Source: Bacteroidota bacterium (GTDB lineage: Bacteria > Bacteroidota > Bacteroidia > 2-12-FULL-35-15). From it: 64,000 nucleotides of DNA. Both the position numbers and the translations under genes were made by a program. This document shows positions 1 through 64,000 of the stretch, one piece after another. How positions within the stretch are numbered: position 1 is the stretch's first letter; each line of letters begins with the position of its first letter. The notes below the pieces were generated by a model. That model was not told the DNA's origin and searched no databases. It saw nothing but the letters and a program-made list of their open reading frames with translations. The stretch spans positions 1 through 64,000 of the forward strand of contig JAQZBR010000005.1 in NCBI GenBank assembly GCA_029237775.1. The letters run 5' to 3'.

Positions 1-107
1 GTGCGCCACTCGTCAGCATCCATTGCTGGACCTGTTACCGTTCGACTTGCATGTATTAGGCCTGCCGCTAGCGTTCATCCTGAGCCAGGATCAAACTCTT
101 CATTGTA
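1..107 (-). rRNA. rrs: 16S ribosomal RNA, 5' end only
   Basis: The reverse complement contains the universal 16S start, AGAGTTTGATCCTGGCTCAG, followed by GATGAACGCTAGCGGCAGGC and the CATGCAAGTCGAACGG region. Only about the first 107 bases are present; the rest lies beyond the left edge. The 5' end is placed near 107 by comparison with the E. coli start (TGAAGAGTTTGATC). The choice of bases around GATGAACGCTAGCGGCAGGC is typical of Bacteroidota. Confidence 0.97.
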
Positions 108-313
108 AGTTTGATATGCTCTTCTTCATAAAAGAAAAATTATTTGTTTAGGATTTGTTTCTCAATATACTATTAGAACATAATAATATAAGGGATACTT
201 ATTATTTTTTTAACTTCACAATATTTTCAAAGAACTTATTTATATATACTCTTCTTGATTTCTCAAGACTATAAATTCAAGTTATAAAGAACTTCCCGGT
301 TTGTTTGGGGCGA
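108..313 (-). other. rRNA operon leader with boxA-like motifs
   Basis: This A/T-rich stretch lies between the 16S start and the nearest promoter. On the minus strand it holds two copies of GTTCTTT (complement of 229-235 and 286-292); the first continues as GTTCTTTGAAAATATTG. This resembles the boxA antitermination site of rRNA leaders (E. coli core GCTCTTTAAC). Role inferred from position and motif. Confidence 0.6.
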
Positions 314-344
314 CAAAAGTACTAATACTTTTTCAACCTGCAAA
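314..344 (-). promoter_or_regulatory. rRNA promoter P1 (nearest to 16S)
   Basis: On the minus strand TTTG (344-341), a 19-base spacer, then TACTTTTG (321-314). This fits the Bacteroidetes sigma-A consensus TTTG / TAnnTTTG. The predicted start is about 200 bases before 16S. Confidence 0.8.
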
Positions 345-416
345 CTTTTAATCAAAAAAATTAAAAATATTTTTTTCTGTTTAAAATCAAAAGAACGTTT
401 CTTTTTATCGGGGCGA

Positions 417-446
417 CAAAATTACTAATTATTTTTGATCTGCAAA
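417..446 (-). promoter_or_regulatory. rRNA promoter P2
   Basis: Minus strand: TTTG (446-443), 18-base spacer, TAATTTTG (424-417). Both elements match the Bacteroidetes consensus. It lies 103 bp upstream of P1. Confidence 0.78.
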
Positions 447-523
447 CTTTTTCAAAAGATTTTTTTTTATTTTTCTTTCGGTTAGACTTTTAAAGAACGC
501 TGCTTGTTTTATTAAGCGGGGTG

Positions 524-553
524 CAAAAGTACTAACTTTTTTTGATCTGCAAA
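524..553 (-). promoter_or_regulatory. rRNA promoter P3
   Basis: Minus strand: TTTG (553-550), 18-base spacer, TACTTTTG (531-524). It lies 107 bp upstream of P2. The predicted transcript starts with a short hairpin (CGCTTG ... CAAGC) and a boxA-like GTTCTTTAAAA (complement of 492-498). Confidence 0.8.
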
Positions 554-629
554 CTTTTTTAAAAGAATTTTTATTTTTTCTTTTCGGTTAGCTTTTTAAA
601 GAACGCTGCTTGTTTTATCAAGCGGGGTG

Positions 630-659
630 CAAAAGTACTAACTTTTTTTGATTTGCAAA
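630..659 (-). promoter_or_regulatory. rRNA promoter P4
   Basis: Minus strand: TTTG (659-656), 18-base spacer, TACTTTTG (637-630). It is almost identical to P3, lies 106 bp upstream of it, and is followed by the same hairpin and a GTTCTTTAAAA motif (complement of 598-604). Confidence 0.8.
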
Positions 660-734
660 CTTTTTTAAAGATTTTTTTTATTTTTCTTTAATCGGGTTGT
701 TTCAATGAACGTGTGCTTTGTTTTAAAGCGGGTG

Positions 735-765
735 CAAATGTACGTTGTTTCTTCATACGTGCAAG
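735..765 (-). promoter_or_regulatory. rRNA promoter P5 (distal)
   Basis: Minus strand: CTTG (765-762, one mismatch to TTTG), 19-base spacer, TACATTTG (742-735). It lies 105 bp upstream of P4 and is the outermost and least perfect member of the array. Confidence 0.65.
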
Positions 766-977
766 TGTTTTATCAATCTTTTTTTGCCAAAACCCCTAAT
801 TGCACTGATTTGCAGCATGATAATTTTCAATAAATGTTAACTTTGAAATTGCAGTATGGGTATTCTATTCTACAAATTGCTCTGCGTAATAGCATTAAAC
901 CTGTATAGGAACGGATTTTGAGGTGGTTTATTATATTAGAAGCATAAACATATATATATAGAGTAATACTTTCATTA

Positions 978-1862
978 ATGAATATTCCAAAAGGCAAACT
1001 TATATCAGTTGGTGGCAGTGAAGATAAAGGAACAGGGATAGATCCGCATTTCGCGCAGCATACGCATCTTAACTTTTTTGAATTCGGTATTTTAAAACGT
1101 ATCCTCTCTGAAATGAGGGGTATTGATTCTTATATTGAAGTTATAACCACCGCTTCACAGATTCCAGAAGAGGTCGGGGAAAACTATATACAAGCATTTG
1201 GAAAGCTTGGCTGCAGGAATGTAGGTATTCTTCACATAAAGAAAAGAGAAGATGCTCTCAACCAGGAATATTTAGAACGCATAAAGAAAGCTGACGGTGT
1301 TATGTTCACAGGTGGAAATCAATTGCGCCTGAGTATGATCTTTGGTGGGACTGAATTCCTGAAGATCCTTATTAAACGTTACAACGAAGAGAATTTTGTG
1401 ATTGCCGGAACGAGTGCTGGTGCCATGGCGATGAGCAATACAATGATCTATCAGGGAAGTAGCACGGGTGCTCTGTTAAAAGGAGAAGTAAAAATCACCA
1501 CCGGCCTAGCCTTATTAAAGAATGTGATTATAGACACTCATTTTGTGACGCGTGGCCGGTTCGGAAGACTTACACAAGCAGTAGCCGGAAATCCGGGTTG
1601 TATTGGAATAGGCCTTGGCGAGGACACGGGAGTGCTGATAACAAACGGGAATATAATGGAAGCCATTGGCTCCGGGCTCGTGCTTATATTTGACGGTCAT
1701 GATATAAAACATTCCAATATTGCGGATATTGAAGAAGGGCAACCTTTATCTATAGAACATATGGTTGTGCATATCATGGCAAAAGGAAATTACTATTATA
1801 TAAATGAACGTAAGTTCTATAACGAAATGAATACAACGGTAAGTGTTCAACAAAATCACTAA
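978..1862 (+). CDS. cphB: Cyanophycinase-like serine peptidase (family S51)
   Basis: The 294-residue protein fits cyanophycinase, which cuts the storage polymer multi-L-arginyl-poly-L-aspartate into beta-Asp-Arg dipeptides in the cytoplasm. The nucleophile elbow GTSAGA puts the catalytic serine at residue 146. The start KGKLISVGGSEDKG and the FTGGNQLRL segment (110-118) are family hallmarks, and the length is normal. There is no signal peptide. Family knowledge gives the function; the specific substrate is inference. Cyanophycin synthetase is often adjacent in other genomes but is not present here: upstream is the rRNA promoter array and downstream a convergent gene. A strong hairpin terminator follows at 1909. 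Confidence 0.87.
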   Translation: MNIPKGKLISVGGSEDKGTGIDPHFAQHTHLNFFEFGILKRILSEMRGIDSYIEVITTASQIPEEVGENYIQAFGKLGCRNVGILHIKKREDALNQEYLERIKKADGVMFTGGNQLRLSMIFGGTEFLKILIKRYNEENFVIAGTSAGAMAMSNTMIYQGSSTGALLKGEVKITTGLALLKNVIIDTHFVTRGRFGRLTQAVAGNPGCIGIGLGEDTGVLITNGNIMEAIGSGLVLIFDGHDIKHSNIADIEEGQPLSIEHMVVHIMAKGNYYYINERKFYNEMNTTVSVQQNH

Positions 1863-1908
1863 TACTATACTTACAGAAAATATTTATTGATTACTATATA
1901 ATGGAGAC

Positions 1909-1940
1909 AAAAAAAGCTGAGCAAATGCTCAGCTTTTTTT
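1909..1940. terminator. Bidirectional terminator
   Basis: Perfect hairpin AGCTGAGC-AAAT-GCTCAGCT flanked by A7 and T8, placed between the converging cyanophycinase and beta-barrel genes, so it can serve both strands. Confidence 0.9.
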
Positions 1941-1957
1941 GTTAATTAAGGCCTAGG

Positions 1958-2785
1958 TTAAAATACAAAGGATAATCCTAAGTATCCTGAATAAGTTTCA
2001 ACATTTGTACGGTCTATAATATAATATGAACCGGTTGTTTTGGTCTTACTATTATCACTGATATCAACCAATCCGTAAACACCACGGAAACCAACGTTCA
2101 ATTTAATTGTACGCATTTTATTCAGCGCAAAATCAAATCCTGCTCCATACGCTAAACCAACGTCAGCCTGTTTAAGCGCAACTGTAGCTGCTACTGTACC
2201 TGCTTCACTGTTTCCACTGCTTGTAACACGAGAGCCTACATTAATTCCCATTTGAGGACCAACTGCCACTCCAAAGTTCACACATTTAGATTTATCTGTG
2301 TTTAGGGTAAGCAACAACGGTATATTAACATAATTGATATCAACCTTTCTTTCCAAACTCTGATCTTTATATTTCTGAGAGATCTGGTTATATATCAATT
2401 CTAATTGTAAACCAACATGCTTTGAATTGATACCAATAAATCCACCGTAACCATAACTCATTGTCAACTCTCCATTCACAACATCACCCTTTTCATTTCT
2501 TAAATTGAAAGTCGAAAAAGTTGGCATAAAGCGCAAACCAAATTCACCACTTTTAAAAGGAGGCTCTTTATCTTCCGGCGCAGCAGCGGGAGCCGGTGCT
2601 ACCGGAGCTGGTGCAGGCACAACCTGTTTTACTGTATCATGCACCACTTTTACACTATGAACTGTATCAGGACTGCTTTTTGTTGAATCCGCGTTAATAT
2701 TCACATTTACGTTATTCACTTGTGCTAATGATATTGAGGAGCTAAATAATAGGACTCCAAAAATACCTAATGTTTGAGTTTTCAT
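1958..2785 (-). CDS. Outer-membrane beta-barrel protein (porin-family type)
   Basis: About 275 residues from the chosen start. The N-terminus MKTQTLGIFGVLLFSSS...LAQ is a Sec signal peptide, which is why this ATG is preferred over one 12 codons upstream. A low-complexity linker (Pro/Ala/Val rich, ending before EDKEPPFKSG) follows. The rest shows alternating amphipathic strands with glycines and a terminal aromatic (YLGLSFVF), as in the OMP_b-brl families of Bacteroidota. It probably sits in the outer membrane. The ligand or role is unknown. It is transcribed alone, with the shared terminator at 1909. Confidence 0.8.
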   Translation of the reverse strand: MKTQTLGIFGVLLFSSSISLAQVNNVNVNINADSTKSSPDTVHSVKVVHDTVKQVVPAPAPVAPAPAAAPEDKEPPFKSGEFGLRFMPTFSTFNLRNEKGDVVNGELTMSYGYGGFIGINSKHVGLQLELIYNQISQKYKDQSLERKVDINYVNIPLLLTLNTDKSKCVNFGVAVGPQMGINVGSRVTSSGNSEAGTVAATVALKQADVGLAYGAGFDFALNKMRTIKLNVGFRGVYGLVDISDNSKTKTTGSYYIIDRTNVETYSGYLGLSFVF

Positions 2786-2922
2786 TTTTCGTTTTTTTAA
2801 GTTTAAATTAATCTTTCTCAATTCCTATTGGCTGAAAAGTATGCCATATCCCTTACCCACTCTCACTTTCATCGATTCTCGTTCATTTGCTATCGTTGAA
2901 AAGGAGAAAAATTGTTTTAAAG

Positions 2923-3096
2923 TTAAATTGACGATTCATTGAACCAGTTATCGGCATCATCATTTTCCTCAATTAACTGGGAATCATTATTCACATTTTG
3001 TTCATTAGAATTCACTTCGAAAGTTGAGTTATCCTGATTTACTTTTACTCCCGGAGAAGAGATACTTGATCCTTCTTGATTATTTTGCGTTTTCAT
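2923..3096 (-). CDS. Small acidic hypothetical protein, 57 aa
   Basis: An intact frame from ATG at 3096 to TAA at 2923, starting MKTQNNQEGSSISSPG and ending DDADNWFNESSI. It is hydrophilic and rich in Asn, Asp, Glu, Gln and Ser, probably disordered, with no signal peptide or helix. A TAnnTTTG element (TAATTTTG, complement of 3134-3141) sits 38 bases upstream, supporting transcription. I do not recognise a family. It could be a chance frame, but start context, promoter and position between two genes of the same strand favour a real gene. Confidence 0.5.
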   Translation of the reverse strand: MKTQNNQEGSSISSPGVKVNQDNSTFEVNSNEQNVNNDSQLIEENDDADNWFNESSI

Positions 3097-3133
3097 GGCT
3101 TATTTTTTTTAGATACTTTATAATATTTTATAC

Positions 3134-3141
3134 CAAAATTA
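3134..3141 (-). promoter_or_regulatory. Candidate -7 element for the 57-aa gene
   Basis: TAATTTTG on the minus strand fits TAnnTTTG; predicted start about 30 bases before the ATG at 3096. No TTTG is visible at -33, so this is moderate evidence. Confidence 0.4.
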
Positions 3142-3221
3142 AGGTCGCGAAAAACGTAATTAGAGTTTAATTCGATAGTCATCCTGCAAACCTCGACAAG
3201 AGCGATAATTAAAGATCAAAC

Positions 3222-3249
3222 AAAAAAAAATCAGCCCTTGGGGCTGATC
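3222..3249 (-). terminator. Terminator after the receiver operon
   Basis: Minus-strand hairpin ATCAGCCC-CAA-GGGCTGAT followed by a run of nine T. It lies just after the stop of the receiver gene at 3275. Confidence 0.88.
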
Positions 3250-3274
3250 GATTTTCAATAGGATTTGTAAGTTC

Positions 3275-3691
3275 TTATGATTTGGATGGGTTAAGGACGC
3301 CCTGGATCGTACTCGTAACATGGGAAAAAACAAATTTATCTTTGAGTACAAACTCATGTGCACCAAGTTGCAATGTTTTGGCCGCCTCGTGCATATCCTT
3401 TTCGTCAGAGATTACAATCAGCGCGGCTTCTGGAACTACTCTTCTGATGTGTTCTATATTTTGTTTGCATGGAGCCTCCTCGTCACATTGAACATTTAGC
3501 AGGTAATCCAATACGACCACATCGGGCTGTATGCGATTAGCTTCTACTTCTTTAAAAAAATCATCGGGTGTTAAATAAGGCATTATGGAAGCTTTGATTT
3601 CAATTCCGCTAAGGATACTTTTCTTCAGCATTTCGGCAAAAAGCGGGTTGTTATCAAGAATTGCGATGGTTAAATGTTTAAATGACTCCAT
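3275..3691 (-). CDS. Stand-alone response-regulator receiver protein
   Basis: 138 residues covering one receiver (CheY-like) domain and no output domain. Asp62 in VVVLDYLLN is the expected phosphorylation site, Ser95 the switch Ser/Thr position, and Lys117 in FVLKD the conserved lysine. The acidic pocket has only one Asp (Asp13 in LDNN) where most receivers have two, which may change metal binding. A short Cys-containing insertion follows Asp62 (VQCDEEAPCKQ). It follows a second receiver gene by 7 bp, so the two are cotranscribed. The partner kinase is not in the window. Confidence 0.85.
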   Translation of the reverse strand: MESFKHLTIAILDNNPLFAEMLKKSILSGIEIKASIMPYLTPDDFFKEVEANRIQPDVVVLDYLLNVQCDEEAPCKQNIEHIRRVVPEAALIVISDEKDMHEAAKTLQLGAHEFVLKDKFVFSHVTSTIQGVLNPSKS

Positions 3692-3698
3692 TGTTTGA

Positions 3699-4187
3699 TC
3701 AGTTAGTTAATTGTAATACCAATAAAACAAACGTGCCCATAGTGGCAAAGGTAGCTGTAAATACCGCCAGGAATTTAGTCACCGGAAATTCCCAGACATA
3801 TTTAAAAGGCCTAATGATAGTGGTATCCAACAGTACACTTATTTTTCCCCAAGCATTATTATTTTTCACAACGAAGTTTTTAGCTCCAAGTCGAAAAGAT
3901 TCCACAGCCGTCCCCACGTCCTCGTTACCTGATAACATGATCACTTCGGTTCGGGGATTAAGTTCCTTAATTGTTTTCAGGATCTCATTCCCGTTTTTTC
4001 CCTGAAGAAAATAATCCAGGATAACCACATCAGTAAATTCATTGATATTTTTCAAACAGGTTTCCCCATCCTCAAAGGTTGAGATTCTGAGCTTATTACC
4101 GAACCTGCCCGAAAGGTATTGCCTTAGCGCTACTAACATTGACCTGTTATCGTCAACAATGTATAAATTGATTCCTTGCGTTTCCAT
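3699..4187 (-). CDS. Receiver protein with C-terminal membrane helix
   Basis: 162 residues. Residues 1-122 form a canonical receiver: Asp12/Asp13 pocket, phosphoacceptor Asp58 (VVILDYF), Ser86 and Lys108 (FVVKN). Instead of a DNA-binding output, the protein ends with a basic/aromatic linker and a hydrophobic helix at about 136-158 (VTKFLAVFTATFATMGTFVL). This should tether the receiver to the inner membrane, cytoplasmic side, with the helix as a C-terminal anchor. It is first in an operon with the soluble receiver at 3275. Function is unknown; a membrane-localised phosphate sink or docking protein is inference. Confidence 0.83.
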   Translation of the reverse strand: METQGINLYIVDDNRSMLVALRQYLSGRFGNKLRISTFEDGETCLKNINEFTDVVILDYFLQGKNGNEILKTIKELNPRTEVIMLSGNEDVGTAVESFRLGAKNFVVKNNNAWGKISVLLDTTIIRPFKYVWEFPVTKFLAVFTATFATMGTFVLLVLQLTN

Positions 4188-4352
4188 AGCATAGTTTTTT
4201 GGTTATACTAAATTAATATAGGATTAATACTTAAAAGGAAGTTATTCGTTAAAGGATGGTAACCTATCGGTGAACAGCAGAAATCATTTTGCGGCTGGCA
4301 TAATAAATGGAAAAAATTTACGTACTTTTACAGGTAAGTTCTTTTAAAACAT

Positions 4353-4721
4353 GGGGTCGTTACGGTTTTGACAGCGAGTGCGATTTTTATGTAAGCATGC
4401 CGTGTGTTGTGGATATGACACGTTAATCCTAATTCTCAAACTCTATAAATGGCGAGTCTAACTACGCTATGGCTGCTTAATACCAAGTATTAAGTGCCTT
4501 TGTTTCCGGGGAAGCGATGCTCTTCCGCGTCCCCGATGAAGCATCATAAATGATGAGCTGGTTGCAGGAAGCTTCGGCCTGCAATGAGATAAAGAAGCTA
4601 AGTAAGCCTTATGGTTTGTAGACCTACCTAAGCTTACCGACAATTAAAGTTTCTGCTAAGCATGTAGAAAGCATATTAATTCCTTGTTTGGACGAGGGTT
4701 CGAATCCCTCCGACTCCACTT
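4353..4721 (+). ncRNA. ssrA: Transfer-messenger RNA (tmRNA)
   Basis: The 5' end GGGGTCGTTACGGTTTTGAC and the 3' end GGTTCGAATCCCTCCGACTCC form the tRNA-like acceptor and T arm; GGGGTCG pairs with CGACTCC. The tag frame GGC GAG TCT AAC TAC GCT ATG GCT GCT TAA starts at 4451 and encodes GESNYAMAA. The CCA end is not encoded: after discriminator A4719 comes CT. The region 4490-4640 contains hairpins consistent with the pseudoknots. tmRNA rescues stalled ribosomes with SmpB; smpB is not in this window. Confidence 0.96.
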
Positions 4722-4722
4722 C

Positions 4723-4756
4723 GCCCTTCATAGCTCTAAGCTTGAGGGGCTTTTTT
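4723..4756 (+). terminator. tmRNA terminator
   Basis: Interrupted hairpin GCCCT ... AGCT-CTA-AGCT ... GGGGC followed by six T, directly after the tmRNA 3' end. Confidence 0.7.
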
Positions 4757-4767
4757 ATGGCAGTACA

Positions 4768-4995
4768 TTATTCAATCCGAGAATAATTCCCCCTTACCCA
4801 TTTGTTTACATAGGTTGCGAGACCTTTTCCCTTCAATGCAAACTTTTTCATTTCGTTCACGTGTGCACGACCCGGATCATCATAATCATAGACGTAAACA
4901 TCTTCTTTATCACTGAATTTAAGCTTAATAAAATCATCTCCTATTTCATAAGCCCGAATTCCGGAATTTCCACCCTTATTTCCATATGGTTTCAT
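4768..4995 (-). CDS. Small hypothetical protein, KTSC-like
   Basis: 75 residues, no signal peptide. The pattern of a residue-rich first strand (FIKLKFSDKEDVYVYDYDD), then HVNEMKKFALKGKGLATYVN and a closing aromatic/basic tail (WVRGNYSRIE) resembles KTSC-type small domains, which are linked with RNA or nucleic-acid processing in other bacteria. That match is by eye and weak. It is a single-gene unit convergent with tmRNA; the tmRNA terminator lies at its 3' end. Function unknown. Confidence 0.65.
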   Translation of the reverse strand: MKPYGNKGGNSGIRAYEIGDDFIKLKFSDKEDVYVYDYDDPGRAHVNEMKKFALKGKGLATYVNKWVRGNYSRIE

Positions 4996-5163
4996 GTTGT
5001 AATTATTCTGATCAGGTTTCTTTATAAAAACATTCCATCAAAGATCCTTAACCTCCGTAATTCTACGCTAATTTGAGCCACAGACAAGCGTCTTGAAACA
5101 TTATTGGCATTATGTTTTATCCCCGCCTATTATTAAAATTACCCAAAAATTACGTGTGATTAT

Positions 5164-5874
5164 ATGAAAAAAATTTACCTTTTATCAACCTTTCTATTTT
5201 TTGCTTTTGGAAGCTACAGCCAAATAAATAATGAGGAACAATTTATAAAGGATTCTATAGAAACCGTGAAGATTAAATTGATTCGTCCTCAAATAAAGTT
5301 CGATAACAGAATCAATTTTTATGGGTCGCAAGCTTTGCCCATTACCGGTTTTGACGTAGGTGTGTTACTTGCCGAAAAACTTCGTGTCACACTCGGCTAT
5401 TACAATATGAATAACAGCCTGAAGGAAAAGGAATTTGCAAAGAATGATACAGCTTATGGAACACTGATCCACCTTGAATATGGAAGTATTAATACAGAGT
5501 TAATGTATAAAGATACCCGATTTTTATCATTAGGATTACCACTCGAAATTGGTGCAGGAATGAACACTTTCAGAGATAAAAATATTACTGCGGATAGAGT
5601 ACTCAAAACCCGGAGCGGAGCTTTGATTTTTGTCAATTTCGGAATTTCAGCCACTTTCAAACCAATGCGTTTTCTTGGGTTAAAGGGAATTGTGGGCTAC
5701 CGAAAAATGGCATACAATCAAGTGAAAGAATTTAATTTTGATGGTTTATTCACCTCCATTGGTCTGAACGTGGACTTGCATGCGTTAACTACTCAAATAA
5801 AAATGTTCAACCTAAAAAAGAGATATCATCGTGGAAATAATATCACTAACGCAGTTGATATCCTCACGAATTGA
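5164..5874 (+). CDS. Secreted or outer-membrane beta-barrel-like hypothetical protein
   Basis: 236 residues. Signal peptide MKKIYLLSTFLFFAFGSYSQ (1-20). The mature part has alternating beta strands separated by short turns (ITGFDVGVLLAEKLRVTLGY, LEYGSINTELMY, LPLEIGAGMNTF, LGLKGIVGYRKM), as in small outer-membrane barrels. The C-terminus (NLKKRYHRGNNITNAVDILTN) is basic rather than ending in a strand, so an eight-strand barrel with a periplasmic tail or a different fold are both possible. No family recognised. It is transcribed alone on the plus strand. Confidence 0.7.
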   Translation: MKKIYLLSTFLFFAFGSYSQINNEEQFIKDSIETVKIKLIRPQIKFDNRINFYGSQALPITGFDVGVLLAEKLRVTLGYYNMNNSLKEKEFAKNDTAYGTLIHLEYGSINTELMYKDTRFLSLGLPLEIGAGMNTFRDKNITADRVLKTRSGALIFVNFGISATFKPMRFLGLKGIVGYRKMAYNQVKEFNFDGLFTSIGLNVDLHALTTQIKMFNLKKRYHRGNNITNAVDILTN

Positions 5875-5913
5875 TTGTCCTTTTTCAATTTCCTTTGTAT
5901 TGCTTCTTGGACA

Positions 5914-5950
5914 TAAAAAAACAGGACACAGTCTTACTGTGTCCTGTTAA
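5914..5950 (-). terminator. Terminator after the 43-aa gene
   Basis: Minus-strand hairpin AACAGGACACAG-TAAGA-CTGTGTCCTGTT followed by T-rich sequence. A 12-bp stem; could also stop plus-strand transcripts from 5164. Confidence 0.88.
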
Positions 5951-5965
5951 ACATTAAAAAATTAA

Positions 5966-6097
5966 TTACTCAGTTTTTCCCAAATTACCTACTGCGTCTG
6001 TAACAAATTTTTTAACATCATCAACTGTTACATTATAGTGTTTTGCGACCTGGTAAGCTGCTGCAGCCCCTAAGCCTAATAAAATCAACTTTTTCAT
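5966..6097 (-). CDS. Small protein, 43 aa, with one N-terminal hydrophobic segment
   Basis: A short intact frame: ATG at 6097, TAA at 5966. It begins MKKLILLGLGAAAAYQVAKH, a short Ala/Leu-rich hydrophobic segment, then a charged amphipathic tail (DDVKKFVTDAVGNLGKTE). It is followed at once by a strong 12-bp terminator, which argues strongly that the frame is transcribed. It could be a membrane-associated small protein; the helix is short and ends in Lys/His rather than a cleavage site. No family recognised. Confidence 0.62.
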   Translation of the reverse strand: MKKLILLGLGAAAAYQVAKHYNVTVDDVKKFVTDAVGNLGKTE

Positions 6098-6312
6098 AGC
6101 TTTAAAATTTAATTGTTTGAATAAGAATCATCCATTAAAATGCCAAAGGAGGCTCAAAATGCATTTTTGTAGACAGTAAAACAATTAGCAAAGCCGAATG
6201 TCAGTTAATCATTGTTCATCATATTTAACCATAAAGGATCCCCTGGCAAACAAATTCTCAAATCCATATTAATGTGGGGAAAATACACATTAGAATGGGT
6301 ATTCCGCAATAA

Positions 6313-6346
6313 GAAGCCGGCACCAGGCCGGCTTCCTTATTTTTTA
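6313..6346 (-). terminator. Terminator after the giant Ig-repeat gene
   Basis: Minus-strand hairpin AATAAGGAAGCCGGC-CTGGT-GCCGGCTTCTTATT directly after the stop codon at 6354; nearly perfect pairing. The T-rich tail is stronger on the plus strand, so it may act in both directions. Confidence 0.75.
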
Positions 6347-6353
6347 TATTTTT

Positions 6354-9300
6354 TTACTCAATAATCACCTTAGTCGTTTTCCTTTGTCTTTCAGTTATAA
6401 CATTCGTGAAATAGATTCCAGAAGAAACATTATCAAGCATTATTTTTTTCCTATAAATACCGTTGAAATTAACAAGCTTCTCTGAGTAAACTATTTTTCC
6501 AAGGATATTCATCACATTAATTTCAACGTCACTGTCCTCTACGAGATTAAAGCTTAGCGTAAATGATTTATTACTGCTTGGATTAGGAGATATATTAACA
6601 TTCAGATCAAGCGAAGACAATTCCTGAATGGATATTGGAAGATTAACGTTGATTGTATCCTTAGATGAACAACCTAATCCTTCAGTAACAATTACAAAAT
6701 ACTGACCTGAAGTTGTAACCGTTATACTTTGAGTTGTCTCACCGGTGCTCCACAAATAATTTGCTCCGGGATGTCCAGCGTCTATAACAAATGACGTAAC
6801 CGCAGTTAAAGTTGTGTCGGGACCAAGATCAACAACCGGTGGTGAAGCAAAAGTCACATGCACTGTATCACGATCCATACACGTGCCGTTGCTGACAGTC
6901 ACCCAATAATCACCTGTTGAACATGCATTTATGATTGCATAATTCTGTCCATTGCTCCATGAATAATAAGTAGCCCCCGGATAGCCAGCATTCAGAAGAA
7001 CGCATTGACACACTGTAGTATCTCTGCCAAGATTCACGTTAATATTATTATTTATGATATTAACATTGATCGTATCTGAACCCACGCAACCTCCCTGATC
7101 CGTTACCATCACATAATACGTTCCCGAGGTCGTTACATTTAGCGTCTGGCCAGTAGTTCCATTGCTCCACAAATAAGTTGCTCCTTGATTGCCTGCGTCA
7201 AGAATAAACGGGGGCGCCTGACAATTCATGAAGCTTGTATCATTACCGATATCAACTGTCAAAATACCAGGGATGACAATTACACTAATTGTGTCCGATC
7301 CGGTGCATCCGGTATTATCAGTTACTGTTACATGGTAGACTCCGGTTGAAGAAACGTTTATTGTTTGGGAAGTTTCATTTGTACTCCATAAATAATTTAA
7401 GCCTTGATTCATTGCATCCAGTATAATTGAACCCTGGCATAATGCCACAGTAGTATCAGTCCCAAGATCAACAGAGATAATAGCAGGATTAACGGTAATA
7501 TTTATAGTGTCTGTTACCGAGCAACCAAATTCATTTGTTACAGTCACATAATAGTTACCTGTGCCAGTTATATTAATAGATTGGGTGGATTCCGATGTGC
7601 TCCATAAATAAGACAATCCGGGGTTACCTGCATCAAGTGTAATTTGTCCCTGACAGAATACCATTGTGGTATCATTACCAAGATCAACGATCGGAGGAAC
7701 ATTGCTGTTTACAACGACAGAATCACTGGCACTGCAACCATTCAACGGGTTTGTTACTGTAAGCACATATGTTCCTGTTGCGTTGACATATATATCCAGG
7801 GAATCTGTCGCAGTTAAAATGTTTCCGTTATTTGTGTTCCAAATCATAATTCCGGAAGCATTTCCTTGCAGCATTACTGAATCGATACCACATCCGATGA
7901 CAGTGTCTAATCCTGCAAAAGCCATAGGCAGTGCTGTATCGGCTATTACGTTCACTGTATCTGAAGCACGGCAGCCATTTACAGGGTCGATAACATTGAA
8001 TATATATGAATCCGGAGTGCTTATCAGAACAAAAATCCCCGAAGCAATTGTATCGTCCGCTGAGTTGGTCCAGTACATTATCGCATTTTGAGTTGAAGCA
8101 GTTCCTAACAGTGGTAGTAATGTTACCTGACAATTAAGTGTAGCATCCTGACCGCCATCTGCAACCGGTGAATTTGTATTTGAAGAAATATGCAGAGAAT
8201 CTAAAGCAGTACATCCATTAACCGGATTGGTGACCGTTAACACATAATCGCCTTCCGCGCTAATAACCGGATTTAGCGAAGTGTTGCCCGAAACAATATT
8301 CCCATTGATTGTAGACCATAAATAATTTACACCGGAAACAGCAGCTATACCATTTAACGTTATTTGCGTAACAGTGCAATTCAATATGCTATCGATACCT
8401 GCTTCAACAACGGGAGGATCATTATCTAAAGTTATAAGAAGAGAGTCAGAAGAGGAACAGCCGTTCACCATATCGGTAACAGTGAAAACATATGTTCCAC
8501 CGAGAGTTACCGTTGCATTTAATGAATCAGATCCTGAAATAATATTACCATCAATTGTTGTCCAGCTAAATGAGGTATTCGCTGTTGATGACGTTCCGCT
8601 GATGGTAAGGATTGGATTGGTGCAATTAATAATTGTATCGCTACTCACCATCACATTCGGCAAGATATTATTTAAATATACGGACGCTGTGTCTGAGCTA
8701 CTGCAACCATTGATCGTATCCGTAACAATGAGCACATACTCCCCTACTGCATTAACAGAAGGCGTAGCAGTTTCAGGCCCCAATAAAATATTTCCATTTA
8801 AGGTCGTCCAGCTGAAACTTACATCAGAAGTTGATGAGGAACCGTTCAACATAACTGCGTCAACGATGCATGTAAGGTTGAAATCAGCTCCGGCATTCAC
8901 CTGGGGAATTGTGTTATTTAAATTCACTTCAGTAATATCAGATGATTGACATCCATTGATTGTATCAGTTACCGTAAGAAAATAAGTTCCCGGCTCGTCA
9001 ATTAATGGTGACAATGAAGCATTACCACTTACAATGTTCCCGTCAAGTGTAGTCCAACTGTAAATAGTATTTGAAGTTGTGCTAGACCCGGAAAGCATTA
9101 AGGATGTAACAGAACAGTTAAGCACCATTGATGCACCGGCATCAACATCCGGAGAAACTATATTCTGGTAAACATTTGCGGAATCCTGTGCAGAGCAACC
9201 GTTTACAGGATTCTTCACCGTGAGAATATACGTTCCAGGAATCTGAACAACAGGATTAGCGGTATTCGCACCGGAAAATATAATTCCACCGTTGGAGGCG

Positions 9301-12032
9301 GTCCAGGTAAAAATTGCATTTGGAACTGAAGATGTACCGTTTAATGTGGCAGAAGTGAGAGTGCAAGTCAGCGTTGTATCATTCCCTGCACTGACATCCG
9401 GAAGAGCCATATTTGACATCACTGTGACTGTATCTGAAGCAGAACATCCATTAATCGAATCAATAACAGAAAGGAAATAATCACCTGCAAGATCTACCGT
9501 AGGATTAGTCGTATTACCTCCGGAAACTATATTACCAAGATTAGTTGTCCAGCTGAATGAGGTTTGAAGCGTAGTTGACGATCCGGCCAACATCACTGAA
9601 GTATGATAACAATTAATAACCGAATCTACGTTTGCGTTTACATCGGGAAGTGTATTGTTTAAAAATATCTGAACAGTGTCAGAAGATGTACATCCGTTTA
9701 CAGTATCAGTTACAGTAAGAACATATGCACCAGATGCATCTATTGTAGGAAAAGAAGTTGACGTTCCTGCAGAAATATTTCCATTTGTCGTATTCCATAA
9801 GAATGTTGATGAAGGAGTCGCAGACATCCCATTTAAAACCAAGGAAGTAACAGAACATGTTAAAGTGCTGTCCCTCCCAGCATTTACATCAGGAGAAGTT
9901 AAGTTTAGAACCACGTCTGTAATGTCCATTGACTGACAACCATTAAGCGTGTCTGTGACAGTGAGCATATATGTACCCGGCTGATCCACCAGCGGTGTAA
10001 GAGAATTGGATCCGCTCACTATGTTTCCATCAAGTGTTATCCAGCTATATATTGAATTAGAAGTAGTTGTGGAACCGCTTAGATTGACCGAGGCTACTAT
10101 ACAATTCAAAATTTTTCCACTACCTGCCTGGGCATCAGGGGCTGTAACATTTTGATAAACATTCACCGAATCCTGCGCAGTGCAACCGTTTAACGGATTT
10201 TTAACAGTTAGAACATAGGTACCCGGAATTTGTACAACAGGATTAGGTGAATTACTTCCTGAATAAATTACACCTCCGTTAGTCGCTACCCATTGGTATA
10301 TCGCACCTCTTGTTGAAGACACCCCTGTCAGAGAAATTTGTGTAACCGTACAGGTCAATGTAGTATCATTCCCTGCCTCGACATCCGGTGCGACAAGATT
10401 CGCTATTACCATCACCGTATCAGATGCAGTGCATCCGTTTATTGAATCTGTAACTGTTAAATAATAGTTGCCTGCTGCATTCACCTCCGGCATAGAAGTG
10501 GCAGATCCTGAAACAATATTTCCTGAAATTGATGACCAATTGAAGGCCGTATGTTCGGTAGAAGATGATCCTGTCAGATAAACAGAAGTATGATAACAAT
10601 TGATCATTGAATCGACACTTGCATTCACGTCAGGAGCCGTGAGGTTTAAATTAACACTTACGGTATCTTTTGCACTGCAACCATTAACAGGATCTGTTAC
10701 AGTAAGAATATAAGATCCCTGTGCATTAACAGTCGGTGTCGCTGTTGCACCACCTGCAGTTATATTTCCTCCTGAAGTTGTCCATAAATATCCAGCACCT
10801 CCTGTAGTGGACGAACCATTTAATATTACTGCGGTTGTAACACAGTTCAGGGTTTTATCATTACCGGCCGAAGCATTAGGCGGAGAGTTATTAAGATTTA
10901 CAATCGCGGTATCTTTTGCGGTGCAGCCATTAACCGGGTTAGTAACAGTTAAAATATATGTCCCTGCCGCATTTACCGTAGGTGTGGCTGTTGTTTTACC
11001 TGATACGAAATTCCCGGTTGCGGACGTCCAGTTATAAGAAACACCTGAAGTACTTGAAGAACCATTAAGCTGAACTGAAGTAACGACACAATTCAGAGTC
11101 TTATCAGCTCCGGCACTAGCATTTGGAACTGTTGTATTAACTGTGACCTGTGCTGTATCTCTTGAAATACAGCCTGCTGTGCTTGTCACAGTAAGCACAT
11201 ATGTTCCTGCTGCATTGACAGATGGCGTAGCTGTTCCTGCTCCTGAAACGAAATTTCCGCCAAGGGTTGTCCAGCTAAAAGTAGCGCCACCTGTTGAAGA
11301 CGACCCGCTCAGCGTCACAGCAGTTGCAGTGCATGTTAACACCTTGTCCGGCCCGGCATTTGCATTTGGAAGAGCATTTCTTGTGATAACTACATCATCG
11401 GAACTGGTACAGCTTCCAACTGAAATTGTCCATCTGAAAGTATTTGCTCCTATACCTAAGCCGGTAATTCCGGAAGTTGGTGACGTTGGTGTTGTCACTG
11501 TTCCGCTACCACTTATTAATGTCCATACTCCACCACCTACTGAAGGGGTGTTTCCTGCTAAATTTGCTGTTGTTGAATTACAGAAGGCCTGATCCGGACC
11601 GGCAGCAGAAGGTGTTGGTGCCTGATTTACTGTAACAGCGACAGTGTTGGAAATATTCGATCCACCAGAGCATGATCCTGCACCATTTCCATTAATTACG
11701 CGCACATAATAATAGACAGTACCAAACGTATTTGTCGGGGGTACGTATGAAGATGATGTTGCTGAAGCAATAGGAGTTCCTGTTGTATTATTATTGACGC
11801 TATTGGAAAACCACTGATAAGAAGGAGACACAGGCATTCCGCTACCGCCTGATGCGATTCCGGAGGTAAGTGCTGAAGCTGCAGCATTCTGGCAAAGAGT
11901 CTGTGTTCCAGAGGCTGTCACTGACTGAACGCATCTTTGAGCCAAAGCCGAAAAATTAATGATAAACAAAAGAAAACCGATCGTAATTTTCTTTTTACTA
12001 TTAAATACGTCTGAGAGGAAAAGTGTCTTCAT
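6354..12032 (-). CDS. Giant Ig-like repeat cell-surface protein, T9SS cargo
   Basis: 1892 residues. Signal peptide 1-31 (IGFLLFIINFSALAQ). Then come two unlike Ig-type domains, fifteen copies of an ~85-residue repeat with the pattern P-[DN]-x-x-A-G-x-D-x-x-L-x-C ... L-x-G-x-S-S ... NGC-x-x-x-D, and five copies of a shorter ~70-residue repeat (DLGxDTT ... YLWSTGxTxQSI ... TDTI). Residues ~1808-1892 are a T9SS type-A sorting domain (NISPNPSSNKSFTLSFNL; SSGIYF; KTTKVIIE). Paired cysteines in each repeat could form disulfides. It is secreted across the outer membrane and probably acts as an adhesin or surface stalk; that role is inference. No catalytic domain is visible. Transcribed alone. Confidence 0.9.
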   Translation of the reverse strand: MKTLFLSDVFNSKKKITIGFLLFIINFSALAQRCVQSVTASGTQTLCQNAAASALTSGIASGGSGMPVSPSYQWFSNSVNNNTTGTPIASATSSSYVPPTNTFGTVYYYVRVINGNGAGSCSGGSNISNTVAVTVNQAPTPSAAGPDQAFCNSTTANLAGNTPSVGGGVWTLISGSGTVTTPTSPTSGITGLGIGANTFRWTISVGSCTSSDDVVITRNALPNANAGPDKVLTCTATAVTLSGSSSTGGATFSWTTLGGNFVSGAGTATPSVNAAGTYVLTVTSTAGCISRDTAQVTVNTTVPNASAGADKTLNCVVTSVQLNGSSSTSGVSYNWTSATGNFVSGKTTATPTVNAAGTYILTVTNPVNGCTAKDTAIVNLNNSPPNASAGNDKTLNCVTTAVILNGSSTTGGAGYLWTTSGGNITAGGATATPTVNAQGSYILTVTDPVNGCSAKDTVSVNLNLTAPDVNASVDSMINCYHTSVYLTGSSSTEHTAFNWSSISGNIVSGSATSMPEVNAAGNYYLTVTDSINGCTASDTVMVIANLVAPDVEAGNDTTLTCTVTQISLTGVSSTRGAIYQWVATNGGVIYSGSNSPNPVVQIPGTYVLTVKNPLNGCTAQDSVNVYQNVTAPDAQAGSGKILNCIVASVNLSGSTTTSNSIYSWITLDGNIVSGSNSLTPLVDQPGTYMLTVTDTLNGCQSMDITDVVLNLTSPDVNAGRDSTLTCSVTSLVLNGMSATPSSTFLWNTTNGNISAGTSTSFPTIDASGAYVLTVTDTVNGCTSSDTVQIFLNNTLPDVNANVDSVINCYHTSVMLAGSSTTLQTSFSWTTNLGNIVSGGNTTNPTVDLAGDYFLSVIDSINGCSASDTVTVMSNMALPDVSAGNDTTLTCTLTSATLNGTSSVPNAIFTWTASNGGIIFSGANTANPVVQIPGTYILTVKNPVNGCSAQDSANVYQNIVSPDVDAGASMVLNCSVTSLMLSGSSTTSNTIYSWTTLDGNIVSGNASLSPLIDEPGTYFLTVTDTINGCQSSDITEVNLNNTIPQVNAGADFNLTCIVDAVMLNGSSSTSDVSFSWTTLNGNILLGPETATPSVNAVGEYVLIVTDTINGCSSSDTASVYLNNILPNVMVSSDTIINCTNPILTISGTSSTANTSFSWTTIDGNIISGSDSLNATVTLGGTYVFTVTDMVNGCSSSDSLLITLDNDPPVVEAGIDSILNCTVTQITLNGIAAVSGVNYLWSTINGNIVSGNTSLNPVISAEGDYVLTVTNPVNGCTALDSLHISSNTNSPVADGGQDATLNCQVTLLPLLGTASTQNAIMYWTNSADDTIASGIFVLISTPDSYIFNVIDPVNGCRASDTVNVIADTALPMAFAGLDTVIGCGIDSVMLQGNASGIMIWNTNNGNILTATDSLDIYVNATGTYVLTVTNPLNGCSASDSVVVNSNVPPIVDLGNDTTMVFCQGQITLDAGNPGLSYLWSTSESTQSINITGTGNYYVTVTNEFGCSVTDTINITVNPAIISVDLGTDTTVALCQGSIILDAMNQGLNYLWSTNETSQTINVSSTGVYHVTVTDNTGCTGSDTISVIVIPGILTVDIGNDTSFMNCQAPPFILDAGNQGATYLWSNGTTGQTLNVTTSGTYYVMVTDQGGCVGSDTINVNIINNNINVNLGRDTTVCQCVLLNAGYPGATYYSWSNGQNYAIINACSTGDYWVTVSNGTCMDRDTVHVTFASPPVVDLGPDTTLTAVTSFVIDAGHPGANYLWSTGETTQSITVTTSGQYFVIVTEGLGCSSKDTINVNLPISIQELSSLDLNVNISPNPSSNKSFTLSFNLVEDSDVEINVMNILGKIVYSEKLVNFNGIYRKKIMLDNVSSGIYFTNVITERQRKTTKVIIE
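8600..10640 (-). repeat. Higher-order 987-bp duplication inside the Ig-repeat gene
   Basis: The marker INCYHTSV occurs at about 9604 and 10591, exactly 987 bp (329 codons) apart. The domains that follow in each copy match one for one: VVQIPGTY with GCxAQDSxNVYQN, then IYSWxTLDGNIVSG with NGCQSxDIT. This indicates that a block of four Ig-like domains was copied in tandem after the basic repeat existed. Confidence 0.75.
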
Positions 12033-12389
12033 GTTTTACATTTTAAAATTTCGATGTAAGCTTTTTTTTAATCGCCAAAAAGTTTTTTGTAGCGGATAAA
12101 CACCGTAAAAATTGATGCCGCTTTAATTAGAGAAATTCCCTTAATAAAAATATTTTTTTTGTTTTAACCGCCAAGAGCCGCGACTGGCAAGCGCTTGATT
12201 TACCCGAGATTAATTTAAAAACAGGGAGCCTTAATTGCAGCGCGTTTCAAGCGTACTCGACTTCACTGACCAAGTGTTCAAAGGATTTAACAGCATGAAA
12301 TAAGCGTTGAAAAATTTATTCAGAATTTTCATTTCCGTTTATCTTTCTTTTCAGCTTTCCCAAAATGGGGAAAACATTCAGAATTGTGA
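12033..12389. other. Intergenic region without recognised gene
   Basis: About 357 bases between the two secreted-protein genes. It is A/T rich with no sensible frame. It should contain the promoter of the giant gene, but I see no clear TAnnTTTG. The stretch 12165-12290 has several GC-rich inverted words (CAAGAGCCGCGACTGGCAAGCGCTTG) but no U-run, so a terminator or small RNA cannot be claimed. Confidence 0.5.
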
Positions 12390-15300
12390 TTAACGATTGA
12401 GTAACAATTTTACATTCTCCGTTCTGCTTCCTATCCTTATTTGAAGGAAGTACACTCCGGTAGCAAGCGAGCTGCTGAGTTCTATCGTGTCGCGTATACA
12501 TCCACTGAATTTTGTCGGAGCTGCACGATAAACAGTTTGCCCAACGGAGTTTAAAACTCTTACCTCCAGCTCGGCCTGGGAATCATCTTCCAGACAAAAG
12601 TCAAATGTAAACAAGCCGGTTGTTGGATTTGGATACACACTTACGCGAAAAAAATCCTTAACCGCTCTGATCGGCACAACGGCAAGCTTATCGGTAGTAA
12701 CGAGAGCATTATTCAGGTTGGTGGAATCTTCATCACCGCAATCCTCAAGCGTAATTTGAGCTAATGCCGACCAGGCAATAGAAGATCCACTCAATATCAT
12801 TACCTGATAACTACCCGGCTGCTCAGCATAATAAGTTGCACTCGTTTCTCCGGGAAGATCTTCGCCATCACGTTTCCATTGATATAAATAATCACTGCAA
12901 GTATTCGCATAGAGAGGAATTTTTGTCTTGCCGCAAATGGTTGAGTTCCCTCCAATAGTTATTCTTGCTGAAAGAGAATTTGTAACGGCAACCTCTATCG
13001 GTGCCGACCAGGCAGTGCATCCGTTGTTATTTACTTTTACCTGATAATTACCTGATGCTTTTGCTTCATACGTTAAAGATTCAGCACCCGGAATTTCCTT
13101 TTCGTTAACGATCCATTGATATGTTAATCCTTCTGTAGTATCTGCCTTTAGTAAAACCGATCCTCCATCACAAAAAGTTAAGGGACCTAAAGGTGTAATC
13201 GCGGTAAAGCATTCCTCGCTTCTTTGAACGGATGGTTTATACAATGAATAATCATCGATCAAAGTATTAGAAATATTATAAAATCTGAAGCGAAGTGAAT
13301 CTGTTTTAACATCAACTTTCATTGCTCCATAATTCTCACTGTATCTTACAACACTGCCTTCAACAGGATTCGGAAAAATTCCATATTTACTTTGGCCACC
13401 TAAACCATTGACAATATAGGGGAATCCGTTTTTTATAATTCTTTCATAAATGTGTGCGTGCCCTGCAATGACTGCATCTGCTCCCCATGCCTGGAATGGC
13501 CAGTTCATGTACAATGCAGAATTCATGTGAACGGAATCCGAACAATAGGGTGCATGATGAAAATATACGATGTCCCATTTCGATACCGAAGCAGCTAATT
13601 TATTTTTCAGCCATAAGGCCTGGGCCGATGTAGCCGAAGTTCCATCGGGCTCCTGAGGATTGCTGTTAATCGCATAGAAATGTACATCTCCTTTTACAAA
13701 ATCATAATAACGTTCATTACCCGGAAGAGTGAAATAGTTATAGTATGGAACCGCTCCTGAAGTGACATAATCATGATTTCCTGAAGAAGGAAAAAATTTA
13801 TTTGTGCTTGCGGATGAACCATATGCACCCATGTAGGGATAAATGTAATCGTGATAATACTTCCCGATATTTGCATCAATTGTAGATTCTGCACCGTTAG
13901 GATAATTATTATCTCCGACTGTCAGGATATACTCAGGTTGCCACGACTTCACCAGATTAGCAACAGCAGCTTCATTCGTACTGTTAGAACCGTAATCCCC
14001 TATTATCGCAAAACTGCCGGAAGTTGCTGCGGCCGGAGCGCTTATCGGTTTTAGCTTTAGATTAAAACTTATATCAGAGCTTGACACGGATGATTGATGG
14101 ATCTCAACAGCGATCACATTTGTTCCGGTAATCAGTGATGCTGAACTTATGTTCGCAATATTATATGTTGATTCCGCGGTTCCATCGATAGCAGAACTAG
14201 CGGGAGTGGTATACGAAACAGTTCCGGAAGGCATATTGCTTCGGAATACTTCAACTCCATTTAAATATACAACTGCCCCGTCATCACGAAGGAGACTTAA
14301 TTCCATCCCGCTGATCCCGGATGTGCCGGCAACTGAAAAGCTTTTTCTGAAATAGGTGGTAATATATTTATTTGTGGAAGAAGTACCGTAAGACACTAAT
14401 GTTGCTTCTCCCCCGTCTCCGTACCCGAGTTCAGCACTTCCTGTTTTCCATGTAGCATCACTAAAACCCGTGGATCTCCATGCAGTGCCTTGATTAGTGC
14501 CGTTGTCAAGATATTTCCAGGATGCTCCGGCTGAAATAAATTCCGAAGTAGGCGGTGGTGGTGGCGTTGAATTAAAGGGCATCAAACGCATCCCGGGGAT
14601 TGGGCGCTCCTGAACACCGCTCGGGAGTTGCCATCCGACTTCTACATGATCTCCCTGCGCTGATTCTTTATGCAATGCTTCGATATAATATTTTTGTCCC
14701 GCAACAAGATATTTCGATACTGATTTCTGACTTGCGTATTTGGTCCACTCCTGTGAGGCCGTCCATCCGCTGACAGAGGCAATTTTTTGTCGACCAGAAG
14801 GCTGATCATTTGTACTTAACCATAATTCACTGTTATCGTCACTCGCGATCCAGAAAATATAGTTCCCGGTTACGGGAGGACAAATATATCCCCGAATACG
14901 CTGGCCGTAGTTATCAGCGACATTTGATGGAGACTTAAAAATAGTCAATGTTGTGCTCGAAGAAGGCGTTGTAGAAACAGGGATAGACGAAATTGAGTAT
15001 CCGCTTATACCATTCCAAACTTCCCTCGTAATTGTGCCTGTGCCGCTACAGGATGAGGGCGGAGGAGGAACTGCCGTACTCTTAAAATAGTAGGTGTCAT
15101 TCCAGATATTATTAGTTACCGACTGAATTGAGTTTGAGGAAGAATTGAGCAACCAGTTCTGATCAGCGTGGGCGTCAAAAAAAAGCAAGCCGCGCACTTT
15201 TCTGAATTCAGACTGTAATTCTTTATCCATGCGAGCGAACCATGCACCTTTTGTTTCTGAAGAAACATCTTCAGAGCTGAATCTCTCACGACAACCTAAT

Positions 15301-16694
15301 TCACAAATGAAGAGCGGTTTTGAAGGAAAATACTTCGTGAGATAATAATATGATTCTGCGATCTGCCATCTGAATGATCTCCACCATGGCAGATCGATCG
15401 GGTAATGATTATTGTATACATCGGTTGCAACTATATCCACATAACTATTTCCTGGATACGCAGGCGGGAGCCAGTTAAACGCCCTCCGTGGGAAATAATC
15501 AGCATTTATACACCACATCCATTTTACTTTCGTTGCTCCGCGTGAACGAAAAACATCCACAACGTGCCGGAAGGCATTCACAAATTTTGCAGGATCATTG
15601 TTATTATGCACTATCGACCATGAATACCAATCACCATTAAATTCATGCATAAAACGCATAACAACAGTATCATTAAAAGCTTTGAGCTTATCTGCAAAGG
15701 TTCTCAGGTATGCATCATAGTTACCATTAATAATGTTATCCAATCTTGGCTGCACAGGATCTAAGCGTGAGAAGCCTTTGAACATTGGCTCTAATGTAAT
15801 AACCGGAGTATATCCGTTATTCAATAACTGCTGTACTTCATTTCCGGGATACTCTTTAGGAACAGTAGATCCATCCCTTGCAAAAGCTATAAAGTAATTC
15901 GCATATTTTATTTTTTTGTCGGGCGAAGATGGGAAATAAGACTCAACAACTTGGGGTATAAGATATTCCTGCCCTCTTGGTTCCGAATGGTAGGCACCAA
16001 GCAAGCAATAGTCCGATGCATTTTTTCCGGGAAGATCAAGCATCGTGGCTCCATGCGGAAGTACTCCCTCAGAAAAGTTTATAAAATCCATATAAAAGGT
16101 AGGATTACTTAATCCCGAAGACGCCCTGTTGAAGCGAAATTCAGTCATAAGCAACATTCCCTTATTGCTGCTGAAATTGGCGTCAAAAATACCGTTGCCT
16201 CCCGGGTTAGTATCAACGAAATCTTTTAGCGGAATAGCAATGAACTGCCAGCCGGAGCTTCCGGAGACTGATATCGTTTTTTTCCAGGTATCATCCGAAG
16301 CCAATTCGTAAGCATAACTTTGATTATCATCTTCAGTTATGATCACATCGAAAGTCGCGTTCTGATTATTGGATACCGGGTTATAAAAGAAAAAATTAAA
16401 ATTATCGGTGTTTGGGTCTAACTCCACAAATCTTGAGCTGCTTCTTCCAAAAACACCAACTCCCGCGCTCCAGGTCAGATTTATCTTTAATACACGGTCC
16501 CCGATCATATCGGCAGCAGCGAGCGGATTGGCAGCTACCCGGTAGGTAAGATCGCTTTTTCTGTAATCTCCTTCTGGAAGATCAGTATCATTTATATCTA
16601 ATCCATCGAAATCGTAGATGATACATTTTAATTGCCCAAACGCATCCGCATGAATGAACATCCAGATAAAAAATGAATATAAAAACTTCTTCAT
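12390..16694 (-). CDS. Multidomain secreted enzyme: GH26 + PA14 + metallophosphoesterase
   Basis: 1434 residues with a signal peptide (1-20). In order: an N-terminal sugar-binding-like beta domain (~25-205); a glycoside hydrolase family 26 barrel (~225-540) with acid/base Glu351 in RFMHEFNG and nucleophile Glu465 in FICELG; a PA14 domain (~550-705); a galactose-binding-like domain (~715-888); a calcineurin-like metallophosphoesterase (~895-1150) with GDYG, GDNNYP, GNHD (~972), HHAP and GHAHIYER (~1076); two Ig-like domains; and a T9SS sorting domain (~1345-1434, VYPNPTTGLF). GH26 members are mostly beta-mannanases; the phosphatase half resembles purple-acid-phosphatase-like enzymes. It is probably surface-exposed. 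It follows a small gene by one base. Confidence 0.88.
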   Translation of the reverse strand: MKKFLYSFFIWMFIHADAFGQLKCIIYDFDGLDINDTDLPEGDYRKSDLTYRVAANPLAAADMIGDRVLKINLTWSAGVGVFGRSSSRFVELDPNTDNFNFFFYNPVSNNQNATFDVIITEDDNQSYAYELASDDTWKKTISVSGSSGWQFIAIPLKDFVDTNPGGNGIFDANFSSNKGMLLMTEFRFNRASSGLSNPTFYMDFINFSEGVLPHGATMLDLPGKNASDYCLLGAYHSEPRGQEYLIPQVVESYFPSSPDKKIKYANYFIAFARDGSTVPKEYPGNEVQQLLNNGYTPVITLEPMFKGFSRLDPVQPRLDNIINGNYDAYLRTFADKLKAFNDTVVMRFMHEFNGDWYSWSIVHNNNDPAKFVNAFRHVVDVFRSRGATKVKWMWCINADYFPRRAFNWLPPAYPGNSYVDIVATDVYNNHYPIDLPWWRSFRWQIAESYYYLTKYFPSKPLFICELGCRERFSSEDVSSETKGAWFARMDKELQSEFRKVRGLLFFDAHADQNWLLNSSSNSIQSVTNNIWNDTYYFKSTAVPPPPSSCSGTGTITREVWNGISGYSISSIPVSTTPSSSTTLTIFKSPSNVADNYGQRIRGYICPPVTGNYIFWIASDDNSELWLSTNDQPSGRQKIASVSGWTASQEWTKYASQKSVSKYLVAGQKYYIEALHKESAQGDHVEVGWQLPSGVQERPIPGMRLMPFNSTPPPPPTSEFISAGASWKYLDNGTNQGTAWRSTGFSDATWKTGSAELGYGDGGEATLVSYGTSSTNKYITTYFRKSFSVAGTSGISGMELSLLRDDGAVVYLNGVEVFRSNMPSGTVSYTTPASSAIDGTAESTYNIANISSASLITGTNVIAVEIHQSSVSSSDISFNLKLKPISAPAAATSGSFAIIGDYGSNSTNEAAVANLVKSWQPEYILTVGDNNYPNGAESTIDANIGKYYHDYIYPYMGAYGSSASTNKFFPSSGNHDYVTSGAVPYYNYFTLPGNERYYDFVKGDVHFYAINSNPQEPDGTSATSAQALWLKNKLAASVSKWDIVYFHHAPYCSDSVHMNSALYMNWPFQAWGADAVIAGHAHIYERIIKNGFPYIVNGLGGQSKYGIFPNPVEGSVVRYSENYGAMKVDVKTDSLRFRFYNISNTLIDDYSLYKPSVQRSEECFTAITPLGPLTFCDGGSVLLKADTTEGLTYQWIVNEKEIPGAESLTYEAKASGNYQVKVNNNGCTAWSAPIEVAVTNSLSARITIGGNSTICGKTKIPLYANTCSDYLYQWKRDGEDLPGETSATYYAEQPGSYQVMILSGSSIAWSALAQITLEDCGDEDSTNLNNALVTTDKLAVVPIRAVKDFFRVSVYPNPTTGLFTFDFCLEDDSQAELEVRVLNSVGQTVYRAAPTKFSGCIRDTIELSSSLATGVYFLQIRIGSRTENVKLLLNR

Positions 16695-16695
16695 G

Positions 16696-17037
16696 TTACT
16701 GAATTATAAATTCCTTATTCAATTCATTCTCGTCTATCTTAACTTTAATTGAATACTCTCCTTTCGAGAAGCTGTTCAGATCAATGGTATTTTTATATTC
16801 GCCTTTAAAGTGATCCTTGTTATCCATAAATACAGTCTCTCCTTTTTCATTAGAAACCAGTATCAACAAATCGCTAACTTCATCCTGAGTTTTAAAACTC
16901 AGAGCTGCCGTGTTGTGATTTTTATCTATAAGGAGTGTTACGTCTTTATCTTCTAATTTTTGTAGGCCTTTTTGCGCAGCCATTTCAAGGGGGTCAGTAT
17001 AGATCAGGATGACGAGGACGGAAGTTAGTAGTTTCAT
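16696..17037 (-). CDS. Small secreted protein resembling a T9SS sorting domain
   Basis: 113 residues. An N-terminal hydrophobic segment (MKLLTSVLVILIYTDPLEMA) acts as a signal peptide. The rest has the strand pattern of a T9SS C-terminal domain: ALSFKTQDEVSDLLILVSNE, GETVFMDN, FKGEYKNTIDLNSFSKGEYS and a final basic strand (IKVKIDENELNKEFIIQ). There is no cargo domain in front. It is one base upstream of the GH26 fusion gene, so the two are cotranscribed. Function unknown; a chaperone-like or decoy role for sorting is speculation. Confidence 0.75.
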   Translation of the reverse strand: MKLLTSVLVILIYTDPLEMAAQKGLQKLEDKDVTLLIDKNHNTAALSFKTQDEVSDLLILVSNEKGETVFMDNKDHFKGEYKNTIDLNSFSKGEYSIKVKIDENELNKEFIIQ

Positions 17038-17137
17038 GATAGGGAGTTTATCGATTTAACACTCCTTTTCATCTACAAAAAAACATACCATATCGAAAAT
17101 TATGGTATCTAAAGAGTGAGGGGGAAATTTTTCTTCG

Positions 17138-17162
17138 TAAAAAAACCTCCGGACGGAGGTAA
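17138..17162 (-). terminator. Terminator after SpoIIE-type gene
   Basis: Minus-strand hairpin ACCTCCG-TC-CGGAGGT followed by seven T, just past the stop codon of the gene at 17169. Confidence 0.88.
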
Positions 17163-17168
17163 ATAATA

Positions 17169-18533
17169 TCAGATCCTGACACCCATAATCAGGATATCAT
17201 CAATTTGTTCCAAATCTCCGCGCCACTCTTCTATCTTCTCATTAAGATGCTCTTTCTGCTGATCCATTGATAAGTTTTTTACAGCCAACAAAAGGGATTT
17301 CAGATTCTTTTCCTTGAATTTTTTTCCTTTCGGCCCACCAAACTGATCTGAATAACCGTCAGTAAATATATAGATCTGATCTCCCTTTTTCAGGCTGACC
17401 ATATTGTTGTCAAAATTCTGCACCGCATCATCCATAAATGACCCAATCGGAAATTTATTTCCTTTGATCTCTATTATATCATCCCCGCGTAGAAGCCAAA
17501 CCGGATTATAAGCCCCGGCACACTCCAAAGTCATTGTCTTTCTGTTAAGCGAACACAGCGCCAGGTCCATTCCATCCCGAATTACGTTATCCTCATCTTT
17601 TCCAAGTGTACGGGAAACGCCCTTATTTAATGAATTAAGAACAAGATTGGGTTTGGAAAGTCCATGCTCGTTGACAGCCTGATTAAGCATATTCTGCCCC
17701 ACAATACTCATAAAGGCTCCGGGAACACCGTGGCCCGTACAATCAACAGCAGCGAACATCACCTGATCACCCCATTCTGACACCCAATAAAAATCCCCGC
17801 TGACAATATCCTTTGGTTTGTATAATATAAAAGAATCAGGCAGTAATTTTTTTACCAGTTTATCATTCGGCAAAATCGCTTCCTGAATACGTTTTGCATA
17901 TGTGATGCTATCAGTAATGTCCTTTTGTTTTATTTCGAGCAGACTGTTTTTGTAATCGAGATTACGCAAGGCTGTGTTCTTTGTATTCTCAAATACAATT
18001 GCAACCAGATATAAGATTAAAATCAGGCCGAGGTTTGTAGTAAAGCTGAAAATATTCTTGTACTTAAGATTATACCCTTCAGGAAAATCATACTCATTAA
18101 GATAGAGGTAATAAAAACCGGTCAGCACCAGAGAACATGCGATCAATGACATCAGTCCTCCCCTTTTACCTGCTACGAGCAAAGCAACAATGGGTGTTGA
18201 CGCTATCCATGGAGTTATAAAGGACTCATAGCCTTTAGTGAAGTACACAGTGATCGCAATTGATATGATACAAACAATAAAAAATATTAAATGAACAAGC
18301 CCGGGAACAAATTTAGCCCTAAAAAGGAATAAGCATACTGCTGAACACAACAGCAACGGAACCTGAGAATAAAGTCCTCCGGCATATTCAAATATGATAG
18401 AAATGATGATATAGTTAATATTGAAATATGCGACAACAAGAAGAGCTCCCACCGTAATTTTTGCTTTCCGATGCTCCTCTTCGTTTCTGAGAAAATGAAG
18501 TGGTATGAAATATTGTATGAGCTTGTTCAACAT
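17169..18533 (-). CDS. Membrane-bound SpoIIE-type PP2C phosphatase
   Basis: 454 residues. Residues ~25-185 contain about six transmembrane helices (VGALLVVAYFNINYIIISII, FIVCIISIAITVYF, LGLILILYLVAIVF), followed by a short coiled coil with the linker KDITDSITYAKRIQEAILP, then a SpoIIE/PP2C domain (~225-454). The metal-binding Asp of VDCTGHGVPGAFMS and the DGYSDQFGG loop are present. Such enzymes dephosphorylate serine or threonine in partner proteins, often anti-sigma-factor antagonists; the partner is unknown. It shares its start with the stop of the upstream membrane-protein gene (TAATG), so translation is probably coupled. Confidence 0.88.
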   Translation of the reverse strand: MLNKLIQYFIPLHFLRNEEEHRKAKITVGALLVVAYFNINYIIISIIFEYAGGLYSQVPLLLCSAVCLFLFRAKFVPGLVHLIFFIVCIISIAITVYFTKGYESFITPWIASTPIVALLVAGKRGGLMSLIACSLVLTGFYYLYLNEYDFPEGYNLKYKNIFSFTTNLGLILILYLVAIVFENTKNTALRNLDYKNSLLEIKQKDITDSITYAKRIQEAILPNDKLVKKLLPDSFILYKPKDIVSGDFYWVSEWGDQVMFAAVDCTGHGVPGAFMSIVGQNMLNQAVNEHGLSKPNLVLNSLNKGVSRTLGKDEDNVIRDGMDLALCSLNRKTMTLECAGAYNPVWLLRGDDIIEIKGNKFPIGSFMDDAVQNFDNNMVSLKKGDQIYIFTDGYSDQFGGPKGKKFKEKNLKSLLLAVKNLSMDQQKEHLNEKIEEWRGDLEQIDDILIMGVRI

Positions 18534-19219
18534 TATTTCAGAAGATTATACATTAAAAAATATGCGGCAAAGACCCATAAGCCTTCAAGGAATCCGGCAA
18601 TGACAGCCGAAAGCCAGCCATTTCTGCTTTCATAAAAGAAAATAAAAGGAAGAAAGAAACAGATCAGTCCTTCCGAAATAATAATGTACCATGGTGTATT
18701 AAACAGCATTTTACAAGGATTGTAATACCACCACCCTGCAGAATATGCACATTGCTCGAAAACGGGAATAAAGAAAATCCCGATGATCATGCACAGGATC
18801 ATTGCTTCAATCATTTTCTTTTTCGCACTGATCATGAAGCCAAGGTATCCCACCTGAACAAGAACAACGGCCCATGCAAAAGGCATGTAATCCGGGGAAT
18901 ACCAGATCTTGGATTCACCTGCAGGATAAACCAGTGATCTGATATCATGAACCAGCCATTTATCTGCAATTAGTTCCGTAAACCCTGCAACAAGTCCGAA
19001 TAATAAAAGCTTTTTTAAATAAATATCAGATGTGATGAATGCAAAAACCGCTATTGCTGTGTACATTCCGGTGGCAAGCAAAAAGGCAGACATGTATCCC
19101 CATTTAAAATGGGCTGAAAGTAAAGTGATAGCGAGAGTCACCACCATGGAAATTATAATAAAGACGGATTGCTTTGTATTTAAATTCCTGGCGTAAGTTT
19201 TCAAAAGCATATTATTCAT
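18533..19219 (-). CDS. Polytopic membrane protein of unknown function
   Basis: 228 residues with about seven predicted helices (VFIIISMVVTLAITLLSA, YTAIAVFAFITSD, LLLFGLVAGFTEL, MILCMIIGIFFIPVF, IIISEGLICFFLPFIFF, SAVIAGFLEGLWVFAAYFLM). Polar motifs ADKWLVHD, WYSPDYMPFAW and WWYYNPCKMLFNTPWY lie at membrane faces, suggesting a binding or catalytic site. I do not recognise a family. It overlaps the downstream phosphatase gene by one base and lies next to a carotenoid-type flavoenzyme, so either pairing could reflect its job. Confidence 0.78.
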   Translation of the reverse strand: MNNMLLKTYARNLNTKQSVFIIISMVVTLAITLLSAHFKWGYMSAFLLATGMYTAIAVFAFITSDIYLKKLLLFGLVAGFTELIADKWLVHDIRSLVYPAGESKIWYSPDYMPFAWAVVLVQVGYLGFMISAKKKMIEAMILCMIIGIFFIPVFEQCAYSAGWWYYNPCKMLFNTPWYIIISEGLICFFLPFIFFYESRNGWLSAVIAGFLEGLWVFAAYFLMYNLLK

Positions 19220-19253
19220 CTAAAATGTTTTAAACTTAAATTACTGTTTATAA

Positions 19254-19261
19254 CAAACATA
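19254..19261 (-). promoter_or_regulatory. Candidate -7 element for the membrane-protein/phosphatase operon
   Basis: TATGTTTG on the minus strand (TAnnTTTG), about 35 bases before the ATG at 19219. No clear TTTG at -33. Confidence 0.4.
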
Positions 19262-19295
19262 ACAAATAGTAGCGGCTCCATCCACTATGAATAAT

Positions 19296-21056
19296 TTATT
19301 TATGCGGATGCTTACCTCTGAAGAGATCAAGGAATTTTTTGAAGATCCTGATCATGAAAGTGATAAAACGTGATAATAATCCCCAGATGCCATATGCTTT
19401 GCCGTCCCATGGAAGCCCTTTTATAAACCTCTGCTGATCATGTATCCGCCATGGAGCGAGCAGGTCCGGCTCGTGAAGGTTCCAAAGCTCACAAGGTTTT
19501 TCTTTACTTTCGCTTCTTTCAAGAATGGCATTCACGGCCCTTCTTGCGGCTTCATTTGCACCTTCCATGGTCGCAAGATCCGTGTAGGTCCGAACGTAAT
19601 CTGATGCGAGGAATAAATTAGGAATTGCACAATCAGCCTCAGGACGCAGCTTCCATGTATCTTGTTTATTTACAAGCAAAGGCTCAAGGTTAACAGTTGG
19701 ATGGGGCCGGTCACCATCAGGGATCACGATATCAGAATCGAGGAACCACGAATGCAACATATCATCACTTAACACTTCAGTATCAATATTCAGGCTTTTC
19801 TTAAGCTGATGCCACACTTCCTGCATCACTTCTTTTCGTGAGCATTCACTCGCGCATTTATATTTTTTAGTAAAAGGCTTTTGAAATAATGTTCCCGGTG
19901 TTTCCCAATCGGAAATATCGACAGACAAAATACCTTTTACCGTTCCATCGCCAAGATCCTGGAAGTTTACCGAAGGCCAGAATTGCTTTTGCGATATGGA
20001 CGTCAACGCCCATTCTGAATCAATGTAAATTGTGTGTCCCTCTACTATATCGATATTTCTTTTCAGGTAAAACTGAATTCCGTTCATCCATGCCACACAT
20101 AGAGCAAGCGTTTCCAGATTCTTTAATTTAGGATCTGCCGCAAGCAGTTCTTTGTTTAAAAGCTTTGCTACAACTTCAATTGGGAGTGCAGAAATAAAAT
20201 AATCACCTTTCACTTCAAACTTTTTCCCGTTCTGACTTACGGTAGCACCGGTGATAATATGTCCGTCACAATTAATGCTTTCAACTGTTGAATTAAGCTG
20301 ATAATTCACACCCTTTTCCTTCAAATATGCCAACCATGGATCAAGCCATGCATCATTGGTTGGAGCATTCAATAATCTGTCGGCACTTATTCCCGGGGTT
20401 GTGATATCAAATATTAATTGAAGCAGAATGTCACCACCTGTGCGCGCGCTTGCTTCCTTCGCCTTTGCAGCGACTAAAGTTCTTGTCAGCCCGATCGCCA
20501 GCAAATGCTGATATGCTTCAGATCTTCCTTCAGCCCCGACAAAATCCCACCAGCTTATTTTTTCATATTCCGCAAGTCTACGCTCGTAGCAGCTCGACAT
20601 AAGCTGCCATAACCTTCCCGCAAAAAATTCGAGATCATCAGTTGTTAAACCTGTGTCGTTTCCACCGAAGATCTCTTTCAGCAGCGCTTCCACATCGGCC
20701 GGATTTTTAGGAAATCTGGTTACAAGCACAAGCGGCTTTTTAGCATAACGTGCAAGCTCTCCCCGGGTAGCCTCAGTCAGGTTTCCGAAAACACCATTAA
20801 CATTTCCGGGAAAGGGTATCCTTGCCATTGTATCGGGAAGATGTTTATAAAAGCGGGGGAAGAATCTAAAGCCGTGCTCACCGGGCAATGGCCGCCTGCC
20901 ATCTTTAGCAGAATCAGGGACGTTCATACTCCTCGCCTTCCCACCCTGAAGTTCTTTGAGTTCATATACACTAACCTGGAACCCACGTTCACAAAGTTCA
21001 TGAGCAGCACTCATTCCTGCTACGCCACCGCCAAGGATGACAACTTTTTTAGCCAT
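19296..21056 (-). CDS. FAD-dependent amine-oxidase-family desaturase (carotenoid/hopanoid type)
   Basis: 586 residues. The dinucleotide fold at the start (VVILGGGVAGMSAAHELCER) binds FAD, and GEHGFRFFPRFYKHL (~59-73) is typical of zeta-carotene desaturase, CrtU and hydroxysqualene-dehydroxylase-like members. The C-terminal FAD-interacting stretch LFLASDYVRTYTDLATMEGA is present. Oxidation of a polyprenoid substrate is inferred from family. After that a ~70-residue tail with a hydrophobic patch (FITFMIRIFKKFLDL) could attach it to the membrane. It ends 76 bases before the membrane protein gene. Substrate cannot be assigned. Confidence 0.82.
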   Translation of the reverse strand: MAKKVVILGGGVAGMSAAHELCERGFQVSVYELKELQGGKARSMNVPDSAKDGRRPLPGEHGFRFFPRFYKHLPDTMARIPFPGNVNGVFGNLTEATRGELARYAKKPLVLVTRFPKNPADVEALLKEIFGGNDTGLTTDDLEFFAGRLWQLMSSCYERRLAEYEKISWWDFVGAEGRSEAYQHLLAIGLTRTLVAAKAKEASARTGGDILLQLIFDITTPGISADRLLNAPTNDAWLDPWLAYLKEKGVNYQLNSTVESINCDGHIITGATVSQNGKKFEVKGDYFISALPIEVVAKLLNKELLAADPKLKNLETLALCVAWMNGIQFYLKRNIDIVEGHTIYIDSEWALTSISQKQFWPSVNFQDLGDGTVKGILSVDISDWETPGTLFQKPFTKKYKCASECSRKEVMQEVWHQLKKSLNIDTEVLSDDMLHSWFLDSDIVIPDGDRPHPTVNLEPLLVNKQDTWKLRPEADCAIPNLFLASDYVRTYTDLATMEGANEAARRAVNAILERSESKEKPCELWNLHEPDLLAPWRIHDQQRFIKGLPWDGKAYGIWGLLSRFITFMIRIFKKFLDLFRGKHPHK

Positions 21057-21262
21057 AAAAAACCGTAAGATTGAGATAGATCACCGGAGTAGGGAAACCT
21101 ATGCATTCTGTTTATATTACAATTATAAACAATTAATTCATCCGGACGAATCCGCGCTCAGAAATTTTGAAGCATAATTTGAAATTTAATAAATCTTACC
21201 AATTGACGCTTGTATTGAATCGAAGACTGATTCAAACAATTTGTTTTTACTATACTTGTAAT

Positions 21263-23410
21263 ATGAGAAAAGCGTACATATTTATTACTTACCTCTTCTG
21301 TAGTATTGCAGGGTTCTCACAAGATCAACAAACGATTGACTCCCTGCAAAAAGCCTATGATGAGGCGACAGTTGACACAACACAAATGAGCATTCTCTCC
21401 GAATTAGGAGATGCCTATTATGCATCGGATCCCGAAAAATGTCTGCAGATCAACAACCAGATCCTCGGGATGGTTGATAAAGCATTACCAACATATTCGG
21501 GCAAGGCGAAGGAACATCTTTACCTTATGCAGGCTGCATGTATCAACAATCTGGGCATCCTCGCAATGGACCGTGGTGAAATAATGAAGGGACTCGAATA
21601 TTATAAGCAAAGCATTCCTGTGTTTGAAAAAGGCGGCAACCTCGATTTTCTCGCTAAGTCGTACAACAATATCGGTTTCGTTTATGAGAATCAGGGCGAT
21701 ATCGAGCGCGGACTGGAATATTATTTCAAGAGCTTAAAATTGCGTGAATCAATTAACGATCACAGCGGAATTGGTGAATCTTATAACAACATAGCTTACA
21801 TGTATCAGGCTCAGGGCGATCTTGATAAAAGCCTTGAAACATTCAAGAATGCATTGACACATTTCGAAAAAGTTGATGATCAGCAGGGAATTGCATTGGT
21901 TTATAATAATCTTGGAAATATTTATAAAAGACAACATAAAGCTGAACTTGCAATGGATTATTTTCGGAAGGCTGCAGCTATTAAATCAGCACTCGGAGAT
22001 CATAAAAGCTTATCCAATGCATACCTTAATATCGGTGATATATTCTTCAAACGGAAACAGAGCGATTCTGCAAAATATTACTTCGATCATGCATTAGCCG
22101 AAGCGCAGCAAGCAGGGAACAAATCCCGGATCGCTGCGGCTTTGCAGTACCTGTCAGATTTTTATCTGGAAACGGGTAACGTGGATCTTGCACTGAAGTA
22201 TGCAAAGGAATCATTTGATCTGGGAATGGAACTTGGTTTCCCGGAAAGGATTCGCGATGGCTACGAAACCCTGAGCAATATATACCTGAAAAAAGGTGAT
22301 TATAAAAATGCATATTTGAATTACAAGGGCTATAAAGAAATGTCGGACAGTATTCTAAGTGATGAAACCAAACAGAATGCTGTAAAACAACAAATGAAAT
22401 ATTCATTTGATAAACGCGAAGTGGAGATCGAACGTGAGAAAGAAAAAAGCGAGCTCGAGCACCAGGCTGAAGTTAAACAACAGCGTTTCATCATATATAC
22501 TTCCATTGCTGTTATCCTGATCGTCCTTGTCTTTTCAGGATTCCTGTATAATCGTTTCCGGGTAACGCGAAAACAAAAGATCATCATTGAAAAACAAAAA
22601 AATGAAGTGGAGGAACAAAAACAAATTGTTGAATTTCAAAAGGAGATGGTGGATGAAAAGAACAAAGAAATTACAGATAGCATCAACTATGCAAAACGAA
22701 TTCAACAGGCGATCCTCCCTCCTGCCCGTCTTTTGAAAAGTGCTCTTCCGGATTCATTTGTTTTATATAAGCCAAAAGATATTGTCGCAGGTGATTTTTA
22801 TTGGATGGAACAAAAAGGCGACCTTGTAATTTTTGCCGCTGCCGACTGCACCGGACATGGTGTTCCAGGGGCGATGGTTAGTGTTGTTTGTCACAATGCG
22901 CTCAACAGAAGTGTTCGCGAGTTTGGCTTAACGGATCCAGGAAAAATATTAGATAAAACACGGCAGCTCGTGATCGAGACATTTGAAAAAAGCGACCAGG
23001 ATGTGAAAGATGGTATGGACATTTCGCTTTGCTGTTATGATCGAAAAACCAATGTGATAAAGTGGTCTGGCGCCAATAATCCGCTCTGGATCATCCGTGA
23101 AAATACTCTGACAGAATACAAAGCTGACAAGCAGCCGATAGGAAAATTCGAGAATGCAAAGGAGTTTACGACTCACGCTATTCAGATGGCAAAAAAAGAC
23201 CGCCTGTATATTTTTACAGACGGTTATGCTGATCAGTTTGGTGGTGATAAAGGTAAAAAATTCAAATACAAGCAGCTTCAGGATCTTCTTATTTCCTTTT
23301 CATTAAGCACTCCGGATGAACAAAAAAATATACTTGAAAACACATTCGAATCTTGGAAAGGGCCATTGGAGCAAGTTGACGATGTTTGTATAATTGGCGT
23401 TCAATTATAA
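21263..23410 (+). CDS. TPR sensor with SpoIIE-type PP2C phosphatase domain
   Basis: About 715 residues from ATG 21263, chosen because it begins the signal peptide MRKAYIFITYLFCSIAGFSQ; the frame is open 32 codons further upstream. A run of TPR helices (GLEYYKQSIPVFEKGGN ... LAKSYNNIGFVYENQGD, repeated about six times) lies outside the cytoplasm. A transmembrane helix (IAVILIVLVFSGFLYNRF), a coiled coil and the linker KEITDSINYAKRIQQAILP lead to a SpoIIE/PP2C domain with ADCTGHGVPGAMVS and DGYADQFGG. The layout suggests that periplasmic TPR binding controls cytoplasmic dephosphorylation; this is inference. Transcribed alone, divergent from the desaturase gene. Confidence 0.9.
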   Translation: MRKAYIFITYLFCSIAGFSQDQQTIDSLQKAYDEATVDTTQMSILSELGDAYYASDPEKCLQINNQILGMVDKALPTYSGKAKEHLYLMQAACINNLGILAMDRGEIMKGLEYYKQSIPVFEKGGNLDFLAKSYNNIGFVYENQGDIERGLEYYFKSLKLRESINDHSGIGESYNNIAYMYQAQGDLDKSLETFKNALTHFEKVDDQQGIALVYNNLGNIYKRQHKAELAMDYFRKAAAIKSALGDHKSLSNAYLNIGDIFFKRKQSDSAKYYFDHALAEAQQAGNKSRIAAALQYLSDFYLETGNVDLALKYAKESFDLGMELGFPERIRDGYETLSNIYLKKGDYKNAYLNYKGYKEMSDSILSDETKQNAVKQQMKYSFDKREVEIEREKEKSELEHQAEVKQQRFIIYTSIAVILIVLVFSGFLYNRFRVTRKQKIIIEKQKNEVEEQKQIVEFQKEMVDEKNKEITDSINYAKRIQQAILPPARLLKSALPDSFVLYKPKDIVAGDFYWMEQKGDLVIFAAADCTGHGVPGAMVSVVCHNALNRSVREFGLTDPGKILDKTRQLVIETFEKSDQDVKDGMDISLCCYDRKTNVIKWSGANNPLWIIRENTLTEYKADKQPIGKFENAKEFTTHAIQMAKKDRLYIFTDGYADQFGGDKGKKFKYKQLQDLLISFSLSTPDEQKNILENTFESWKGPLEQVDDVCIIGVQL

Positions 23411-23415
23411 AATGA

Positions 23416-23616
23416 TCAGCTGGCCATTCGTTCAATCTCTGATTCTTTGATGAGCTGATCATCGAAAGATATTACACACCACTTTTTGAGCGTGTCAGCC
23501 TCTTCTTTTTCAAGTAAATTTAAAGCCTTGTTTAATTCTTTTCTGAAAATTACCTTGTCAAAACTTACTTTTCCAAGGATATATTTATACATTTCAAGCA
23601 TCGCATCTTTTTTCAT
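23416..23616 (-). CDS. Small hypothetical protein, 66 aa
   Basis: 66 residues, charged, predicted helical (MYKYILGKVSFDKVIFRKEL, LNLLEKEEADTLKKWCVISF). No signal peptide and no known family. It follows the Dps-like gene by one base, so the two are one transcript and probably act together. It converges with the TPR phosphatase gene with only five bases between stop codons. Confidence 0.68.
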   Translation of the reverse strand: MKKDAMLEMYKYILGKVSFDKVIFRKELNKALNLLEKEEADTLKKWCVISFDDQLIKESEIERMAS

Positions 23617-23617
23617 A

Positions 23618-24073
23618 TTATTGTCCTACCAGGTAGCGCTTTAATGCCCATGCAACAGCTTTATGCTCTTCAATGATGCCGTTTAAAAAATTTGAGATAT
23701 TGCGCCCGTCACGGTAGCGTTCATAATAGTTAGCGACTTTATTTTTGATCTGGAGTATGATCCTTTCATGATCTTTGATCAATTCCTTCATCATTTCGTT
23801 AGAACACGGATATTTATCAGCAACTGACTTTTTAGAGTCATTTTCTGATTCAAATTCTTTGATAACACTAAGAGTGGCATCAATATCCGGTTCTTTATCT
23901 TCAGGAATGATATGATCCACACTTGCTTTAATAAGGCTTAAGGAATATTGAGCCGCAAGTTTTTTCGATTCTGCATTGCTGTTTAAAACTCCTGCATGAA
24001 GAGTGTTTAAAAAATCAGTTTTCCCTATCGCACCTGACTGGGAAGTGCTATTGCTTAGTTCAGTTGTTTCCAT
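23618..24073 (-). CDS. Divergent Dps/ferritin-like protein
   Basis: 151 residues. The second half matches the last helices of Dps-type ferritins: MMKELIKDHERIILQIKNKV and NISNFLNGIIEEHKAVAWAL, cf. the usual LxDHExxxRxLR and ADFLxxLxxxHExxAWxLRxxL. The first half lacks the classical HxxDxxE ferroxidase segment as far as I can see and instead carries a low-complexity N-terminus and PEDKEPDIDATLSVIKEF. Iron storage is therefore uncertain; DNA protection or a structural role is possible. First gene of a pair with the 66-aa gene. Confidence 0.65.
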   Translation of the reverse strand: METTELSNSTSQSGAIGKTDFLNTLHAGVLNSNAESKKLAAQYSLSLIKASVDHIIPEDKEPDIDATLSVIKEFESENDSKKSVADKYPCSNEMMKELIKDHERIILQIKNKVANYYERYRDGRNISNFLNGIIEEHKAVAWALKRYLVGQ

Positions 24074-24316
24074 CGCTTCTAATATTATTTTTCATCAAAG
24101 ATATCCCTGTATTCAGGCTGTTATCGGGCGTAATCGTTAAGAAGCCTGAATGAATAGCCAAAACCAAATTGTCTTTTGCTGAGGTCATATTTAATTGGAA
24201 TAAACTTTTATGCCTGATCGAGAAAATCCCGCGAATTGTGAATAAATAGGAGTAAATTGACACTTTACAGCCCTTATAGACCTGCTCTGCCATAAACCGG
24301 AGCTGCCCAAATTTCT

Positions 24317-24324
24317 TATATTTG
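24317..24324 (+). promoter_or_regulatory. Candidate -7 element for the dehydrogenase gene
   Basis: TATATTTG (TAnnTTTG), 19 bases before the ATG at 24344. No TTTG at -33. Confidence 0.45.
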
Positions 24325-24343
24325 CCTTTCAAAATTTTGTCTT

Positions 24344-25549
24344 ATGAATAAATTGAAGATCGGAGTATTAAGGGAGGAGAAAACACCACCGGATAAACGT
24401 GTACCCCTCACTCCTCTGATTTGCTCGGAGCTGATAAGAAAATATCCGCATGTGGAGATCGTAGTTCAGCCCAGTAAGATCCGCTGCTATGAAGATTCTG
24501 AATACACCGCTTTCGGGGTGCCTTTGCAGGAAGACCTGAGCGATTGCGAAATTCTGATGGGAGTTAAAGAAGTGCCAAAGGATAAATTAATGACCGGCAA
24601 AAAATATTTCTTCTTTTCGCATACGATCAAAAAGCAGCCTCATAACAAGAAGCTAATGCAGACCCTGATCGAAAAGAAGATCCAGATGATCGACTACGAA
24701 ACGCTTACAGATAAAAGCCATAACCGGATCATTGGTTTTGGACGCTTCGCGGGAATTGTTGGCGCATACAACGGAATTCTCGGTTATGGGAAAAAATATG
24801 ATCTCTTTCAGTTGCGTCCCGCAAATGTTTGTCGCGACCGTGCCGAAATGGAAGAAGAATTAAAGCGCGTAAAATTACCAAACATTAAAATCGCGCTAAC
24901 AGGTGGCGGACGTGTTGCTAACGGAGCAATTGAAACGTTAAGCGCATTGAGAATCCGTAAAGTAACTCCTGAAGAATTTCTAATGGCCTCTTTCCGCGAG
25001 CCTGTCTATTGCCAGCTGAACCCGCGTGATTATGTGGAGAGAAAAGGAGATCACAATTTCGATTTGCAGGATTTTTATTCTCACCCCGAACATTTCGAAT
25101 CAACTTTTAGAAAATACACAAAGGCGACAGACATTTATATTTCCGCACATTTCTGGGACCCCCGCGCACCGCGCATGTTTGAATTAAGCGACATGCACGA
25201 TCCTGATTTTCACATGAGCGTTATTGCAGACATTACCTGTGATATTGACGGCAGCGTTCCGACAACCATCCGCTCAAGCACAATCGACAAACCTTTCTAC
25301 GGATATAATATTAAAGAGCATAAAGAAGATCTTCCATTTAATAAAGATACGGTCTGCATCATGGCAGTTGATAACTTACCTTGCGAGCTTCCCCGCGATG
25401 CGAGCGATGATTTCGGCAAGGACCTGATGGAGCGTGTTCTCCCAAGCATTATCGGAGAAGATAAAGAAGGAATTATTGAAAGAGCAAGCATTTGTAAGGA
25501 TGGTAAGCTGATGAAGGATTTTGAGTATTTGAGTGATTATGCTTATTAG
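24344..25549 (+). CDS. Saccharopine dehydrogenase-like NAD(P) oxidoreductase
   Basis: 401 residues. The N-terminus IGVLREEKTPPDKRVPLTP is the signature of the alanine dehydrogenase / transhydrogenase / saccharopine dehydrogenase (lysine-forming) superfamily. A Rossmann motif follows at ~185-200 (IALTGGGRVANGAIETL). Length and the DITCDIDGSVPTT segment fit the lysine-type saccharopine dehydrogenase group, which interconverts saccharopine with lysine and 2-oxoglutarate. I cannot tell this from a related reductase. Cytosolic, no signal. Upstream -7 element TATATTTG. Followed on the same strand by rsmH 71 bases later. Confidence 0.83.
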   Translation: MNKLKIGVLREEKTPPDKRVPLTPLICSELIRKYPHVEIVVQPSKIRCYEDSEYTAFGVPLQEDLSDCEILMGVKEVPKDKLMTGKKYFFFSHTIKKQPHNKKLMQTLIEKKIQMIDYETLTDKSHNRIIGFGRFAGIVGAYNGILGYGKKYDLFQLRPANVCRDRAEMEEELKRVKLPNIKIALTGGGRVANGAIETLSALRIRKVTPEEFLMASFREPVYCQLNPRDYVERKGDHNFDLQDFYSHPEHFESTFRKYTKATDIYISAHFWDPRAPRMFELSDMHDPDFHMSVIADITCDIDGSVPTTIRSSTIDKPFYGYNIKEHKEDLPFNKDTVCIMAVDNLPCELPRDASDDFGKDLMERVLPSIIGEDKEGIIERASICKDGKLMKDFEYLSDYAY

Positions 25550-25619
25550 ATGACAGATGTGGGATCTGGGATGTGGGATGTAAGAATAGAGATATAGAAG
25601 GAATCAAAAAATTACTAAT

Positions 25620-26660
25620 ATGGATGAGAAACCGAAGCGCAGGATAAGATACAAAGGAACTCATCCAAAATCCTTTAAGGAAAAATACAAGGAACTTCAG
25701 CCTGAAAATTATTCAGATGATGTAGACAAAGTAATTCAGCAGGGACGAACACCTGCCGGTATGCATCGGTCTATCTGCGTAAGTGAGATACTTGAATTTT
25801 TGAAAATTTCTCCCGGTCAGATCGGATACGATGCCACATTAGGTTATGGGGGACATAGCCTTGAAATGCTGAAATGCCTGACACCAGGCGGACATTTATA
25901 TGCAACAGATGTAGATCCATTTGAATTACCGCGGACACGCGACCGTTTAGCGGCATTAGGTTACGGGCCGGAAATCCTCACTATTAGAAAAATGAATTTT
26001 TCAGGAATCGATCAGATCGCACTTGAGGCAGGACCATTGGACTTTGTTCTTGCCGATCTTGGTGTATCCTCCATGCAAATAGATAATCCTGACAGAGGTT
26101 TTACCTTTAAGATTGAAGGGCCGCTAGACCTGCGGCTCAACCCTCATAGCGGAAAACCCGCATCAGCATTACTGAAAAAGATTTCCCTGGAGGAACTGGA
26201 AGAGATCTTTATAGAAAACGCAGATGAACCTCATGCACACCTGATCGCCAAAACGATCGTTTCCAGAATTGCCGGTGGTATGGTGGTTTCGACAACGACA
26301 CAACTGAAAGACCTGATCGCAGATGCACTTGAAAAAATTTCTACCAACGACCGGAAAGAACTTATAAAAAAATCCTGTCAGCGATGTTTCCAGGCTTTAC
26401 GAATAGAAGTAAATAATGAATTTGGAGTTCTTGATAAGTTTCTCGCCAAGCTTCCTGATACGCTTGCTGAGAACGGAAGGGTTGCCATACTGACTTTTCA
26501 TTCAGGTGAAGACAGGAGAGTAAAAAAGTCATTTCAATACCTGTTCAGAGAAGGAATTTATAAAGAGGTCGCGCCCGATCCGATCAGGCCATCTGCAGAA
26601 GAATGCAACACAAACCCGCGAGCGAAATCCGCGAAATTAAGATGGGCGATAAAAGCTTAG
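25620..26660 (+). CDS. rsmH: 16S rRNA (cytosine-1402-N4)-methyltransferase-like protein
   Basis: 346 residues. SAM-binding segment DATLGYGGHS (usually DATFGxGGHS), ADLGVSSMQIDNPDRGFTF, FQALRIEVNNEF and ILTFHSGEDRRVK are RsmH hallmarks. The protein has about 48 extra residues in front (KPKRRIRYKGTHPKSFKEKY...) rich in Lys/Arg. RsmH methylates C1402 in 16S rRNA helix 44. It is not in the usual division-cell wall cluster here and differs from the canonical sequence (YGGHS, SGEDRR), so it could be a paralogue. No Shine-Dalgarno in front. Confidence 0.85.
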   Translation: MDEKPKRRIRYKGTHPKSFKEKYKELQPENYSDDVDKVIQQGRTPAGMHRSICVSEILEFLKISPGQIGYDATLGYGGHSLEMLKCLTPGGHLYATDVDPFELPRTRDRLAALGYGPEILTIRKMNFSGIDQIALEAGPLDFVLADLGVSSMQIDNPDRGFTFKIEGPLDLRLNPHSGKPASALLKKISLEELEEIFIENADEPHAHLIAKTIVSRIAGGMVVSTTTQLKDLIADALEKISTNDRKELIKKSCQRCFQALRIEVNNEFGVLDKFLAKLPDTLAENGRVAILTFHSGEDRRVKKSFQYLFREGIYKEVAPDPIRPSAEECNTNPRAKSAKLRWAIKA

Positions 26661-26701
26661 TTGTATCTGAAGCTTCTTTTTTTAACCGTTTAGAGAATAT
26701 T

Positions 26702-27985
26702 TTAAACTCTTCTCCTCACCTTATTGATCACCATTGCAACAATCATTGTGATCACGAAAAACACCATCAGTTTTACTGCTGCTAAAGTCACAGTGGAAGC
26801 ATCTCCACCGCGAAGGAACAATTCATAAAAACCTTCCAGCGACCAATTAAGCGGTGAGTAAGCACTTAGGTTTCTCATCATCTGCGGCATTACATAAGTC
26901 GGCACCCAGATTCCGCCCAGCGCTGACAATAACAAAATCGATAACGCTCCCATGATCGCGCCTTGCTGTTCAGTTGATGCAAGTGTTCCCACCATTACTG
27001 CATATCCTGTAGCGGCAAATGCGGTCGCGACAGAAATAAGAATAATTCCCGTGAAACTGTGACCAAGATCTAAAACGGGCAAGCCAAGCATAGGTAAAAA
27101 GAATGTCCCCACTGAAAGCATTAAAACTAATTGCAGCAGACAAACAATTACATAAACGATTATTTTTCCAGTGATAAGGGTGAGATATGAACTCGGCATT
27201 GTATTCAAACGAAAAATGCTTCCCTCGGTTCTTTCCTTCATAATACTTCCGGACAGAGGCATAACAATAAAGAACATTGCAAATATTGCCCAGGCAGGTA
27301 CATTATGCTGCACGGCATTCGGGACGATCTTCCCAATGCTTTTTGAAGCATAAACCTCTGTGTATTTTATGATCTGCGTTTGATCAAAAGCATTCAAAGG
27401 TGTTTTCTTTTTATCAGGGATCAGCTCTTCGATCTGATCCGCAAAAGTGCGGAACATTATCTTCGTCTTCACTCCGGAAATAAACTCACGCAAGGAGCTG
27501 GTTACCGATGCAATGAAAGACTTTTTTGTGATGGGATCGATAAAGATCTTGATTTCGACAGAATCCGGCAAAGTTGATTTTGACAAAATTGAATCTGTGC
27601 TTAAAGTCTGTTCAACCAACTGCGTCACATTCTTTCTTACCGCTTCGGTTGCTCCTTTTGGTATTACTATTCCAACCAAAAACTGTCCTTCAGCAACTGC
27701 CTTCATCGCGAGCTCTTCCGTAGCCGGCTTTCCATCAACTGAATCATAAACAGTGCATAGCTCCGATGCCCGCAATCCATTTTCAATATCTGTTCCTAAG
27801 GAATCAGGATCGTTATTAACAACAATGATCGGGATCCCTTTTTCATTCAATGTTTTGAAAGCAGAGTCCTGGATCAAAGTCATGACGAAAATGAGGATCA
27901 TCGGCATAATAAAGAGTATAGCTAAGCCAACCCTGTCTCTTATGAGAAGGAGAAATTCTTTTATGATGGCTGCTTTTAATTTCAT
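26702..27985 (-). CDS. ABC-2 type exporter permease
   Basis: 427 residues. TM1 at ~18-38 (VGLAILFIMPMILIFVMTLI), then a large extracytoplasmic domain (~40-225) and a bundle of five more helices (~230-427: WAIFAMFFIVMPLSGSIMKE, VIVCLLQLVLMLSVGTFFLP, MVGTLASTEQQGAIMGALSI). This is the YhhJ/YadH-like layout. MKERTEGSIFRLNTMPSSYL is the conserved cytoplasmic loop. Exports an unknown substrate with the ATPase at 28244. Gene order in transcription is ATPase then permease, 258 bases apart, unusually far. Convergent with rsmH. Confidence 0.88.
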   Translation of the reverse strand: MKLKAAIIKEFLLLIRDRVGLAILFIMPMILIFVMTLIQDSAFKTLNEKGIPIIVVNNDPDSLGTDIENGLRASELCTVYDSVDGKPATEELAMKAVAEGQFLVGIVIPKGATEAVRKNVTQLVEQTLSTDSILSKSTLPDSVEIKIFIDPITKKSFIASVTSSLREFISGVKTKIMFRTFADQIEELIPDKKKTPLNAFDQTQIIKYTEVYASKSIGKIVPNAVQHNVPAWAIFAMFFIVMPLSGSIMKERTEGSIFRLNTMPSSYLTLITGKIIVYVIVCLLQLVLMLSVGTFFLPMLGLPVLDLGHSFTGIILISVATAFAATGYAVMVGTLASTEQQGAIMGALSILLLSALGGIWVPTYVMPQMMRNLSAYSPLNWSLEGFYELFLRGGDASTVTLAAVKLMVFFVITMIVAMVINKVRRRV

Positions 27986-27999
27986 GATTTTAATTTACC

Positions 28000-28240
28000 G
28001 CAAAGACGTTAAGGCGCAAAGTTGCTTTAACCACTAAGGCACTGAGGCCACTAAGTTGTGTCGTTTAAATGTTTGTTTCTCGCAAAGACACAAAGGAGCT
28101 AAGCTCGTTTATATAATTTCCAATTGATAAATTGTTTATTGTTTATTTGTCTATCTCTTTTCCCTAAGCTTAATCAAAATTATACTGTTCCGGCCACCCG
28201 TCCACGAACTACCAACTACAAACTACGAACTAACAAACCC
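28000..28240. repeat. Degenerate word-repeat spacer
   Basis: The spacer between ABC ATPase and permease contains imperfect repeats of short words: CGCAAAGACG TTAAGGCGCAAAG, CCACTAAGGCACTGAGGCC, CTCGCAAAGACACAAAGG, and at 28200-28240 CGAACTACCAACTACAAAC followed by CTACGAACTAACAAAC. No hairpin or reading frame. Confidence 0.6.
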
Positions 28241-28243
28241 AAA

Positions 28244-28993
28244 CTAATCCCTCAAACTCCTTTTCGTTAAATGTAAAAACACCGATTCTAAATTTTCACA
28301 TCCTTCGTAATGACTGATCAGCTGCTTCGGTGAACCTTCTGCGATGATCTTTCCATGATCGATGATCGCGACTTTAGTGCAAAAGTTCTCGGCCTCTTCC
28401 ATGTGATGTGATGTATAGATGATCGTCATCCCTTTCTTGTTGAGCTCTTTTAAATGTTCGATAATTACGTTTCGCGACTGGACATCCACTCCTACTGTTG
28501 GCTCATCAAGAAACAGGATTTTCGGATCGTGTAAAATTCCTGCTATCAGATTCACCCTCCTTTTCATCCCTCCTGAATAGGTTGATACGCGTTTGTTTGC
28601 TGCTTCGCTAAGACCGAAATTATTTAGCCACAACTCTATCTTGTCTTTTAAAACCTTACCAGAAACACCGTGCATGTTTCCGAAAAAATTCAGATTTTCC
28701 CTGGCTGTTAAAGTCGGGTACAAAGCGATATCCTGCGGGACAACACCGATGATCTTTTTGATATCAGTAAGGTCTTCCGAAAGTTTTTTATTATCAATTA
28801 ATACGTTTCCTGAAGTTGGTGGAAATAAACCGCAAAGTATAGAAATAGTAGTCGTTTTCCCCGCTCCGTTCGGGCCAAGCAAGCCAAACACCTCACCCTG
28901 ATCAACGGAAACAGAAACACCATTGACCACAGGTAAGGTTGAACCCTTAAAGGTTTTGGTGACTCCCATTGTCTGAATGATTGCTTCGGTCAT
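28244..28993 (-). CDS. ABC transporter ATP-binding protein
   Basis: 249 residues. Walker A GLLGPNGAGKTT (~37-48), signature TYSGGMKRRVNL, Walker B ILFLDEPTVGVD and the switch His (YTSHH). This is the CcmA/NatA-like family partner of ABC-2 permeases. It powers the exporter at 26702. A -7 element TAAATTTG lies just upstream (complement of 29007-29014), giving a leader of only about 10 bases. Divergent from the flavoenzyme operon. Confidence 0.92.
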   Translation of the reverse strand: MTEAIIQTMGVTKTFKGSTLPVVNGVSVSVDQGEVFGLLGPNGAGKTTTISILCGLFPPTSGNVLIDNKKLSEDLTDIKKIIGVVPQDIALYPTLTARENLNFFGNMHGVSGKVLKDKIELWLNNFGLSEAANKRVSTYSGGMKRRVNLIAGILHDPKILFLDEPTVGVDVQSRNVIIEHLKELNKKGMTIIYTSHHMEEAENFCTKVAIIDHGKIIAEGSPKQLISHYEGCENLESVFLHLTKRSLRD

Positions 28994-29006
28994 AGTGCTA
29001 AGGGGC

Positions 29007-29014
29007 CAAATTTA
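29007..29014 (-). promoter_or_regulatory. Candidate -7 element for the ABC operon
   Basis: TAAATTTG on the minus strand, 13 bases before the ATG at 28993. TTTG at -33 is replaced by TTTA (complement of 29031-29034) at a short spacing. Confidence 0.35.
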
Positions 29015-29105
29015 GCAATTATTTATTTGGTAAAATGCTGATGTAAATCATACCCTTTCTCAATAAAACAGGGCATCTTTACAGGAAGACAAGAGAAAAA
29101 TTAAT

Positions 29106-29113
29106 TACCTTTG
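29106..29113 (+). promoter_or_regulatory. Candidate -7 element for the flavoenzyme cluster
   Basis: TACCTTTG (TAnnTTTG) with a predicted leader of about 60 bases before the ATG at 29179. No TTTG at -33. Confidence 0.45.
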
Positions 29114-29178
29114 CATCCTACAGAACAAATAAGAATTCCTGCTGTTTTATTTAATCTCAGGAACAAAATATAATCAGA

Positions 29179-30444
29179 ATGAATACCGAAAAGACAGATG
29201 TTTTAGTTATTGGTGCCGGTCCTGCAGGATGTATTGCGGCTTCGATAGTTCATAAAAACGGATTGAAGGTCCGCGTAGTTGAAAAAGTTAAATTTCCTCG
29301 TTTTGTGATTGGCGAAAGCCTCCTACCCCGCGTAATGGATCATCTTGATGAAACAGGTTTACTGGAGGATGTAAAAGCGGCAGGATTTCAAGAAAAATTC
29401 GGAGCTAAATTCCTTATGGGTGATAAAGTTTGTGATTTTAACTTTTCAGATCAGTTCAGTAAAGGCTGGACTTGGACATGGCAGGTACCGCGTGCCCAAT
29501 TCGATCAAATTCTCGCTAATGGTGTTGCTAAGAAAGGTATTCCTGTCGAATTTGAAATGGGGGTGACTGATATTAAATTCAATGCAGATGAATCGTCAGT
29601 AACAACAGTTGTTGATAAAGACGGAAACGAAAAACAGATCGAAGCACGTTATGTAATTGATTGTTCAGGCTACGGACGTGTGATCCCGAACCTTTTAGGA
29701 TTAAACAAGCAATCCAGCTTCGATCCGCGCAAAACACATTTCACACATTTCAAAGATCCTAACCGTCCGGAAGGCGTTGAAGGTAACCGTATCACGGTTG
29801 TTGTGCACCAACAGGAAGTTTGGGTTTGGATCATTCCATTTTCAAATGGTATCACATCGGTAGGTTTCGTTGGTAACCCTGAATATTTTAAAGCATTCCC
29901 TGAAGATGCCGTTGAGCGGATGAAAGCAATTGTTGCTGATTGTCCGCAACTGAAAGAACGATTCAAAGACCAGGAAATGGTTCTTGCACCGAGAACAATT
30001 GAAGGTTATGCAATCACATCCACAAAATTCTATGGCGATGGCTTCGTAACAGCGGGAAATGCAACCGAGTTCCTTGACCCGGTATTCTCGTCTGGAGTAA
30101 CATTCGCGATGGAATCGGGCTCGACTGCTGCAAAACTTGTAAGCAGAAAATTAAAAGGGGAAACGATTGACTGGGAAAAAGAATATGTCGGCCACATGAT
30201 GCAGGGGATCAATACATTCAGAACTTATGTAAAGAGCTGGTACAACGGAGACCTGCACCAGATCTTCTTTACAAAGGATCCGGACCCGAACATCAAAAAA
30301 CAGATCTGCTCAGTCCTTGCAGGTTATGTGTGGGATCTTGATAATCCGTTTGTGAAGAAGCATGAACGTGCGGTGAGCACACTTGCTACGATCATTCGTA
30401 TGCAGAAAGCGTCTGCGGCTGAGGAAGCGGAGAAGAATAAATAA
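29179..30444 (+). CDS. FAD-dependent oxidoreductase, tryptophan-halogenase-like
   Basis: 421 residues. The FAD-binding start VLVIGAGPAGCIAASIV (GxGxxG) is followed by KFPRFVIGESLLP, the family motif of flavin-dependent halogenases and geranylgeranyl-reductase-like enzymes. FVTAGNATEFLDPVFSSGV is the second FAD motif. The halogenase motif WxWxIP is represented by WVWIIPFSNG, but an active-site lysine for halide chemistry is not obvious. Related proteins occur in flexirubin and aryl-polyene clusters of Bacteroidota, so a role in pigment chemistry is plausible. First of three flavoprotein genes on the same strand. Confidence 0.85.
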   Translation: MNTEKTDVLVIGAGPAGCIAASIVHKNGLKVRVVEKVKFPRFVIGESLLPRVMDHLDETGLLEDVKAAGFQEKFGAKFLMGDKVCDFNFSDQFSKGWTWTWQVPRAQFDQILANGVAKKGIPVEFEMGVTDIKFNADESSVTTVVDKDGNEKQIEARYVIDCSGYGRVIPNLLGLNKQSSFDPRKTHFTHFKDPNRPEGVEGNRITVVVHQQEVWVWIIPFSNGITSVGFVGNPEYFKAFPEDAVERMKAIVADCPQLKERFKDQEMVLAPRTIEGYAITSTKFYGDGFVTAGNATEFLDPVFSSGVTFAMESGSTAAKLVSRKLKGETIDWEKEYVGHMMQGINTFRTYVKSWYNGDLHQIFFTKDPDPNIKKQICSVLAGYVWDLDNPFVKKHERAVSTLATIIRMQKASAAEEAEKNK

Positions 30445-30579
30445 TTTCTGATGTGCGAATGAACTGACCAGATGAACCGAGTTAAAATCGGCTTTCTCAT
30501 GCTCAATATCGCTGAACGTAATCATTTGTCATTCCGACCGAAGCGGAGGAATCTAATTCGAAAATCAGTAAAATTATAA

Positions 30580-32118
30580 ATGAAGATCAATATTATCGGA
30601 GGCGGAGTTTCAGGTTTAACTGCAGGGTGTTTTCTGCAGATGAACGGATTTGAAACTCACATCTTCGAAAAACATTCGATCCCGGGAGGTTTATGTACGA
30701 GCTGGAAAAAAGGTGATTACACGTTCGACAGCTGCGCACACTGGATCTTAGGTTCTGATGAAGGATCTTCTTTTTATAAGATCTGGTCAGAGATCCTGGA
30801 TATGAAAAAGATCAAGTTTCATAACCATGATATCCGTGTTGAAGTCGGAACCAAAGATCACGCAAATAAATACGGTGAGAAGAATTTCAAGTTGTACACC
30901 AATCTGACTCAACTTGAAAATTACATGATCGACCTCGCACCCGAGGACACTAAGGCGATAAGAGAGTTCATTAAACCGATGCGTGTTATGCAGAAGTTTG
31001 ACCTCCCTCCCATCCTCGATGATCTTCCGTTTATCCCTTCCATGATCCGCGGAATAAAAATGATGCGCTACATGGAATTTCTTTACTGGTTTTTAAAGAT
31101 TAAGAACTACACCAATTTTACATACGCGAAGAAATTCAAAAATCCATTCTTAAGAGAAAGCTTTGAATTACTTTATGATGGCGAAGAAGTGAACATGATG
31201 GTGCTCACTATGCCGCTCTCTGTTTTTGATAAGAAAAGTGCTGGTTACCCGATAGGTGGATCAATGGAGTTTGCTAAAAAGATCGAACAGACCTATTTAT
31301 CACTAGGTGGAACTATGCATTATAAAACACCGGTAAAAAAGATAATTACTGAAAATGGTGTTGCGAAAGGTTTACTCGTAAGAAATGATGCCAAACATTT
31401 TTCTGACCTTACGCTTTCCGCTGCAGACTGGAATTTTACAGTATTCGATGCGCTTGATGGAAAATTTACGAATCAGGAGATGCTTGACCTTCGCGACTTA
31501 AAAAAGCTGGAAGTTTTTTATTCTGTGATGCAATTCTCCTTCGGAATAAAAAAAGATCTGAGTGATTTCCCTCACTTTTCCCGGATCCCGCTTGATGAAC
31601 CAATCGTTTCACCTGACGGGACCAAATATCCAAGGTTTGAAGTTCACATTTATAATTACGATGACACGCTTGCCCCGAAGGGTAAAACCTCTGTCACCGT
31701 TAGTTTTTACACCACTAACAGGGAATTCTGGATTGATTCAAGAAAGAACGATCGTCCGAAATACCGCCAGGCAAAAGAAGAATTCACCAACAAGATCATT
31801 GATCTCCTTGACAAAAGACTTGGAGGAATCAAAGAATACATTGAAGTAATTGATGTGGCCACGCCCGCAACATTTCAGCGTTATACCAATAACTGGAAAG
31901 GCAGCACACAAGGCTGGCTCCCCGGTAAAAACCTTTTGGCAAAATCACCGGTCGGATTTAAAGTTCCCGGCTTAAAAAACTTTTATTATTCAAGTCACTG
32001 GAACCAACCCGGTGGTGGCTTACCGATCGCCATTAAAACAGGGCGAGATGTTGCCAAACAGATCTGTAAAGAATATAAGGTTCCTTTTAAAACCATCCCT
32101 CAAACGAAGGTGAGTTAA
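30580..32118 (+). CDS. Phytoene-desaturase-like FAD oxidoreductase
   Basis: 512 residues. N-terminal FAD motif INIIGGGVSGLTAGCFLQMN with the second segment EKHSIPGGLCTSWKKGDYTF is typical of the CrtI/retinol-saturase-like group. The GRD... tail (NQPGGGLPIAIKTGRDVAKQ) closes the fold. The substrate is probably a polyene or isoprenoid (inference). No transmembrane helix. The gene starts 135 bases after the halogenase-like gene and 122 before the next paralogue, so cotranscription is likely. Confidence 0.82.
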   Translation: MKINIIGGGVSGLTAGCFLQMNGFETHIFEKHSIPGGLCTSWKKGDYTFDSCAHWILGSDEGSSFYKIWSEILDMKKIKFHNHDIRVEVGTKDHANKYGEKNFKLYTNLTQLENYMIDLAPEDTKAIREFIKPMRVMQKFDLPPILDDLPFIPSMIRGIKMMRYMEFLYWFLKIKNYTNFTYAKKFKNPFLRESFELLYDGEEVNMMVLTMPLSVFDKKSAGYPIGGSMEFAKKIEQTYLSLGGTMHYKTPVKKIITENGVAKGLLVRNDAKHFSDLTLSAADWNFTVFDALDGKFTNQEMLDLRDLKKLEVFYSVMQFSFGIKKDLSDFPHFSRIPLDEPIVSPDGTKYPRFEVHIYNYDDTLAPKGKTSVTVSFYTTNREFWIDSRKNDRPKYRQAKEEFTNKIIDLLDKRLGGIKEYIEVIDVATPATFQRYTNNWKGSTQGWLPGKNLLAKSPVGFKVPGLKNFYYSSHWNQPGGGLPIAIKTGRDVAKQICKEYKVPFKTIPQTKVS

Positions 32119-32240
32119 TAGATTCATCTCGAATCTGTAAATTCAAAATATTCCTTATCCGTACTCCTTTTAAGATTATCTTAGTTCTGTCTTCAGAACA
32201 TTCTGCTCCCTTTTTGCTACCTGAAGTTCACATAACAGAA

Positions 32241-33836
32241 ATGCGAAATCTTTACTCATCCGACCTTGCAAAAGTCCATTATGATGCGATCATAATAGGA
32301 TCCGGAATGGGCGGGCTGACAACTGCTGCCTTCCTCTCCAAGGCTGGTAAGAAAGTATTGGTTTTGGAAAAACATTATGTCGCTGGCGGGTTCACTCACA
32401 CTTTCAAAAGGAAAAAATACGAATGGGATGTGGGAGTTCATTACGTTGGACAGGTTAATTTAAAAGACGGGCTCCTGAAAAAAGCTTTCGATTATGTAAC
32501 CGATGGAAAGCTCAAATGGTCAGAGATGGGCGAAGTGTATGATCAGGCAAATATCGGAGGTGATATTTATAATTTTAAAAAAGGAAGAAAAGAACAGGTT
32601 GAGCAGATGATCGCTTATTTTCCACACGAAGAAAAAGGAATCAGGGAATATTACAAGCATGTTTCAAAGGTAGCCAGCCTGTCACTGATGTTTTTCGCGG
32701 AAAGAACAATGCCCGACTGGTTAAGTAAAAGTGTCGGATACTTTTTAAGAAGAGGTTTTTATCAGTATTCACAAAAAACAACATACGAAGTACTCAGTTC
32801 ATACATCAGTGATGAAAAGCTTATCGCTGTATTATGCGCTCAATGTGGCAATTACGGATTACCACCAAAAAAGAGCAGCTTCGCGATCCATGCAATGGTG
32901 GTAGATCATTTTCTTGACGGTGGAAATTATCCGGCAGGAGGAGCTTCCAGTATCGCCAGGCGACTGGTCGATGTGATCGAAGCGAATGGAGGAAAGCTTG
33001 CAATTAAAGCTTCTGTTAAATCAATTGTTATTGAGAAGAATAAGGCAAAAGGTGTTGAAATGGAAAATGGTGACATTCTCACTGCATCAAAAATTGTAAG
33101 CAATGCAGGTATTCACAACACTTATAACAAATTAATAAAAACACCGAAAAGCGTTGGTACGGAAGAGATCAATGACCTCAACGCGTCTACTTCACATGTG
33201 TGTTTGTATCTTGGCCTTAATGCCAGCGATGCGGAGTTAAAACTTCCAAAACACAATATCTGGCTATATAAAAGCTACAAGCTCGATCAGGATTTTGATG
33301 ATCACAGTAGTGACAAGAACGGGATACCATCACTTGCGTACATTTCCTTTCCCTCCGCTAAGGATGAAAGATGGGCAGCCACACATCCGAATATGAGTAC
33401 GATCCAGGTGATCTGTCCTTGTCCGTACGAATGGGTGAAAGAATGGGAAAACGGTAAATGGCAGAAACGCGGAGAAAAATACGAAGCATACAAAGAAGAA
33501 ACCAAGCAAAGGCTGCTTGAAAAAGTTTACAGTGTGCTCCCGCAGATCAAAGGAAGAATTGAGATCTGTGAACTGTCAACTCCTCTATCAACAAAGCATT
33601 TCAGTAATTACAATCACGGGGAAATATACGGCCTTGAGCACAGCACAAAAAGGTTTGCTCTACCACAACTAAGAGCGACAACACCTTTCAAAAATCTTTT
33701 TCTTACCGGACAGGATATTGTTTGTGTTGGTGTAGGTTCGGCATTATTCTCCGGTATCATAACGTCTGTTGTGATCCTTAACCGAAATCTGCTTGTCAGG
33801 ATAAATAAATACGCTAAGAAAAATGCAGACTCTTAA
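32241..33836 (+). CDS. Phytoene-desaturase-like FAD oxidoreductase, second copy
   Basis: About 531 residues from ATG 32241; an in-frame TTG lies nine codons upstream but ATG is preferred. FAD motif AIIIGSGMGGLTTAAFLSKA, then EKHYVAGGFTHTFKRKKYEW, and C-terminal TGQDIVCVGVGSALFSG. The arrangement matches all-trans-retinol 13,14-reductase / CrtI relatives. It is only distantly related to the copy at 30580: same fold, different sequence. Ends 58 bases before a thioredoxin-like fusion gene. Confidence 0.82.
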   Translation: MRNLYSSDLAKVHYDAIIIGSGMGGLTTAAFLSKAGKKVLVLEKHYVAGGFTHTFKRKKYEWDVGVHYVGQVNLKDGLLKKAFDYVTDGKLKWSEMGEVYDQANIGGDIYNFKKGRKEQVEQMIAYFPHEEKGIREYYKHVSKVASLSLMFFAERTMPDWLSKSVGYFLRRGFYQYSQKTTYEVLSSYISDEKLIAVLCAQCGNYGLPPKKSSFAIHAMVVDHFLDGGNYPAGGASSIARRLVDVIEANGGKLAIKASVKSIVIEKNKAKGVEMENGDILTASKIVSNAGIHNTYNKLIKTPKSVGTEEINDLNASTSHVCLYLGLNASDAELKLPKHNIWLYKSYKLDQDFDDHSSDKNGIPSLAYISFPSAKDERWAATHPNMSTIQVICPCPYEWVKEWENGKWQKRGEKYEAYKEETKQRLLEKVYSVLPQIKGRIEICELSTPLSTKHFSNYNHGEIYGLEHSTKRFALPQLRATTPFKNLFLTGQDIVCVGVGSALFSGIITSVVILNRNLLVRINKYAKKNADS

Positions 33837-33894
33837 ATTTTGTTAAGAGTATAAATGCAGATCAACCAAGAACTAAATTTTTTATTTTTGCTTC

Positions 33895-34848
33895 ATGCTT
33901 AAAAAGATACTTTTTACTACTCTGTGCGTTCTTATGGGCGCAGTGTTTATCATTTCCGGTTTTACAAAAGGCGGCTTTCCGTTTCTGCATAAGTTCACTT
34001 CGCCAATTGAGCCTTTTGAGATGACATTTGTTGACTTGGGCGTTGCCAATTGGAGAACTGCACCTTTCATTGCACGGTTGCTGATCGGTTTGGAGTTTTT
34101 TATAGGGCTTGCATTGATCTTTCATGTACAATTAAAAAAGATAGTTTATAAGCTTGGTATTGCCCTACTCCTTGTTTTCAGTATTTATTTGATCCTTCTG
34201 ATGATCTTTCAGGGAAGCAAAGGGAATTGCGGATGTTTTGGAACTGTGTTCACAATGACACCGATGGTGGCTTTGGTTAAGAACGTCATCATGCTTGCCG
34301 TTTTCTTACTTCTTTACAAATTCCATGATGGCTGGAGCACAAAGGCTGCAACAATCGTTTTATGGATCTGTCTTGCATCTTCATTGATACTTCCCTTCAT
34401 CTGGAATCCGGTTGAACTCGACTACTCCGAAGCTTATCTTAACAAGCCGGAGAACAATTTTGAGATTCCGCTTGATACCTTGTATAATAACGCCACATTG
34501 AATGTGCCGCCACGTACCCTTTCAAAAGGGAAGCACATTCTTGCCTTCATGAGCTTAAGTTGTCCGCATTGCCGTATTGCAGCTAAAAAGATCAGGATTA
34601 TGCATGAACGTAATCCGGAAATTTCTTTCTATTTCATTTTAAATGGGGATGAAGAGAAGCTAAAACCATTCTTTGAGGATACACATACCGAAGAGATCCC
34701 TCATTGCATGCTCTTAGGCAGACCATTTGTTTACCTTGCAGGAACAGTGATGCCGGCTATTTATCTCGTAAACAACGGAGTGGTTGAACACGATCTCGAC
34801 TATATGAGGCTCGATCAGGGGGAAATTGAAGAATGGTTGAAGAAATAA
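33895..34848 (+). CDS. DoxX/MauE-like membrane domain fused to a thioredoxin-like domain
   Basis: 317 residues. Residues ~1-175 have five helices of the DoxX/MauE type (CVLMGAVFIISGFTKG, ARLLIGLEFFIGLALIF, LGIALLLVFSIYLILLMIF) with the conserved CxC between helices (GNCGCFG). Residues ~195-317 form a thioredoxin-like domain with the redox motif SCPHC, facing the periplasm. The family passes reducing equivalents through CxC to thioredoxin-fold partners; here both parts are joined. A -7-like TATTTTTG (33883-33890) ends four bases before the ATG, so the message may be leaderless. The end converges within one base on the gene at 34850. Confidence 0.83.
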   Translation: MLKKILFTTLCVLMGAVFIISGFTKGGFPFLHKFTSPIEPFEMTFVDLGVANWRTAPFIARLLIGLEFFIGLALIFHVQLKKIVYKLGIALLLVFSIYLILLMIFQGSKGNCGCFGTVFTMTPMVALVKNVIMLAVFLLLYKFHDGWSTKAATIVLWICLASSLILPFIWNPVELDYSEAYLNKPENNFEIPLDTLYNNATLNVPPRTLSKGKHILAFMSLSCPHCRIAAKKIRIMHERNPEISFYFILNGDEEKLKPFFEDTHTEEIPHCMLLGRPFVYLAGTVMPAIYLVNNGVVEHDLDYMRLDQGEIEEWLKK

Positions 34849-34849
34849 G

Positions 34850-35638
34850 TCAGAAGGCCAGAAATCCCAGCCCGATATGTAAGTTAATCGTTTCATATCG
34901 AAATAAGCGCCTGTTTGTTTCTTGTCTTAATACGCTCTCCAATGTGCTGAGACTTGAATAGTCAGATTCCATATTTAGAGTGGCAACAAGTGCAGCGGGA
35001 ACTACTCCGAATTGAATACCATAATCCAGTACTAAAAGATCAAACAATACTCTCTGGCGGCCCAGTGAATATGTTAGAGCAAAGGAATTGAATTTGTATT
35101 CACCTGTCCCGATCTTACCTTTAATTGGATTAGCATTGGTGTAATTATCGAAAATAATAAAGCTCTTGCCACCATAAGTCAGTTTCGAAAAAAGAAGCAC
35201 AAGCTCAAACTTCCTGTATTTCCCTACAGGTGCCAACACACCGGGATCGAAAAACTTAAAGCCAAAACACAAACCATTTGTCTGAAGCAGTAAAGGCTCC
35301 TTTGAATCAAAATTGTATGTAGTATTTCTGGTGTTTCCAAAAGAATCGACCTTGCTTTGAATAAACGTATGATTAATGTTTACGCCTGTTCTGAATCTCT
35401 GAAATGAAAAACAAAAATTCGTTCTGTTCTTTATCGTGTACTCGAAATTGAGACCATGAGTCGAGTTTAAACCCTTATTGTAACTTTTAGCCACCGGTCC
35501 GATCAATGCCGGGAAAAAGTTATTAGAATAACCCAGGGTAACATGCTTTCCGAGATACCCCGGAGATTGAGCCAGAGCAGATAGCGGCCAGAGTGTAATT
35601 GCCGAAATACAAACAGAAAAAATTTCTTTAAATCTCAT
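34850..35638 (-). CDS. Secreted/outer-membrane protein, tandem paralogue 2
   Basis: 262 residues. Signal peptide to LAQ. Shares with the next gene upstream (35658) the blocks SPGYLGKHVTLGYSNNFFPA, GLNFEYTIKNRTNFCFSFQR, LAPVGKYRKFELVLLFSKLT and FALTYSLGRQRVLFDLLVLD. The strand-rich pattern suits an outer-membrane barrel. Function unknown. Last gene of a four-gene block with 35658 and two M48 proteases (gaps 19-28 bases). Confidence 0.75.
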   Translation of the reverse strand: MRFKEIFSVCISAITLWPLSALAQSPGYLGKHVTLGYSNNFFPALIGPVAKSYNKGLNSTHGLNFEYTIKNRTNFCFSFQRFRTGVNINHTFIQSKVDSFGNTRNTTYNFDSKEPLLLQTNGLCFGFKFFDPGVLAPVGKYRKFELVLLFSKLTYGGKSFIIFDNYTNANPIKGKIGTGEYKFNSFALTYSLGRQRVLFDLLVLDYGIQFGVVPAALVATLNMESDYSSLSTLESVLRQETNRRLFRYETINLHIGLGFLAF

Positions 35639-35657
35639 CTAACTTTTAAAACATAAC

Positions 35658-36455
35658 TCAGAAAGCCAGCAAACCAAGCCCGATATGAAAATTAAATGAC
35701 TCATATCGCAAAAGTCTTTGGTTTGTTAATGCTCTTGAATATGAGCCAACGTTGGAGCTGGTTGTGAATTCAAGATCTGAATTTATATAGGACAACATAC
35801 CAATCGGATGGACGCCTAATTGAAAGCCATAATCTAATACTATCCGGTCAAACAAAACGCGTTGCCTCCCGAAAGTATAAGTTAAGGCAAAAGACTTAAA
35901 AGAATATTCACCGGTCCCAATGTTTTTTTTTAAAGTGTACGTGGTGTCATAATTATAGCTGTAAGTTTCAGCGACAAAAGCATTTGATTCATAAGTCAGC
36001 TTGGGAAACAAAAGAACCAGCTCGAATTTCCTGTACTTGCCGACAGGCGCCAGTGCACCAGAATTAAAAAATTTCAATCCTAAACAAATGTTATTTGATA
36101 TTAGCTGAGAAGGCAATCTTGATTTCGGTCTGTATCTGTATAAAGCGTTTTCATAACTTCCGTATTGGTCTACATATTCCTCACTTAATTCATAATTAAA
36201 ATCAACACCGGTTTTCAGTCTTTGATAAGAAACGCACAAATTCGTCCTGTTTTTAATCGTATACTCAAGATTAAAACTATGTGTTGCGTTGATTCCCACA
36301 TCCTGGCTTTTAGCCGTAGGTCCGATTAAAGCCGGAAAAAAATTATTTGAGTATCCGATAGTCAGATGTTTGCCCATATAACCAGGAGTCTGACCATTGG
36401 CTGAATGCAGCATACATGTAAATGCAATTATGAATATAAAATGTATATGTTTCAT
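35658..36455 (-). CDS. Secreted/outer-membrane protein, tandem paralogue 1
   Basis: 265 residues. Signal peptide MKHIHFIFIIAFTCMLHSAN. Strand-rich, shares most of its length with 34850 (TPGYMGKHLTIGYSNNFFPA, YTIKNRTNLCVSYQRLKTGV, GLKFFNSGALAPVGKYRKFE). The pair arose by tandem duplication. The start is 23 bases after the stop of the M48 gene, so it is in the same transcript and could be a partner or substrate of those proteases. Confidence 0.75.
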   Translation of the reverse strand: MKHIHFIFIIAFTCMLHSANGQTPGYMGKHLTIGYSNNFFPALIGPTAKSQDVGINATHSFNLEYTIKNRTNLCVSYQRLKTGVDFNYELSEEYVDQYGSYENALYRYRPKSRLPSQLISNNICLGLKFFNSGALAPVGKYRKFELVLLFPKLTYESNAFVAETYSYNYDTTYTLKKNIGTGEYSFKSFALTYTFGRQRVLFDRIVLDYGFQLGVHPIGMLSYINSDLEFTTSSNVGSYSRALTNQRLLRYESFNFHIGLGLLAF

Positions 36456-36478
36456 ATGAATCTTATTAAAGTCCGGAT

Positions 36479-38683
36479 TTAAAGTGAAGGTTTTTTATGT
36501 ACATGCATTAAGGAATTATAAACAAAGGACGTGATAAGGTCACGATTATCATTGCTTCTCACATACCTTGTTTCGAACTTCATCAGCTTACCCGACTCAA
36601 GATCCATCAGGATAAAAAAGTAGGTACAATGATGAGCTTTGCCTTTACTGTCATAAACACCGCTCCATGCAACATATTGAGTCCCCGCTTCTTTGATCAG
36701 CTGCTTAATATATTCTGAGCTGGTTACTAGTTCACTGTTATTATCACCATGTCTGAAACGTTCACCAAGCCAGTCATTTAAAACAGCATTTTGATTATAT
36801 CTTTCGATATCAGATTCAGAAAGATCTTTTGTGGTTACTGTTGAATACTCCAGCTTAAGTTTATCTGCACATTTCTTTTGAATGTCGGCAAGTATTTTCT
36901 GATGCTCTTCGATCTCGTAATATTTTACATATTCGGTACCGTGATCATTCTTCACTTTCATATAGAATGGGTCGAGAAAAAGCACTTTGTCTATCCCCAA
37001 AAAAGGGACTGAGTTTTTCTTCTTCTTCTTCTTTCCTTTGATCTTTGGGGAGTTAGTATATTCGTCTATTAATGGCTTTTGAGTCAGGCCTCTTGCCATT
37101 TTCGTATACCGATTTACAAACTCTTCATCCTTCAACAAGCCAACAAACGCGTATTTAGTGAAATTATCATCTGTCTCCACTTCTGTTTTCTGCTGTTCCT
37201 TCTTTATTTTAGTGTATTTACTTTCTTCCTGATCCGGTTCCGCGAGTGCAGCTTTCCCAGTAGTATCTGATTTTTTTATCTCGGCTTTACTTTTGGATGA
37301 AAAATCACGGAGAAATAAGTTATTCGAATTGACAAGAACAGAGAACAAGCTGTCGGTTAGAGCGCTAAGCACCGGGTCGCCTGCGTGTTGCTTGTACGCT
37401 TTATAAGTATACGAAAGGGCGACTGTATTAAGCTCTGTAGAAGTCATATTCCCGAGCATGTAATATAATTTCTGAGAAGCTCCTTCAATATTCATATAGT
37501 CAGGAACAACATATTGCTTTGAGGAGATGTTGCCATTTCCAATGGATACAGTGTTAGTAAACGATCGGTGATCTGAAGGCTTATTCACAAGGATGTTATA
37601 CAGTGCTTTGGAGATTGTTTTTTTGAGATAAAGATTATTCATGTATTTTTCGCTGAGTATGTATGATGCATACACTGCATTCACATAATCCCTTTCAATC
37701 AGATAAACCCGGCACAGTTCAAACCGGGCCATTTCCCTTACATTTTTAAACTCCGTTTCAGATACAAGGTATTTCTTTCTGGATGATTCGTCATTCACTT
37801 TCAGCTCCGGCTCAATGGAACCTCTTCTCTTACGAATATTGGGATGGGAACTTTTAGTGTCGTCATAATCATCATTCGATTTAACTTCCGAAGATTTTTT
37901 CAGATAAAGTGTATCCGGGAGATTCAAATATTCATCTTCAAAAAAATTCTTTCTGAAATCCACCAACTCGAAGGGCAAATAAGAATATTGAAGCACATCA
38001 AAAGCACCGCCCATCGCTTTGATGCTGTAGCCCGTTTGTTTCATTAATTTCAGGCCTTCCATGTCTGCTTCACTTTCCTGTTCTTTTGAAAAACGGTAAC
38101 GGGCCAGGTTCCTTTCTTCAGAGGATCCCCTTTCATAGCTGCTCGTCCCATTCTCAAGGCGGATATTTTCGATATATTGATTAACGGAGTGTTTTTTAAT
38201 AACGTGGGTTATCTCATGCGCAAGAATAAATGCGAGTTGTGATTCGTTTTCCAGCTGGGCAAGTAAGCCAACATTCACAAAAATAAAACCTTTATCGAAA
38301 GCATAAGCGTTCACATCGCCCGATCTTGTAACGTACACATGCAGCTGCTGACGCAATGCCGGCTGATCTTTAAGGAGCTGATCCACAACTTTATTAACGT
38401 ATCTGGATAAGGGATCATTGACAAGAACATTCCCGCTTAAAAGAAGATCACGAAGGAAATAATTGTTTGCAATAATAAATTGCTGCTTGGCCGACCTATC
38501 CGTCACTTTACCAAGATCACTTATTTCCTGTTTCGATATTTCTTTTGCGGTAGTGATGAATTCTGCCGGCAGGCTGCCGGAAGAGGTTAATGGGGTATAA
38601 TCTGATTCAAACTGTGCGAATGAAATATCCGCATTAATGAACAACAATAATCCAACAAATAATTCTTTAATAAATAACTTCAT
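36479..38683 (-). CDS. M48-family metalloprotease with long C-terminal extension, copy 2
   Basis: 734 residues. Signal peptide to FAQ (~24). Zinc site HEITH at ~156-160 and the third ligand in SKEQESEADMEGLKL (~200). The peptidase part (~80-300) is followed by about 430 residues of unknown type, with Lys-rich GKKKKKKNSVPFLGIDKV and a C-terminal YVAWSGVYDSKGKAHHCTYF. M48 proteins of this kind (BepA/LoiP-like) trim or quality-check outer-membrane proteins in the periplasm. Highly similar along its whole length to 38712. Operon: 38712, 36479, 35658, 34850. Confidence 0.88.
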   Translation of the reverse strand: MKLFIKELFVGLLLFINADISFAQFESDYTPLTSSGSLPAEFITTAKEISKQEISDLGKVTDRSAKQQFIIANNYFLRDLLLSGNVLVNDPLSRYVNKVVDQLLKDQPALRQQLHVYVTRSGDVNAYAFDKGFIFVNVGLLAQLENESQLAFILAHEITHVIKKHSVNQYIENIRLENGTSSYERGSSEERNLARYRFSKEQESEADMEGLKLMKQTGYSIKAMGGAFDVLQYSYLPFELVDFRKNFFEDEYLNLPDTLYLKKSSEVKSNDDYDDTKSSHPNIRKRRGSIEPELKVNDESSRKKYLVSETEFKNVREMARFELCRVYLIERDYVNAVYASYILSEKYMNNLYLKKTISKALYNILVNKPSDHRSFTNTVSIGNGNISSKQYVVPDYMNIEGASQKLYYMLGNMTSTELNTVALSYTYKAYKQHAGDPVLSALTDSLFSVLVNSNNLFLRDFSSKSKAEIKKSDTTGKAALAEPDQEESKYTKIKKEQQKTEVETDDNFTKYAFVGLLKDEEFVNRYTKMARGLTQKPLIDEYTNSPKIKGKKKKKKNSVPFLGIDKVLFLDPFYMKVKNDHGTEYVKYYEIEEHQKILADIQKKCADKLKLEYSTVTTKDLSESDIERYNQNAVLNDWLGERFRHGDNNSELVTSSEYIKQLIKEAGTQYVAWSGVYDSKGKAHHCTYFFILMDLESGKLMKFETRYVRSNDNRDLITSFVYNSLMHVHKKPSL

Positions 38684-38711
38684 GGCGATATTCTTATATT
38701 TTTATTCTTGA

Positions 38712-40907
38712 TTAGTTAGCGGTTTTGACAACATGCGACAATGATTCATAAAGTAATGAATTCAGCATTGCCTTATCATCTCTTCCTTTATTCTCTTCTG
38801 TCTGATACTTAACTTGTTTACCAGTTTCGAGATCCATTAGTATAAAAAAATAATTGTTGCGCTCCACTTTACCCTTGCTATTGCTGATACCACTCCATGC
38901 CACATATTTCGTTCCTGCTGTCTTAATAAACTCCTCAATAAATTCATAGCTCGTAACAAGCTCCCTGCTTTTATTACCGTGCTTTAACCTCTCTTCTACC
39001 CAGTCATTGAACAATGCATTCTGGTTAAATTTTTCAAGATCATTCTGTTGAAGATTTCGGACAGAAACATCCATGTACTCCAGATGAAGCTTATCTGCAC
39101 ACTCTTTCTGTACAGTTCCTAACAATTGCTGATGTACCTCTGTTTCATAATACTTCACCGTCTTTTTTTCGCCATCATCTTTCAGCTTTAAATAATACGG
39201 ATCAAGGAATATTACTTTTTTTATTCCCAGGTACGGAACTTTTTCTTCTTCGTTTTTTGACGGTTTCTTTTGAACAGGCTTAGCATAGCTTTCTGTAAAC
39301 GGCTTTTTAGTGTGACCTTTCGAGATCCTGGAATAACGACTGACAAAGTCCTGCTCTTTCAGAAGGCCTACCAATGCATATTTTGAAAAATTATCTGCTG
39401 TTTCAAGTTCTGCTTTCTGTTGATCTCTTTTAATGCTGGTGTATTTACTTTCCTCCTGTTCCAGGTCAACTGAGGCACTTAATGGCGCAGCCTTCAGCTC
39501 CGTTTTGGTCTTCCGGGAAAAATCATTCAGATAAAGATTATTTGAATAAACGAGATGAGAAATGAGGCTGTCCGTTAATACCGACAATGCTTTATCCTCC
39601 GGGTATTGCTTATATGCTTTATAAACGTAGGACAGTGCCATAACATTCAGCTCGACTGAATTCATATTCTCCATCATATAATAAACCCGTTGAGATGGCC
39701 CTTCGATGTTACTATAATCAGGGATGGAATATTGTTTTGACGAACTGCTTCTCCCTGCACCAATGCTTATTGATGGTGTGAAGCTTTGATCCGGAATGGG
39801 CTTTGTAACCATTACATTATAAAGTGCTTTACCCATGATCTTTTTGAGATAGATATTGTCTTTATATTTTTGCAAAAGGATGTACGAGGCATAAATAGCA
39901 TTCATATAATCCCGCTCTACAAGATACAACCGGCATAATTCAAAACGGGATGTTTCCCTAATCTTTTTAAAATCTGCTTCAGAAACAAGAAATTTTTTCC
40001 TGTTGTTTTCATCATCAACAACAAGTTCCGGATCGATTGTCCCTCTCCGTTTACGAATATTAGGATGAGTACTCTTTGTATCATCATAATCATCATTTGC
40101 CTTTATATCAGATACCTTCTTAAGATTTAAAGTATCAGGCAAAGTCAGGAACTCATCTTCAAAAAAAGACTTTCTAAATTCAACAAGCTCAAAAGGCAAA
40201 TAGGAATATTGCAATACGTCAAAGGCGCCACGGATAGCTTTTATACTATATTTAGTAGCCTTCATCATTTTTAGCCCTTCCAGGTCAGCTTCTGATTCAT
40301 GTTCTTTCGAAAACCTGTAACGTGCCAACCTTCTTTCTTTGGCAGTGCCGCCTTCATAATCGCTTGTTCCTTCTTTCAGTTTAATATTTTCAATGTATTG
40401 ACTTAATGAATGCTTTTTCAGGGCATGTGTCAATTCATGAGATAATACATACGCAAGCTGCGCTTCATTTTCCAGTTGCGCTAATAATCCAATATTAACA
40501 AATATGTATCCGTTGTCAAATGCAAAAGCATTTACATCAGGCGACCGCGTCACAAACACTTTGATCGTGCTCCTCACAGATGGATCTCCTTTTAGAAGTT
40601 CATCCATTACCTTATTGACATATTGGGATAATGGGTCATTCAGCAATACATCTCCACTCAATAATAATTCATGCAAAAAATAATTATTGGATTTAAGAAA
40701 ATCCTCATTTGCCGACTTATACTTGATATCACCCAGCCTGCTAATGTCTTTCTCAGACATTGACTGTGCAGTGCTCAGAAATTCAGCAGGTAAAGTACCT
40801 GACGATATCACAGGCTTATAATCCAATTCAAACTGAGCATTGGAATAATTAATAAGAAAACAAAACAGAATTATAAAAAGGGCTTGTGGAGTAAATTGAA
40901 GTCTCAT
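38712..40907 (-). CDS. M48-family metalloprotease with long C-terminal extension, copy 1
   Basis: About 731 residues from ATG 40907; an in-frame TTG at 40940 lies inside the upstream terminator hairpin and is not used. Signal peptide RLQFTPQALFIILFCFLINY ... NAQ. Zinc site HELTH and SKEHESEADLEG. The whole layout mirrors copy 2, including EESKYTSIKRDQQKAELETA and the C-terminal YVAWSGISNSKGKVERNNYF. Both copies keep the catalytic residues, so neither looks inactive. First gene of a four-gene operon. Confidence 0.88.
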   Translation of the reverse strand: MRLQFTPQALFIILFCFLINYSNAQFELDYKPVISSGTLPAEFLSTAQSMSEKDISRLGDIKYKSANEDFLKSNNYFLHELLLSGDVLLNDPLSQYVNKVMDELLKGDPSVRSTIKVFVTRSPDVNAFAFDNGYIFVNIGLLAQLENEAQLAYVLSHELTHALKKHSLSQYIENIKLKEGTSDYEGGTAKERRLARYRFSKEHESEADLEGLKMMKATKYSIKAIRGAFDVLQYSYLPFELVEFRKSFFEDEFLTLPDTLNLKKVSDIKANDDYDDTKSTHPNIRKRRGTIDPELVVDDENNRKKFLVSEADFKKIRETSRFELCRLYLVERDYMNAIYASYILLQKYKDNIYLKKIMGKALYNVMVTKPIPDQSFTPSISIGAGRSSSSKQYSIPDYSNIEGPSQRVYYMMENMNSVELNVMALSYVYKAYKQYPEDKALSVLTDSLISHLVYSNNLYLNDFSRKTKTELKAAPLSASVDLEQEESKYTSIKRDQQKAELETADNFSKYALVGLLKEQDFVSRYSRISKGHTKKPFTESYAKPVQKKPSKNEEEKVPYLGIKKVIFLDPYYLKLKDDGEKKTVKYYETEVHQQLLGTVQKECADKLHLEYMDVSVRNLQQNDLEKFNQNALFNDWVEERLKHGNKSRELVTSYEFIEEFIKTAGTKYVAWSGISNSKGKVERNNYFFILMDLETGKQVKYQTEENKGRDDKAMLNSLLYESLSHVVKTAN

Positions 40908-40917
40908 GTTATAAAAA

Positions 40918-40952
40918 AGAAAAACTCCCGGATCTTTCAACCCGGGAGTTGC
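40918..40952 (-). terminator. Terminator between the 548-aa gene and the M48 operon
   Basis: Minus-strand hairpin AACTCCCGG-GTTGAAAGAT-CCGGGAGTT followed by T-rich sequence, after the stop at 40969. Confidence 0.9.
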
Positions 40953-40968
40953 AATAAGTAAATTAATC

Positions 40969-42615
40969 TTAAGGTTTTACATCCAAAGAGAAGATCATAT
41001 TCTGCTTACTTCTTCTTTCAGTGCTTATTAAGTTGCTCTTTGATCCATCGATAAATGCCTGAATGTCGAAATGCATATCGTAAGGTGCAACATCCACGAT
41101 ATCTGTAAATTTCATTTCACCTTTCGGAGTGATCATGCATCCGCGTAACATACCGTTTGTTCCGCCAAATCTTGCAGGTTTCTCTGTAGAAGCGCGCTTG
41201 GAGTTTTCAGGTTTATCTTTCCAGAAAACATGAACATTGTCTCCAACCAGCAATGTATTAATTGAACAACCTCTTCCTGTTGCAGACATTTGATATTTAG
41301 GAATTTTCTGAACCCATTCAAGTTTTCCACCTTTAATATTCATCACCACAATGTCCTTATAATAATAAGTATACGTTACCTGGCCATTACTGTTCCTGCG
41401 TGCAACGATGTAATGTATTTCCGCAACCATCTTTGTAGCACCGTCAGGAGTGTTGTAAATTGACCTGATTCTCAAATTATTTAATTCAAGATCGAAATCT
41501 TCATCTTCCTCCATTTTCTCTTCAGCTTTTTTTAACTGACGCTCCGACATAAATGTCTTAAGAAACTCCGAAGGCAATTCATAATAACCACCATTAACTT
41601 TGGAAATAGTGGCTTTGTCAACATCCAGGCTTAGAATATAAGAACCGTCAACTCCTGCTCCAACCTTTTGTCCATAAAAGCCGGCCACCACAATACTTCC
41701 CTTACCATCTTCGTAGATATAAGCTTCTTTATTAAAATAGTTATCAAGCTTGATCTCAATTTTCTTAGGAGTTTTAGACCCTTTGTCGTAAACAATTACT
41801 TCAAAGTGATAGTTCGGCTTTGTTTTATCTTTTGCACCATCCTTTTTTGATTCACCTTCATACACTTTTGCTAACAGGCAAACTTTTCCGGAATTTGTCA
41901 GTGTATAACCAAGATTATCCATCTTAGCTTCAGTGTAAGGCATCTCTATTTCATCTCCCCACACTTTGGTTAGATTTTCGTCAAACACATAGCAACCTAT
42001 AATGTCTTTATTTAGTTTGTCATTTCTTTCTTTTGAAACACGTGCATATGTACACATCACTTTTGATTCATCCTGAGAAAAATAAAGATCGTATGAAGAC
42101 GGCCCGGCAGCACCAAAATAAACAGTACCGTATCCGAACATAACAGCACTCTCCATTCTGACTTTACCATTTGATTTGAAGAGATTTCTTGCGTTACCCA
42201 CCACATTCAAATCTTTAGGGGAAATTTCCAAAGCAGTTATCCCTTCTGATTCTGTTTCTCTGAATACCTCACGGTTAAAAGCGTATAATTTATTTTTGAT
42301 TCTAACCATTCCGAAAAAACGGACATCCTTGTTAAATTTATCAGCCACAGAAACTGTATTTTCCTTAACCATCTTAAGATCGTTTGAAAACCACTGAAGA
42401 TTATACGACTCAGTCTGCTCAACATTCACCTGAAGGATCCCATCAGGAAATACACAAGGATCCTGCACAGCATGTCCTTTAGGAGAGGTGAATTCAGCCG
42501 AATTCCTTAGGGTGTAAGGCCCGGATGTTTTCTTTCCTGCTGCAGTTTGAGCAACAAGATCATTTCCGGCAAAGCAAAGACATAGCATTGCCGTAATTAA
42601 TGTGGTTTTTTTCAT
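40969..42615 (-). CDS. Secreted protein of the 520-600-residue repeated family (member A)
   Basis: 548 residues. Signal peptide MKKTTLITAMLCLCFAGNDL. Strand-rich with beta-propeller-like spacing. It is clearly homologous to 42746: GPYTLRNSAEF vs GPYSIRHSEEF, MPYTEAKMDN vs MPYTEAKMST, YEDGKGSIVVAGFY vs YEDKTNNIVVAGFY, GGYYELPSEFLKTFMSERQ vs GGYYEIPSELIKTFMTDRQ, and the ends MIFSLDVKP vs MLFSLDIK. No sorting domain, lipobox or catalytic motif recognised. A promoter with TAAATTTG and CTTG at -33 lies upstream. Confidence 0.82.
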   Translation of the reverse strand: MKKTTLITAMLCLCFAGNDLVAQTAAGKKTSGPYTLRNSAEFTSPKGHAVQDPCVFPDGILQVNVEQTESYNLQWFSNDLKMVKENTVSVADKFNKDVRFFGMVRIKNKLYAFNREVFRETESEGITALEISPKDLNVVGNARNLFKSNGKVRMESAVMFGYGTVYFGAAGPSSYDLYFSQDESKVMCTYARVSKERNDKLNKDIIGCYVFDENLTKVWGDEIEMPYTEAKMDNLGYTLTNSGKVCLLAKVYEGESKKDGAKDKTKPNYHFEVIVYDKGSKTPKKIEIKLDNYFNKEAYIYEDGKGSIVVAGFYGQKVGAGVDGSYILSLDVDKATISKVNGGYYELPSEFLKTFMSERQLKKAEEKMEEDEDFDLELNNLRIRSIYNTPDGATKMVAEIHYIVARRNSNGQVTYTYYYKDIVVMNIKGGKLEWVQKIPKYQMSATGRGCSINTLLVGDNVHVFWKDKPENSKRASTEKPARFGGTNGMLRGCMITPKGEMKFTDIVDVAPYDMHFDIQAFIDGSKSNLISTERRSKQNMIFSLDVKP

Positions 42616-42646
42616 GATTTAGTAGTTTTGATAAATGTGTGTTTTA

Positions 42647-42677
42647 CAAATTTATCAGAATCTTCGGGAACACCAAG
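42647..42677 (-). promoter_or_regulatory. Promoter for the 548-aa secreted protein gene
   Basis: CTTG (complement of 42674-42677), 19-base spacer, TAAATTTG (complement of 42647-42654). Predicted leader about 27 bases before the ATG at 42615. Confidence 0.6.
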
Positions 42678-42698
42678 ATTTATTTCCATTTCCAATTG

Positions 42699-42727
42699 AA
42701 AAAAGCCTCCAAAAGGAAGCTTTTTAT
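42699..42727 (-). terminator. Terminator after the 530-aa gene
   Basis: Minus-strand hairpin AGCTTCC-TTTT-GGAGGCT followed by six T. Confidence 0.85.
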
Positions 42728-42745
42728 CATGAATTTGATACTTAT

Positions 42746-44338
42746 CTACTTAATATCAAGTGAAAAGAGCATGTTTTTCTTCTTTTTCCTCTCCACAGCG
42801 ACCATATTATTTTTCCTGCCGTTTTTAAACTTTCTCATGTAAAGATTGGTTTCAAACTGTTCTGCCTCGCCAAGATTGAACTTTTTCACATTCCCCTTTT
42901 CATCAATATTAACCGCAGCAATAAAGCCACCCCTTCTGCTCTGGTGAACCTTCGGAGCCTCATCTTCTTTGATCGTGAAGTTATCGAGGTTGTCCAGATA
43001 AAAAATGTGGACATCGTTTCCTTTTACAGTGGATGAAATAGAAATTCCATTTCCGGCCGCACCACCCTCATGCTGACGTTTAGGTATTTTTCTGATGTAG
43101 GACAGCTTTCCTCCTTTATCTATGCAAAACACGAAAATATCATTAGCGTAGGTATTATAAGTTGTTGTTGTTGTTTTACCGTTTGAAGTGGTTGTTGCAA
43201 CAACGAAATAAATTTCCGAAACAATAACAGTAGAACCATTTTCCAGAAAATGGACACTCTCAATCTGAAGGTCACTTATTCCAAGATCTTTCCCGTCATT
43301 TCCCTCACTTTTCTTTTCCTTCTTTTCAATTCTTTCTTTCTGCCGGTCGGTCATAAAGGTTTTGATAAGTTCTGAAGGAATCTCATAATATCCACCCCCT
43401 AATTTTGAGAATTTCCCATTTGCTGCATCCAGCTTTACCATGAATGCCCCGTCAATCGAAGGATTCTTCTTCTTGGAATAAAAACCAGCAACAACAATAT
43501 TGTTGGTTTTATCTTCATACAGATACGTACTTCTTGGCGTGTACTCATCAATAGCAAATTGAATTATCTTGGGATCTTTTTTAGTTTTTTCATAAACCAA
43601 TATCTCAAAATGACTTTCTGCCTCTCTTCCCAATACATCATATACACGTATTAAATAATACAATTTTCCATCATTCGATACCTGAAAGTCGACAGTACTC
43701 ATCTTAGCTTCTGTGTAGGGCATGGTGTATTCTCCTCCCCAGATCTGTTTCAGGTTTTCATCGAACATATAAAAACCATACTCCGCTTTATTGATAATAT
43801 CCTTTCTCTCTTTGTTTATCAGGTTGTACTTAAAGAAAACTTTAGACTTATCATTTGAAGCAGAACTGGAATAGCCCATACCGCCACCTATAATTCCTCT
43901 AGAGCTTTCAAAAAGCTTAACAGTACTTCCGGCAGTATTCAATGAGGTGCGAGAGAATTCAACGGCAGATAGGACTTCTGTCTTGGTTTCCTTCATCGGT
44001 TCTCTCACAAAAATGTAGGATTTATTATTGAGAACCATTAAACGTTCAAAATATGATCTTTTGTTTGTGAAAAGAGATTTTACTTCAGGAATAGTGCTGT
44101 TAACCAGTTTCAGGTCAGCATTAAAAAGCTGTAATCCGATTTTATCAAGTTTTTCGCCTTTTGAAAATGTAAGCAGCACATCACCGTTTGCACATGGAGT
44201 TGTTTGTGATAATGGAAGCCCTTTGGTATCCGGAAACTCCTCTGAATGGCGGATTGAATAAGGTCCGAGATTTTGGGCAAATGAAGAAACACCAATAAAA
44301 AATGAATAAAATAAAGATAATTTTAACAGAATTTTCAT
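42746..44338 (-). CDS. Secreted protein of the 520-600-residue repeated family (member B)
   Basis: 530 residues. Signal peptide MKILLKLSLFYSFFIGVSSF. Close paralogue of 40969 (see there). The middle has an Asp/Glu/Lys-rich stretch (RIEKKEKKSEGNDGKDLG) and a Thr-rich one (TTTSNGKTTTTTYNTY). NDVHIFYLDNLDN is shared in altered form with 40969 (DNVHVFWKDKPEN) and 53213 (NNVHLFYLEHPDN). Function unknown. Its own terminators on both sides suggest separate transcription. Confidence 0.82.
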   Translation of the reverse strand: MKILLKLSLFYSFFIGVSSFAQNLGPYSIRHSEEFPDTKGLPLSQTTPCANGDVLLTFSKGEKLDKIGLQLFNADLKLVNSTIPEVKSLFTNKRSYFERLMVLNNKSYIFVREPMKETKTEVLSAVEFSRTSLNTAGSTVKLFESSRGIIGGGMGYSSSASNDKSKVFFKYNLINKERKDIINKAEYGFYMFDENLKQIWGGEYTMPYTEAKMSTVDFQVSNDGKLYYLIRVYDVLGREAESHFEILVYEKTKKDPKIIQFAIDEYTPRSTYLYEDKTNNIVVAGFYSKKKNPSIDGAFMVKLDAANGKFSKLGGGYYEIPSELIKTFMTDRQKERIEKKEKKSEGNDGKDLGISDLQIESVHFLENGSTVIVSEIYFVVATTTSNGKTTTTTYNTYANDIFVFCIDKGGKLSYIRKIPKRQHEGGAAGNGISISSTVKGNDVHIFYLDNLDNFTIKEDEAPKVHQSRRGGFIAAVNIDEKGNVKKFNLGEAEQFETNLYMRKFKNGRKNNMVAVERKKKKNMLFSLDIK

Positions 44339-44421
44339 ACCGTAAATGATTTTGTGTGGGGATGAATTTAAACAAAAATCTCTACTAAGGTCTTTTCCTG
44401 CTTTTCTGATAACTCAATAAT

Positions 44422-44450
44422 AAAAAGATCCTCTGTAAAAACAGAGGATC
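44422..44450 (-). terminator. Terminator after the OmpA/propeller gene
   Basis: Minus-strand hairpin GATCCTCTG-TTTTTA-CAGAGGATC followed by T-rich sequence. Confidence 0.88.
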
Positions 44451-44476
44451 CGGCTAAAACAATAATCTTTTTCTAT

Positions 44477-46000
44477 TTATAATTTCATGATTGTAAATTC
44501 AACTCTCCTGTTCAATGCTCTTCCTTCCTCCGTGCTGTTGTCAGCAACAGGTTTCGACTTTCCATAACCCGCTGTTGTGATTCTTGAGGCGGCAATCCCC
44601 TTGGAAACCAGATAATCAAAAACCGATTTCGATCTGTCAGTGGATAATTTTTGATTTGATTCCTCCGAACCAACATTATCTGTGTGACCGCCCAACGCAA
44701 TTTCCATATTCGGATTCTGTTGCATTAATTTATACAAACGATCAAGCTCAGAGAATGATTCTGTCTTTAATTCCGCTTTAGCTGTTTCGAAGAATATATT
44801 ATTGATCCTGATCACTTGTCCTGTTTCAAGCGGAACAAGGTAAAGATCACGTATGATTTCTTTGTACTCCGAAACTGCTGTCAGATCAATATTATCAGAT
44901 ATCGAAATATAGTTTGACGCAGAAGCGTTAAACCCATAATTGATCCCATAAGGCAATGCTATCTGGTATTCGCCTGTAGTCGGATTACTTATAGCCACAC
45001 CTTCATTCGCAGCTGTCGTCAGGTTTTCATAGCTGATGTTCGCTTGCACAGGTAGTGATGTATTTTTATTCAAGACCTTACCTTTTATAAGAACTACCGG
45101 CTGTGGCTTGTTCTCAACAGCAAGCTTGATCTTTACAATATCACTTTCACCCAAACTATTTTTAGAGCTGGTCATGTACGCATATTCTCCTTTTGCATCA
45201 AGAGAAAAATAGGCATCCCAGTCATTGGAATTAATGGTCGGCCCCAGGTTTTGCGGCTCGGTCCAGTTCATCCAGGTGTCGTCTGTCCTGGTGGTTTTCC
45301 AGATGTCGTTATCACCTAAAGTTCCGGGACGATCACTGGAGAAATAAAGCGTCTTATTATCTGATGCAATGAATGGAGTCGATTCATCTGCGGCCGTATT
45401 CAGGCCTTTCATACTGGCAGGACGTGTATATGTTCCATCTTCTTTTTTAAATGATACATAAAGGTCATTGTCACCGGAGCCTTCAATTTCACTGAAATAA
45501 AACACAAGGCCTTTTCCATCAGGCATTAAAAATGCTCCTTGAAATTTCCCTTTTGACATTTCATTGTACCCCGGAATATCAAGGCCTACTGGATCGTTCC
45601 AGCCCTTAGCACTACGAGTAACCATCGAACAACCATTGTCTATCCTGTCGCCATATTTGAAATAACCACGAATAAGAATTGAGTTATTGTCGGGTGACAC
45701 GTTAAAGATTCCGGAACTCATTAAACCAGTATTGAAAGGCTTACCCATATATTTTGCCGGGAGCCACTTCCCTGTAGTGTCCTGTTTTGAATACCAGGCG
45801 CTTTGAACGGTCTTATCTATAGATTGACGATACAATGCACGCCAGAAATAAATCTCTTTACCATCTGCAGAAACCACTGAGTGGCCTTCTGCATTCTTTG
45901 AATTTATATTGTCTCCTAAGTTTACCGGTGCATACTGATCCTGACTGTACACACCACTCACAAACAGATTCAACAATATTGCAATTAATATTTTTTTCAT
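44477..46000 (-). CDS. OmpA-family protein with N-terminal beta-propeller (PD40)
   Basis: 507 residues. Signal peptide to GVYSQ (~19). Residues ~35-290 contain PD40/WD40-like blades (SADGKEIYFWRA, SPDNNSILIRGYF, MPDGKGLVFYFSE, ASDNKTLYFSSDRPGTLGDN, SLDAKGEYAYMTSS). A carboxypeptidase-regulatory-like domain (~300-385) follows. The C-terminal OmpA domain binds peptidoglycan: IFFETAKAELKTESFSELDR, LGGHTDNVGSEESNQKLSTD, RSKSVFDYL and NRRVEFTI. It anchors the outer membrane or a surface structure to the cell wall. Its relatives in Bacteroidota include the PorE-type T9SS partner; an exact match is not claimed. Confidence 0.9.
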   Translation of the reverse strand: MKKILIAILLNLFVSGVYSQDQYAPVNLGDNINSKNAEGHSVVSADGKEIYFWRALYRQSIDKTVQSAWYSKQDTTGKWLPAKYMGKPFNTGLMSSGIFNVSPDNNSILIRGYFKYGDRIDNGCSMVTRSAKGWNDPVGLDIPGYNEMSKGKFQGAFLMPDGKGLVFYFSEIEGSGDNDLYVSFKKEDGTYTRPASMKGLNTAADESTPFIASDNKTLYFSSDRPGTLGDNDIWKTTRTDDTWMNWTEPQNLGPTINSNDWDAYFSLDAKGEYAYMTSSKNSLGESDIVKIKLAVENKPQPVVLIKGKVLNKNTSLPVQANISYENLTTAANEGVAISNPTTGEYQIALPYGINYGFNASASNYISISDNIDLTAVSEYKEIIRDLYLVPLETGQVIRINNIFFETAKAELKTESFSELDRLYKLMQQNPNMEIALGGHTDNVGSEESNQKLSTDRSKSVFDYLVSKGIAASRITTAGYGKSKPVADNSTEEGRALNRRVEFTIMKL

Positions 46001-46011
46001 ATCTATTTTAT

Positions 46012-46047
46012 AAAAAAGCTGCCCCTGAGTTGTCAGAGGCAGCTTTT
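46012..46047 (-). terminator. Terminator after the 605-aa gene
   Basis: Hairpin GCTGCCTCTGA-CAAC-TCAGGGGCAGC on the minus strand followed by six T. Confidence 0.9.
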
Positions 46048-46059
46048 AAGTGAATGTTA

Positions 46060-47877
46060 TTATTTTGCAATGTCCATTCTGGTAAGAAGGATCTTACCTC
46101 CTTTTGTGTCTTCACTAAAGAAGTAAAGGTAATTAGCCATCTTGTAACTGTTGGTGTTATTGAACAGGTAGAAGCTACGTTTTTCGTCTTCACCGAAGGT
46201 CTTGAATTCAGACAATGATCCGTCTGCAATATTAATAGAACCATAATCAAATCCGTAAAGGGGAGTCCATGTAGTTGTTTTTGTTCCCCATGAAGTGTGG
46301 CTCTCTTCCCTTACTGATTTCGCGTTTTTCAACAACCAATACAGCTGTTTGCCATCTCCTGATTCCTGAATGAAATTCTTTGCAAGGATCATATCGGAAG
46401 TCAATGGTGACTTGTTAAAGAAACCTGATTTTTTCTTCTGATCAACAAACACTCCGTAATTACGCTTAAGCTCTCCAGATGGAGCGAACTGGAACATATA
46501 GATTCCTTTGTAGATACGCTTATCATCTTTCTTTGTAAAATCCTGACCGCTGATAAAGATATCTCCTGAACTTGCGAAAGAGATTCCGCTGATGATAAAT
46601 TTCTTACCGTCAAATTTTACGAATTTTTTCTGATCAGCAGGTTTAGCCTGTTTCTGCTCAAACTCTTCAATATTAGGTGAGCTGATGAAATCAAATTTAC
46701 CGTCAGTGATCTTACCTACCTGGAAGTTAGTATATTTTAATTCATCAAGGGCAAGGTCAACCTGATCCTGAGTTTGGCCGTAGTCCATTGCTCCCATTGC
46801 AGAGAATGCTGATACTGAACCTGCCACTGCACCCGGTCCACCGGTTGAATTAGCCATTGCTTTCTCATCTGCATCAGCCGAAGTAGAAGCAACGAATGGC
46901 TTGTCTCCATACATCTTATCCATGTATTTCTTCTCCGGATCCTTTGTCATTGCAGAGCCATAAAGGAAAACAGAACCTTCTTTTTCGTAAGCACCCTGAA
47001 TTCTCCAACCGTTTGATGGTGAATTGAAGCTGAACTTTTCAATGATCTTTCCTTTTGGAGACAGTCTTAAATAAGTAAAATTTGTTGGTTTTGGATCTGC
47101 GTCCTTCTTGAACTGACCGCTTGGAGCGAATACTACGATCCAGTCTCTCGGTGAATCGTCATTTGTAAGCTCATCGATCATTTCATCCTGAAGTGGAGCA
47201 GAAAAAATAACGGACTGTGGATACTGGAATTCAAACTTGTCGACAGTGGTAATATTCACCTGGTTATCGCAGCTCATTACTTCGAAGAACTTTGTCTCGT
47301 TGTTTGTTTTTTTCTCAGGTTTACCAACGATCACAAGAACTGTACTGTCAGCCTCGATCTCGTATGCACATCTGAATTTATATTTAAGATCGTTTTCTGT
47401 TTTTGGCTTAACTTTTTCAAGTTGCTTTACATTTCTGTAATAGCTTCCGGTTGCCCAGATATAGGTTCCGTAGGTCGCCTTTTTTCTGAATACCAAACCT
47501 CCTGAAAGATCGATAGAAGCTGTTAAGCTGTTATACACCCAGTTCTCCCCTTTATAGTTGAACCACTTGTAACGTGTTTTTACCTTCTCCAGCCACTCTT
47601 CCTCTTTTACTGTGTTTAATAGGTTCAGATCCTTATCATAAGTATAAGTTTCTGTTTTCACTTTTCTTGCGATCAATGAAGGAAGAATGTAAACCATATC
47701 AATGGTTTCTTTTTCCTTATTCATTTCAATTCCTCCAAGGTATCCTCTCTTGGCTTTGTTTGAAACTTCGTAAGGTTTTTCAAGAATAGGCACCTGAGCG
47801 TAATAATTTCCAATGCTTAGTAAAGCAATGAAAAATGTGAGCAAAAAATTTTTTGTTTTTCGATTAATGTGTGTCAT
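46060..47877 (-). CDS. Secreted protein of the 520-600-residue repeated family (member C)
   Basis: 605 residues. Signal peptide in FLLTFFIALLSIGNYYAQ. Strand-rich and more diverged than A and B, but with the same layout: signal peptide, an opening that names the start of the mature chain, propeller-like blades, a Lys/Asp-rich middle, a closing ILLTRMDIAK. A Gly/Ala/Ser-rich insert (SVSAFSAMGAMDYGQ) occurs near residue 360. FISGQDFTKKDDKRIYKGIY fits a blade. Function unknown. Membership of the family is by eye and is weaker than for B. Confidence 0.72.
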   Translation of the reverse strand: MTHINRKTKNFLLTFFIALLSIGNYYAQVPILEKPYEVSNKAKRGYLGGIEMNKEKETIDMVYILPSLIARKVKTETYTYDKDLNLLNTVKEEEWLEKVKTRYKWFNYKGENWVYNSLTASIDLSGGLVFRKKATYGTYIWATGSYYRNVKQLEKVKPKTENDLKYKFRCAYEIEADSTVLVIVGKPEKKTNNETKFFEVMSCDNQVNITTVDKFEFQYPQSVIFSAPLQDEMIDELTNDDSPRDWIVVFAPSGQFKKDADPKPTNFTYLRLSPKGKIIEKFSFNSPSNGWRIQGAYEKEGSVFLYGSAMTKDPEKKYMDKMYGDKPFVASTSADADEKAMANSTGGPGAVAGSVSAFSAMGAMDYGQTQDQVDLALDELKYTNFQVGKITDGKFDFISSPNIEEFEQKQAKPADQKKFVKFDGKKFIISGISFASSGDIFISGQDFTKKDDKRIYKGIYMFQFAPSGELKRNYGVFVDQKKKSGFFNKSPLTSDMILAKNFIQESGDGKQLYWLLKNAKSVREESHTSWGTKTTTWTPLYGFDYGSINIADGSLSEFKTFGEDEKRSFYLFNNTNSYKMANYLYFFSEDTKGGKILLTRMDIAK

Positions 47878-48072
47878 AAATAAAATTTTAAGGGTTCATA
47901 ATTATGAACGCAAGATTGCTCTAATCTACTTTCGAATCAATCCGTGAGTAAGGGTATTTTGATGTACGTACTGGTACGGAGGAAAAAGAGTTGGAGATAG
48001 TATCATCCTTAGAGTTGAGAAATACAAAGAAAGTATTCGGCTTTCTGAAACCTAAGGGCCGCGAAATGGAAA

Positions 48073-49359
48073 TTAACGCTTATCGAAGAACACCACCGGC
48101 TTCCTGCTCAATTCAGGGAATTGAAGACGGTTGATCAGGTCGGGATCTTCAAATTTCACCTGTGGAGCAACACGAAGCTTTGCGCGGAAATGGTCTTTGA
48201 TATCCTTTTCGAAATTCTCTGGAATCGAATCACATCCGATCCTGATCAGGATATCATCCGTGCCAATTTCATTCGTGAAGACTTCCACGACATAGTTCTT
48301 TACTCCTTCAATATTATTAAGGATATCATACAATGCAGGGGGATATAATGTGGTTCCTTTGTATTTGATCATTTGTTTGGTCCGCCCGACAATTGGTCCT
48401 AAACGAATAGTTTTTCTTCCACAGCTGCATGGATCCGAATAATAACGGCAAAGATCACCTGTCTTGAAACGCAGCAATGGCATACCTTCAACACCCAATG
48501 TGGTAATTGTAACTTCACCCGCTTCACCTTCAGGAACCGGATTGTTGTTTTCATCCAGGAACTCAACAATTACCAGCTCAGGGTGATGATGGCCTCCTTT
48601 GCCTTCCTTACATTCTGTAAAGGCTGCGCTCATCTCAGTGGATGCATAAGTGGAATACAATTTAATGTCCCATTTCGCATGAATTTTTTCGCCAAGTGTG
48701 GTAAGTGAAAAATCCTGATTTCGTAATGACTCTCCTATACAAATAGCTTTTGTAATGCTTGTATTCTTATAATCAATATTGTTGGCTTCCGCATATTCTA
48801 TCAGCTTCAGAAGGAAAGAAGGCACTGTTACGAAAGCTGTAGGATTTATTCTTTTTATTGTATCCCATTGTAATTCCGGAATTCCTCCTCCAACTCGCAC
48901 TACCCCTGCTCCCAGTTTCCGGATCCCAAGGAAATAAGCCAATCCGGCCATGAAACGCTTATCCAACGTTGTCATCAGTTGAAAGACGTCTTCCTTCGTA
49001 GAATCAGCACATTCAAATGAAATGCATTCGTTGTAAGCAAGGCGGTCAAGGTCTTTATCGGTCATAGGAAACATCACTGGATCACCAAGCGTTCCAGATG
49101 TGGTTATATAATCAATGATCTTGTTTTGAGGAACACAAATGAAGTCTTGATTTCGTTCCTGCAATTCATCCTTGGTGGTAACAGGAATGCTTTTGAGATC
49201 TTCTAGGGTTTTGACCTGATCGATATTAATTCCGTTTTTTGCAAAAAGTTCAGAATAATACTTCGAATTCTTTTGCAGATAGGCAAACAATCCCGCTAGT
49301 TGCGACTCCTGATATTGCTTTTGCTCCTCGAGCGGTTTGGTTTCTATTACAGGTAACAT
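48073..49359 (-). CDS. AMP-dependent ligase of the phenylacetate-CoA-ligase family
   Basis: 428 residues. ATP loop TTSGTLGDP (~87-95), YSTYASTEMSAAF, RFKTGDL and TKQMIKYKG are hallmarks of PaaK-type adenylate-forming enzymes. The Cys cluster CRYYSDPCSCGRKT (zinc site in this family) is present. It activates an aromatic or other carboxylic acid as the acyl adenylate and passes it to CoA or a carrier protein. Substrate unknown. It follows member D (49365) by five bases and sits in one transcript with acpS, which may indicate a carrier-protein acceptor (inference). Confidence 0.85.
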   Translation of the reverse strand: MLPVIETKPLEEQKQYQESQLAGLFAYLQKNSKYYSELFAKNGINIDQVKTLEDLKSIPVTTKDELQERNQDFICVPQNKIIDYITTSGTLGDPVMFPMTDKDLDRLAYNECISFECADSTKEDVFQLMTTLDKRFMAGLAYFLGIRKLGAGVVRVGGGIPELQWDTIKRINPTAFVTVPSFLLKLIEYAEANNIDYKNTSITKAICIGESLRNQDFSLTTLGEKIHAKWDIKLYSTYASTEMSAAFTECKEGKGGHHHPELVIVEFLDENNNPVPEGEAGEVTITTLGVEGMPLLRFKTGDLCRYYSDPCSCGRKTIRLGPIVGRTKQMIKYKGTTLYPPALYDILNNIEGVKNYVVEVFTNEIGTDDILIRIGCDSIPENFEKDIKDHFRAKLRVAPQVKFEDPDLINRLQFPELSRKPVVFFDKR

Positions 49360-49364
49360 TGACT

Positions 49365-50924
49365 TTAATTAAGGTTTATTCGACCAAAACGTTCTTTACC
49401 CTTGACATTAAAAAAAACTATCGCTTTGTCATTATATACATAAAAGATATTTGTTAAAAAATTTCTTGTATCGGGAAGATTAGGCTGAAGATTAAAATGC
49501 TTTTGTGCCAGAACATGATCTGAAACACCGAAGCTATTTATTTTAAACATAGCGATATTTACATCCTTTAATTCTTTGGACAACTTCAAATCGCTGGATT
49601 TAATATGCTTGATATCTAAATCTACATCTTGTGTATTTACATATTGCAATAAATAAATATTGCTATCTAAGGATGCGGTTAAATAACCACCATTTAGGGC
49701 TAGTGAGGGCGCTGCGGTTGAAATATTACAGAGGTTTTTCGGAATAATGCTTACTTGTGCCAAAGTACCGTCCAGTTGAAGCTTACATATTATTGTGCTA
49801 TAATAAAATGTTTTGTACCATGTCCCACCTCCACTACCCGGCAATGAGGTTACAGTCCTAAAACCCATTTCTTCCCCGACCAAATAATAATTTTCATCAG
49901 TCCTGTATAACTGATGTGCTAGTTTGACACCACCGAATTTATTTACAAATTTCCGAGAAACTGTACTGCTGAAATTTTGATACTTTTCAAAATGCTCTTT
50001 CGTTTTTAGATTCAAGGTGTAACAAAAGGTACCTGATGCGATAGAATCATTTCTAAAATTATTATTAAAAAAACCGCATATCATTAATGTATCACCAAAT
50101 ATCTCTTGTTTCACTGAAGATAATTTTAAATCAAGATTATTATCTATATAGAGATTGTTATAAGGAACATAGTCACCCATAAATTTTTTGGGATTCAAAG
50201 ATAAAGTATCACAAGAATTAATATTAATGAAAGTTAGGATGTCCCTTTCCTGAATTAAAACATGCTTTAATTCGCGTTCGGTAGCAACGTCAGTTTTTGT
50301 ATAATCAAACGAGATAATATTTTCTCCGTTATCAATTTTGAAATTATGATCATACACATCGACATTTAACAAAACACCATTCCAATTTAATTTTAAAGTT
50401 CCTGAGTCGAATATATAACCATTTTTTTCAACATTCTTCTCCCCCTTAGAAATTGCAGTTATTAAAAGTTTTGAATGGTTAGGAGATATGCTTGAACTAA
50501 AATAACTCTTAGCACCATTAAGCATTCCTCCTATTTTCTCCACCTCTACTAACTTAATTGACTGTGAGACATCACAATTTTCAGACAGAATTCGATAGGC
50601 CACACCAACTTTGTCTATTTTTCTATCGTTTGTTATGGATAACAATACAAACTTATCTTTGAACGCATAAATCTTAAAAAAACTTTTATGATTAACCCCC
50701 TCAACCTCGACTGATTTTTCCAACGCAAGCGTTTGTTTTGAGTATTTTTCAAAATAAATAGCACCTCTATCTTTCAATACGTAAAAGAACTCTTTATTAT
50801 CGCCTACTATTGTCGTCTGAACTCCAAACTTAGATTTCAACATCGGCCCCTCCTCAATTTTTAACTGAGAGAACAATAGGTTACATATCAAACATAATAA
50901 AATTAAAATAGATCCTTGTTTCAT
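49365..50924 (-). CDS. Secreted protein of the 520-600-residue repeated family (member D)
   Basis: 519 residues. Signal peptide MKQGSILILLCLICNLLFSQ. Then LKIEEGPMLKSKFGVQTTIV and a propeller-like strand series, with SPNHSKLLITAISKGEKN as an example of a blade and NLNLKTKEHFEKYQNF in the middle. The end GKERFGRINLN is shaped like the ends of A and B. It is the most diverged member and its assignment rests mainly on length, signal, layout and location. It lies ten bases after acpS and five before the PaaK-like gene. Confidence 0.66.
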   Translation of the reverse strand: MKQGSILILLCLICNLLFSQLKIEEGPMLKSKFGVQTTIVGDNKEFFYVLKDRGAIYFEKYSKQTLALEKSVEVEGVNHKSFFKIYAFKDKFVLLSITNDRKIDKVGVAYRILSENCDVSQSIKLVEVEKIGGMLNGAKSYFSSSISPNHSKLLITAISKGEKNVEKNGYIFDSGTLKLNWNGVLLNVDVYDHNFKIDNGENIISFDYTKTDVATERELKHVLIQERDILTFININSCDTLSLNPKKFMGDYVPYNNLYIDNNLDLKLSSVKQEIFGDTLMICGFFNNNFRNDSIASGTFCYTLNLKTKEHFEKYQNFSSTVSRKFVNKFGGVKLAHQLYRTDENYYLVGEEMGFRTVTSLPGSGGGTWYKTFYYSTIICKLQLDGTLAQVSIIPKNLCNISTAAPSLALNGGYLTASLDSNIYLLQYVNTQDVDLDIKHIKSSDLKLSKELKDVNIAMFKINSFGVSDHVLAQKHFNLQPNLPDTRNFLTNIFYVYNDKAIVFFNVKGKERFGRINLN

Positions 50925-50934
50925 ATTATAATAA

Positions 50935-51306
50935 TTAATCCTCTATTATCACAGTTGCCATCGCCACATCTTTAATATGCGACAATGAAACGTGAATTTT
51001 CTTAATATTTCTTTCTTTAATTATTTCAGCAGTATTCCCGATGATATTTAAACTCGGTTTCCCGAGATCATCATTCCATACCTCCACTTCATTGAACGAC
51101 ATCCCTCCGCGCCAACCGGTTCCTAAAGCCTTGAAGAACGCCTCTTTCCCCGCAAATCGTGCAGTGTAACTTTCTGCTTTATTTGCTTTAGACTCACAAT
51201 ATTCAATTTCGGCTTTTGAGAAAATTTTTTCCTTAAAGCCGGCCTTTTCAATGCTCTTCTCTATACGGTGAACTTCTGCTATGTCTGTTCCTAATCCTAT
51301 AATCAT
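50935..51306 (-). CDS. acpS: Holo-[acyl-carrier-protein] synthase
   Basis: 123 residues, family-normal length. IGLGTDIAEVHRI carries the Mg-binding Asp, ARFAGKEAFFKALGTG the second metal-binding Glu and the Lys, and HVSLSHIKDVAMATVII the closing motif. It transfers phosphopantetheine from CoA to the Ser of ACP. Usually it stands with fatty-acid or peptidoglycan genes; here it heads an operon with a secreted protein and a PaaK-like ligase. An intergenic word-repeat lies before it. Confidence 0.94.
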   Translation of the reverse strand: MIIGLGTDIAEVHRIEKSIEKAGFKEKIFSKAEIEYCESKANKAESYTARFAGKEAFFKALGTGWRGGMSFNEVEVWNDDLGKPSLNIIGNTAEIIKERNIKKIHVSLSHIKDVAMATVIIED

Positions 51307-51385
51307 TAATGTAAGTTAATGGTTAAAATGTAAAAAGTTAAATGTTAGCAAAACGATTCAATTTGAAAAACACTTTCAAATTGAA

Positions 51386-51410
51386 CCGTCTACGAACTAC
51401 AAACAACAAA
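51386..51410. repeat. Degenerate word-repeat
   Basis: CGTCTACGAACTACAAACA and CAAACTACGAACTC resemble the repeat at 28200-28240 (CTACGAACTAACAAAC). It is at the junction of acpS and the C45 gene. Confidence 0.5.
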
Positions 51411-53117
51411 CTACGAACTCTTTGACAACTCCTTCACTGCTTTCTCGATCGCTTCTTTATCCTGCACAGTTGTAATTTCCTTTGTCAATGCTAAGTTATA
51501 ATATTTCAAAGCCTCTTCTTTATTCTGCCTGTCTTTATAATAATTCCCAAGAATAAAATAAGTTTCAAAATATTCGGGATTACAGTTTATAAATCCAAAA
51601 ATTGTTTTTTGATTAAGATCGTAGTTTAATTCATGTTTGTGTAAAAAACGAAATGCTTCACGAAACTGCTTATAGACTACGAACTTCTTAAACTCCTGTG
51701 AATAAAGAAATGAATCTGCCGGGACATTCTTTTCTTTTTCATACAGCTCCTTCTTTTCGGCAAGGCCTGGTGCTTCAGCAAAGATCTTATTCAGATCATA
51801 ACAAACATATTGTCCAAGCTGAAACGGATTTGTGGAGATCCAGACCATTCGACTTTCAGGTTTAAAAATGACGGAATGATGTGCGATCAGCTGATTCAAC
51901 GATTTTTCATTTCCTAACCCAATGTCTTTTTTATTTAATCCATCACGGTTACGAAGAATGGCAGCCGCATCTTTTACAGAAATTTTTGGCTGCTCATTTA
52001 TCAATTGCTTAAGATGTCTCAACCGGTAATCAGAGGAACTCTTTTCAATATTTTCCTGATTGATCTTATCAGCGATGAACGTTTTTCCCTGATAGTGATT
52101 GGCGCAGATAATATAATTCGGATCGGGTGATTCGTACAATTCTGTTTTAGATGGTGTCTTTTCGATGGTTGCCGTCCGCTTATCCTCTGCGGAACCAATC
52201 AACAACGATTCTGAAACAAAGGTTTTTCTTTTTTTCGCGATCTCCAGCGCTTCATTTATATTCTTTGCATATTGAAGGATCTCACGCGCGACCAGGGAAA
52301 TTGGTGTCGCAGCTGAAGTCGGGATTTCCGATTTTGATGCATTCAAAGTAACTGTAAGCCCTTTTTCATTCATCCCGGAAACCGCACCTATCATGCCTGC
52401 CCAACTTACCATCATGAATTTGTATCCATTTTTTGGCTTTACAAAATTAATCAGCTTATCCTCCGCGAACTCATCTCCCACAAAAAAATCAAAATTGCGT
52501 CCGATAAGTAATGTTCCATCATCTGTTCTATCAGCCCAAACCCCAAATGCTGTACAACCGACAGTCATGTTCTTATCCTGCAATGCATGTCCGATATCAT
52601 GAGCTGCGTGATAATTCAACATCCGATAATATTTTGGCGCTACGAAATCAAATTTATCAGAGGCAAAAAGTGATTCGCCATAGATCTCTTCTTTGTATTC
52701 CTCCGTTACATACTTATCAATATTTCTGTTAAAAAATCCGATGAAAAACTTAAGATAATTAAGCATCGCTTTGCTCGGGATCATCTTCTGAAGCTGGCCG
52801 ACAAATGCAATTTCCTGCTTTTCTGCAAGCTCCCTGTTTAAATTCCCTTCGGTAACGCCTCTTTCAAATCCATCACCTTCAACATACATTTCCCACAAAC
52901 CGGTTTCACTTTTTTTGATCCAGCTTGGTGAAAGAGTATAAAATTCAGAAGAGACCTTCGTCCTGTCCTTTCGAAGTATCTCTTTTCTGTCGTCAGAAAT
53001 TTCAGGGGATTTTATTGTGATAGTTATGAGAAACCAGACCATGAATAAAACGATAACATCCATCACAATAAAAAATGTGAAGAAAAGCCCGCGAAAAATC
53101 CGTTTGAGAATGTTCAT
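51411..53117 (-). CDS. C45-family acyltransferase-like protein with TPR tail
   Basis: About 568 residues from ATG 53117; a TTG four codons upstream is the longest frame but sits on the -7 element. An N-terminal helix (GLFFTFFIVMDVIVLFMVWF) anchors or exports it. The C45 core (~125-430) has HDIGHALQDKNMTVGCTAFG with the candidate N-terminal-nucleophile Cys near residue 187, RNFDFF and SGMNEKGLTVTLNAS. This is the acyl-CoA:6-aminopenicillanate acyltransferase-like family, which also occurs in flexirubin-type clusters. The last ~90 residues are TPR-like (ETYFILGNYYKDRQNKEEAL). Autoprocessing and substrate are inference. Lies next to acpS. Confidence 0.83.
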   Translation of the reverse strand: MNILKRIFRGLFFTFFIVMDVIVLFMVWFLITITIKSPEISDDRKEILRKDRTKVSSEFYTLSPSWIKKSETGLWEMYVEGDGFERGVTEGNLNRELAEKQEIAFVGQLQKMIPSKAMLNYLKFFIGFFNRNIDKYVTEEYKEEIYGESLFASDKFDFVAPKYYRMLNYHAAHDIGHALQDKNMTVGCTAFGVWADRTDDGTLLIGRNFDFFVGDEFAEDKLINFVKPKNGYKFMMVSWAGMIGAVSGMNEKGLTVTLNASKSEIPTSAATPISLVAREILQYAKNINEALEIAKKRKTFVSESLLIGSAEDKRTATIEKTPSKTELYESPDPNYIICANHYQGKTFIADKINQENIEKSSSDYRLRHLKQLINEQPKISVKDAAAILRNRDGLNKKDIGLGNEKSLNQLIAHHSVIFKPESRMVWISTNPFQLGQYVCYDLNKIFAEAPGLAEKKELYEKEKNVPADSFLYSQEFKKFVVYKQFREAFRFLHKHELNYDLNQKTIFGFINCNPEYFETYFILGNYYKDRQNKEEALKYYNLALTKEITTVQDKEAIEKAVKELSKSS

Positions 53118-53126
53118 GTATCTCTG

Positions 53127-53134
53127 CAAAGATA
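53127..53134 (-). promoter_or_regulatory. Candidate -7 element for the C45 gene
   Basis: TATCTTTG on the minus strand ends nine bases before the ATG at 53117, so the message would be nearly leaderless. No TTTG at -33. Confidence 0.4.
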
Positions 53135-53166
53135 AGCATTATAGGCACTCGTGAGAACTGGCCCAA

Positions 53167-53196
53167 AATAAAAAAAGACGGATAAACCGTCTCTTT
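53167..53196 (-). terminator. Terminator after the 516-aa gene
   Basis: Minus-strand hairpin AGACGG-TTTAT-CCGTCT followed by seven T. Confidence 0.85.
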
Positions 53197-53212
53197 AAGT
53201 TTATGAAAACGA

Positions 53213-54763
53213 CTACTGAATGTTTATAACATCAAAACGTTCATCACCCTTGTTGATCATCCGAAGCAATAGAGAATTATCTTTTTTTAGGGTTATGTTA
53301 AACGGTTGGGGATCATAGCACCACCCTTTATTATCGAATATTTTGGTTCGTTTAGCGGAGCCATCAGACGAAATTTCCAATGCAACGACTACTGAACCGT
53401 TATAATTTTTAATGTCCTTATACTTTTCAGGCAAGTATGAATCAATTGTTGAATTTTCGAGATTATCCGGATGTTCCAGATAGAACAGATGCACGTTGTT
53501 ATCATGAACGAGAACATTAAATGTGTTCAGATTATTAATCGTATTCTTTGGATATACTTTGGTCCAGGCAATACTGCCCTGCTTGTTGACTTTCGAAACA
53601 ATAAATTCTCTTTCATAAGTGGCAACTGCATCTCCTGTAATAGTGTAACTATGATTTTCTATAATATAAAAATCCCCGTTGGCTTCAACTAACTGAGAAG
53701 CTTTGTAATATTTATTTCCCGCACCAGAGGTAAGAAGCCCCCCGGCATAATCAAGCTTCTTTGAAACCTCTTCCGGGAATTTTTTAAAATCACTTGTCAC
53801 TTCCATTGTATTATTATCCACCATAAATGAAAAAAAACCTACCTCTTTGTTAAATGTGCGCTGTTTTTCATATTCGGCTTTCTCTTTTCTTGACATTGAC
53901 GCCATTGCACTTTCATCTTTTTGCAGCTCCGACTTATAAAGACCGGTAAAAATAAATTTACCGTTAGCAGCAATCATGGCTCTTCCATTTTCAATCTGGC
54001 CGGGGTTCTTAGAAATCAGCGGTACCATTTTAGCCTTTTCATTTGCAATTCCTAAAATCCCCATTCCCATACCAATTTGACGTTCTTCTTTATTTATAAC
54101 GTATTGCATTAAAAAATATACATTTCCCGTATTGTCAACGTTGTAATAATACGACTCCATTGAACCGTTTTTAAAATCAGTTGGAAGCCTTTTGTTCCAG
54201 AGTTTTCTGAGTGTGGCTGCCTCGAACATAGTGGCCTCAACATTCTGCTTACCATCCACCCATGGCCATGAAGCTATCGTTAAAAGTTTTGTTTTGTCCG
54301 GGCTCTGATAAAAATCCACGTCCACTTTTTCATTAGTGTTCAGAATCTCATTAAGCGCTCCCAAACGTCCATCTGAATAAACAGTTTTTATAAAATAACT
54401 GAGAGGCAAATCAGGATTTTTCCGACCATAAAAACATAAGAAGATATTGTCATTGGCACAAAAAATCTGTAAGTGTTTAGGATCCACTGTCAGCTTAGAT
54501 TCCTCTTCGATAGGAACCTCAAGCTCATATTTTTTCTCACGATTCGCTTTGTTGAATGACTCAATAAAATAACTTATTCCCCTTCCTTTTTTAGATACCC
54601 TGAGCATAAAGAAATTGGTCGCATTCTCACCTGCAAACTTATCCCACTTTCCTGCGTCAGGGGGTGTAAATTCCTGGCCTTTATCCACCGAGTAATTTTG
54701 TGCATTTGTAAATATTGAAAACAGAAAAGAAAAAACAATTAAAAAGATCTGAGTTAGCTTCAT
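53213..54763 (-). CDS. Secreted protein of the 520-600-residue repeated family (member E)
   Basis: 516 residues. Signal peptide LTQIFLIVFSFLFSIFTNAQ. Opens with YSVDKGQEFTPPDAGKWDKF, comparable with the mature starts of A and B. NNVHLFYLEHPDN and the end DERFDVINIQ also align with them. MSRKEKAEYEKQR is a charged helix. Function unknown; a beta-propeller is the most likely fold by strand spacing. Promoter element TATATTTG upstream and a terminator after, so a single-gene unit. Confidence 0.78.
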   Translation of the reverse strand: MKLTQIFLIVFSFLFSIFTNAQNYSVDKGQEFTPPDAGKWDKFAGENATNFFMLRVSKKGRGISYFIESFNKANREKKYELEVPIEEESKLTVDPKHLQIFCANDNIFLCFYGRKNPDLPLSYFIKTVYSDGRLGALNEILNTNEKVDVDFYQSPDKTKLLTIASWPWVDGKQNVEATMFEAATLRKLWNKRLPTDFKNGSMESYYYNVDNTGNVYFLMQYVINKEERQIGMGMGILGIANEKAKMVPLISKNPGQIENGRAMIAANGKFIFTGLYKSELQKDESAMASMSRKEKAEYEKQRTFNKEVGFFSFMVDNNTMEVTSDFKKFPEEVSKKLDYAGGLLTSGAGNKYYKASQLVEANGDFYIIENHSYTITGDAVATYEREFIVSKVNKQGSIAWTKVYPKNTINNLNTFNVLVHDNNVHLFYLEHPDNLENSTIDSYLPEKYKDIKNYNGSVVVALEISSDGSAKRTKIFDNKGWCYDPQPFNITLKKDNSLLLRMINKGDERFDVINIQ

Positions 54764-54803
54764 GAAATAAGTTTGGATTTATACTGTATAGTTTTAAGGA
54801 AAT

Positions 54804-54811
54804 CAAATATA
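54804..54811 (-). promoter_or_regulatory. Candidate -7 element for the 516-aa gene
   Basis: TATATTTG on the minus strand; predicted leader about 36 bases before the ATG at 54763. No TTTG at -33. Confidence 0.42.
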
Positions 54812-54918
54812 AAATTTAATCCTTGACTTTTCAGAAAGTACTTTTTAATCAATTTAAGATTATTTTCGTAAATTCAGGCTCTAATCCGCACAGGACAAAC
54901 TAAAGAATTAAAAAATAG

Positions 54919-56067
54919 ATGGGTAATTTTAACTTTGAAGACATCAGGCCATATTACGATCAGGAGGCTAGGGATGCAATGCAGAAAATAATTAAGGATC
55001 CTCTGTTCATGCAGCTTGTAAAGTATATCTGGCCTGATATGACACAGGAAGAAGCTTTCGCGAAAGCCGAAAAGGTCAATAACAACATGGATTTCCAGTT
55101 GCAATTCATGCATCAGGCTATCCGTGAGATCGTCAGAAGGTCCTCTGATGGCCTTACCTCCAGCGGTTTTGAAAATATCGATCCTAAAAAAGCATACCTC
55201 TATATTGCTAACCACCGCGATATCCTTCTTGATTCAGCCATTCTTCAGATTCTGCTCGTGGAGCATGGTTTCGAAACAAGCGAGATCACTTTCGGCAACA
55301 ACCTCATGCAAGGTGGATTTATTACGGATTTCGGAAAGTTGAACCGGATGTTCACTGTCCTTCGTGAAGGCAACAGCCGTGAATTATACGAGATCTCACA
55401 AAAGTTATCTGCTTATATCAGGCATACCGTTACCGAAAAAAATGTTTCCGTCTGGATCGCGCAGCGCAACGGACGAACCAAAGACGGGTATGATCTTACT
55501 CAAACAGGCTTGCTGAAAATGCTTAACCTGAGCGGCAAAGGAAGCTTTGCACAAAATGTGCAAGAATTGAATATTGTTCCGCTCAGCATTTCGTATGAAT
55601 ATGAACCGTGCGATGACCTGAAGGTCCAGGAGCTTTATCTGTCTTCGCTCCATTCAAAATATGTGAAAGCTCCGGGTGAAGATCTTAATAGTATTATAAC
55701 CGGTGTTAAGCAACACAAGGGCCGTATTCATATGTCAATAGGAAAACCGATCGCTTCTGAAGCGAAGGAACTGGAAAACATTCCAAACGAAAATGAAAAG
55801 ATCAAGCAGCTTGTTAATATCATTGATGAACAGCTCTACAATAATTACAAGCTGTGGCCGATAAATTATGTCGCTGCAGATATCGCGGGCAATACAACTG
55901 AAAATTCACTTCATTATACTTTGGAAGAAAAAGAAAATTTTATACAATATATCAAAGGCAAAGTTTCAAAGCTTAAAGGTGATGAGCAAACACTTTTCAA
56001 TATGTTCATTACCATGTATTCTAATCCGGTGAAAGCAAAGAAACAGATCGCAGTAAGTTCAAACTAA
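54919..56067 (+). CDS. Glycerophospholipid acyltransferase (PlsC/PlsB-like)
   Basis: 382 residues. The acyltransferase box is NHRDILLDS (usually NHxxxxD; ~94-102), the substrate box appears as VWIAQRNGRTKDG, and IVPLSISYEYEP is the third motif. No transmembrane helix is evident, so the protein is cytosolic or peripheral. It moves acyl chains onto a glycerol phosphate or a similar acceptor. Longer than typical PlsC (~240) by an N-terminal helical part and a C-terminal ~120 residues. First gene of a plus-strand run with paaZ 24 bases after. Confidence 0.82.
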   Translation: MGNFNFEDIRPYYDQEARDAMQKIIKDPLFMQLVKYIWPDMTQEEAFAKAEKVNNNMDFQLQFMHQAIREIVRRSSDGLTSSGFENIDPKKAYLYIANHRDILLDSAILQILLVEHGFETSEITFGNNLMQGGFITDFGKLNRMFTVLREGNSRELYEISQKLSAYIRHTVTEKNVSVWIAQRNGRTKDGYDLTQTGLLKMLNLSGKGSFAQNVQELNIVPLSISYEYEPCDDLKVQELYLSSLHSKYVKAPGEDLNSIITGVKQHKGRIHMSIGKPIASEAKELENIPNENEKIKQLVNIIDEQLYNNYKLWPINYVAADIAGNTTENSLHYTLEEKENFIQYIKGKVSKLKGDEQTLFNMFITMYSNPVKAKKQIAVSSN

Positions 56068-56091
56068 AATTGATCTCAAAGAAAAACATTT

Positions 56092-58137
56092 ATGAAATTA
56101 CAGAATTATGTTCAGGGCCAATGGATGGCCGGAGAAGGTGAAGGACAAAAATTATACAATGCTATCAACGGTGATGTCATAACTACAGCAAGCAGCAAAG
56201 GACTTGATTTCGGTGGCATGCTGGATTATGCGCGAAAAACTGCAGGGCCTAAATTAAGAAAACTCACATTCCATGAACGCGGAAGAATGCTGAAAGCATT
56301 GGCGATGCACCTGCAATCCAAAAAAGAAGATTTTTATAAGTTAAGCTGGGCAACGGGTGCAACGCGCACCGACAGTTGGGTTGATATTGAAGGAGGAATT
56401 GGTAATTTATTTTCTTACGCAAGTTTAAGAAGACAATTTCCTGATGAACCTTTCTGTGTAGAAGGTGACATTGCAAAGCTTTCAAAGAACGGAACGTTCA
56501 TCGGCCATCATATTTGTGTCCCGAAAGAAGGTGTCGCGATTCATATCAATGCATTTAACTTTCCTGTTTGGGGAATGCTGGAAAAAGTAGCGGTTAACTG
56601 GCTTGCGGGGGTCCCTGCAGTGGTTAAACCAGCTACCGTAACTTCATTTTTAACGGAAGCTGTTGCCAGAGAGATCATCGCTTCAGGGATATTGCCTGAA
56701 GGTGCTTTGCAGCTTATCTGCGGAAGCGCTAACGGAATCCTGGATCACGTGCAATCGCAGGATGTGGTAACGTTCACTGGTTCTGCATCAACCGGAAAAA
56801 TGCTAAAGGCTCATCCGCGTTTACTCGAAGAAGCTGTTCATTTCAACATGGAGGCTGATTCCCTGAATTGCTGTATTCTTGGTCCGGACGCTAAACCGGG
56901 TTCTGTTGAATTTGATATTTTCGTTAAAGAAGTGCAACGTGAGATGACCACGAAAGCAGGACAGAAATGTACTGCAGTGAGAAGGATCATGGTACCTGAG
57001 AATATGGTTGAAGATGTGCAGATCGCGCTTGGAAAAAGACTGGCGTCAACAACCATCGGTGACCCGAATGCAGAGGGTGTCAGAATGGGATCTCTTGCAG
57101 GAATGGCTCAGCTGAAAGAAGTTCATGAAAAAGTTGAACTACTTTCCAAAACACAAAAGATAATTTTTGGTGACCTGAAGAATTTTGATGTTGTAGGAGC
57201 TGATAAGAACAAAGGAGCATTCATGTCGCCAATTCTTTTCCTCAACGAAAATCCGTTCAAATATACCGATGTGCATAACATAGAAGCTTTCGGCCCGGTA
57301 AGCACCATTATGCCTTACAAGAACATAGAGGAGGCGGTTGAGCTTGCAAAAATGGGCAAAGGCTCGCTGGTAAGCTCAATAGTAACTGCCGATGACCGCA
57401 TTGCAAAACAATATGTTTTAGGTGCAGCATCTATGCACGGAAGAATTTTAATTCTAAACGCTGATTGCGCGAAAGAAAGCACAGGACACGGCTCCCCGAT
57501 GCCAATGCTTGTGCATGGCGGACCGGGACGTGCGGGTGGCGGAGAAGAAATGGGTGGTAAACGTGGAGTCTTCCATTATCTTCAGCGAACTGCTATCCAA
57601 GGCTCTCCGACTACACTTACAAACATTACGAATCAATATCAGTACGGTGGAAAATACATCGAAAAAGATGTACATCCTTTCAAACGTTATTTCGAAGAGC
57701 TTGAAGTTGGTGAAACTTTGATCACCGCAAAACATACCATTAGTGAAGCTGACATCGTGAACTTTGCAAATGTCAGTGGAGACAATTTCTATGCACACAT
57801 GGATGCCACTTCCCTTGAAGGAACAATATTTACAGGGCGTGTAGCTCACGGATATTTTGTGTTAAGTAAAGCTGCCGGTTTATTTGTTGACGCCAAAAAA
57901 GGCCCTGTCCTTCTGAATTACGGCCTGGATGAATGTCGTTTTACAAAACCCGTTTACCCGGGAACAACGATCGGAGTGCGCTTCACTTGCAAGGAGAAGA
58001 TCGACCAGGAGAAGAAGAGCGAAGAAGACATAGCTAAAGGAATCGTTAAATGGCTCGTGGATGTTTATGACGAAACGGGTGAAACAGTTGCAATCGCTAC
58101 TATTTTAACGATGGTTAAAAAAAGAGCGCAGAATTAG
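56092..58137 (+). CDS. paaZ: Bifunctional oxepin-CoA hydrolase / aldehyde dehydrogenase
   Basis: 681 residues, the family length. The N-terminal aldehyde dehydrogenase domain (~1-520) has FNFPVWGMLEKVAVNWLAG, VTFTGSASTGKML and the catalytic Cys near residue 293 (TKAGQKCTAVRR). The C-terminal MaoC-type hydratase domain (~535-681) has VNFANVSGDNFYAHMD and GRVAHGYFV. PaaZ opens the oxepin ring in phenylacetate breakdown and oxidises the resulting aldehyde. The other paa genes are not around it, apart from a PaaK-like ligase at 48073 and a hydratase at 62765. It is followed after four bases by the TPR gene. Confidence 0.93.
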   Translation: MKLQNYVQGQWMAGEGEGQKLYNAINGDVITTASSKGLDFGGMLDYARKTAGPKLRKLTFHERGRMLKALAMHLQSKKEDFYKLSWATGATRTDSWVDIEGGIGNLFSYASLRRQFPDEPFCVEGDIAKLSKNGTFIGHHICVPKEGVAIHINAFNFPVWGMLEKVAVNWLAGVPAVVKPATVTSFLTEAVAREIIASGILPEGALQLICGSANGILDHVQSQDVVTFTGSASTGKMLKAHPRLLEEAVHFNMEADSLNCCILGPDAKPGSVEFDIFVKEVQREMTTKAGQKCTAVRRIMVPENMVEDVQIALGKRLASTTIGDPNAEGVRMGSLAGMAQLKEVHEKVELLSKTQKIIFGDLKNFDVVGADKNKGAFMSPILFLNENPFKYTDVHNIEAFGPVSTIMPYKNIEEAVELAKMGKGSLVSSIVTADDRIAKQYVLGAASMHGRILILNADCAKESTGHGSPMPMLVHGGPGRAGGGEEMGGKRGVFHYLQRTAIQGSPTTLTNITNQYQYGGKYIEKDVHPFKRYFEELEVGETLITAKHTISEADIVNFANVSGDNFYAHMDATSLEGTIFTGRVAHGYFVLSKAAGLFVDAKKGPVLLNYGLDECRFTKPVYPGTTIGVRFTCKEKIDQEKKSEEDIAKGIVKWLVDVYDETGETVAIATILTMVKKRAQN

Positions 58138-58141
58138 ATCT

Positions 58142-59368
58142 GTGGGAAGGCAGGAAACCAATAAAAGAGAAGAACTCATCCGCTTTGTGGATGCCGCCAA
58201 TAAAAAAATCTGGCTCAACAAAGGCACGCCAGACTTTAATGTGGATGAGCTTTTACAAGAGGCGGAAACTAAGGCTTTCGAAGCAGACTACACTTTTGGA
58301 AAAGGCCAATGCGCCCTTAACAAAGCAATGGGCGCGTATGTGATTCATCAGAACACACAACTGGGATTTCAATACCTTGATGAAGCACTCGCGATTTTTC
58401 ATAAATGTGATAATTCTAAGTGGATCGCTAATACCCACAGTATAGCCGGGATCTTTAATAATAGTGCAGGTCACACAGACACAGCTCTTTATCATGCATT
58501 AAGAGGTTATGATTACTATGAACGTCATCCTGAGGATGATGAGGATGGAACTATGTCTTATTACGTGCTCGGGACGGTATACAAAGATCTGAAAAAATAT
58601 GGAGAGGCGGAAGACTGCTATTTAAAAGGAATTCAGCGAGAAGACAAAAACAGGGTCACTTGGAAAGGTCGTGTTCATACCGGACTTGCAAGTCTTTATG
58701 GCGAAATTGGAAAACTGGAACTTGCCCTTACCCATAGTTTTGAATCAGCGCGAATTTTAGAACTAGAACAGAACATTGTCGCTATGAGTCGGGTATACAA
58801 TGATATCGGCATTATATACAGGAAACTGAAGAACTATGATCTGGCCCTCAGCTATCTGAACCGAGGATTAGAGATCCGGCAGAAATACAAATTAAAGGCT
58901 TTCCTTTTTAGTAGTTATATGGAAATTGCCGGCCTTTATATTGAGATTGGCTCATTCGATAAAGCAATTCTGGAACTTCAAAAGGCTGAGTTAAATGTAA
59001 AAGAAACGGCTCAGAGTCCCAAACTGGCCAGAATTTATGAGCAGTTTATGCTCATTTATAAAAAAACCGGAAACTTTCCGGAAGCGCTCGATTATTCTGA
59101 AAAGTTATTGGCTATTAACGAAGAGATCAACAGGCAGGAGATGGAAACTCGCATTTCTATCTTAAATACTTCCTTCCAGAAAGAAAAAGAAGATGAAATA
59201 GAAAGACTCCGTACCGTAGAACTTAAGAAAGCATACGAGCTTATTGATCAGAAGAATAAAGATATCACAGACAGCATCAAATATGCGAAGAGAATCCAGC
59301 AAGCGATACTTCCCTCCGAAAAATATATTCAGAAAAGCCTGGAAAGACTCAGCGGAAAACAATTATGA
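58142..59368 (+). CDS. TPR protein ending at the SpoIIE linker (truncated sensor)
   Basis: 408 residues from GTG 58142, four bases after paaZ, so translation is probably coupled; no better ATG is near. No signal peptide. About seven TPR helical pairs (LARIYEQFMLIYKKTGNFPE, RVYNDIGIIYRKLKNYDLAL) and a coiled coil. It then has the exact linker KDITDSIKYAKRIQQAILP seen before the phosphatase domain in three other genes, but stops 18 residues later (...SLERLSGKQL) without a phosphatase domain. Its stop overlaps the next start (ATGA). It is a shortened relative of TPR-SpoIIE proteins such as 21263. Confidence 0.83.
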   Translation: MGRQETNKREELIRFVDAANKKIWLNKGTPDFNVDELLQEAETKAFEADYTFGKGQCALNKAMGAYVIHQNTQLGFQYLDEALAIFHKCDNSKWIANTHSIAGIFNNSAGHTDTALYHALRGYDYYERHPEDDEDGTMSYYVLGTVYKDLKKYGEAEDCYLKGIQREDKNRVTWKGRVHTGLASLYGEIGKLELALTHSFESARILELEQNIVAMSRVYNDIGIIYRKLKNYDLALSYLNRGLEIRQKYKLKAFLFSSYMEIAGLYIEIGSFDKAILELQKAELNVKETAQSPKLARIYEQFMLIYKKTGNFPEALDYSEKLLAINEEINRQEMETRISILNTSFQKEKEDEIERLRTVELKKAYELIDQKNKDITDSIKYAKRIQQAILPSEKYIQKSLERLSGKQL

Positions 59369-60735
59369 AAAAACTGTGGAATTTCATTTCCTATGTCGGT
59401 TGCGATACTGACCTTGATTATCAGGAAAGAAGAAGGTTGATGCTTCTGAATCGACTTAATCTGATTTCATTTTTAGTTCTTGTCTTGTATATGATCATCG
59501 AGGTCATCATGCATGTGTATGTATTCATTCCATTTATTGTCGGCATGCTTTTCCTTTGCCTGATAACCTTTGGCCTCGTTTCTCTCAGATGGTACAGTTC
59601 CGCTAAACATTTCGCAGTGCTGGTTATTACAATGTGTATTTGTTTTTTCACATTGAACACAGGAGACGCCTTAAGCGAAGTACTCTTTATTCCTTTGTCT
59701 GCAATGCCTCTTATTATATTTAAAGACAAACGCATTTCCATCTTTTATCTTTTTTTTCTGATTGGAGTTTCTGTTATAGTGAGGAAAATGCAATCTCATA
59801 TGGTCCCGTTACTGGTGCTTTCCCAGGATCAGTATTTCTTTTTCCGCGCGGTAAATCTGATTAACGGCATCGCGATCACTTATATCATTACCTACTATTT
59901 TAAGAAGGCTAATGAATCATTCGAAGACAAGTTGCTTCATATGAACGAAGTGGTGACTGAAAAAAATAAGGAGATCACCGATTCAATTAATTATGCAAAA
60001 CATATTCAAAGTGCTATTCTCCCTTCATTGCGCACGTTTAAAGATCATTTACCGGGTTCATTCGTACTTTATAAACCGAAGGATATTGTAGCAGGCGATT
60101 TTTACTGGATGTTTGCACAAGATGATCATATTTATTTCGCTGCCGCAGATTGTACAGGACACGGGGTTCCCGGAGCAATGGTAAGTGTGATCTGTTCGAA
60201 TGCATTGAACAGAAGTGTAAAAGAATTCGGAATAACACAGCCGGGAGAGATACTGGATAAAGCCCGCGAGCTTGTCATCGAAACGTTTATTCATTCGGAA
60301 GATATTCGTGAAAGAGAACAGCATGAAGTGAAAGACGGGATGGATATTTCATTATGCTGCCTGAATATCAAAACAAGGGAACTTCTCTGGAGTGGGGCCA
60401 ATAATCCTTTATGGATCATACGGCATTCAGAACTTTTGGAATTTAAACCGGATAAGCAACCTATTGGATTGAGTGATAATCCAAAGCCTTTTAATACTAA
60501 AAGTATACAACTGGAACCCGCTGACAATATCTTCATTTTCACTGATGGGTATGCGGATCAGTTTGGCGGAGAGAAAGGAAAGAAATTCAAATATTCCAAA
60601 TTCAAAGAGTTGCTGGTACGAATCTCTCGACATACTCCGGAGACACAATTAAATACGATTGAGAAGGAATTGGATGAGTGGAAACACGGGTTAGAACAGG
60701 TAGACGATATTTTAGTGGTAGGAGTTAGAATTTAA
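59365..60735 (+). CDS. Membrane-bound SpoIIE-type PP2C phosphatase
   Basis: 456 residues. About six helices in residues 28-190 (LISFLVLVLYMIIEVIMHVY, FIPFIVGMLFLCLITFGLV, LNLINGIAITYIITYYF-like), then linker KEITDSINYAKHIQSAILP and PP2C domain (~230-456) with ADCTGHGVPGAMVS and DGYADQFGG. Overlaps the TPR gene by four bases, so the products are made together and the TPR protein may serve as its regulator (inference). Transmembrane part differs from that of 17169. Confidence 0.88.
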   Translation: MKKLWNFISYVGCDTDLDYQERRRLMLLNRLNLISFLVLVLYMIIEVIMHVYVFIPFIVGMLFLCLITFGLVSLRWYSSAKHFAVLVITMCICFFTLNTGDALSEVLFIPLSAMPLIIFKDKRISIFYLFFLIGVSVIVRKMQSHMVPLLVLSQDQYFFFRAVNLINGIAITYIITYYFKKANESFEDKLLHMNEVVTEKNKEITDSINYAKHIQSAILPSLRTFKDHLPGSFVLYKPKDIVAGDFYWMFAQDDHIYFAAADCTGHGVPGAMVSVICSNALNRSVKEFGITQPGEILDKARELVIETFIHSEDIREREQHEVKDGMDISLCCLNIKTRELLWSGANNPLWIIRHSELLEFKPDKQPIGLSDNPKPFNTKSIQLEPADNIFIFTDGYADQFGGEKGKKFKYSKFKELLVRISRHTPETQLNTIEKELDEWKHGLEQVDDILVVGVRI

Positions 60736-60753
60736 GCCTATTTAATTTTTGTT

Positions 60754-61164
60754 ATGAAATACATCATTTATTTGCTTCTGTTAAGTGTGTGCTCCTCATG
60801 TGCTTCTTTCCAGATCACTTCTTCCCAATTTGCGGAACAACTAAGATCCTCTCCTGTAAATGGCAAGAGTGTAAGTAAGAAGACTACTTTGATTAAATAC
60901 AAATCAAATTATCTGGATAGAATAAAGTGCATGGATAAAAAGGGTAATGAGGTATGGTTAAAAGTCGATAGTAACACTCAGGTTCTTTTAAAAAGAAAAG
61001 ATGGTTCTTATATTCAGGGATACTTTGACACATTTACGATCAGTAATGATTCTATATTTAGTGTAGAGTCAAGAATTGCAGGTGGGCGACATTTAACTAT
61101 GCTCGATCAGATAGAAAATATTAAAATCAAAGCAGAATTTCCGAAGACCGAACCAGCCCATTGA
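60754..61164 (+). CDS. Small lipoprotein of unknown function
   Basis: 136 residues. Signal peptide with a lipobox: MKYIIYLLLLSVCSSCASF, lipid Cys near residue 16. The mature part is strand-rich and Lys-rich, with TFTISNDSIFSVESRIAGGR. It resembles small Bacteroidota lipoproteins with a beta-barrel-like (SH3-type) fold of unknown role. It lies 18 bases after the phosphatase gene and 48 before the next phosphatase. Confidence 0.75.
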   Translation: MKYIIYLLLLSVCSSCASFQITSSQFAEQLRSSPVNGKSVSKKTTLIKYKSNYLDRIKCMDKKGNEVWLKVDSNTQVLLKRKDGSYIQGYFDTFTISNDSIFSVESRIAGGRHLTMLDQIENIKIKAEFPKTEPAH

Positions 61165-61212
61165 ATCATATACATTAGGGGATATTCACAAAAAAATTAT
61201 AAATTAGCGCAC

Positions 61213-61923
61213 ATGGAAACTTTAACGGAAACTAAGAATTTTTTCATTTTATATAAGCCAAAGGACATTGTCAGCGGAGATTTTTATCATGCCCTTGCGC
61301 ATAAACCTACCGGAAGTAAAAACGAATTGTTTTATATGTGTACCGCAGATTGCACGGGCCACGGAGTTCCGGGAGCCCTCATGAGCATGATGGGCATCTC
61401 TCGTTTAAATGAGTCGATCATTGAGCGTAATCTCATCCATCCTAATGAAATTCTTGATAATATCCGTATTGGGATCATTGCTTCATTAAACCCTGAAGGT
61501 AGCGTTGAAGAAAGTAAAGACGGGATGGACTGCGTACTTTGCGCCTACGATTTTGAAAACATGCAGATGGAGTTCGCTGCTGCGAATAATCCTTTATGGC
61601 ATGTCCGCGATGGGAAAGTAACAGAGTATAAAGCAGATAAAATGCCTGTGGGTAAATATGGTGGAGAAATGAAGCCATTCAGCCTTCAAAAGATCGATCT
61701 TAAAAAAGGAGATATAATTTACACCTTTACCGATGGTTTTGCTGACCAATTTGGCGGAGAAAAAGGTAAGAAATTCAAATACAAGCAGTTGCAAGAAGTT
61801 TTATTAAAGCACGCAAGTCTCCCAATGGAGGATCAAAAGGATCTTTTAGATAAAACCTTTGAAAAATGGAGGGGGAATCTCGAACAGATTGATGACGTGC
61901 TTGTTATAGGCGTGAAAATCTGA
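61213..61923 (+). CDS. Stand-alone SpoIIE-type PP2C phosphatase domain
   Basis: 236 residues covering only the PP2C domain; no signal, membrane helix or linker. It begins METLTETKNFFILYKPKDIV and carries the usual motifs ADCTGHGVPGALMS, DGMDCVLCA, ANNPLWH and DGFADQFGG. It contains all catalytic Asp positions I can see in the relatives. It lacks the ITDSIxYAKRIQxAILP linker that all longer relatives and the truncated TPR gene have. It acts on an unknown phosphoprotein in the cytoplasm. 48 bases after the lipoprotein gene. Confidence 0.87.
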   Translation: METLTETKNFFILYKPKDIVSGDFYHALAHKPTGSKNELFYMCTADCTGHGVPGALMSMMGISRLNESIIERNLIHPNEILDNIRIGIIASLNPEGSVEESKDGMDCVLCAYDFENMQMEFAAANNPLWHVRDGKVTEYKADKMPVGKYGGEMKPFSLQKIDLKKGDIIYTFTDGFADQFGGEKGKKFKYKQLQEVLLKHASLPMEDQKDLLDKTFEKWRGNLEQIDDVLVIGVKI

Positions 61924-62183
61924 TCTACTTGGATTAAGCCACAAAAATCCCCTAAAACACCCGCTAAAATCCCTTTAACTAACACCTTCTCTGTGAGGAG
62001 GTTATGGAGACTTTATTGCCTTTCATAGGAACAATGATGTTATTCATCGAAACAAGGGGTGATTCATCTACACTTTTTCAACAATGGTAGTTGATTGTAA
62101 ATCAATGGTCTAAATGTCGGGTTGTTAATAACTCAAAAGACGATTTATGTCGTATCTTTGTAGTCCACTAATATAGGAAAGTC
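61924..62183. other. Intergenic region
   Basis: About 260 bases with no frame. The last part holds the promoter of the 150-aa gene (62153-62160). I see no hairpin terminator for the upstream phosphatase. Confidence 0.45.
62153..62160 (+). promoter_or_regulatory. -7 element for the 150-aa gene
   Basis: TATCTTTG (TAnnTTTG), predicted leader about 19 bases before the ATG at 62184. No TTTG at -33. Confidence 0.5.
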
Positions 62184-62636
62184 ATGTTCGAAATATTAAA
62201 AAGCTTTGAATCTAAATATGGTCACCTTAAAAAAAAGGGTTTGACAATTGAAGGATTAGCAATGGTAGATCCTAAGAAAAAGAAACACGTAATAAAGATC
62301 AGCCGTCCGCTGGTTTTCGATAACCGCCTTTTACCGAAAAAGTTTGAAGGTCTGGATATCAAGACAAATATAAAAATGAGTGATGATATGCCTATTGAAT
62401 TCAATGTTGACCGTTCACAACCGGAGTGGTTCAAATTGCAATACATTTGGGCGCCTGAGCGTTTTGAAAAATATGTTGATCGTTGTGAAAAAGAGATCAA
62501 AGTTCAGTTAAACGATTCTCAGCTTACTAAAAAGGAAATGCTTGATGCACTTTGCTTTGGTAACTTCGAGGAGCACAAACAAAAAAGCATGCAATTGATC
62601 AAAGAAGGAAAATTGCCTGCATACAGGGAAAACTAA
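62184..62636 (+). CDS. Hypothetical cytosolic protein, 150 aa
   Basis: 150 residues, no signal peptide or helix. Lys-rich (VDPKKKKHVIKISRP), with a central strand region (FNVDRSQPEWFKLQYIWAPE) and a C-terminal helix pair (MLDALCFGNFEEHKQKSMQL). I do not recognise a family. Its own promoter and a strong terminator make it a single-gene unit, so it is real. Function unknown. Confidence 0.78.
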   Translation: MFEILKSFESKYGHLKKKGLTIEGLAMVDPKKKKHVIKISRPLVFDNRLLPKKFEGLDIKTNIKMSDDMPIEFNVDRSQPEWFKLQYIWAPERFEKYVDRCEKEIKVQLNDSQLTKKEMLDALCFGNFEEHKQKSMQLIKEGKLPAYREN

Positions 62637-62673
62637 GATATCTATTATAAGGGTTAGACAATTAGTTTAATTA

Positions 62674-62708
62674 AGCATTCTGAGCAATCAGAATGCTTTT
62701 TTTTTATA
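62674..62708 (+). terminator. Terminator after the 150-aa gene
   Basis: Plus-strand hairpin AGCATTCTGA-GCAA-TCAGAATGCT followed by a run of T. Confidence 0.92.
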
Positions 62709-62764
62709 TTCGCATTTCACAAGTCTAGCCCTGTTAACTAATAACCATTAACCACTCAACTAAG

Positions 62765-63523
62765 ATGGAAGGCCACATAAAATCAAATACATCAAACGGA
62801 ATTGCAACAATTACTTTTTTTCATCCTCAAAGCAATTCAATGCCTGGAGCATTGCTTCGTCAGTTAGCTGAAGAAATCACAAAAGCGGGTAAAGATGATA
62901 ACGCTAAGGTAATTCTTCTGCAAAGTGAAGGCGACAAAGCTTTCTGTGCAGGTGCTTCATTTGATGAGCTTATTTCAATCAAGGATCTTGAAACCGGAAA
63001 GAAATTTTTCTCTGGGTTTGCAATGGTAATAAATGCTATTCGCACTGCACCGAAATTTGTGATTGCACGTGTTCAGGGAAAAGCCGTTGGTGGTGGTGTT
63101 GGTATCGCAAGCGCAGCGGACTACACTCTGGCTGTTGATTCTGCTTCAGTAAAATTGAGCGAACTTGCTGTCGGAATCGGGCCTTTCGTGGTTGGGCCTG
63201 CGGTGGAAAGAAAAATCGGAAATTCTGCGTTCACATCACTTTCAATTAATGCGACTGAATGGCAATCAGCACAATGGGCAAAAGAAAAAGGATTGTATGT
63301 CGACATCTTCAAAACAACAGAAGAATTGGATGCGGCAATTGCTGCTCTTGCAGATAAGCTTTCGAAATCCAACCCTGAAGCAATGTCGATGCTGAAAAAA
63401 GTGTTCTGGAGAGGAACTGAAAACTGGGATACGTTATTGATCGAGCGTGCGGAAATGAGCGGCAAGCTGGTGCTTTCGGAGTTTACGGTGAATGCTATTA
63501 AAAAATTTAAAGCGAAGGCCTGA
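62765..63523 (+). CDS. Enoyl-CoA hydratase/isomerase family protein
   Basis: 252 residues. Crotonase fold: oxyanion-hole strands CAGASFDELIS (~61-71) and KAVGGGVGIASAADYTLAVD (~106-125), then LSELAVGIGPF with the candidate catalytic Glu, and a C-terminal helical part. Such enzymes hydrate or isomerise enoyl-CoA esters. Phenylacetate or fatty-acid breakdown is plausible given paaZ 5 kb upstream, but the exact reaction cannot be told. Eleven bases separate it from the membrane protein gene. Confidence 0.88.
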   Translation: MEGHIKSNTSNGIATITFFHPQSNSMPGALLRQLAEEITKAGKDDNAKVILLQSEGDKAFCAGASFDELISIKDLETGKKFFSGFAMVINAIRTAPKFVIARVQGKAVGGGVGIASAADYTLAVDSASVKLSELAVGIGPFVVGPAVERKIGNSAFTSLSINATEWQSAQWAKEKGLYVDIFKTTEELDAAIAALADKLSKSNPEAMSMLKKVFWRGTENWDTLLIERAEMSGKLVLSEFTVNAIKKFKAKA

Positions 63524-63534
63524 CGAAACCCACC

Positions 63535-64000
63535 ATGATCACAATTCGGAAAGAATTAATCATTCTAAATGCAGCAGCAATACTGATTTATTTTATTGTT
63601 CTTCTGAATTTAAATATCGGTATCAATAATGAGATCTTTTTTTCGACCCCGGATGCGCTCACTTTCCGGGATGTTTCCAACTTTTTGCTAAACGATCAGC
63701 CTGCTGATCACTCAGTTCTTATCAGGCCGTTCTTTTACCCACTTCTAATTACATTATTCTACAAACCATTCGGGGTGTTCGGACTTTGGTCCGTCCACTT
63801 TGTTTTCTGGATAGCTTCTTTAAATTTGCTTTTCCTTTCAATCAGAAAAACAACCGGGAGCCGCATCCTCAGCTTTACAGGCGCAATTATAATGTCATTA
63901 AACCTTACATTGATCACGCTGACACTGCACGCAATATCCGAAGTAAGCACAATATTTCTCTTATCGATAACTCTCTATTTTTTAACAAATAAGATCGAAG
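63535..64000 (+). CDS. Polytopic membrane protein, N-terminal part (cut by window)
   Basis: ATG 63535 opens a frame that runs without a stop to the right edge (155 codons). The product starts MITIRKELIILNAAAILIYF, has a TM segment, then an extracytoplasmic loop with DALTFRDVSNFLLNDQPADH, and further helices (LITLFYKPFGVFGLWSVHFV, IIMSLNLTLITLTLHAISEV). An Asp in the first outer loop is reminiscent of GT-C glycosyltransferases (PMT/ArnT type), but that cannot be decided from this fragment. Confidence 0.72.
   Translation, partial: MITIRKELIILNAAAILIYFIVLLNLNIGINNEIFFSTPDALTFRDVSNFLLNDQPADHSVLIRPFFYPLLITLFYKPFGVFGLWSVHFVFWIASLNLLFLSIRKTTGSRILSFTGAIIMSLNLTLITLTLHAISEVSTIFLLSITLYFLTNKIE

What the first reader, a model, noticed from the sequence alone, without database searches (positions are those of the whole stretch)
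300..770. Five tandem rRNA promoters with boxA-like leaders at ~105 bp spacing
Five copies of the Bacteroidetes TTTG/TAnnTTTG promoter face the 16S gene, 103-107 bp apart (about ten helix turns). Each start region contains a hairpin-like GC word and GTTCTTT, resembling boxA. So every transcript, whichever promoter starts it, carries its own antitermination-like signal. The middle units are almost identical, indicating recent duplication. This would raise rRNA promoter capacity without adding operons.
Basis: partly seen in the sequence, partly recalled or inferred. Interest (0 to 1): 0.7.

Follow-up and report, generated by a model that had tools for sequence, protein, structure and literature searches.

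The report
Repeated ribosomal-RNA promoters with boxA-like leaders
In front of its ribosomal-RNA genes this uncultured Bacteroidota bacterium has five near-copies of one on-switch, each followed by a short signal that may keep RNA polymerase going and mostly by a small RNA hairpin; similar rows of switches turn out to be common across its whole class.

Summary
On the - strand, before a 16S gene cut by the contig edge, lie five TTG-N-TAnnTTTG promoters 105, 106, 107 and 103 bp apart; shuffling gives 0.03. Each is followed by GTTC(T/A)TT, four of five also by a short predicted hairpin. Corrections: the distal unit has CTTG and GTTCATT; the unit at 424 lacks the hairpin; the near-identical middle units are not recent, as at least one other species shares them. 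Nineteen loci of the genus carry 65 units; GTTC sits 17-28 nt after the -7 box in 61 of 65 (2 expected). Class-wide, 26 of 33 sampled families have two or more promoter matches before 16S (145 found, 3.9 expected), mostly 85-125 bp apart. GTTCTTT also stands before 23S without a promoter, where E. coli has its second boxA. But every transcript crosses a conserved leader boxA, so the extra copies are not needed merely to give each transcript one; and one relative has two array loci, which speaks against arrays replacing operons. Best reading: promoter-plus-boxA cassettes that load antitermination factors right after initiation. No start site or factor binding is measured. A new variant of tandem rRNA promoters.

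The parts
1..106 (-). 5' end of 16S rRNA gene, cut by the contig edge
   Evidence: Rfam RF00177, 68.9 bits
735..765 (-). Promoter 1 (distal): -33 CTTG (765-762), -7 TACATTTG (742-735)
715..729 (-). Predicted hairpin GCTTT-AAAAC-AAAGC of unit 1
   Evidence: z -1.40
704..710 (-). boxA-like GTTCATT of unit 1
630..659 (-). Promoter 2: TTTG (659-656), TACTTTTG (637-630)
608..623 (-). Predicted hairpin GCTTG-ATAAAA-CAAGC of unit 2
   Evidence: (z -1.99)
598..604 (-). boxA-like GTTCTTT of unit 2
524..553 (-). Promoter 3: TTTG (553-550), TACTTTTG (531-524)
502..517 (-). Predicted hairpin GCTT-N8-AAGC of unit 3
   Evidence: z -0.15
492..498 (-). boxA-like GTTCTTT of unit 3
417..446 (-). Promoter 4: TTTG (446-443), TAATTTTG (424-417); no hairpin before its boxA-like word
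390..396 (-). boxA-like GTTCTTT of unit 4
314..344 (-). Promoter 5 (proximal): TTTG (344-341), TACTTTTG (321-314)
295..309 (-). Predicted hairpin CCC-N9-GGG of unit 5
   Evidence: z -0.07
286..292 (-). boxA-like GTTCTTT of unit 5
219..237 (-). Conserved leader boxA AAGTTCTTTGAAAATATTG, crossed by every transcript whichever promoter starts it; GTTCTTTGAAAATATTG is present in all 19 genus loci read

Best explanation
The region is an array of five sigma-ABfr (Bacteroidota primary sigma) promoters for an rRNA operon. Each promoter carries, about 20-25 nt downstream of its -7 box, a boxA-like GTTC(T/A)TT, in four of five preceded by a short hairpin, so the duplicated unit is a 'promoter + hairpin + boxA' cassette of about 100 bp. 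Shown from sequence: promoter matches, cassette order, conservation, class-wide recurrence of tandem promoters. Inferred: that all promoters fire; that boxA recruits NusB-S10 almost as soon as RNA polymerase leaves the promoter, so that polymerases from upstream promoters are protected before they cross up to 640 nt of untranslated AT-rich DNA and the next promoters; and that several promoters raise the loading rate of the operon. The spacing is most simply the length of the cassette (A-tract, core promoter, hairpin, boxA).
For: Promoters: 5 against 0.032 by shuffling. Genus: GTTC 17-28 nt after the -7 box in 61 of 65 units of 19 loci, 2.0 expected. In 46 non-proximal units GTTCWTT is kept (position +5 T in 0.98) while positions +10 to +17 carry only 0.1-0.33 bits (the anchor itself favours GTTC, and two rows were anchored a few bases off). 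Class: 145 promoter matches in 70 loci of 33 families, 3.85 expected, 4 on the opposite strand; 49 of 77 adjacent spacings are 85-125 bp, 14% expected. Class: GTTC starts 20-29 nt after the -7 box in 48 of 145, against 7-19 in the other nine bins. Hairpin: class segments -3.64 against -1.21 kcal/mol for mononucleotide shuffles, control segments -0.98 against -0.78; cognate halves fold better than all 300 swaps in genus, class and one-per-family sets. GTTCTTTGACATATTG precedes 23S in 4 of 4 operons read with no TAnnTTTG in the 200 nt upstream, as boxA precedes 16S and 23S in E. coli and many species (PMC4807359, passages); a hairpin is predicted just before it in 4 of 4. NusB and Rho are encoded.
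Against: No start site, promoter activity or NusB binding is measured. The leader boxA already serves every transcript. PMC4807359 (passages) argues that E. coli BoxA acts mainly in rRNA maturation, not antitermination. boxA-like words are not universal: in the class one lies 12-52 nt after the -7 box in 40 of 77 non-proximal and 27 of 68 proximal promoters, and in family f31 after 0 of 3 non-proximal ones. The hairpin is absent from the 424 unit; single units reach p 0.05 in 36 of 60 (genus) and 38 of 78 (class; control 7 of 78); the hairpins before the 23S boxA are singly weak (z 0.02, -0.31, -1.60, -2.31). In E. coli the boxes lie after P2 only (PMC10250234, passages). The genus can have two array loci (G013).
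Confidence: 0.6

Rival explanations
1. Several real tandem promoters, but the GTTC words and hairpins are passengers: the duplicated segment simply included them, and only the leader boxA works.
For: The leader boxA is identical over 17 nt in all 19 genus loci read; middle units are clearly tandem duplicates; some families have tandem promoters without GTTC.
Against: GTTC kept in 61 of 65 units although proximal and distal units are only 55-57% identical within each of three genomes; the sequence just after it has decayed; hairpin halves co-vary.
Confidence: 0.2
2. GTTC(T/A)TT and the CCC hairpin are an initial-transcribed or 5'-end element (5'-end stability, start-site choice, or a DNA site for a regulator), not boxA.
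For: Two C positions shortly after the -7 box are invariant in 46 of 46 non-proximal units; nt 3-8 open a pair in 131 of 144 class segments, 87 expected; in some families GTTC seems to lie inside the hairpin loop (by eye).
Against: GTTCTTT with a predicted hairpin stands before 23S with no promoter.
Confidence: 0.15
3. Only the proximal promoter is active; the others are decayed duplicates or polymerase-holding decoys.
For: No expression data; the distal unit has a weaker -33 (CTTG).
Against: TA and TTTG of the -7 box are invariant in 46 non-proximal units, though units were chosen by that consensus; two or more matches in 26 of 33 families.
Confidence: 0.05

Closest known systems
E. coli rrn P1-P2 tandem promoters with boxB-boxA-boxC leader
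   Same: Tandem rRNA promoters about 120 bp apart (PMC4696680, passages); boxB stem-loop then boxA in the 16S leader, and a second set before 23S (PMC10250234 and PMC4807359, passages).
   Different: Two promoters of sigma-70 type and one leader boxA placed after P2; here five promoters of another type, each with its own boxA-like word.
Mycobacterium rrnA hypervariable multiple promoter region
   Same: Up to five promoters for one rRNA operon (M. chelonae), boxA in the leader; start points 103 bp apart in M. kumamotonense (PMC10218544, passages).
   Different: Sequences and sigma factor differ (recalled); the passages put boxA in the CL2 motif rather than after each promoter.
Bacteroides thetaiotaomicron 16S promoter pair (Mastropaolo 2009)
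   Same: Same -7/-33 type, two promoters about 150 bp apart (recalled; paper not held; cited as a B. theta 16S promoter with -7 and -33 consensus in PMC13304314, passage).
   Different: Two promoters; I recall no per-promoter boxA, but could not read the paper.

Membership tests
sigma-ABfr promoter (Bacteroidota) | TAnnTTTG at -7 and TTTG near -33 | tested here: met
   5 of 5 TAnnTTTG; TTTG in 4, CTTG in 1; consensus from PMC7366714 (passages)
sigma-ABfr promoter (Bacteroidota) | Transcription starts about 7 nt past the -7 box centre | not testable with these tools
   No RNA data
[quoted passage not shown]
   GTTCTTTGAAAATATTG before 16S and GTTCTTTGACATATTG before 23S in 4 of 4 operons read
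rRNA boxA | Hairpin (boxB-like) 5' of boxA | tested here: inconclusive
   Present as a set, singly weak, absent in the 424 unit
rRNA boxA | Binds NusB-S10 and confers antitermination | not testable with these tools
   NusB and Rho genes are present; binding not measured
Tandem rRNA promoters | Two or more co-directional promoters before one rRNA operon | tested here: met
   Five consensus matches; activity not tested

The most novel reading that the evidence does not exclude
In Bacteroidia, rRNA operons are commonly driven by amplifiable 'promoter + hairpin + boxA' cassettes of about 100 bp, so that antitermination is loaded at initiation by each promoter rather than once in the leader; cassettes are gained and lost repeatedly and tune rRNA output as a dial separate from operon number.
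Probability: 0.35. Interest if true: 0.65.

Novelty: new variant of a known kind. Interest (0 to 1): 0.5.

Why it matters
rRNA promoter regulation is known chiefly from E. coli, B. subtilis and mycobacteria (recalled). If each promoter brings its own boxA, the antitermination complex would be assembled at initiation, and promoter number would be a growth-rate dial beside operon number, testable in cultivable Bacteroidia.

Tried and rejected
Recent duplication: rejected for the 637/531 pair, which predates the split from G007. Helical phasing: clustering near 104 bp gives Rayleigh p below 0.12 at all five periods tried in each of three sets, so 10.5 is not special; family medians show no phase. 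Assembly artefact: rejected, since separate MAGs share the five-unit layout and contigs of 0.4-6.4 Mb from 17 other genomes have two or more matches in 16 of 20 loci, four in L177; one match in L165 and two in L175 look spurious. G005 has array pieces on two contig ends (different units, perhaps one broken array); the second G033 match lies where one search finds no array promoter. Promoter number against operon number: not carried out, because one search scored at most two candidates per genome. Intrinsic terminators: one weak hit, the 623-608 hairpin, 0.4 expected; sigma-70 promoters: 6, 4.1 expected.

Rows dropped before counts. Genus: 11 lone TAnnTTTG matches outside the array register; the L014 proximal unit was kept by hand with TAATTTCG; L016, L022 and L023 have no 16S start word, the G013 and G005:C19 units are not in the 65. 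Class: 83 loci taken (23, 60), from 75 of the 123 matching genomes outside the genus; 70 counted. Dropped: 7 with under 700 nt upstream, 5 second operons, 1 without the 16S word; three second operons (L112, L127, L148) were kept. Three spacings of 20-29 bp are overlapping, probably spurious matches left in the counts; without them f59 would fall below two matches and f20 below three.

Literature searches. None listed a held paper that I recognised as describing boxA after every rRNA promoter or multi-promoter rRNA arrays in Bacteroidota; most subscription papers are not held.

Full report
What is there. The window is the start of contig C4 of an uncultured Bacteroidota genome (4.08 Mb, 12 contigs). 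The contig begins inside a 16S gene on the - strand (106-1). Reading the - strand, five matches to the Bacteroidota promoter TTG-N16-21-TAnnTTTG precede it, 644, 539, 433, 326 and 223 nt before GAGTTTGATC. Shuffled sequence gives 0.032. Ten such matches exist in the 64 kb on both strands, and only these five are followed by GTTC at 14-36 nt.

The unit. Each unit is an A/T tract, -33, -7, a C-rich start, usually a hairpin, then GTTC(T/A)TT. The distal unit has CTTG and GTTCATT. The unit at 424 has no hairpin before GTTC. After the last unit the leader holds a further GTTCTTTGAAAATATTG (from 235), about 136 nt before GAGTTTGATC and identical in all 19 genus loci read; E. coli boxA lies at -147 to -133 (PMC10250234, passages).

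Relatives of the genus. Among held genomes at least 80% (family, 32 genomes) or 90% complete (order, 26) only this one genus appears. Of 36 genomes, 30 matched; 19 loci show at least one unit before a 16S start (18, L004). Eighteen carry two to five units; L015 shows one, where its contig ends. Of 17 named stretches matched by a proximal-promoter pattern, 12 show an array before a 16S start, all MAGs labelled Bacteroidetes bacterium. GTTC lies 17-28 nt after the -7 box in 61 of 65 units, 2.0 expected. In a unit tree (no support values) proximal units group together; the 637 unit groups with its G007 counterpart (97%) rather than with its neighbour (92%), so that duplication predates their split; the G015 pair groups with itself. 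G007 and G015 share the neighbouring Peptidase_S51 gene.

Operon number. Complete 16S-tRNA-tRNA-23S-5S operons are read in G001 and G005, incomplete stretches of them in G022 and G015. This genome shows one leader-array locus; a full 16S and a 23S were not found in it. G013 has two contig ends that share their last 127 bp, array sequence, with different flanks; one has a second, distal unit 104 bp upstream, the other no consensus match there. So at least one species probably has two operons with different unit numbers, and 'capacity without more operons' is not shown.

The class. In 70 loci from 33 families there are 145 promoter matches before 16S, 3.85 expected by shuffling and 4 on the opposite strand; 26 of 33 families have a locus with two or more, 11 with three or more, 6 with four or more (one family in each of the first two counts rests on overlapping matches). 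Spacings cluster at 85-125 bp (49 of 77; random placement 14%). GTTC peaks 20-29 nt after the -7 box (48 of 145; other bins 7-19). By eye, near-identical neighbouring units in L133, L136 and L177 suggest separate duplications in other families.

Hairpin. Segments between the -7 box and GTTC fold better than mononucleotide shuffles in genus (-3.46 against -0.93; 36 of 60 at p at most 0.05) and class (-3.64 against -1.21; 38 of 78; control segments 7 of 78). Swapping 3' halves between units weakens them in all 300 trials for genus, class and 25 one-per-family segments. Relatedness is not fully removed. Window segments taken alone are weak against dinucleotide shuffles.

Why boxA. In 4 of 4 operons read, GTTCTTTGACATATTG stands just before 23S without a promoter, with a predicted but singly weak hairpin before it (z 0.02 to -2.31). 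Two boxA copies, before 16S and 23S, are the pattern of E. coli and many species (PMC4807359, passages). NusB and Rho are encoded.

Function. All transcripts cross the leader boxA, so the unit copies cannot be explained by a need for one boxA per transcript. I infer that they matter early: a polymerase from the first promoter has about 640 nt of untranslated AT-rich DNA and four more promoters ahead. An alternative is that boxA works in rRNA maturation, as argued for E. coli (PMC4807359), in which case upstream copies would be of little use. This is untested.

Novelty. Tandem rRNA promoters are known (E. coli two, mycobacteria up to five, B. theta two by recall). A boxA-like word with hairpin after each promoter, and class-wide arrays, I did not find described in the held library (searches listed under Tried and rejected).

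Noticed in passing
window 978-1859 +: Peptidase family S51 protein (cyanophycinase-like by recall) directly upstream of the array; also beside it in G007 and G015, not detected in the short flanks of the other genus loci searched.
   Followed up: partly
L187 and L188 (G013 contig ends): Two array-bearing loci in one relative, apparently with different unit numbers.
   Followed up: partly
window 4353-4721 +: tmRNA gene (Rfam).
   Followed up: no
window 6354-12032 -: 1892-aa protein of many Ig/PKD-like repeats with a Por_Secre_tail sorting domain.
   Followed up: no
window 3275-4187 -: Two adjacent response-regulator receiver proteins; the one at 3275-3691 scores below the Pfam cut-off.
   Followed up: no
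L092, L099, L109, L084, L085: In some families GTTCTTT seems to lie inside the loop of the 5' hairpin rather than after it (seen by eye in the sequences).
   Followed up: partly
L158-L161, 16S-23S spacer: The predicted hairpin before the 23S boxA differs in sequence between species while keeping complementary arms.
   Followed up: partly
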